From NCBI GenBank assembly GCA_003990745.1, contig RBNI01000663.1:1-28080 (forward strand): a DNA stretch of 28,080 bases. Direction: 5' to 3'. The translations under genes and the position numbers were made by a program. Position 1 is the first letter of the stretch. Every line of letters starts with the position of its first letter. Below, in pieces: positions 1 through 28,080 of this stretch. The stretch comes from Jimgerdemannia flammicorona. Taxonomy: Eukaryota; Mucoromycota; Endogonomycetes; Endogonales; Endogonaceae. The notes beneath the pieces were generated by a model that saw nothing but the letters and a program-made list of their open reading frames with translations, was not told the origin of the DNA and searched no databases.

Positions 1-3000
1 GTCCATACAAATGATACCCCATCCACTGTCACCACAACTCTACCACTACTCTTTGCCACAATCCTCCTTACTAGTCCCTTGCATCCCCCCCCCTTGGGGC
101 CCTAACCAATCCACCATGCCTTGAAAAGCTCAAGCATCAGCTCCTCCTATCTCCCTATCCTCAGTCTCACTGGCCTCTGGGGGCTCTCCTCAAAGGTGCT
201 CTACCAGTATTCCGTGAGCCCCACCCATATCGCAATAGTCCAACCAACCATCAGCCACTCATTTCCCACCCCCCCCACCAGCCTCAACTGCAGTGCCACC
301 CACTGCCCACCCACCTCAGGGTCAGGTGCTGACACTTCCAACCTCTTCCCAACTACCTTCCAGAAATTCTCCATACTCTTGCACTCTCCCAGCCAATGTT
401 CAGGAGTCTGCACCACTCCTCCCTCCTGCCCTACATAATAACAATCCTCACAATCAAAAAACCCGCCATCTACCAGATAACCTGCCCTAAAGTTTAGCAT
501 CATATTTTGATGCAACAACCTCCACCATGCTACCCAGAGTTTTGGTAGGAGCCACCTCACCCCAACCTTGCACCAAGACCAGATGCCTGCCCAGTCCCAT
601 CTCTCTCCAATCCCAGCCACTTGCTAGGTCTCTGGCCAAAGGTCCTGCCCCAGACCCCTAAGGTACTCTATACCCTCCTCTAAGAGGAAGTCCTCGACCA
701 GATTCCCTCCCAACAAGAGCCTGTCCCACCTCCACATCTCTGGACCCCAGTCCTCATCGCCTTCAGTTCCTTGCCAATGTATCTCAATACAATGGGCTCC
801 ATCTACTACTCCCCACCAGAATCCTTTATATCTCATCCTCTGGCTACCATCCAGAGCTACCAAGGACAGTAGATCCCCTGAGCCACCCCGTGGCGACACC
901 CTCACCTCCTACAAACACTGTATAAGGGGCACCCATTCTACTCCTCTCAACTCACTGGCCCTCTTCATCCACCAAGCCCGCAAGCAGAGTAGCCTCTTGG
1001 GTAAGTCCACCAGGCCAAGTCCTCCATGATTCACAGGTAGTGCTAGTACCTCCCAACCAATCTGACTCTGGTGGCCAGCCCAGAGCCAAGAACGGGCTAT
1101 CTTAAGAAGCCTCTTAATCACCCACTTAGGGAAATCTAAATGGTAGCCAAGATACCAAAGCTTTGATATCCAATACACATTCAGAACAGTTACCCTTCCC
1201 ACTAGCGACACCTGTCTACCACCCCAACTTGTCAGTGCTTTCCCCCATTCTACCAGCTTATGCTCTCACCACTCCTTGAGAAGTAAAGAGCTATACACTG
1301 AGAAATAAATACCCAAGTACCATACCACCACTCCAGCTGGGAAAATTATTCCAATGACATCCCCACCTATAACTCCTTCCCCAAGGACCATTGTCTCACA
1401 CTTGTGCCAGTTGAGTTTCACCCCAGAGCAACTCTCATACCACTCCAGCTGGGAAAATTATTCCAATGACATCCCCACCTATAACTCCTTCCCCAAGGAC
1501 CATTGTCTCACACTTGTGCCAGTTGAGTTTCACCCCAGAGCAACTCTCATACCACTCAACTATCTCCTTGAGCATAGCCACATCTGCCACCAAGCCCAGC
1601 CCAACCACTATATTGTTGGCAAAGGCCCCCACCTTCCAGTTGATGCCCAAGATGTTCAGTCCCACAACTCTCCACCGGATCCAATCCAACAATGGCTCCA
1701 GGGTGAAGGCATAAAGGATAGGTGATAGTAGGTCCCCTTGAGGCACTCTCCTCCCCAAGGGAAAAGGAGCCCCCCTGTATCCATTCACCAGAATCGCAGC
1801 CCTACTCCCTTCCAGTAATCCAATAAGTGACCAACTGGTATCACAATATGCTCCAGTACCTTCTCTAACCAAACTCTCCAGACCCTATCATAGGCCTTCT
1901 CCTGATCCAGGAAGACCAAGCGGCCATTCACCCCTGCAGCCCTAGCACCTTCAATGACTCTGTGAACCCATGCTGAGCCATCTCGGATCAGTCGGCCCCC
2001 AACAATGCCTTGCTGCTCCTTCCCTAGCACCTGTTGGGCCACACTCTGTAGCCTCGCCACCAGGATTTTGGTGACTAGCTTGCGGTCCATATCTAGCAGT
2101 ATAATTGTGCTCCAGTTCTTCCAGTCCTCCCTACGCCCTTTGTCTTTGTACAGCAGAGATACCAGCCCCAACTGCTGCCCTCCAATCCACTCCCCAGTAC
2201 TGATGACCTCATCACACATCAGAGACATCTCCTCTAGAACCTCCTCTACAGATGCCATATGTTTCCAAAAGTCCCAAGGCAAATGATCCTCCCCAGACGC
2301 CATCCTCAGGGTTGTGGATACCAGCACTTGAAGGATCTTCTCTCCCAAAACTGGTTGGCTAAGATCCCCCAACCCTGCTGCAGGATCTGGGTGCCACTCT
2401 TCCAAATGCTGCTCAATGTCCTGTGCGATCTCCCCTCCCTCCTCTTCACTCCATAGGTTGCTCTAGCAGGTGCTCAGCTGGCCAAGGATCCCCTGCACAC
2501 CTAATACCAACTCCCTCTCATCATTAAGGACTCCTTCCCATCAGTATCTTGCTCCCCTAGCATGAAGAAGATGGGACAAAAACTTTGTGGGCCTTTCTCC
2601 TTCTTCCAATCCCTGCCACTGCAGCCTTGCTGCCATAGCCTGAGCCTGTATTGCTTCCTCCTTCCTCAACAAATCCTTCAGCTCCACCACTTCCAGCTTA
2701 GCCCACTTAGTCTTCCAGTCTAAAACCTCCTCCTCCTCCAGTAGCCCAGCCCAATTCAAAAGTAATTTTTCTAGTCTCCTAGATGCCCATCAGACTTGTC
2801 ACCTCCACTGAGCACCTCGCTCCCTCCCCACTTCCCCACAGTACCTCTGAGCTTTGGATTTCAGTCTATGCCACCTATTACCAATCCTCATCCCAGCTTG
2901 CCTCTAATTATTAACCTTGGATTGTACCTCTACCACCCATGCATTCCACAGATCCACCTCACCCAGCAGTGAAGAGTTCAGATGCTAATGCCCTGGCCCC

Positions 3001-3723
3001 TCTCTGCTCCCTCCAAACCTCCCTCCTCCCCGAATACCCCAGTGATCTGACCAAGGGCACCACTCGACCTCCATTATTTCCCAAACCTGTATTGCCCCAA
3101 TACTCAGCAGTCAGAATCCAATCAATCCTAGAACCAAGTCCTCCCACCCAGTGAGTATACAGACATTGATCTCCATCCTGAAGTCACATGGCATCTACCA
3201 GAGAACTGAGTCTTTCCATCTCTTCCCAGTCCTCCAATCCCCCACTCTTTCCAACCATACCCCATCCCCCATCAGTTCTGTCCAGCCTACTCTCCTGGAC
3301 CATATTAAAATCTCCCCCCAGACAATCCACCCCAGCATCAACCAAGAGCCCAGAATCCCACAGATCTCCAATCCATACCACTTGGGACCCCCTCTCAGCC
3401 GGGCAGTAGCAAGATCCCACTACAATGGAGTTCCATCCAGGCCTCTACCATGTCCCCCACACTAGTCTACTACCCCAATGTCCAGTGTCCGCAATGTCTC
3501 CTTTCCTCTTCCTAACCAGTATTCCCACTTTATCCTACCAAACTACCTCCCCCCCCCACTCTCTTGTCTATTCCAGTCCATCTTCTTCCCCCTCACACCA
3601 TACATCTTGAAGTAAGAAGAGATCCACCTCCAGTTTCTTCAGCCATCCACAAATCATATGTTATCTCCCAGTCCCCCTAAGCCCATTGATATTCAAAGAA
3701 AAAATGTTGGTTATACTATTCAT
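1..3723 (-). pseudogene. LINE-A1 ORF2: APE endonuclease + reverse transcriptase, inactivated, partial
   Basis: ORF2 would nick target DNA and reverse-transcribe the element RNA. The start is the ATG at 3723-3721 (MNSITNIFSLNINGLRG), matching the start of A3 ORF2. Endonuclease signatures include GGDFNMV and SRIDW (about 3320-3120). The RT region lies at about 2400-900 and includes LVFLDQEKAYDRV (motif A) and GRRVPQGDLLSP (motif B). Motif C should be FADDMVVGL as in A3 but reads FANNIVVGL at about 1606-1623; both Asp codons (1612-1617) are now Asn codons, which would abolish catalysis. A 112-bp tandem duplication at 1329-1552 breaks the frame. A C-terminal Cys-x2-Cys...His-x4-Cys motif lies at about 450-380. 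Many premature stops are present, and the 3' end lies before base 1. Confidence 0.87.
1329..1552. repeat. 112-bp perfect or near-perfect tandem duplication inside LINE-A1 RT
   Basis: Bases 1329-1440 are repeated immediately at 1441-1552. The period of 112 is not a multiple of three, so it shifts the ORF2 frame just downstream of the RT catalytic core. A3 has a single copy of the matching region. The copies look identical, so the duplication is younger than most point decay in this element, or it is an assembly artefact. Confidence 0.9.
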
Positions 3724-3755
3724 AGTGAAATAATTGATAGTGTTGATTTCCACAT

Positions 3756-5572
3756 CTACAATTCTATGCTCACTTCCTCTCCAACCAGATCCAGGTTCTG
3801 TTCCACTGCAATCTCATCCTTGACATTTTGCTATTCATCCAGAGCTGCCAACATTTCCACACAGTCCTCACCATCCACTATCTCCATTGATGCCTGGTGC
3901 TCCTTGCAGATCACCTGCTACTTTTCCAGTCCCTTCCGTGGCCCCAACAGATAAGCTGCCCTCTCATTAGCAATACCTAAGAGTGTTGTCTCCCTCACCT
4001 CGGTGACCTCATACTCCTCTGCCTCCAAAAGAGCTGCAATTATCTCAACTCTCAACTTCCTCACTACCTCCTCTCCTCGCAACACTTGCCCCCAGAATTC
4101 CTCAATAATCACCTGGAAGTCAATCTCTCCCAGTTCCTCAGCCGCCACATTCTGCAGTACCCTAAACAGCCACTTCTCCCCTCCAACTACCTCTGCTGCC
4201 TGCACCAAATCTGCCTCTCCTTCCTTCCTCTCCTCAGTTCGCACAGACTCATCCCAACTATCCTCGGACACATCCTCCAACTCTCCTTCTCCCACCTTGG
4301 AAACACTATAATGGATCGGATTATCATCCTTCATTGCTATATCCCCTACCATCTCCTCCAGCCCCTGTCTCCCACTCTCCTTCGTCTTCCCCCCTTGCTG
4401 CCCAGCCTCTGCCCAGATACTAGCACTCGCCCCAGTGCCCTCCTCCATAGCCCCCGCCCTTTGACCCCCATTCAAACTGGCCAGCAAATCCTTCTGCAGC
4501 TGTCTCTCCTTTGCCTTCTCCCAGAGCATCTTGTTCATTCACACCTTCTTGCCCTCGATCACCTCCACTACTGTCCTAGCCTCGTAAGCCCTCCAAGCCC
4601 TTTGCCTCCTCTCCACAGCCCCCACTAAGTCCTCAAGTGCCTCCAGCAAGTCCTCCTCCTCTTCCTCTGACCCCTTTACCCTCAAAACCTTGCACTCCAC
4701 CAAGCCCCACTTCAATGCCACCAGCCAGTCCCTGGCCTTCTCAGTATTCTCCATCCCAAACAGCCATAGCCAGACATCCACATCACCTGTCCTGAGCTCA
4801 GTCTCCTTCCATACCCTGAACCCAATATCGACCACCTCACTGTACTCCTTCACCACATTTGGGATCAGCCTCCTTGCCTCCTCCTTCTTCACTATTGACA
4901 AGTCCACAATCACCAGATGAACCACACATAGGTCCCAATGCATACACCTCACCATTGGCAATGAAATCCCTCCAACTACACACCCTTCTCCACTGCCTCC
5001 AGTAGCAAACCATCCTCTTCAAACCCCACCTCAACTGCCTCCAGCTTCTTCAAAAACTTAACTGAGACTGCACCTTTCACCTTGCTAGCCAGTAGCCCCA
5101 GCACCATCTTCGCTATTATTACTAAGCCCCAGAAGCACAGTATAATGGCAAATTCTGATCTAGATTTCTTGAGTAATGGGACTGCCACAAGGCCTATCAC
5201 ACCATCAGCCAGGTCCCCAGGTCTCGCACCATTCCCCTGTCCAGGTCTCACATCAGCTGTCACATCTGGATTTTTTTCCAAATTGCCCATCACACCGCTA
5301 TCAGCAGTCACTGCCTCAGCCACTACACCTCCAGCCCCACTATGCTGTCCCCCCAGTGAAGAGGCCTCCTTACCACTCAAGGTAGCAGCCACCTTCCTCA
5401 GCTCCAGCCAGCCATCTAGCCCTGTTGCCTGTTTTCCCATCCTGACTTTATCTGTAAAAGTCATCCTCTCTCCCCCATATGGCCTTGCACCTCCTCTGCC
5501 ACCTCTCCCGGCCCTGCATCCCCTCATCAAAGCACTCAGCATACCAATACCAGCATCTTGACCCCCCCACAC
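3756..5572 (-). pseudogene. LINE-A1 ORF1 (gag-like nucleic-acid-binding protein), broken
   Basis: ORF1 of this family probably binds element RNA; that is a role known for LINE ORF1 proteins, not shown here. Readable pieces align with A2 and A3: MTFTDKVRMGKQATGLDGWL near 5470, then PLLKKSRSEFAIILCF, a central block containing ELRTGDVDVWLWLFGMENT (about 4800-4740), and an acidic C-terminal third. The central block could be an RRM-like fold (alternating hydrophobic strands and a helix), but I cannot confirm it. One frameshift lies near 4960-4976. A TGA at the KKV/M junction (about 4539) splits the C-terminal part off; A2 has the same TGA while A3 has an Arg codon. The reading ends at a TAG near 3756, about 30 bases before ORF2. 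Confidence 0.82.
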
Positions 5573-5690
5573 ATATTGCCAGTCAAAGGCACTAGGGCCC
5601 TCCTGCCCAATATGCTCACCAGAATGTGTGTTGCTTACTATCTTGATAGCACCAATACTTGAAGATGTTGTTGAAAGTATTGTCTGAGTC

Positions 5691-5835
5691 TTGTGTCACC
5701 TGTCACTGGAAGATATCATAATATATATATATTCATATACTTTGGCATAGCTCACATGGTCCTTTTATTACTATATAGGGCTCACTAGTATATCTCAATA
5801 ATGATGGCCCTTTCACCAGTAACATTCAGGTGATA
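5691..5835. other. AT-rich spacer between head-to-head LINE-A copies
   Basis: About 145 bp between the divergent 5' ends of A1 and A2, including an (AT)n stretch at 5711-5722. No gene seen. On each side the LINE 5' regions are recognisable as inverted copies, for example CATTCTGGTGAGCAT-like sequence near 5632-5618 on the minus strand and near 5902-5918 on the plus strand. Confidence 0.6.
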
Positions 5836-5899
5836 CAAACTTCAGATAACACTTTTGACAACATTTTCAAGTATTGGTATTATCAACATAGCAAGCAAC

Positions 5900-7774
5900 A
5901 TGTATTCTGGTGAGCATACTGGGCAGGGGGGCCCCAGTGCCTTTGACTGGCAGCATATGGGGGTGGGTCAAGGTGTGGATATTGGTATGCTGAGTGCTTC
6001 AATGAGGGGACATGAGGCCGGGTGTAGTGGCAGAGGGGGTGCAAGGCCACATAGGGGAGGGAGGATGACCTTTGTGGATAAAGTCAGGATAGGAAAGCAG
6101 GCGACTGGACTAGATGGCTGGCTGGAGCTGGGGAAGGTGTCTGCTACCACAGGTAGCAAGGAGGCCTCTCTACTGGGGAGTCAATGTAGTGGGGCTGAAG
6201 GTGTAGTGGCTGAGGTAGTGATGGCTGATGGCAGTGTAATGGGAAATCTGGAAAAAAATCCAGATGTGATGGCTGATGGTGGACCTGGACAGGGGAGTGG
6301 CGTGAGACCTGGGGACCTGGCTGAAGGTGTGACGGGCCTTGTGGCAGCCCCATTACTCAAAAAATCTAGATCAGAATTTACCATCACACTGTGCTTCTGT
6401 GGCTTGGCAGTGATGGCGAAGATGGTGCTGGGGCTGCTGGCTAGCAAGGTGAAGGGTGTGGCCTCAGTTAAGTTCTTGAAGAAGCTGAAGGCAATCGAGG
6501 TAGGGTTTAAAGAGGAGGGTTTGCTACTGGAGACAGTAGAGAAGGGTGTGGTAGTTAGAGAGATTTTGGTGTCAATGGCAAGATGTATACATTGGGATCC
6601 CTGTGTGGTTCATCTGGTGATTGCAGATATACCGACAGTGAAGAAGGAGGAGGCAAAGAAGCTGGTCACAGATGTGGTGAAGGAGTACAGTGAGGTGATC
6701 AATATTGGGTTCAGGGTATGGGAGGGGACTGAGCTCAGGACAGGAGATGTGGATGTCTGGCTGTGGCTGTTTGGGATGGAGAATACCAGAAAGACTAGAG
6801 ACTGGCTGGTGGCACTGAAGTGGGACCCAGTGGAGTGCAAGGTATCGAGGGTGAAGGGGTCAAAAGAAGATGAGGAGAACCTGCTAAAGGTGCTTGAGGA
6901 CCTAGCAGGGGCTATGAAGAGGAGGCAAAGGGCTTGGAGAGCTTATGAGGATAGGATGGTAGTAGAGGTGATCAAGGGCAAGAAGGTATGAATGGACAAG
7001 GTGCTCTGGAAGAAGGCAAAGGGGAGAAAGCTGCAGAAGGATTTTCTGACCAGTTTGGAGGGGGGTCAGAAGGCAGGGGCTATGGAGGAGGGTGTTGGAG
7101 TGAGTGCTAGCATCTGGACAGAGGCTGGACAGCAAGGGGAGAAGACAAAGGAGAGTGGGAGACAGGAGCTGGAGGAGGTGGTAGTGGACACAGCAATGGT
7201 GAATGATAATCAGATCCAGAATGGTATTCCCAAGGTGGGAGAGGGGGAGTTGGAGGATATATCAGAGGATGGGTGAGATGAGTCTATATGAACTGAGGAG
7301 AGGAAGGAGGGAGAGGCAGATTTGGCACAGGCAGTAGAGATAGTTGGAAGGGAAAAGTGGCTGTTGAGGGTACTGCAAAATGTGGCAGCTGAGGAACTGA
7401 GAGAGATTAATTTCCAGGTGATCAGTGAGGACTTCTGGGGGTGAGTGCTATGACAGGAGGAGGTCATGAGGAAGTTGAGAGATGAGATGATGGCAGCTCT
7501 TCTGAAGGTAGAGGAGTATGAGATTACTGAGGCAAGAGAGGCAACACTCTTGGGTATTGCCAATAAAAGGGCAGCTTATCTGTCGGGGCCATGGAAGGGA
7601 CTGGTAAAGTGGCAGGTGGTGTGCGAGGAGTACCAGGCATCAATGGAGATAGTGGATGGTGAGGACTGTGCGGAATTGTTGGCAGCTCTGGACAAACAGC
7701 AAAATGTGAAAGATGAGATTGTAGCAGAATGTAATCTAGATCTGGCTGGAGAAGAAGTGAGCATGGAATTATAG
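5900..7774 (+). pseudogene. LINE-A2 ORF1, split by stops
   Basis: Reading starts at the ATG 5900-5902 (MYSGEHTGQGG). The same frame is open upstream, but only through non-ATG codons. The N-terminal third is Gly-rich, with MTFVDKVRIGKQATGLDGWL at about 6064-6123. The conserved core runs from PLLKKSRSEF through the GDVDVWLWLFGMENT block at about 6748-6786. A TGA at 6989-6991, immediately before ATGGACAAGG, separates the acidic C-terminal portion, and further stops occur at about 7276, 7288 and 7442. The final part (IANKRAAYLSGPWKGL and a Glu/Asp-rich end) stops at 7774. A3 has Arg at the 6989 position, so CGA-to-TGA decay is the simplest explanation. Confidence 0.83.
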
Positions 7775-7808
7775 ATGTAGAGATATTAACACTTTCAAAT
7801 ACTTTGCT

Positions 7809-8023
7809 ATAAATAGTACAACCAATATTTTTTCTATAAATGTCAATGGGCTTAGGGAGACTGGGAGGTGACATTTGATTTTTGGATGGCTGAAGAAACC
7901 GGAGGCAGATCTCTTTTTACTTCAAGATATATAGTGTAAGGAGGAGGAAGATGGCCTGGAATAGACAAGAGAGTGGGATGGGGTGGCAGTTTGGCAGAGT
8001 AAAGTGGGAATCCTGGTTAGGAA
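7809..8023 (+). pseudogene. LINE-A2 ORF2 5' remnant (endonuclease N-terminus)
   Basis: The sequence matches the start of ORF2 in A1 and A3 (INSTTNIFSINVNGLRE), but the start codon has changed from ATG to ATA at 7809-7811. It keeps the endonuclease Asn motif (NVNGLR) and the degenerate LLQDI region. Stops appear almost at once. It ends where PLE sequence starts at 8024. Confidence 0.75.
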
Positions 8024-8373
8024 GGGTGAAGGTTGTGAGGTTTAAGTAAAGATTTGTGCAAGAAATCGACAGAGTCGAGCAATAGCCATGTTAGATCGCG
8101 GAAATCTTTCGAACATCTCTCGTCAGACTTACTATTGCTTAAATACCTTTCACTTGTCTGCTTCGGACTTAGTAATTGGTTACTGTTTACACAATGTAAT
8201 ACGAATTTAATCATGAACGAGAGTGAATTACTTCTCGGGTTTCACAATCGGATAGCTTTGATCAACTGATCAAATTGCATTAAAATAAAATTTTAATTAA
8301 GTTGTAATTGTATTACTGAGTAATTTTTCTTTTTAAGATTAGGGTCAGGTATGTGCTACTGATTAGAATAAAA
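8024..8373 (-). repeat. PLE 3' terminal direct repeat
   Basis: About 350 bp repeated in direct orientation at 11300-11649, differing only at scattered positions (for example 8047 t/c, 8077 g/a and 8097 c/t relative to the other copy). It begins GGGTGAAGGTTGTGAGG on the plus strand and ends in one partial 83-bp unit with TTAGGGTCAGG. It holds hammerhead motif 1. The copies are less decayed relative to each other than the coding region. Confidence 0.9.
8078..8140 (-). ncRNA. Hammerhead ribozyme motif, type I, copy 1
   Basis: Read on the minus strand: stem I 5' arm AGCAATAG (8139-8132), core CTGACGA (8126-8120), short stem II GAGATGTTC (8119-8111), core GAAA (8110-8107), stem III GAT...ATC with a 7-nt loop (8106-8094), then T-A (8093-8092) as U16.1 and the cleavage base A17. 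The stem I 3' arm CTATTGCT (8085-8078) is fully complementary to the 5' arm. Cleavage is predicted after 8092. All invariant core bases (CUGANGA, GAA, A15.1-U16.1, H17) are present. Short stem III is typical of PLE hammerheads. Activity not tested. Confidence 0.82.
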
Positions 8374-8436
8374 CACACATTGCACAGTGCAGGAAAAGGA
8401 AAGATGCAGTGTAATTTTTATGACCAGTCATGTTTA

Positions 8437-11259
8437 TTACAGGGGCATTTTGCCCACTATAGATAACACCTTCTTGTTCTGCTTCTCAACTAGCTTCTTT
8501 AAGTTGAGACTATGATAAATAACTGGACTGTACTTCATAGGGCAGTGTTGAGACAGAGTATTCATCACTCTGATAGCCAAAGATAATGCACGATGATGGT
8601 AATGATTACTGGAATAATTGTGCATATATGGCATAATATTTATCTCACCAAGCTTGGAGCCAGATTCTTTATTATTTGCATGAGAATCCTCCGAAAGTAT
8701 ATGGGAGCGGTCTTGATAAGATTCAAGACTCAAAAGGTAAGTGATCTGATTTGGTTTAAAGGTACGTTATACCAAAAACTGACAGAATTCGGAGATCGCT
8801 ACTTCATAATTATCATATTCTGATGAGTTCCGGATAAGGCGAGTATTCTCACCTCTAAGCCATCCATCAATGTATGCTTGTGGATAATACGTATCCGGCA
8901 TAGAATATATATGAAGATTTATATCTTTATCATAGTTTCAGAACTGAATTGACTGAGTCTTATCAGTATTGATCTTCACATATGCTTTGAGATCGCAAAA
9001 TGTAACTTTATCAGCTATATGTTGTGTGAAGTACAAACTAGAGCTTATTATTTCCAACGATGTTATAAAGTGCTTTGTAGCTTCGTCACCCTTGTCCGTA
9101 ATAATAATGATGTCATCGATGAATCAGAAGTAAAGTTCCGGCAAAATTCCTTGATCTTCAAACCTAAGTTTGTGAAAGGCCATAAAGAGATTTGCTATAT
9201 TGGGAGCCAAAGGCATACCCATTACAATTTCTCGAATTTGTTGATTGGTATGCCCGGCATATTGAATATACGCAAACTTAAGTATAAAGTACAATACCTT
9301 CATATAATATCAGTGGGTATGTTCTCTGGAATGATCAAATCGCATAAGAACCACAAATATTTTCCATAGACACTCGTCGATGTTAATGTTGGTATACATA
9401 GACTCGATGTCTACTGATAGTAACGTCACGGATCTGGAAAAGAACTTTTCTTCAATATGATTAATTACATATTTGGAGTCTGGAGCTACCATTCGATACA
9501 TAGAAATATATGGTTTCAGATAGGCATCTACAGCTCTCGAATTATCGCTAGTAATCCAGCTATGGTTTGGAGAGATGGGTCATGACTTAACAGGATTTTT
9601 GTAAAGTTTCGGTAGAATATAGAATTCTGAAATCTTGCATTTTGCAAGAGAAGCTTGCCATAACTTTACCTGTTTGAGGGCCAAATGCAAGACATTTTTG
9701 TCAAGCTTTTTGGCTTCATTAATCAATAATATGAGAGATGTATTCACCTCAGTGGAATTGAAAGGTTTCTCGACAAACGTTGACATGTCAGTGAGGTGAC
9801 TCAATACTTGTGAGTCATACCAATCATAATCCATAAGTGTAAGACCAAGTCCATTATTAGCTTCATGAACAATAAGGAGATTATTTCACATAAAGTCATG
9901 AAGATGTTTGATGGTGCACAAGTAGCAGTTATGAGGATTTATTTTATTTGCTTTGCCAAAATGGCGTACAAAATTACTCTCTGCAACATGAAGACCAAAA
10001 TCAGCTTGAGTAATCAAGCCTTTGTCTCAGCCTTGTTCTTTTACCCCTTCGAGGACTTCTTGACAGATAGAATGCCAGGTTTGGCAGGCCTGTTTAATGT
10101 CAAGACGAGTGCGAAAATTGAAGTTAAGACCTTTGTTTAACAAATCAACAATGTCACTCAGGATTTCGGAGACATGAGAAATATTATTCACAAAAATATT
10201 CTGATTAGGAATATTACGGAAACTTACTGTTTCCCATCTTTCGAACCAGATTTCTCTAGTCCTCCTTTGCCTTTGGTTGTGGTGTCTTTCACCTTCTTCG
10301 GCAAGTCCTTTTTTGGAGGTGGCTTCTTGTACAGCACGGCTGTCACCGACACTTTCGATTTGGCCTTCCCTTTCACAGGGCCCGTTACCTTCAGCTTGTT
10401 TGTCAGCTTTGCATTTTCCTTTATCTAAAGACAAGGGAATGTGAGTATCAAGCCAGATAGAAAGTAATTTGATTGGTTTGAAAACCATATCAACGTGGAC
10501 ATGCAGTGTAGTCACTCTTACTTTTTTCTCCGGGGCCAAAATGACCTCGACATACATGTTGTGCAATTTGTTAGCGAATTCGCTAACAGTATGCTCTAGG
10601 TGTGCTTTAGCAAGCTGATAATACCCATTGTCCTCCCTGAACACCATTAGCTTAGGTTCTAATTCTCCCTGAAGGGAGGTGACCAGGCTATTGAGTTCGG
10701 AGTTGCACTCCTTCCAAACTTGTTATTTGGACGTAATGATAGCCACCTTAACTTCTAAGGCAATAACATCACGGATACACTTAACAGATCCCTCTGGAAG
10801 AGAGACATTTCTTACTGAGAAGTTGTAATATTTTCCAGGGTCTTCCTTCTCCCCCGCTGCTGTAAGGTAAACTGCTTTCTTGCGTTGATCAATTAAGATC
10901 GCTGCCCATGCTGTATAGTGTTTGACATAGTCGACCAGGGGCAGTTCTTTTGTTGGAACTGTAGAGAGGCCTTGGCCACCAAAGTTGGGAATAGCGAGGG
11001 CCATGAATGGAGTACTCTTGGGTGGTTGCCCGAGAAATTCCTCATGAACCGCAGCATGAACTGCGGCCATATCCTCAGTGTGCATCTCAGCATCTTCGAC
11101 AATCTCGTCAAGAGATGTAAACTGGAGAGCCATTTGGGCCGCATGAGACGACCTGCTGGACATATCAGGATTGATGGTAGGGGCGTAATTCCCCAATGCT
11201 TGCTATTGAGCAAGGATGGCAGAGGTGAGGTTGGAGTGAGAGTTGTTATCATTCGACAT
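8437..11259 (-). pseudogene. PLE reverse transcriptase polyprotein, EN-deficient, with stops
   Basis: One frame from ATG 11259 (MSNDNNSHSN) to the stop at 8437, about 940 codons, with about eight stops and no obvious frameshift. The N-terminal ~370 residues have no domain I recognise. From about 10130 the PLE pattern appears: LLNKGLNFNF, then FGLHVAESNF, FYILPKLYKNP (about 9620-9590), a motif A Asp in LLSVDIESMYTNI (about 9412-9374), motif B IVMGMPLAPNIANL (about 9230-9185) and motif C FIDDIIII (about 9120-9100). A thumb-like GWLRGENTRLIRNSS follows near 8860. The remaining ~110 residues end in KVLSIVGKMPL with no GIY, YIG or Cys-rich linker. The catalytic Asp residues are intact; stops such as the one before FIDD inactivate it. 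Confidence 0.85.
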
Positions 11260-11299
11260 TATAAAATATGGTTTTTTATAAAAAGGTAATGGGGGGTTA

Positions 11300-11649
11300 G
11301 GGTGAAGGTTGTGAGGTTTAAGCAAAGATTTGTGCAAGAAATCGACAGAGTCAAGCAATAGCCATGTTAGATTGCGGAAATCTTTCGAAAATCTCTCGTC
11401 AGACTTACTATTGCTTAAATACCTTTCACTTGTCTGCTTCGGACTTAGTAATTGGTTACTGTTTACACAATATAACACGAATTTAATCATGAATAAGAGT
11501 GAATTACTTCTCGGGTTTCACAATTGGGTAGCTTTGATCCACTGATCAAATTGCATTAAAATAAAATTTTAATTAAGTTGTAATTGTATTACTGAGCAAT
11601 TTTTCTTTTTAAGATTAGGTCAGGTGCATACTACCGATTAGAATAAAAT
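11300..11649 (-). repeat. PLE 5' terminal direct repeat
   Basis: Direct copy of 8024-8373. On its inner (ORF) side it is preceded on the plus strand by GGGGGGTTAGGGTGAAGG, so the repeat edge carries a telomere-like hexamer on the plus strand. An open frame runs through it in phase with the main ORF, but the same open stretch occurs in the 3' copy, so it is probably non-coding. Confidence 0.88.
11354..11416 (-). ncRNA. Hammerhead ribozyme motif, type I, copy 2
   Basis: Same architecture as copy 1: stem I 5' arm 11415-11408, core CTGACGA 11402-11396, stem II GAGATTTTC 11395-11387, GAAA 11386-11383, stem III 11382-11370, TA at 11369-11368, stem I 3' arm 11361-11354. Relative to copy 1, stem III gains a U-A pair in place of U-G, and the stem II loop changes from AUG to AUU; both changes leave the fold intact. 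Cutting at both motifs would release an RNA of about 3.28 kb. Confidence 0.82.
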
Positions 11650-12118
11650 TTTAATTAAGTTGTAATTATATTACTGAGTGATTTTTCTTTTTAAGATTAG
11701 GGTCAGGCGTGTGCTACCGATTAGAATAAAATTTTAATTAAGTTGTAATTGTATTACTGAGCGATTTTTCTTTTTAAGATTAGGGTCAGACACATGCTAC
11801 CAATTAGAATAAAATTTTAATTAAGTTGTAATTGTATTACTGAGCAATTTTTCTTTTTAAGATTAGGGTCAGGCATGTGCTCCCGATTAGAATAAAATTT
11901 TAATTAAGTTGTAATTGTATTACTAAGCGATTTTTCTTTTTAAGATTAGGGTCAGACGCATGCTACCGATTAGAATAAAATTTTAATTAAGTTGTAATTA
12001 TATTACTGAGCAATTTTTCTTTTTAAGATTAGGGTCAGGTGCATGCTACTGATTAGAATAAAATTTTAATTAAGTTGTAATTATATTACTGAGCGATTTT
12101 TTTTTTTAAGATTAGGGT
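11567..12118. repeat. 83-bp tandem array, about 7 units, each with a telomere-like hexamer
   Basis: The unit starts GATTAGAATAAAATTTTAAT and ends TTAGGGTCAGG plus about 12 variable bases. Starts at 11636, 11719, 11802, 11885, 11968 and 12051 give an exact 83-bp period, and a partial unit precedes them. TTAGGGTCAG occurs at 11697, 11780, 11863, 11946, 12029 and 12112 (11615 has lost one G). It forms the outer 5' part of the PLE; the 3' terminal repeat has only about one unit. Confidence 0.92.
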
Positions 12119-12134
12119 CAGGGTTAGGGTTAGG
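12112..12134 (+). repeat. Interstitial telomere-like repeat at the PLE / LINE-B2 junction
   Basis: TTAGGG, TCA, then GGGTTAGGGTTAGG on the plus strand. The last array unit's TTAGGGTCAGG runs directly into it, and LINE-B2 antisense sequence (CTTCAAGTAAG) starts at 12135. TTAGGG is the telomere repeat of most fungi. Its G-strand reads left to right. Confidence 0.85.
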
Positions 12135-12811
12135 CTTCAAGTAAGAATTTATTCGTTGTAGAGAAGAAAGAGTACATTGGAGTAACAAAAAACAAAGACT
12201 CCTAAGATGAGAAAAACAGAACAAGGCCAGCGAAGTAAACAACTAGCTAAGGAGTACAAGACAAGGCCAGAGAGGTGACCACCCTATGGACGGGCTGGAT
12301 AAAACCATTTTGTCATGGCCATAGAGATAATAAATGCAAAAAAGCAAAGAAAAGATGGGCTAAGATATAGTACACATTCGCCTGGTGCCAACTACAGGAC
12401 CGTATTGACAACCAAACACCAAATGACTGACATGAGATGAATAACTTAATGCATTCTCAACAACAAGGGAACCAACCAGGCATATGAGGGGAGAAAAAGG
12501 GATAAAGAAAATGTGTGATCACTCGATCACCCAAGCATCTTCGTAATCTTGGCCAGGTAGAACCCGACCACAAGATGGCCACCAGAATTACATATATCGT
12601 CTATAGTATGATAGGCTGTCTCGTGAAGAGTGTGAAGAGGGTAGGCGCGAAGTTCCTCCTGCCATTCATCATTGGTAAACTAATCAAGTTGTTCATCTCA
12701 ATCGGAAGAACCTTGGAACGCAGAGTACAAATCATTGAGAAGACCGCACCTGAGGAGATGGCCATAATGAAACTTATCTCCATAGGGGCAGGGGCGGGGT
12801 TAGCCAAAGTA
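12135..12811 (-). mobile_element. LINE-B2, 3' terminal 677 bp of a LINE-B element
   Basis: Aligns over its whole length with 18613-19289 of LINE-B1, with no net length change. It comprises the 3' UTR (12135-12526) and the C-terminal ORF2 coding sequence. Similarity ends at 12811, exactly one base before the MULE terminal inverted repeat. The corresponding upstream part of LINE-B is not found on the other side of the MULE. Its 3' end is fused to TTAGGG repeats. Confidence 0.88.
12527..12811 (-). pseudogene. LINE-B2 ORF2 C-terminal fragment
   Basis: Ends at a TGA (12529-12527), the same stop position as LINE-B1 ORF2. The zinc-knuckle-like motif reads Cys-Pro-Tyr-Gly...His...His...Cys, where B1 has Cys-Pro-Cys-Gly; the second Cys codon TGT has become TAT. 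The plus-strand open frame over the same bases is its antisense shadow. Confidence 0.75.
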
Positions 12812-12848
12812 GGGGGTTGTCTATAGAATATTGCAGTCATGTGGAGGT
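12812..12848 (+). repeat. MULE left terminal inverted repeat
   Basis: Starts GGGGGTTGTCTATAG and matches the reverse complement of 18382-18346 at 31 of 37 positions by hand alignment; the first 15 bases are identical. Five of the six mismatches are transitions. Confidence 0.85.
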
Positions 12849-13008
12849 GAGCTATGCTAAATTTAATATTAGTATCTATTTTTACTATCTAATTAAGGTC
12901 TCAAAATTCCTCTGAAACATCATCAAGAGTGGGAAAAAAAAAAATTACCTTCCTCCAACCTCTCCACACACCTTTATCAACCACCATACCAGCATTACTC
13001 AATCACTT

Positions 13009-15008
13009 ATGGAGCAAACTCATACACATTTTTTTAATGTAGAGGAGCCATTTGAAATTGCCGCTGAGGAATTCAAGAGTATTTGGCCTCATGTATCAAA
13101 CATATGGTCTATCATACGCAGAAATAAACCTCAAGATACAGATCATTCAGAGATATATATTTGCCGCCTGAACAAATGCTCTAAATCCAGCACATGCCAA
13201 GAGGTTATAGATGGAAAACGATGCAAGACTAGGATTCGCGATAGTGATCAGTGTTTTGCAAAAATGAAGATTACTCATCTTATGTAGACTCAGATGGTTC
13301 ATGTTGAGTGCTATGACAACAGCCCTGACCATACACATACACTGACAGAATGTAATATGCTAAAATACTCAGAGTCAATCAGAAATCTTATTGCGAATGA
13401 AGCTACAAAACTCTATTATCTACCAGACATCAGAAATACTATCAAGGATCTCATGAGCAAAACATTTGGAGAAGGATCAGGTATTGAGTATTTACATCAA
13501 AAGGAGGTTAGCAATATGCAATCAAAGTTGCGAGAACCTATTACAGCACACCTTATTGGAAGTACAAAATACATTATTGATAATCAACAAACAATTATCT
13601 ATCTGGAGTCGCAACATTATCATGTTCAGCAATTTATTCTTAATCTGACGGCATCTAGCTCATCTACATCAAACTTATCAATGGACTCACCACCACCATG
13701 ACAAGGCTTCAGCTTCGCCAGGCCTGAGCAGCTATAAAAACTTACAAAGTATGAATGATTAACACTTATTGACTCTACTCACAACACCAATAAATAGAAG
13801 TGACATCTGTTCACCTTATATATTCGTGATGGTGTTGGATGCTGGGATGTCGGTGGTCATATCTTTATTAGTAATGAAGACAGTTTAATAGTTGCAGAAG
13901 GCTTAAAAGTAATTCGGCACATGGCAACAATATGGCAGCCTTGATACATACTCTCTGATCAAAGCAATGTTGAGATGAATAGTATTGTAGTTGTATTCCC
14001 TGGTCTTCATAGCAGTGAACAGGAATGTGAAGTTCTTCTTTGCACCATATATACAATGCATACATAGATGCAGAAAATTTGGGATACTTCAACATGATCC
14101 AAGATGATCCTTGCAATGTACAAACATACACAGATTGGTTGTGATGCCATCATACAGGAGGCAATTAGAAGTTGTATAGTTCAGGATGTTACTCGATATA
14201 TAAGTAGAAATTATCAAAATACCAAGAAATAGGTACTGTGAGCATGACAACACTCACCTCTACTACTTCAAGTAACATCAACAAATGCACTGGAGTTATA
14301 CCATAGTGAGTTGAAATCAGTAACTTCTATTACCCATTGATTAATTGGTAAGAGATTCCTTTTCCACCTGCTCTCTTTTTTTTTTTAAAAAAAAAAAGAA
14401 TACTTATTAGTATCTATATTTTGACAATAGGTGCCGCCAACAAAATTGTTGAAGTTGACTACAAGAAGTATGTCACTGCTGAAAAGGTCGCTTTCACCTT
14501 CAGGACAAGCAAGATTTCACTAGCTAACATACCTGATAATAACTTGAAGGAAATACACAAGTTCCCATATCCAATCCAGCAGCTGATCGGCAATGAAGCT
14601 CTTGCTGTAATAACACAGCTGGAGAAAGGAAAGGCGCCTCCAGGTCTCGTTACAGCAGAATGTCATTGCAAGTTTTTCATACAGTACCTTATACCATGCT
14701 GTCATATTTTTCATGAGCATATATATGGAGCAACCAAGATACTCACTGCTGAAAAATGGGACACTTTCCAGCAAATATTTGCTGAGAGCAGATTCGAGAT
14801 TTACCAGAGCTGGGAGAGGGTTGAGATCGAGGAGATTTAGGCAGATATTAGACAGAAAGCAAATGCTCACCAAGGAAGGTTGAATGAGGTACTTGAGAGG
14901 ACTTGGGATCGATACTGGAGGATTGAGGAGGACGGAAATGCTGAGCAGGCTGACAACTTTGTTGAGGGTTTAGAGGTCGCTTTTGAACAAATTTTTAGGC
15001 AACAATAA
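13009..15008 (+). pseudogene. MULE transposase (zinc finger, DDE, SWIM), one intron, premature stops
   Basis: Cut-and-paste transposase, readable in one frame from ATG 13009 to the intron at 14348-14430, then in the spliced frame to TAA 15006-15008. N-terminal Cys/His finger: CRLNKCSKSSTC, then HVECYDNSPDHTHTL (about 13300-13340). The DDE domain has LIDSTHNTNK (Asp codon 13771-13773), LYIRDGVGCWDVGGHIFISN, LSDQSNVEMNSI (Asp codon 13957-13959) and FPGLHSSEQECEVLLCTI. After the intron come the SWIM zinc motif CHC...PCCH (about 14661-14708) and FHEHIYGATK. About a dozen stops are seen, mostly where Trp or Arg is expected (KYE*LTLID, NK*K*HLF, QP*YIL), plus a TAG at 14838-14840 before the final ~55 residues. 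Frame integrity with only transition-type stops indicates recent death. Confidence 0.9.
14348..14430 (+). other. Spliceosomal intron in MULE transposase, with T11A11 palindrome
   Basis: GTAAGA donor at 14348 and ACAATAG acceptor ending at 14430. Splicing joins ...LIG to AANKIV in the correct frame; without it the frame closes. Inside lies a perfect 22-bp palindrome, eleven T then eleven A (14376-14397). Confidence 0.8.
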
Positions 15009-15543
15009 TATATTTTATATGTATTTTCATATGTTGTAAGCATTGTAGTTTGGAAAAATGTATAGATATTTGTCATTTGTTAGCTTTACCAAAATATTGT
15101 TCAGTGGAATGAAGACCATGTGGCCCACTTGTTATTCTCACATGTACTAGTTAATCAGCTGAACAGGACAGGGCAACCATTAAACTATGAATAGTATATG
15201 CTTCAAGAAAGGGCCCTCTTTTTTTTTTTTTTTTTTTTTTTTTTATTCTCTACCTACCCGCTGCCTTATTCACTTTAGTGAGCTTAGACTCCAGATCCGT
15301 CATGCTTATTCACTGCCCAGTGCACATATTTACAAATCGTCAGTATTCTGATCACAGTCTCATACATCTCACCACAACGCAAAATACAAACCCTCACCTA
15401 ATAATCGTAGTCCCACTACACCCTAGTCAGATTCTCCTATGATTGCTTAATCTTGCACATCAAGTGCACAATCTTCTCCCCAATGTTCACCAGTACAGGA
15501 TGCTGTATGTAGGAGGGAATTTTATTAGTGAAAGGAAATTTCG

Positions 15544-15579
<36 letters not shown>

Positions 15580-15719
15580 GGTGGGAGAGGGGGGGGGGCT
15601 AGTATATATAAAAACAGATAGCACTGAGAAGTACGAGAAGGAGAGATTAGCAAAAAGATTAAGCCACCAGTGGGTAAGGATTGTGATTGACATACTAAAG
15701 AATAAAAAAAGTTAAAAAA
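15009..15719. other. Non-coding MULE interior with long homopolymers
   Basis: No gene recognised. Contains a 26-base T run (15219-15244) and a 33-base A run (15544-15576) followed by G-rich sequence. Open frames that read through the A run (poly-Lys or poly-Phe) are artefacts of the homopolymer. Run lengths may be unreliable in the assembly. Confidence 0.7.
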
Positions 15720-15756
15720 ATTAAGACTAAACTCACCCGCCCACTCAAACTGTGAA

Positions 15757-16794
15757 CTAGTGCTTGGCCATGAAGCTGTTGCTGAGTGCTGGGTGGAGCG
15801 ACATGTATGAGAGGAAGTACTTGAGCTCGCAATAGCACTTCTCGATGAAGGGCCTACAACCTTCTTGGGCGGTAGTTTTGGTAGCCCTGTCTTGAAGTGT
15901 AGGTAATGCTTAACCAGTAGGGCCCGCAATGCAACGAAGTCTGAGTAGCGCTTACATACACTAACCGAGGCGCCTGACCCTCTGCGCACAGTGCACATAT
16001 ATACAATATAGCTCCCATACCCGACGCCAACCCTAAGTGGGTTGGAGATAGAGACCTCTTCATGAAGGGGGCTCTGGAAGAAGAGTATTTGGTGCCGATA
16101 GACTCAGACTCATGGGACGATGTGAAGGAATGTGACGAGATGGATGACGACAATGAGGCGAAGGTCAAAGATGAGGCACATGGATACAGTACCTCCAAGG
16201 AAACCGAGCATGAGTCAAATGTAGGAGTGTAGTCATAGGCAAAGGGGGTGGTGGGTACAATCCCCCTTCTTCTTTCAAACAAATCATCATCAACATCATC
16301 AAAATCTAGTAGTAGTGAGTACAAACTGAAATTCGACCCCCTCCTCACATGTTTCCTTGTTCTAGCCCTGCCCAATGACACCAGGGTTCCAGGCCTTGGC
16401 CATCAGTATTTTCTCCATGATGGTCTCTATGCTAGAGTTGTTCCTGCCCCGCATGTGGTAGAACCCGGCCGCTATTCTGACTGGAGGGAAATCAATCTCC
16501 TCCTCTATGGTCATGCTTGTTGTCTGAGTCCAAGTCATGGCTCAGGTAGAGTTGAGGGTTGTTGTTGCTCATCCACATATTGGTATTGACAGAGGGCGAC
16601 GAGAATGAGAACAGGCTAGAATAGTACCTGCTGAGGAAACTCTCATTTGGGAGCGACGATGAGAGTGGGGATAGCTCATTCCATGATCTGGGCATGAAGG
16701 GCTCACTTTCGGGGGAGGAGGTCGCTAGAGGTGATGGAGAGCAGAGAGGACAGAGGTTGCTACTATTGGGCGAAGGCCGAGTGATGCGAGCTCA
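15757..16794 (-). pseudogene. PX-domain protein gene fragment inside the MULE
   Basis: PX domains bind phosphoinositides on endosomal and vacuolar membranes. The domain reads on the minus strand from about 16058: VSISNPLRVGVGYGSYIVYM, then the signature KRYSDFVALRALL, then GLPKLPPKKVVG. A one-base deletion near 15850-15855 shifts the frame, after which PFIEKCYCELKYFLSYMSLH and PALSNSFMAKH complete the domain to a TAG at 15757-15759. A second shift lies near 16060 (APFM / EEVSI). Upstream to about 16794 is Ser/Pro-rich coding-like sequence in shifting frames (MPRSWNELSPLSSSLPNESF at 16695-16636; EEEIDFPPVRIAAGFYHM near 16500). The spacing resembles fungal Ypt35-type PX proteins; that subfamily call is tentative. 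It runs opposite to the transposase. Confidence 0.78.
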
Positions 16795-17302
16795 CATAGG
16801 ATGAGTAGTCTTGCAAGTGGTACAGGTCTGTGTTACTAATTGTGTTATGGCTATATTCGATTTGATTTGCTCGATAGGTGGTGGACGGTGCATGTGCATC
16901 AGGGAGTTGGGAGAGTGTTTGCCAGATTTGTCGTCATTGGCGACTTGCAATGCTTTTCTGAGTGCAGATTGCAGCCTATCTATAGTGTCCTGTACATAGT
17001 CGGCCCATACCTTGGGCTCCTGGTCATAGGACTCGTCATCCATTTTGCCCCGAATCTCAACCAGGTCCTTGATGGCAGTCCTGAGTTCATGGCAGCACTC
17101 AAGCACAGCCAGGCAGTGCGACGCAAGCTCCACATCCCGGCCCAGCTTGGACAGATCAAGGTCGTCAGCTGTGGTGGCAGTGTAGACGATCTGGTCACAC
17201 TGGCAAGTTTTGGAGGCCACAAGCATAGGCTCTAAGGAGTGCCGACAGGTGTACCTCGTCTCTTAAGTATAGGAGTTCCACCTGGTCTTTTCGATATGGC
17301 CA
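16795..17302 (-). pseudogene. Unrecognised ORF inside the MULE, predicted helical
   Basis: I do not recognise this protein. An open stretch of about 145 codons (17226-16792) has a balanced composition and amphipathic helical character, with LDLSKLGRDVELASHCLAVL, then CCHELRTAIKDLVE and VWADYVQDTIDRLQSALRKA. This looks coding, unlike the neighbouring minisatellite. Upstream, ATG 17302 opens a short Pro/Gly/Thr-rich frame (MAISKRPGGTPILKRRGTPV) that ends at a TAG; a shift or intron would be needed to join the two (AG at 17264-17263 minus is a possible acceptor). The last ~45 codons look less coding and may be intron or captured junction. Probably another host-gene piece; it could belong to the PX gene's 5' end, since the frames are in phase across the stop at 16792. 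Confidence 0.45.
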
Positions 17303-17334
17303 TAGCTTCTAGTTTCAGCAAGTTACAAGGATTT

Positions 17335-18025
17335 CAAGGTAAGACAGGCGACACGGGCAAGATGCCAAAATGGGCAAAATGGGCAAGAGCAGAGCAATAC
17401 AGGCAATATGGGCAACATGGACAACATGGGCAATACGGGAAGATAGCAAGATGGCAAGATGGCAAGACGGGCGACGCAAGCAAGATGGGCAATGGGCAAT
17501 GGGCAACATGGGCAACACGGGCAACACGGGCAATACGGGCAAGATGGGAAGACGGTAAGACAGCAAGAAGACGAGATGGGCAATGCGGGCAAGATGGGCA
17601 AAACGGGCAAAATGGGCATGAACAAAGCAACACGGGCAATACGGACAACACGGGCAACACAGCAAGACGGCAAGATGGCAAGACAGCAAGACAGGCAACA
17701 TGGGCACGATGGGCAAAATGGGCAAACAGGCATAAGCAGAGCAACACGGACAACACGAGTAACATGGGCAACATGGGCAACACGGGCAAGATGGGAAGAT
17801 AGCAAGACAGCAAGAAGGCAAGACAGGCAATGCGGGCAAGATGGGCAATGGGCAAGATGGGCAACACAGGCAACATGGCAACATGGGCAACATGGCAAGA
17901 TGGGCAAGATGGCAAGATGGCAAGATGAGCAAGATGGCAAGATGGCAAGATGGCAAGACGGCAAGATGGCAAGACAGCAAGATAGCAAGATGGCAAGATG
18001 GTAAGACAGCAAGACGGGCAACACG
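17335..18025. repeat. Minisatellite of 9-bp-type units (GGGCAAYAC / GGCAAGATG)
   Basis: About 690 bp of short imperfect units such as GGGCAACAC, GGGCAATAC, GGGCAAGAT and GGCAAGATG, drifting between 8 and 10 bp. Higher-order blocks recur, for example GGGCAATGGGCAA at 17487 and 17845. Stops are rare in every frame, so several long overlapping open frames appear on both strands (Cys/Pro/Leu-rich on minus, Gly/Gln/Trp-rich on plus). These are low-complexity artefacts. It lies directly against the SMC1 fragment. Confidence 0.9.
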
Positions 18026-18049
18026 GGGGTCCTCCTGCCTGGAACCGCT

Positions 18050-18302
18050 GCAGTAGATGAGATCCTTGAGCTGAGCAGAGCAGAGGTGAGTGGACTTGAT
18101 GCCAAGGACAAATGAGATGGCATCTATAAGATTGGATTTTCCTGAAGGGTTACATGTGTAAGTCTGGGTTACATTTTCAGTGAAAGACTAACGCACCTGC
18201 TCCATTAGGGCCGATGATGCATGTAAACTTGTGAAAAGGGCCGATGACCTAGTGGCCCTTGTAAGACTTGAATTCGTAGTAGATCTTTCTCACGTATGGC
18301 AT
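18050..18302 (-). pseudogene. smc1: SMC1 (cohesin subunit) N-terminal fragment inside the MULE
   Basis: SMC1 is an ATPase of the cohesin ring. Exon 1 runs from ATG 18302 to 18197: MPYVRKIYYEFKSYKGH, a TAG where SMC1 proteins have Gln (CAG to TAG), then VIGPFHKFTCIIGPNGAG. Exon 2 (18141 to about 18050) reads KSNLIDAISFVLGIKSTHL, then CSAQLKDLIY. The Walker A GPNGAGKSN is split by a 55-nt intron between Gly and Lys and restored by splicing. The FKSYKG...IGPF...QLKDLIY spacing identifies SMC1 over other SMC proteins. Only ~70 of ~1,200 residues are present; homology stops as the minisatellite begins. The ATG is 80 bp from the MULE right terminus, so transcription from that end could run into it. 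It cannot supply SMC1 function. Confidence 0.88.
18142..18196 (-). other. Intron within the SMC1 fragment (splits Walker A)
   Basis: 55 nt, GTGCGT donor (18196-18191) and CCCTTCAG acceptor (ending 18142). Splicing gives GCA-GGA-AAA-TCC (Ala-Gly-Lys-Ser). Its presence shows the fragment came from genomic DNA or unspliced RNA, not processed mRNA. Confidence 0.85.
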
Positions 18303-18345
18303 GTCAACATTGGTATATGTTATTATTTTCTAAAAATACACCCCG

Positions 18346-18382
18346 ACCTCCGTGTGACTGTGATATGCTATAGACAACCCCC
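18346..18382 (-). repeat. MULE right terminal inverted repeat
   Basis: Reverse complement starts GGGGGTTGTCTATAG and pairs with 12812-12848 as described there. Beyond about 37 bp the similarity ends. Confidence 0.85.
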
Positions 18383-18594
18383 GAAATAAGTAGAGGTGTG
18401 TTTGTTTGTATTTGTAAAATTGTGAAATGTGAGTTATGTGACCTTTGTTAGTGCAATGAAAAAATAATTATTAAGGGGATATTTTTACCCAATGGGAGGC
18501 CTAGCTAATCAAAGTGACTGCTTTCTTAATATGGAATAGCTTCGGGCCATAAAGGCGAGTCTAGCCAAAAGGGGAAATCACGTGAGTGGCTCAG
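18383..18594. other. Unassigned AT-rich segment between MULE and LINE-B1
   Basis: About 210 bp with no gene recognised and no similarity to LINE-B sequence, although the left MULE flank is LINE-B. It leads into telomere-like repeats at 18595. Confidence 0.6.
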
Positions 18595-18612
18595 TTTAGG
18601 GTTAGAGTTAGG
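18595..18612 (+). repeat. Degenerate telomere-like repeat at LINE-B1 3' end
   Basis: TTTAGGGTTAGAGTTAGG, three hexamer-like units with two departures from TTAGGG, reading G-strand on plus. LINE-B1 antisense sequence CTTCAAGTAAG follows at 18613, the same junction as at 12134/12135. Confidence 0.78.
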
Positions 18613-19004
18613 CTTCAAGTAAGAATTTATTCATTATAGAGAAGACAAGATATATCAGAGCAACAAAAGACAAAGACTCCTAAGATGAGAAAAGCAAAAA
18701 AGGCCAGCGAAGTAAACAACTAGCTAAGAAGTATAAGACAAAGGCCAGAGAGGTGACCACCCTATGGACGGGCTGGATAAAACCATTTTGTCATGGCTGT
18801 AAAGATAATAAATGCAAAAAGCAAAAAGGAGAAGAGCTAAGATAAAATACACAATCGTCCAGCGCCAACTACATGAACCGTATCGACAACCAAACACCAA
18901 ACGACTGACATGAGATGAATAACTCAATGTACTCTCAATAACGGAGAACCAACCGGGGCAAACGAGGGGAAAGAAAGAAATAAAGAAAATGTGCGATCGC
19001 TCGA

Positions 19005-22000
19005 TCACCCAAGCATCTTTGTAATCTCGGCCAGGCAGAACCCGACCACGAGATGGCCACCAGAATTACACATAGCTTCTATAGCGTGGTAGGCAGTCTC
19101 GTGAAGAGCGTGAAGAGGGTAGGCGCGAAGTTCCTCCTGCCATTTGTTATTGGTAAACCAATCGAGTTGTTCATCTCGATCGGAAGAACCTCGGAACGTG
19201 GAATAGGAACCGTCGAGAAGACCGCACCTGAGAAGATGGCCACTATGAAACTTATCTCCACAGGGGCAGGGGCGGGGTTGGCCAAAGTAGCTGTAGCGCC
19301 AGGCGAGTACAGAACGCACAAGCCGGGAAGGGAAGGAGAGGACATGATCGGTGCCCCTTGACCGCAAGCGGCCTTTGGGGGTGATGTACTGAACGAGAGC
19401 CTGGGAAGAGGAAGCTCATTCCTGCAGCAACTGATCCTGAAGGAAGGACTGGAGAAAGGAGCGGAGCGAGCGAGTCTTGCGGACCTGGGGATGAAGGTCC
19501 CAGTACCAGTCGAAGAAGTCAAGCCAAGAGGTCTATCGCCGGAACTTGTCAATAATAGAACCTGGTGGACGCGTGACAAAGCGCTTGCTAAGGGGGCCAA
19601 TGGGGTTGTTGCCGGACTTGCCACACCAATCCAGATAGGCTTGGAACATGCAGCAGAGGTCAGACATACGATGAAGGAAGGAAGGGAGACCAAGAATCAA
19701 GCTGCCAAGCAGGGGATGGCCAGAAAATCCAACCACCCAAGCAACAGCATCATCAAAGACCTTCTCGGGACGCTTCAACACCTAAAGCCCTGTGGTAGTA
19801 GCCGGGGAGGAAGCTCATAGGAGGGGAAGGCCATATTCTAGCTGAGGCCTAATGAACGTTTGTACGATGGCCAACTTGACCATTGGCGACCAGAGGGGAC
19901 CACGAGCATGGCAGAACCCTAGAGTTCATTCCGCCTTCGCCACATTCTGCAACGTAAGTTCGGCAAAGTCGAACCCTTTGTAGGTATATGGCATGCCCAG
20001 GTACACATAGGAGGGGGGTCACGGGCAGGGTTCACCCCCAATCCACACGGTACAGTTAGCAGGGCCGACATAACTGCACTTCTTGGGATTGAGCTCCATA
20101 CCGTTCACCAGAAGCCAATCCTCACAAAAGTCAATCATCCTTTGGCCCTCCGCGGAAGTGTGGGGGATAAGGGCAATATCGTCAGCAAAGAAGAGCCTGA
20201 GGGGAAAGTCGTACTCCTTGAACTGTTTATCAAAAGAGGCAGCGAGGGGATCAATAAAGATGTCAAAAAGCCAGGGGGAGAGGAGAGAGCCTTGGAAAAG
20301 GCCACGGTCAGTTGGGACTGAAGGGGTAACGAGGCCATTAACAACCACCTGATAAGAACAGTGATTGAACAGGCTTCAGATAATGCTAAGGAGGGCTGCA
20401 TCAGCACCTCGCGCCTCAAGACGAGAAAGAATAAGCTTGAGGGGGACTCAATCGTATGCCTGCTGGAGGTCAAGAAAGACATGGCAGCCCCATCCCTTGG
20501 CCCATGTTTCGTGCAAAAGCAAGACATGGGAGAGGGACGAGACGCGGGTTCGGAAGCCGCCTTGGCAGCTCGACATTTCTGTCAGGCCACTTCAGCTCTG
20601 GATGTATCCTTCCAAACATCGCTCGAAGAGTCTACGAAACATTTCGGTCAGAGCAATAGGGCGAAATCCATCAATCGTCCTCGAATCCTCCTTCTTGGGG
20701 ATCAGGGTGATAATGGTGGAGTTTCAGCGACGGGGAGTGAGCCCCCAGACAACGCACATCTGGAAGAAGAAGGACAAGGCTTTGGAGAGGCTACAGAGAG
20801 TATCAGCCTCGCCCGCCATCACCCAAAGGATCCGGACGTGCAGGGAGTCGGCCCCACAGGCCTTCGAGAGGGGGTAGCTGCGGATAGCCCTCCAAACTGC
20901 TGGCTGGTCAAACCAACCCTGCTGTTCAAGAGCACTCACACCAAGGGGGAAGACATCCTCAGAGTCATTGAGGTGGAGAGAGACGTCCGGTTGGCCAAAG
21001 ATAGTGGTGAAGTAAGCAACCATGTCGTCGAACACTGGAATAGCGGGGGATCAAGATTGGAGGAGAGCGAGGGGGGTGGAGCGGTATGCACACTTAAAAC
21101 CACGGATAGCATCCGAGACCGAGGATGCATTTCGAAGAAGGTCCCGTCGGGGGAGCGGCACAGCCCTGATTTCTCTTGCGTCATATGAGCCAAGAATGTC
21201 CTCACAAACTGACTGTAGACCAGAGGTCAAAAGGGCGTCCAGAGAATCAATGAATTGCTGGCAATCTTCCACAGAGCGAAAGCCAGCCACATGATCCCAG
21301 ACAGAGTAGATGGATCTGACAACAGTATCGCAGACGATATCTGCTGATTCCCGAAGGTGCGCTTGAATGACCGGATCAGCCAGATATCTCGCAGAGTAAT
21401 GGCGGACACCAGCCAAAGCGGCAACCGGTGAGGGGGAGAAGGGGAAGGAAACGGTAAGGAGAGAGGGGTGGTCGGTAGCGACAGGGGGGGTGGAGCAAGT
21501 GAGGGATGCATGGAGGGATGCGGTGGCAAATGCATGGTCAACGCATGTAGAACCAGCCACCGGGGTCAAGTGATTCAATGACCACGTCATCAGGGAGGTA
21601 TCGACAACATCCATCTGATCACGAGGACCAGAGTTGACATCACCAAGGTGGGCACCAAACCGAGTGTTGATCTCACCGATCAAAAGCGCCTTACCTGGAA
21701 AGGGACCAGACACGAGGTCTCGGAAACCACCAATGGGAAGAGAGGGGGGGGCGTAAACCCCGACCAACGCCAGGCCCTGGAACATGAGCCAGATATGGAA
21801 GGGGTCGGCGGAGGACCTGGAAATAAGGGGGGCGAAACGGTTTGACACAAGGACCACGAGCCCATCATTCTGGTGGCCCACGATCCTGTGCGACGCTGGA
21901 GGAGAGGACATGTGAATGAGTGGAGAGGGATGCAGCGGAATGTGCCACGTTTCACATACGAAAAGAATGTCGAGGGCAGGACCAATCAACCAACTAAGCA

Positions 22001-22052
22001 CATTGAACTTGTCCTGGGGTAGTCTGTGTGCATTGAGGAACCCGACTCTCAT
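19005..22052 (-). pseudogene. LINE-B1 ORF2: APE endonuclease + RT + zinc knuckle, about 10 stops, no frameshift
   Basis: One uninterrupted phase of 1,015 codons from ATG 22052 to TGA 19007-19005. Endonuclease, residues ~1-220: FLNAHRLPQ, CETW, YAPP, LLIGEINTRFGA (usual GDFN Asp is Glu), DHAFA and TDHPSL. RT from ~340: KACGADSLH, STIITLIPKKEDSRTIDGFR, VFLDLQQAYD, RGLFQGSLLSPWLFD and FADDIAL with both Asp codons intact (20183-20178). The C-terminus has CPCGDKFHSGHLLRC. In-frame stops include 21051, 20724, 20592, 20448, 20376, 20019 and 19416 (all TGA) and two TAG. Several sit where Arg (QQAYD*V) or Trp (RR*NSTIITL) is expected, so they are G:C-to-A:T changes. Reverting these would give a complete frame, so death is recent. 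Confidence 0.9.
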
Positions 22053-22471
22053 TGTGGGCCAGGCGTGTTAGCGCCAACAGCGTGAGAAGCATCTGAAGCA
22101 GAAGCCTCGGCTTCCAAATCCATCACCATGTCACTAGTCACGGCCACAGTACCACCTGCCTTCGAAGCAGGGCCGGCCGTCGGGGAGGTGAAGGAGGGGA
22201 GAGTAAGGCCGAGTTCCGTGGCCCAAGCTCTGTAGAAGGTCTGCATCTCAGGCCTCTTCACAGTGGCATCGCCGGCCAACTGTCGGACCCAAGCATGGAA
22301 GAATTGGAGTACCCGTGCTTTCACGGCCTCCATGGCGTTCTTGTTTCGTGGGAGCGCGGGGTCCCAGGCCATCAGCACCGAGAACCTGAGTGCCTTCATC
22401 TTCTTTTGGAATGCCGTGACATAATCAGGGCGGAGAAGAAATTCGATGGTTGATACCGAGACATACGACAT
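22049..22471 (-). CDS. LINE-B1 ORF1 C-terminal part, overlapping ORF2 by ATGA
   Basis: Open from ATG 22471 (MSYVSVSTIEFLLRPDYVTA), about 140 codons; the same frame is open a little further upstream through 22510. No zinc knuckle or RRM is visible. A helical region (KARVLQFFHAWVRQLAG) is followed by a low-complexity Ala/Ser/Glu tail. Its TGA (22051-22049) overlaps the ORF2 ATG (22052-22050) as ATGA, which suggests ORF2 translation by termination-reinitiation. The length is short for a LINE ORF1, so the 5' part is probably lost at the LINE-A3 junction. No stops in what remains. Confidence 0.65.
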   Translation of the reverse strand: MSYVSVSTIEFLLRPDYVTAFQKKMKALRFSVLMAWDPALPRNKNAMEAVKARVLQFFHAWVRQLAGDATVKRPEMQTFYRAWATELGLTLPSFTSPTAGPASKAGGTVAVTSDMVMDLEAEASASDASHAVGANTPGPQ

Positions 22472-22538
22472 GTTGAGAACTTTTAACAACATCACATGGA
22501 CGTCATACAAGTTCTTCTGGACCAGAGAACAACGAGCA

Positions 22539-24445
22539 TTCTGGTGAGCATGGTGGCCAGGGGGGCAGCCGTGCCTTCGACTGGCAGCAGGTCGGGAGAA
22601 AAAGAGGAGATGGTTTGGGGATGCCAGGGCCCTCTGTGGTGGGCAGCAGCACTGGAGGTGGAGGGAGAGGTGGGCTGCGACAGAGAGGTGGGGGGAGGGC
22701 GACCTTTGCTGACAAGGTCAGAATGGGGCAGATGGCAGCATGGCTCGATAGTTGGTTGGGACTGGGGAAGGCAAAGCCAGTTTCCGGTGGCGGGCAAGGA
22801 GGACCCCCATGGGAGCTTCAGTCGGTTTGGGGGGATGGGGAGTAGGGGGAGGAGATGTGACTGCTGATGGGGCTGTGACGGGAATCTGGAAAAAAATCCA
22901 GATGTGACGGTGGTTGGCGGATCAGGACAGAAGTAGGGCACGAGGGCCGGGGACCTGGCTAATGGAGTGACGGGCATGGTGTCGGCACCGTTACTCAAAA
23001 AGTCACGGTCGGAATTCGCGGTCACGTTGTGCTTCCGCGGCTTAGCGGTGACTGCGAGGATGATTCTGGGGCTGGTGGTGCAGGAGGTGAAGGGGGTGGC
23101 GACAGTCAAGTTCCTGAAGGGGAAAGAAAGGATTGAAATTGGGTTCGAGGAAGAGGTGTTGATGTTAGAGGCGGTGGAGAAAGGGGTCGCAGTAGGCGGG
23201 GTGGTAGTTCCTATGGCGAGGTGCATGCACTGGGACCCGCGAGTGGTGCAGTTAACAGTGTTGGACCTTCCTACGGTGTCGCGGGAGAGGGCCAGAGAGC
23301 TGATTGTGGAGGTGGTCAAGGAGTATGGCGATATCATTGATGTGGGGTTCAAAGTCTGGGAGGGTACGGAACTTAGGACGGGAGATGTTGATGTAAGGGT
23401 ACATCTGTTTGGACGAGAGAACACCGGGAAGACGAGGGACTGGCCGGTGACTCTTAAGTGGGAACCAGTTGAGTGCAGGGTTTCCCAGGTGAAAGGGACG
23501 CCAGAGGAAGAGGAGGATCTACTGGAGGCTCTCGAGGATCTGGCAGGAGCTGTTGAGAGGAGACGCTTGGCTTGGAAGGAGTATGAAGACAAGACGGTGG
23601 TGGAAATTGTGGAAGGGAAGAAAGTCAGGATGGACCATGGAGCTTGGGAGAAGATGCAGGAGAGACGAATTCAGAAGGAGCTGTTGGAGAAATTGGGAGG
23701 CGGCATGGCGGAAAGTGGAGAGAAAGGAGGTGGAGTAGGACTGAGGGAAAGTGACTGGGCCGAGGAGCCCAGAGAAGTTCAAGAGGCGGCCCAAGAGGGC
23801 CCTAGCGAGGGAAGGCAGGGTGGCATAGTGGAGGATGCCGAAATGAGTGTAGAGGTTCAGACATGGTATGAGGTCCCAGGAGGGGCTGGAGGTGAGGAGG
23901 AACTTCTCGATGTTCTGGAGGAGGAGTGGGACGAGTCGGGAAGGAGGAGCGCACTGGTGGAACCTGGGGTGGGGGTGGAAGGGAATGCCTGGGGTGCCGA
24001 GGCAGAGGTGGAGGAGGAGAAGTGGTTGTGGAAGACTCTGGAGGGAGTGGCAGCAGAGGAGCTGAGCAGGGAAGACTTCCGGGTTATGAGTGACAGGCAC
24101 TGGGAGGAAATTCTGCGTGGTGAGGAGGTGCCGAAGAAGGTCCGGAATGAAATTCTAGCAGTGCTCTTGGAGTCTGTGGAGTATCAAGTTGATGATCAGA
24201 GGGAGGAGGAACTTCGAGTGATTGCGAATGACAGGGCGGCTTACTTGTGGAGCTCGAAGAAAGGGTTGGAGAAGTGGGGAGTTGTGTGCAAGGAGTATAG
24301 GACAGAATTCGAGGTAGTGGATGGGGCGGAGTGCCAGGAAATCTTGGCGGCGCTGGATGCTCAGGATGGGATGGAGGATGAGTTGGAGGCGGGTGGCGCC
24401 TGGATCTGGAAGGGGATAGGAGGAGCATGGAATTCTAGATGGTGA
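22539..24445 (+). pseudogene. LINE-A3 ORF1, N-terminus frameshifted, C-terminal 492 codons open
   Basis: The N-terminal part reads in another frame (GGRATFADKVRMGQMAAWLD at about 22705-22764), with at least one frameshift before 22967. From 22967 the frame is open to TGA 24443-24445: PLLKKSRSEFAVTLCFRGLA, a core around RVVQLTVLDLPTV, GDVDVRVHLFGRENTGKTRD, then KKVRMDHGAWEKMQERR (Arg where A1 and A2 have TGA), and a long acidic Glu-rich C-terminal region ending WIWKGIGGAWNSRW. The core has a strand-helix-strand pattern compatible with an RRM-like domain; this is inference. The 24-base gap to ORF2 suggests ORF2 is translated from the same bicistronic RNA. Confidence 0.8.
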
Positions 24446-24469
24446 TCTCTCTACCAAACATTATTCAAT

Positions 24470-27400
24470 ATGAACAGTACAACTAGAATATTCTCTTTGA
24501 ACGTCAATAGGCTAAGGGGGGCAATGCGGCATAAAAATATCTTTGGCTGGTTGAAGGGTCTGGAGGCAGATATCTTCCTATTACAGGATGTGCGATATGA
24601 GGTGGATGTGGACTGACTGGAATGGACTCAGGAATGGGGTGGGGTAGCTGTATGGACTAGGCAGGTGGGAATCTTGGTTAGAAAAGGGATGGGAGATATT
24701 GGGGACATTGGGCACTGGGGGAGTTGGCTGGTATGGGGTGTGTGGAGGAGGCCGGGGTGGAATCCCCTGACTGTTGGGTCTTGTTACTGCCCAGCGGAGA
24801 GAGGGGAATGCATAGATTGGATCAGGGCCTTGCGAGAGGCAGGGGTCTTGGGGGAAGTGGGGGTGGACTGCCTAGGAGGGGACTTTAACATGGTGAGGGA
24901 CAATGTGGTGGACAGGACTGATAGGGAGAGAGGACTACATGGGAAAAGTAGAGGGTTGGAGGACTGGATGGAGGTGGAAAGGTTGAGTTCATTGGTGGAC
25001 TCAGGGCGATAATTCTGGGTAGACCGCCGAATTTATACTCACTGGGTGGCAGGACTGAGATCCAGAATTGACTGGGTGTTGACGGCGGAGTGCTGGGGTG
25101 GAGATATCTGGACTATGCTGGAGGTGGTGTGGTGTCCATGGTCGGACCACTGGGGTCTAATTGGGAAGGGGAGATTTGGGGGAAGTAGGGATGGGCCTGG
25201 ACATTGGTGGCTCAACTCTTCTTTATTGGAGGATGGTTCTTTATGGGCTGACTGGGAGGTGGAAGCTACAGGGAAGATAATTAGATGGAGGGAGCAGGGA
25301 TTGGTAATTGGGGATCGCTGGAGGAGGTTGAAGTCGAGTGCTCAGAGGTTTTGGAGAGATGCAGGGAAAGGAAGGAGTGCACAAAGGTGGAGGCAAGTGC
25401 AATGGGCTTCGCATAGATTGGTGGTACTTCTGGAGAAATGGGCGGAGTAGAAAGAGGGGGACGGAGTAGCTGATTGGCGCATTCTGTGGTTGACGAAGGA
25501 GGTCGAGGAGCTGAAGGGGGTGTTACAAAGGGAGGAGGAGAATCGGTTGGATGGAATGGTGGTGAGACTGCGGTGGCAGGGGTTGGAAGAAGGGGAGCGA
25601 CCCACAAAATTCCTCTCCCAGCTGCTCCAGGTATGAAGGACCAGGCAGCGGTGGGATGGTATTCTGGACGAGGATGGGGAGATGGTGACGGGCACACCAG
25701 CAATTTTGGGACTGCTGCGAAACCGGTGGGGAAGTTTGTGGAGCGAGGAGGAGGGAGGTGAGGATGCACTGAACATTGAGCGGCTGTTGGAGGACTGGCA
25801 CCCGGATCCAGCTATGGGGCTGGGGACACTGGGGGATCCCATATGAGGAGAGGAGGTGTGTAAAGTTCTGGCCTCGATGAGTAAGGGGACTGCTCCGGGG
25901 GAGGATGGACTACCCTGGGATTTTTGGAAGAGGATGGTCAAGGTGGAAGGGGTCTTAGAGGAGATTACTGCAATGTGTGATGAAGTTATTCGATCTGGTG
26001 CTTGGATTGGGGGTCAGAGCCTCGGTCTGGTCTCCCTGCTCTTTAAGGATAAGGGGAGAAAGGAGGATTGGAAGAATTGGTGGCCGATTATGCTCCTTGA
26101 CATGGACCGCAAGTTGGTGATGAAGATCTTGGTGAACAGGCTACAAGGGATTGCTCAGCGCGTACTGGAAGCGGAGCAGAGAGGGTTTGTGGGAGGTCGG
26201 TTGATATGAGATGGAACTGCTTGGGTCTATGGAGTGATTGAAGGGGCTTGGACAGATGGGGTGGATGGCCGGTTGGTATTCCTGGACCAGGAGAAGGTAT
26301 ATGATAGAGTGCGGAGAGTCTGGCTGGAAGGAGTCCTGAGACATATAGGTATTCCGCTGGAATTTCAGAGGTCACTAATCAGCCTATTGGAAGACAGTCA
26401 AGCAGCTTTGGTGGTGAATGGCCACAGGGGAATGAGCTTCCCGCTCAGGTGCGGAGTGCCACAAGGGGATCCATTGTCCCCTATCCTATATGCCCTGTCC
26501 TTGGAGCCCCTTCTGGATAGGATCCGGCGCAGAATTTGGGGTTTGGACATTTTGGGGATTAACTGGAAGGTCGGAGCCTTTGCAGATGATATGGTGGTCG
26601 GTCTAGGTTCCTTTGTTGATGTGGAAGAACTACGTAGGACAGTGGAATGGTATGAGAGGGGCTCGGGGGTGCGGCTTAATTGGCACAAATGTGAAACGAT
26701 GGTTCTAGGAGGGGAAATAGCTGGCGGCGAAGTGATAGGAAGGGTGGTCCCTGCTGGAGAACCAGTCCGGTACTTTGGGATATATTTCTCGGTGTATGGA
26801 TCTCTACTACCTCGAGTATGGTGGGAACAGCGGCTCTTGGCATGGGGGAATATTTTGTTGGGGTGGGGTGGCCGGCACATATCCTTGGCAGGAAGGGTGA
26901 TGGTGCTGAATGTATACTGGTTGTCTAAGCTGTGGTATTTGGGGTATCATTTGGACTTCCCTGCTTGGGTGGTCAAGCGGCTTCGGAAATTGGCAAGGTC
27001 GTGGATCTGGGCAGGACAGAGGAGCCAAATTAGCTGGGAGGTTCTGGCACTACTGGTTGACAGGGGAGGGCTAGGCTTGGTGGACTTGGCCAAGTGTCTA
27101 TACTGCCTGAGAGCTTGGTGGCTGAAGAGGGCTAGTGAGTTGTGAGGGGGGGAATGGGTACCTCTTTTGCAGAGGTGTGGGAAGCTAGGTATTCCCCTCG
27201 TGGTATAACTGGAGATCTGTTGGCGATGGTGGCCTTGGATGGCAGTCAAAGGATGCGTTACACGGGGTTCTGGTGGGGAGTGGTGGACAGTGCAAGGCGA
27301 ATTGGACTTCGATGGCAGGGTGATGAGGGGGAGGAGAAGTGGGGACCACGGATGTGGAGGTGGGATCAGCTGCTGGTGGGTAGTACTCTGGCAGAGGATT

Positions 27401-28080
27401 ACCAGCTTGGCGACGGTATGGAATATCTGATGGGTCTTGGGGGAGATGCTTAGCCCGAAGCATGGCAGCAGGCCGGGATTGGAGAGGAGTGGGACTGGAA
27501 TGGAGTTTGGATTTGGAGCAAGCGGATGTCGCGGTGGCTTCCCTCCAAGTTCTGGGTGATATGGTGGAGGTTCTTGAGGCGGAATGTGATGCTGAACTAT
27601 CAGTCAGGGCACTTGGTGCCAGGGGGCATGGTTGAATGCAAGGAATGTTTGAATATAGGTCAGGAGGGGGGAGTGGTGCAGACGCCTGAACATTGGCTTG
27701 GGGAGTGCGAGATAATGGGGGACTTTTGGGACATTATTACCAGTGGGTTGGGGCTACGGCCTTTGTTGGAGGGGGAGGGAGGGAGATGGGAGAACCTTCG
27801 GCGGAGGTTGGTAGATGGGGTTGGGGATGAGTGGTTGACTTTGGGTTGGGCTCTGGCGATTTGGGTAGGGATGGCGGATCATTGGCGATGGGTCTTTGAG
27901 GAGGGCCAGCCAGCTACCACTGTGGTGAGGGTAGCGCGCTGGGAATGGTTAATCCTAGACATTTTAAATGGTTGGTGGCAAGGGTGGGGAGAGGGTGAGG
28001 GGAGTCGCCAGAAGCTGGTGGACTGCATCTGTACAAAGAGCGAGGGGAGGGTTCGGGTGGTGGGTGGTTGGGTTGTCCTT
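24470..28080 (+). pseudogene. LINE-A3 ORF2: APE endonuclease + RT, several stops, partial
   Basis: Starts at ATG 24470 (MNSTTRIFSLNVNRLRG). Endonuclease residues seen: Asn in LNVNR, LLQDVR, YCPAER, GGDFNMV (about 24880-24900), SRIDWVL (about 25059) and WSDHWGL (about 25140). RT: GTAPGEDGLPWDFWKRM, GLVSLLFKDKGRKEDW, LVFLDQEKVYDRV (motif A), GVPQGDPLSP (motif B, about 26455) and FADDMVVGL (motif C, Asp codons 26585-26590). The C-terminal motif CKECLNIGQ...PEHWLGEC lies at about 27640-27710. In-frame stops are at about 24614, 25010, 25448, 25757, 25844, 26207 and 27143, and a frameshift lies near 27190. No stop ends the C-terminal reading before the window edge. RLI*DGTAW aligns with RLIRDGSAW in A1, showing CGA/AGA to TGA decay. 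Confidence 0.87.

Follow-up and report, generated by a model that had tools for sequence, protein, structure and literature searches.

In the strict sense, Pack-MULEs are non-autonomous Mutator-like elements (MULEs) that have no transposase, as far as the available text defines them (PMC8903248), and KI-MULE is described as a MULE that duplicated a protease (PMC8277862). Among fungi, gene capture by DNA transposons is already known, from hAT elements that transduplicated histone H3 in Pyrenophora and Pseudocercospora (PMC3538342, PMC6710886) and from Helitrons (PMC4289320); for fungal MULEs it is hardly documented. The literature searched, with most subscription journals outside it, gave no example of a MULE from a fungus that encloses pieces of host genes. 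Within the Mucoromycota, MULEs of Rhizophagus irregularis adjoin expanded genes, according to proximity statistics and gene trees in the part of the report at hand (PMC8647823), and a MULE-Mucorales group is summarized as having target-site duplications of 10 bp, terminal inverted repeats of 40 bp and a SWIM finger (PMC6446971).

The window, the whole stretch of 28,080 nucleotides analysed here, is contig C663 and was compared with 134.8 Mb of assembly in 7,754 contigs, apparently those above ~10 kb. It comes from Jimgerdemannia flammicorona, a fungus of the Mucoromycota, order Endogonales. We consider that the window probably holds a degenerate, once transposase-bearing MULE that had taken up host DNA past its transposase gene and before its right terminus. 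The preliminary description had proposed a transposase-bearing, gene-capturing MULE of the Pack-MULE kind. Host fragments and a decayed transposase do lie between the ends, and the SMC1 fragments have a source elsewhere, on contig C4628; the strict Pack-MULE label fails on the transposase pseudogene, and the element is a gene-carrying, transposase-bearing MULE rather than a strict Pack-MULE. Its features are as follows.

12115..12811, plus strand: left flank, a fragment of a ~5.15-kb non-LTR-type repeat, reaching repeat position 2409 (L002 numbering).
12812-18382, 5,571 bp: whole element, with the transposase on the plus strand and the cargo genes on the minus strand.
12812..12848, plus strand: left terminal inverted repeat, pairing 31/37 with the right end; homology of the flanking repeat ends here in 6/7 copies.
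13006..15008, plus strand: MULE transposase pseudogene, with an intron at ~14335-14429 and 13 in-frame stops; 54-60% identity by tblastn with C2710/C34.
15067..15236, minus strand: SMC1 piece 3, an intron and the start of a hinge exon; parent L065 7988-8157, 77-78% identity, K2P (homopolymer tracts included) 0.395.
15258..15576, minus strand: SMC1 piece 2, a T-tract intron, an exon, the next intron and an exon; parent L065 6735-7042, 82-83% identity, K2P (homopolymer tracts included) 0.237.
15740..17203, minus strand: broken YPT35-like gene with a PX domain (PF00787), corresponding to protein P0001 from residue 31 through that domain.
17204..18027, strand not given: one copy, truncated, of a dispersed minisatellite repeat whose 117-bp start is conserved.
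18027..18302, minus strand: SMC1 piece 1, partial 5'UTR, remaining exon 1, intron 1 and partial exon 2; parent L065 ~5200-5566, BLAST identity 72%, K2P (homopolymer tracts included) 0.24; its outer end, ~30 bp past the BLAST match, was set from the alignment with C577.
18303..18345, strand not given: right subterminal stretch, common to C577 and missing from the SMC1 parent.
18346..18382, minus strand: right terminal inverted repeat, pairing 31/37 with the left end and resembling the ends of compact MULEs in the same genome.
18383..22521, plus strand: right flank, the ~5.15-kb non-LTR-type repeat again, beginning at repeat position ~1501 (L002 numbering), with a minus-strand RVT_1 match at 20022-20348.

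Like plant Pack-MULEs and Pack-TYPE elements, the element contains unlinked host pieces between MULE ends, keeps introns and forms a patchwork from several sources; strict Pack-TYPE elements, as the accessible text describes them, have no transposase, whereas the window element has a dead one, no target-site duplication and a fungal host (PMC8903248, PMC8277862). With KI-MULE it shares the host-derived gene within a MULE, but that cargo is a protease in plants, so far as the available account goes, and the cargo here consists of SMC1 and YPT35-like fragments that are not open. KI-MULE type elements can keep a transposase. The hAT elements with histone H3 are likewise fungal DNA transposons with a transposase and a captured housekeeping gene, RIP-mutated in the Pseudocercospora copies; they differ, in the sections at hand, in being hAT and not MULE, in their tens or hundreds of copies, in their ascomycete hosts and in the intronless H3 of Pseudocercospora (PMC3538342, PMC6710886). 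No hAT domain occurs among the Pfam matches of the scanned stretches of the window, which has MULE and SWIM domains instead. MULEs of R. irregularis are similarly Mucoromycota MULEs tied to gene movement, and the best listed relatives of the window transposase are in arbuscular mycorrhizal fungi; the evidence there, as accessible, consists of proximity statistics and gene trees, whereas here gene pieces lie within paired ends and a parent is named (PMC8647823). The MULE-Mucorales group is alike in its Mucoromycota hosts, similar end length and SWIM finger, a likeness by summary description, and differs from the window element in its target-site duplication.

The termini pair at 31 of 37 nucleotides (84%) with the first 15 identical, exactly as first described, and under the same seeded scan the whole window, shuffled 100 times by dinucleotides, gave no pair above 26/37. 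Elsewhere in the real window there are inverted pairs of up to 37/37, the best of them joining inverted LINE copies that lie at 3860-7670, outside the element; inside 12812-18382 the terminal pair is the only one of at least 27 apart from its own shifted registers. These ends coincide with the boundaries of the flanking dispersed repeat. Repeat homology ends at 12812 in six of the seven aligned copies, the seventh (L010) ending already at 12406, and begins at 18381-18385 in all seven, while none of 39 further listed copies matches left of 18381. Scored against the local terminal family, the right end reaches 50 and the left end 27, compared with a mean of 25 and a maximum of 35 for interior shuffles (200 mononucleotide shuffles). 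A closer right terminus, which would have left the cargo outside the element, was sought in 14900-18345, and none scored above shuffles. Allowing one mismatch, the terminal 15-mer has 31 matches, including the window's own two ends, and its reversed control has 14.

The two flanks map 909 bp apart and overlap within the repeat unit (positions 2409 and 1501, L002 numbering). They are not alike and derive from separate positions of the repeat, and the 8-11 bp target-site duplication expected of a MULE, which the preliminary description had named as part of a proof of mobility, is absent at the element; transposase and terminal inverted repeats, the other two hallmarks, are present. A single clean insertion is excluded by the overlapping flanks. 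Since the flanks overlap by ~909 bp of the unit and no target-site duplication exists, either loss of ~4.2 kb of a tandem unit at insertion or recombination between copies is required.

Domain analysis bore out the reported MULE transposase pseudogene. PF10551 matches at 13762-14010 with 33.8 bits (cut-off 27.6) and has three stops within it, and a SWIM finger at ~14613-14708 scores at its cut-off; by these two features the transposase is assigned to the MULE type. Judged from its sequence, it is dead, with 13 in-frame stops in the 634 codons aligned to relatives. A profile search for the family found 20 other PF10551 matches in the assembly, and a protein search with a query joined from the relatives on C2710 and C34 returned 153 proteins; the named best matches among the 120 listed belong to arbuscular mycorrhizal fungi. 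The relative on C34 is a compact MULE bounded by ends at positions 603 and 4043 of L078; its right end lies ~185 bp past the transposase stop, and inspection by eye shows no target-site duplication. On C3602, a terminus lies ~170 bp past the C-terminal match of the transposase. Given that this compact relative on C34 ends ~185 bp after the transposase stop, the cargo in the window is extra. It measures ~3.2 kb, and its genes run opposite to the transposase, as had been noted.

Six loci have ends reading GGGGGTTGTCTAAAG; four of them (L039, L040, L041 and L044) adjoin transposase fragments by tblastn, L045 does so by blastn and L048 by neither. At nine such terminus-bearing loci, nine ORFs were scanned for captured genes and gave no Pfam match. 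A PRP16 match at L044 was considered as a captured gene and set aside; it is apparently an ordinary host gene adjoining a MULE remnant, and a second end was not found. On C4069, a MULE remnant lies upstream of a PRP16-like gene.

The window contains three intron-bearing SMC1 pieces, colinear with the 5' half of the parental gene. That parent, which the preliminary description had recommended searching for, is intact on C4628 (locus L065), in an ordinary place without MULE ends, and is annotated as P0046, a 1395-aa 'cohesin complex subunit psm1 [Jimgerdemannia flammicorona]'. SMC1 is a ring protein by which sister chromosomes are kept together. The reported SMC1 N-terminus proved right as to the gene and wrong as to the start: what was taken for the N-terminal start belongs to the 5'UTR, a 37-bp deletion in the window copy covers the site of the parental start codon, and the pieces at 15067-15236 and 15258-15576 had been overlooked. 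Retention of SMC1 introns indicates a copy made at the DNA level.

SMC1 sequence was found in three places only in the assembly, on C4628, C663 and C577. The copy on C577 has a right terminus with one mismatch to the transition-tolerant pattern, and shares with the window the subterminal stretch and the transition from there into the SMC1 5'UTR. The terminus-SMC1 junction thus exists twice. SMC1 exons on C577 continue to parental position 6346, a part missing from the window, and 234 of the 281 differences from parental SMC1 are C-to-T or G-to-A. No transposase match was found at C577. As a left end for that copy, the best plus-strand match (61, shuffle maximum 55) was rejected, as it lies in AT-rich DNA in the wrong orientation. 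Terminus-like sequence is also present on C7383 and C1983, where the loci examined have no SMC1 or transposase matches, so the terminus is not simply SMC1 upstream DNA.

The C577 junction bears on the idea that an ordinary MULE inserted beside an existing SMC1 pseudogene and that the right inverted end is a coincidence. Broken repeats abound in the genome, and host genes can have MULE remnants beside them, as with the PRP16-like gene on C4069; yet the right end fits the terminal family of the genome's MULEs, is attached to SMC1 again at C577 and coincides exactly with the edge of the flanking repeat. Repeat boundaries and the C577 junction largely refute this explanation, which we regard as very improbable. 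An assembly chimera is equally hard to credit. Although the assembly is fragmented into short contigs (7,754) with dense repeats, a mis-join would neither give paired ends at both repeat boundaries nor repeat the terminus-SMC1 junction on C577.

The best alternative, possible though unlikely in our estimate, is a fusion of two MULEs, one a transposase element minus its right end and the other a neighbouring SMC1-carrying, non-autonomous element of the C577 type minus its left end; a deletion, or recombination of copies lying in adjoining repeat units, would have joined them. In a model outlined in the accessible part of PMC8903248, a fused MULE pair can later move as one. Such a fusion would agree with the missing target-site duplication and with flanks from two positions of a repeat that occurs in tandem at other places; the left end resembles the terminal family far less than the right end does, and C577 has SMC1 at a terminus with no transposase. 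On the other hand, no internal terminus remnant rises above shuffles between the transposase and the right end, and the outer ends still pair at 31/37.

Taken together, the compact relatives, the known parent of SMC1 and the junction shared with C577 speak for capture of SMC1 DNA between the transposase and the right end. Against this capture stand the missing target-site duplication, the overlapping flanks, the left-end score of only 27 and the C577 copy, with neither a transposase match nor a convincing left end. The complete composite was found only once, and C577 has only the right end with SMC1; movement of the whole as one unit is at most conjectural. Several copies of the same junctions had been named as part of a proof of mobility; that between right end and SMC1 is common to C663 and C577, and to these only, and the PX/transposase and SMC1/minisatellite junctions, like all others, occur once each. 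Nor was the cargo found in the same order elsewhere in the assembly, as it might have at an ordinary host locus.

Under the capture model, repair or replication would have changed over to SMC1 as template during breakage or movement of the element, in line with the gap-filling or fork-switching proposed for plant and animal Pack elements in the available text of PMC8277862. The ancestor may have contained at least parental 5208-6346 and, if a single event was involved, ~3 kb reaching to 8157. Later, parental 5567-6734 would have given way in the window copy to the cut minisatellite repeat and most of a YPT35-like gene, and parental 7043-7987 would also have been lost, leaving dead cargo with no evident function. 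If the capture reading is true, MULEs captured host genes in the Mucoromycota as well as in plants, where such capture is best documented. This phylum has large genomes and MULE-rich mycorrhizal relatives, in which gene-family growth has so far been linked by proximity, according to the accessible report (PMC8647823). The termini, the SMC1 parent and the junction common to two loci provide concrete means to count such captures in other genomes.

The remaining cargo includes the reported PX-domain gene, whose PF00787 match is above its cut-off. An ORF listed separately as unrecognised turned out to be the N-terminal part of this same YPT35-like gene. The read-through of 17203-15740 (406 residues) matches P0001, a J. 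flammicorona protein of 548 aa encoded on a 4,650-nt contig, with E 2.6e-128; tblastn of P0001 gives 68% over residues 31-261 and is colinear down to 15852. In the protein search, 45 of 3,791 candidates passed. A search for a parental PX gene had been recommended, but neither a parent nor a second copy of the YPT35 piece was found in the searched assembly by DNA or protein, and one of the eight matches of the PX family search is the window's own.

Two insertions of P0001, 11 residues within the PX domain and ~40 after KKVVG, are missing from the window copy. Nine other aligned homologues lack both or end there, P0012 ending at the first, and the two insertions look like unspliced introns. One MULE might therefore combine two cargo routes, SMC1 as intron-bearing genomic DNA and YPT35 as a spliced, RNA-derived copy, a reading that we hold to be rather doubtful. 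P0001 lacks a stretch present in both the window and P0012, which makes its gene model imprecise and the case for a spliced source only moderate. Were the two-route reading true, repair of a cut-and-paste transposon in an early-diverging fungus would have used both chromosomal DNA and cDNA. The minisatellite noted earlier was confirmed as a truncated copy of a dispersed repeat; at the other loci shown, homology of this family extends further out, and the window copy starts abruptly beside the YPT35 piece.

The minisatellite inside the element (window 17204-18027) is a member of a dispersed family in which a start of 117 bp is conserved, and the family is found at about 39 further loci (39 others among 40 scored). 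In the related MULE transposases on contigs C2710 (L077) and C34 (L078), a long minisatellite-like stretch, in part open in frame, lies at an intron position that in the window's transposase holds only about 95 bp. On another contig (C4069:1-2404; L044, L089), a gene for a PRP16-like splicing helicase has a MULE terminus and a transposase remnant immediately upstream. A second family of terminus-like sequence, GGGGGTGGTCTATAGCATCACGGTG, occurs at L023, L029, L032 and L047, and no transposase match was found within the sequence of these four loci.

On C577, the second contig joining the right terminus to SMC1, positions 7968-9768 (L053) form an AT-rich island with RIP-like changes. The share of sites at which parental C is replaced by T is 76-84% for CpG, 52-66% for CpA, 40-53% for CpC and 18-23% for CpT. 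For a member of the Mucoromycota, mutation of this RIP-like kind would be unusual.

The reverse-transcriptase repeat flanking the element on the right was located as follows.

Occurrences of the ~5.15-kb reverse-transcriptase repeat
Window 18384-22521
Contigs C1393, C810, C5302 and C4807

In several contigs this repeat forms tandem arrays with a spacing of 4.8-5.2 kb, as exemplified by C1393, with copies at 6648, 11410, 16550 and 21715.
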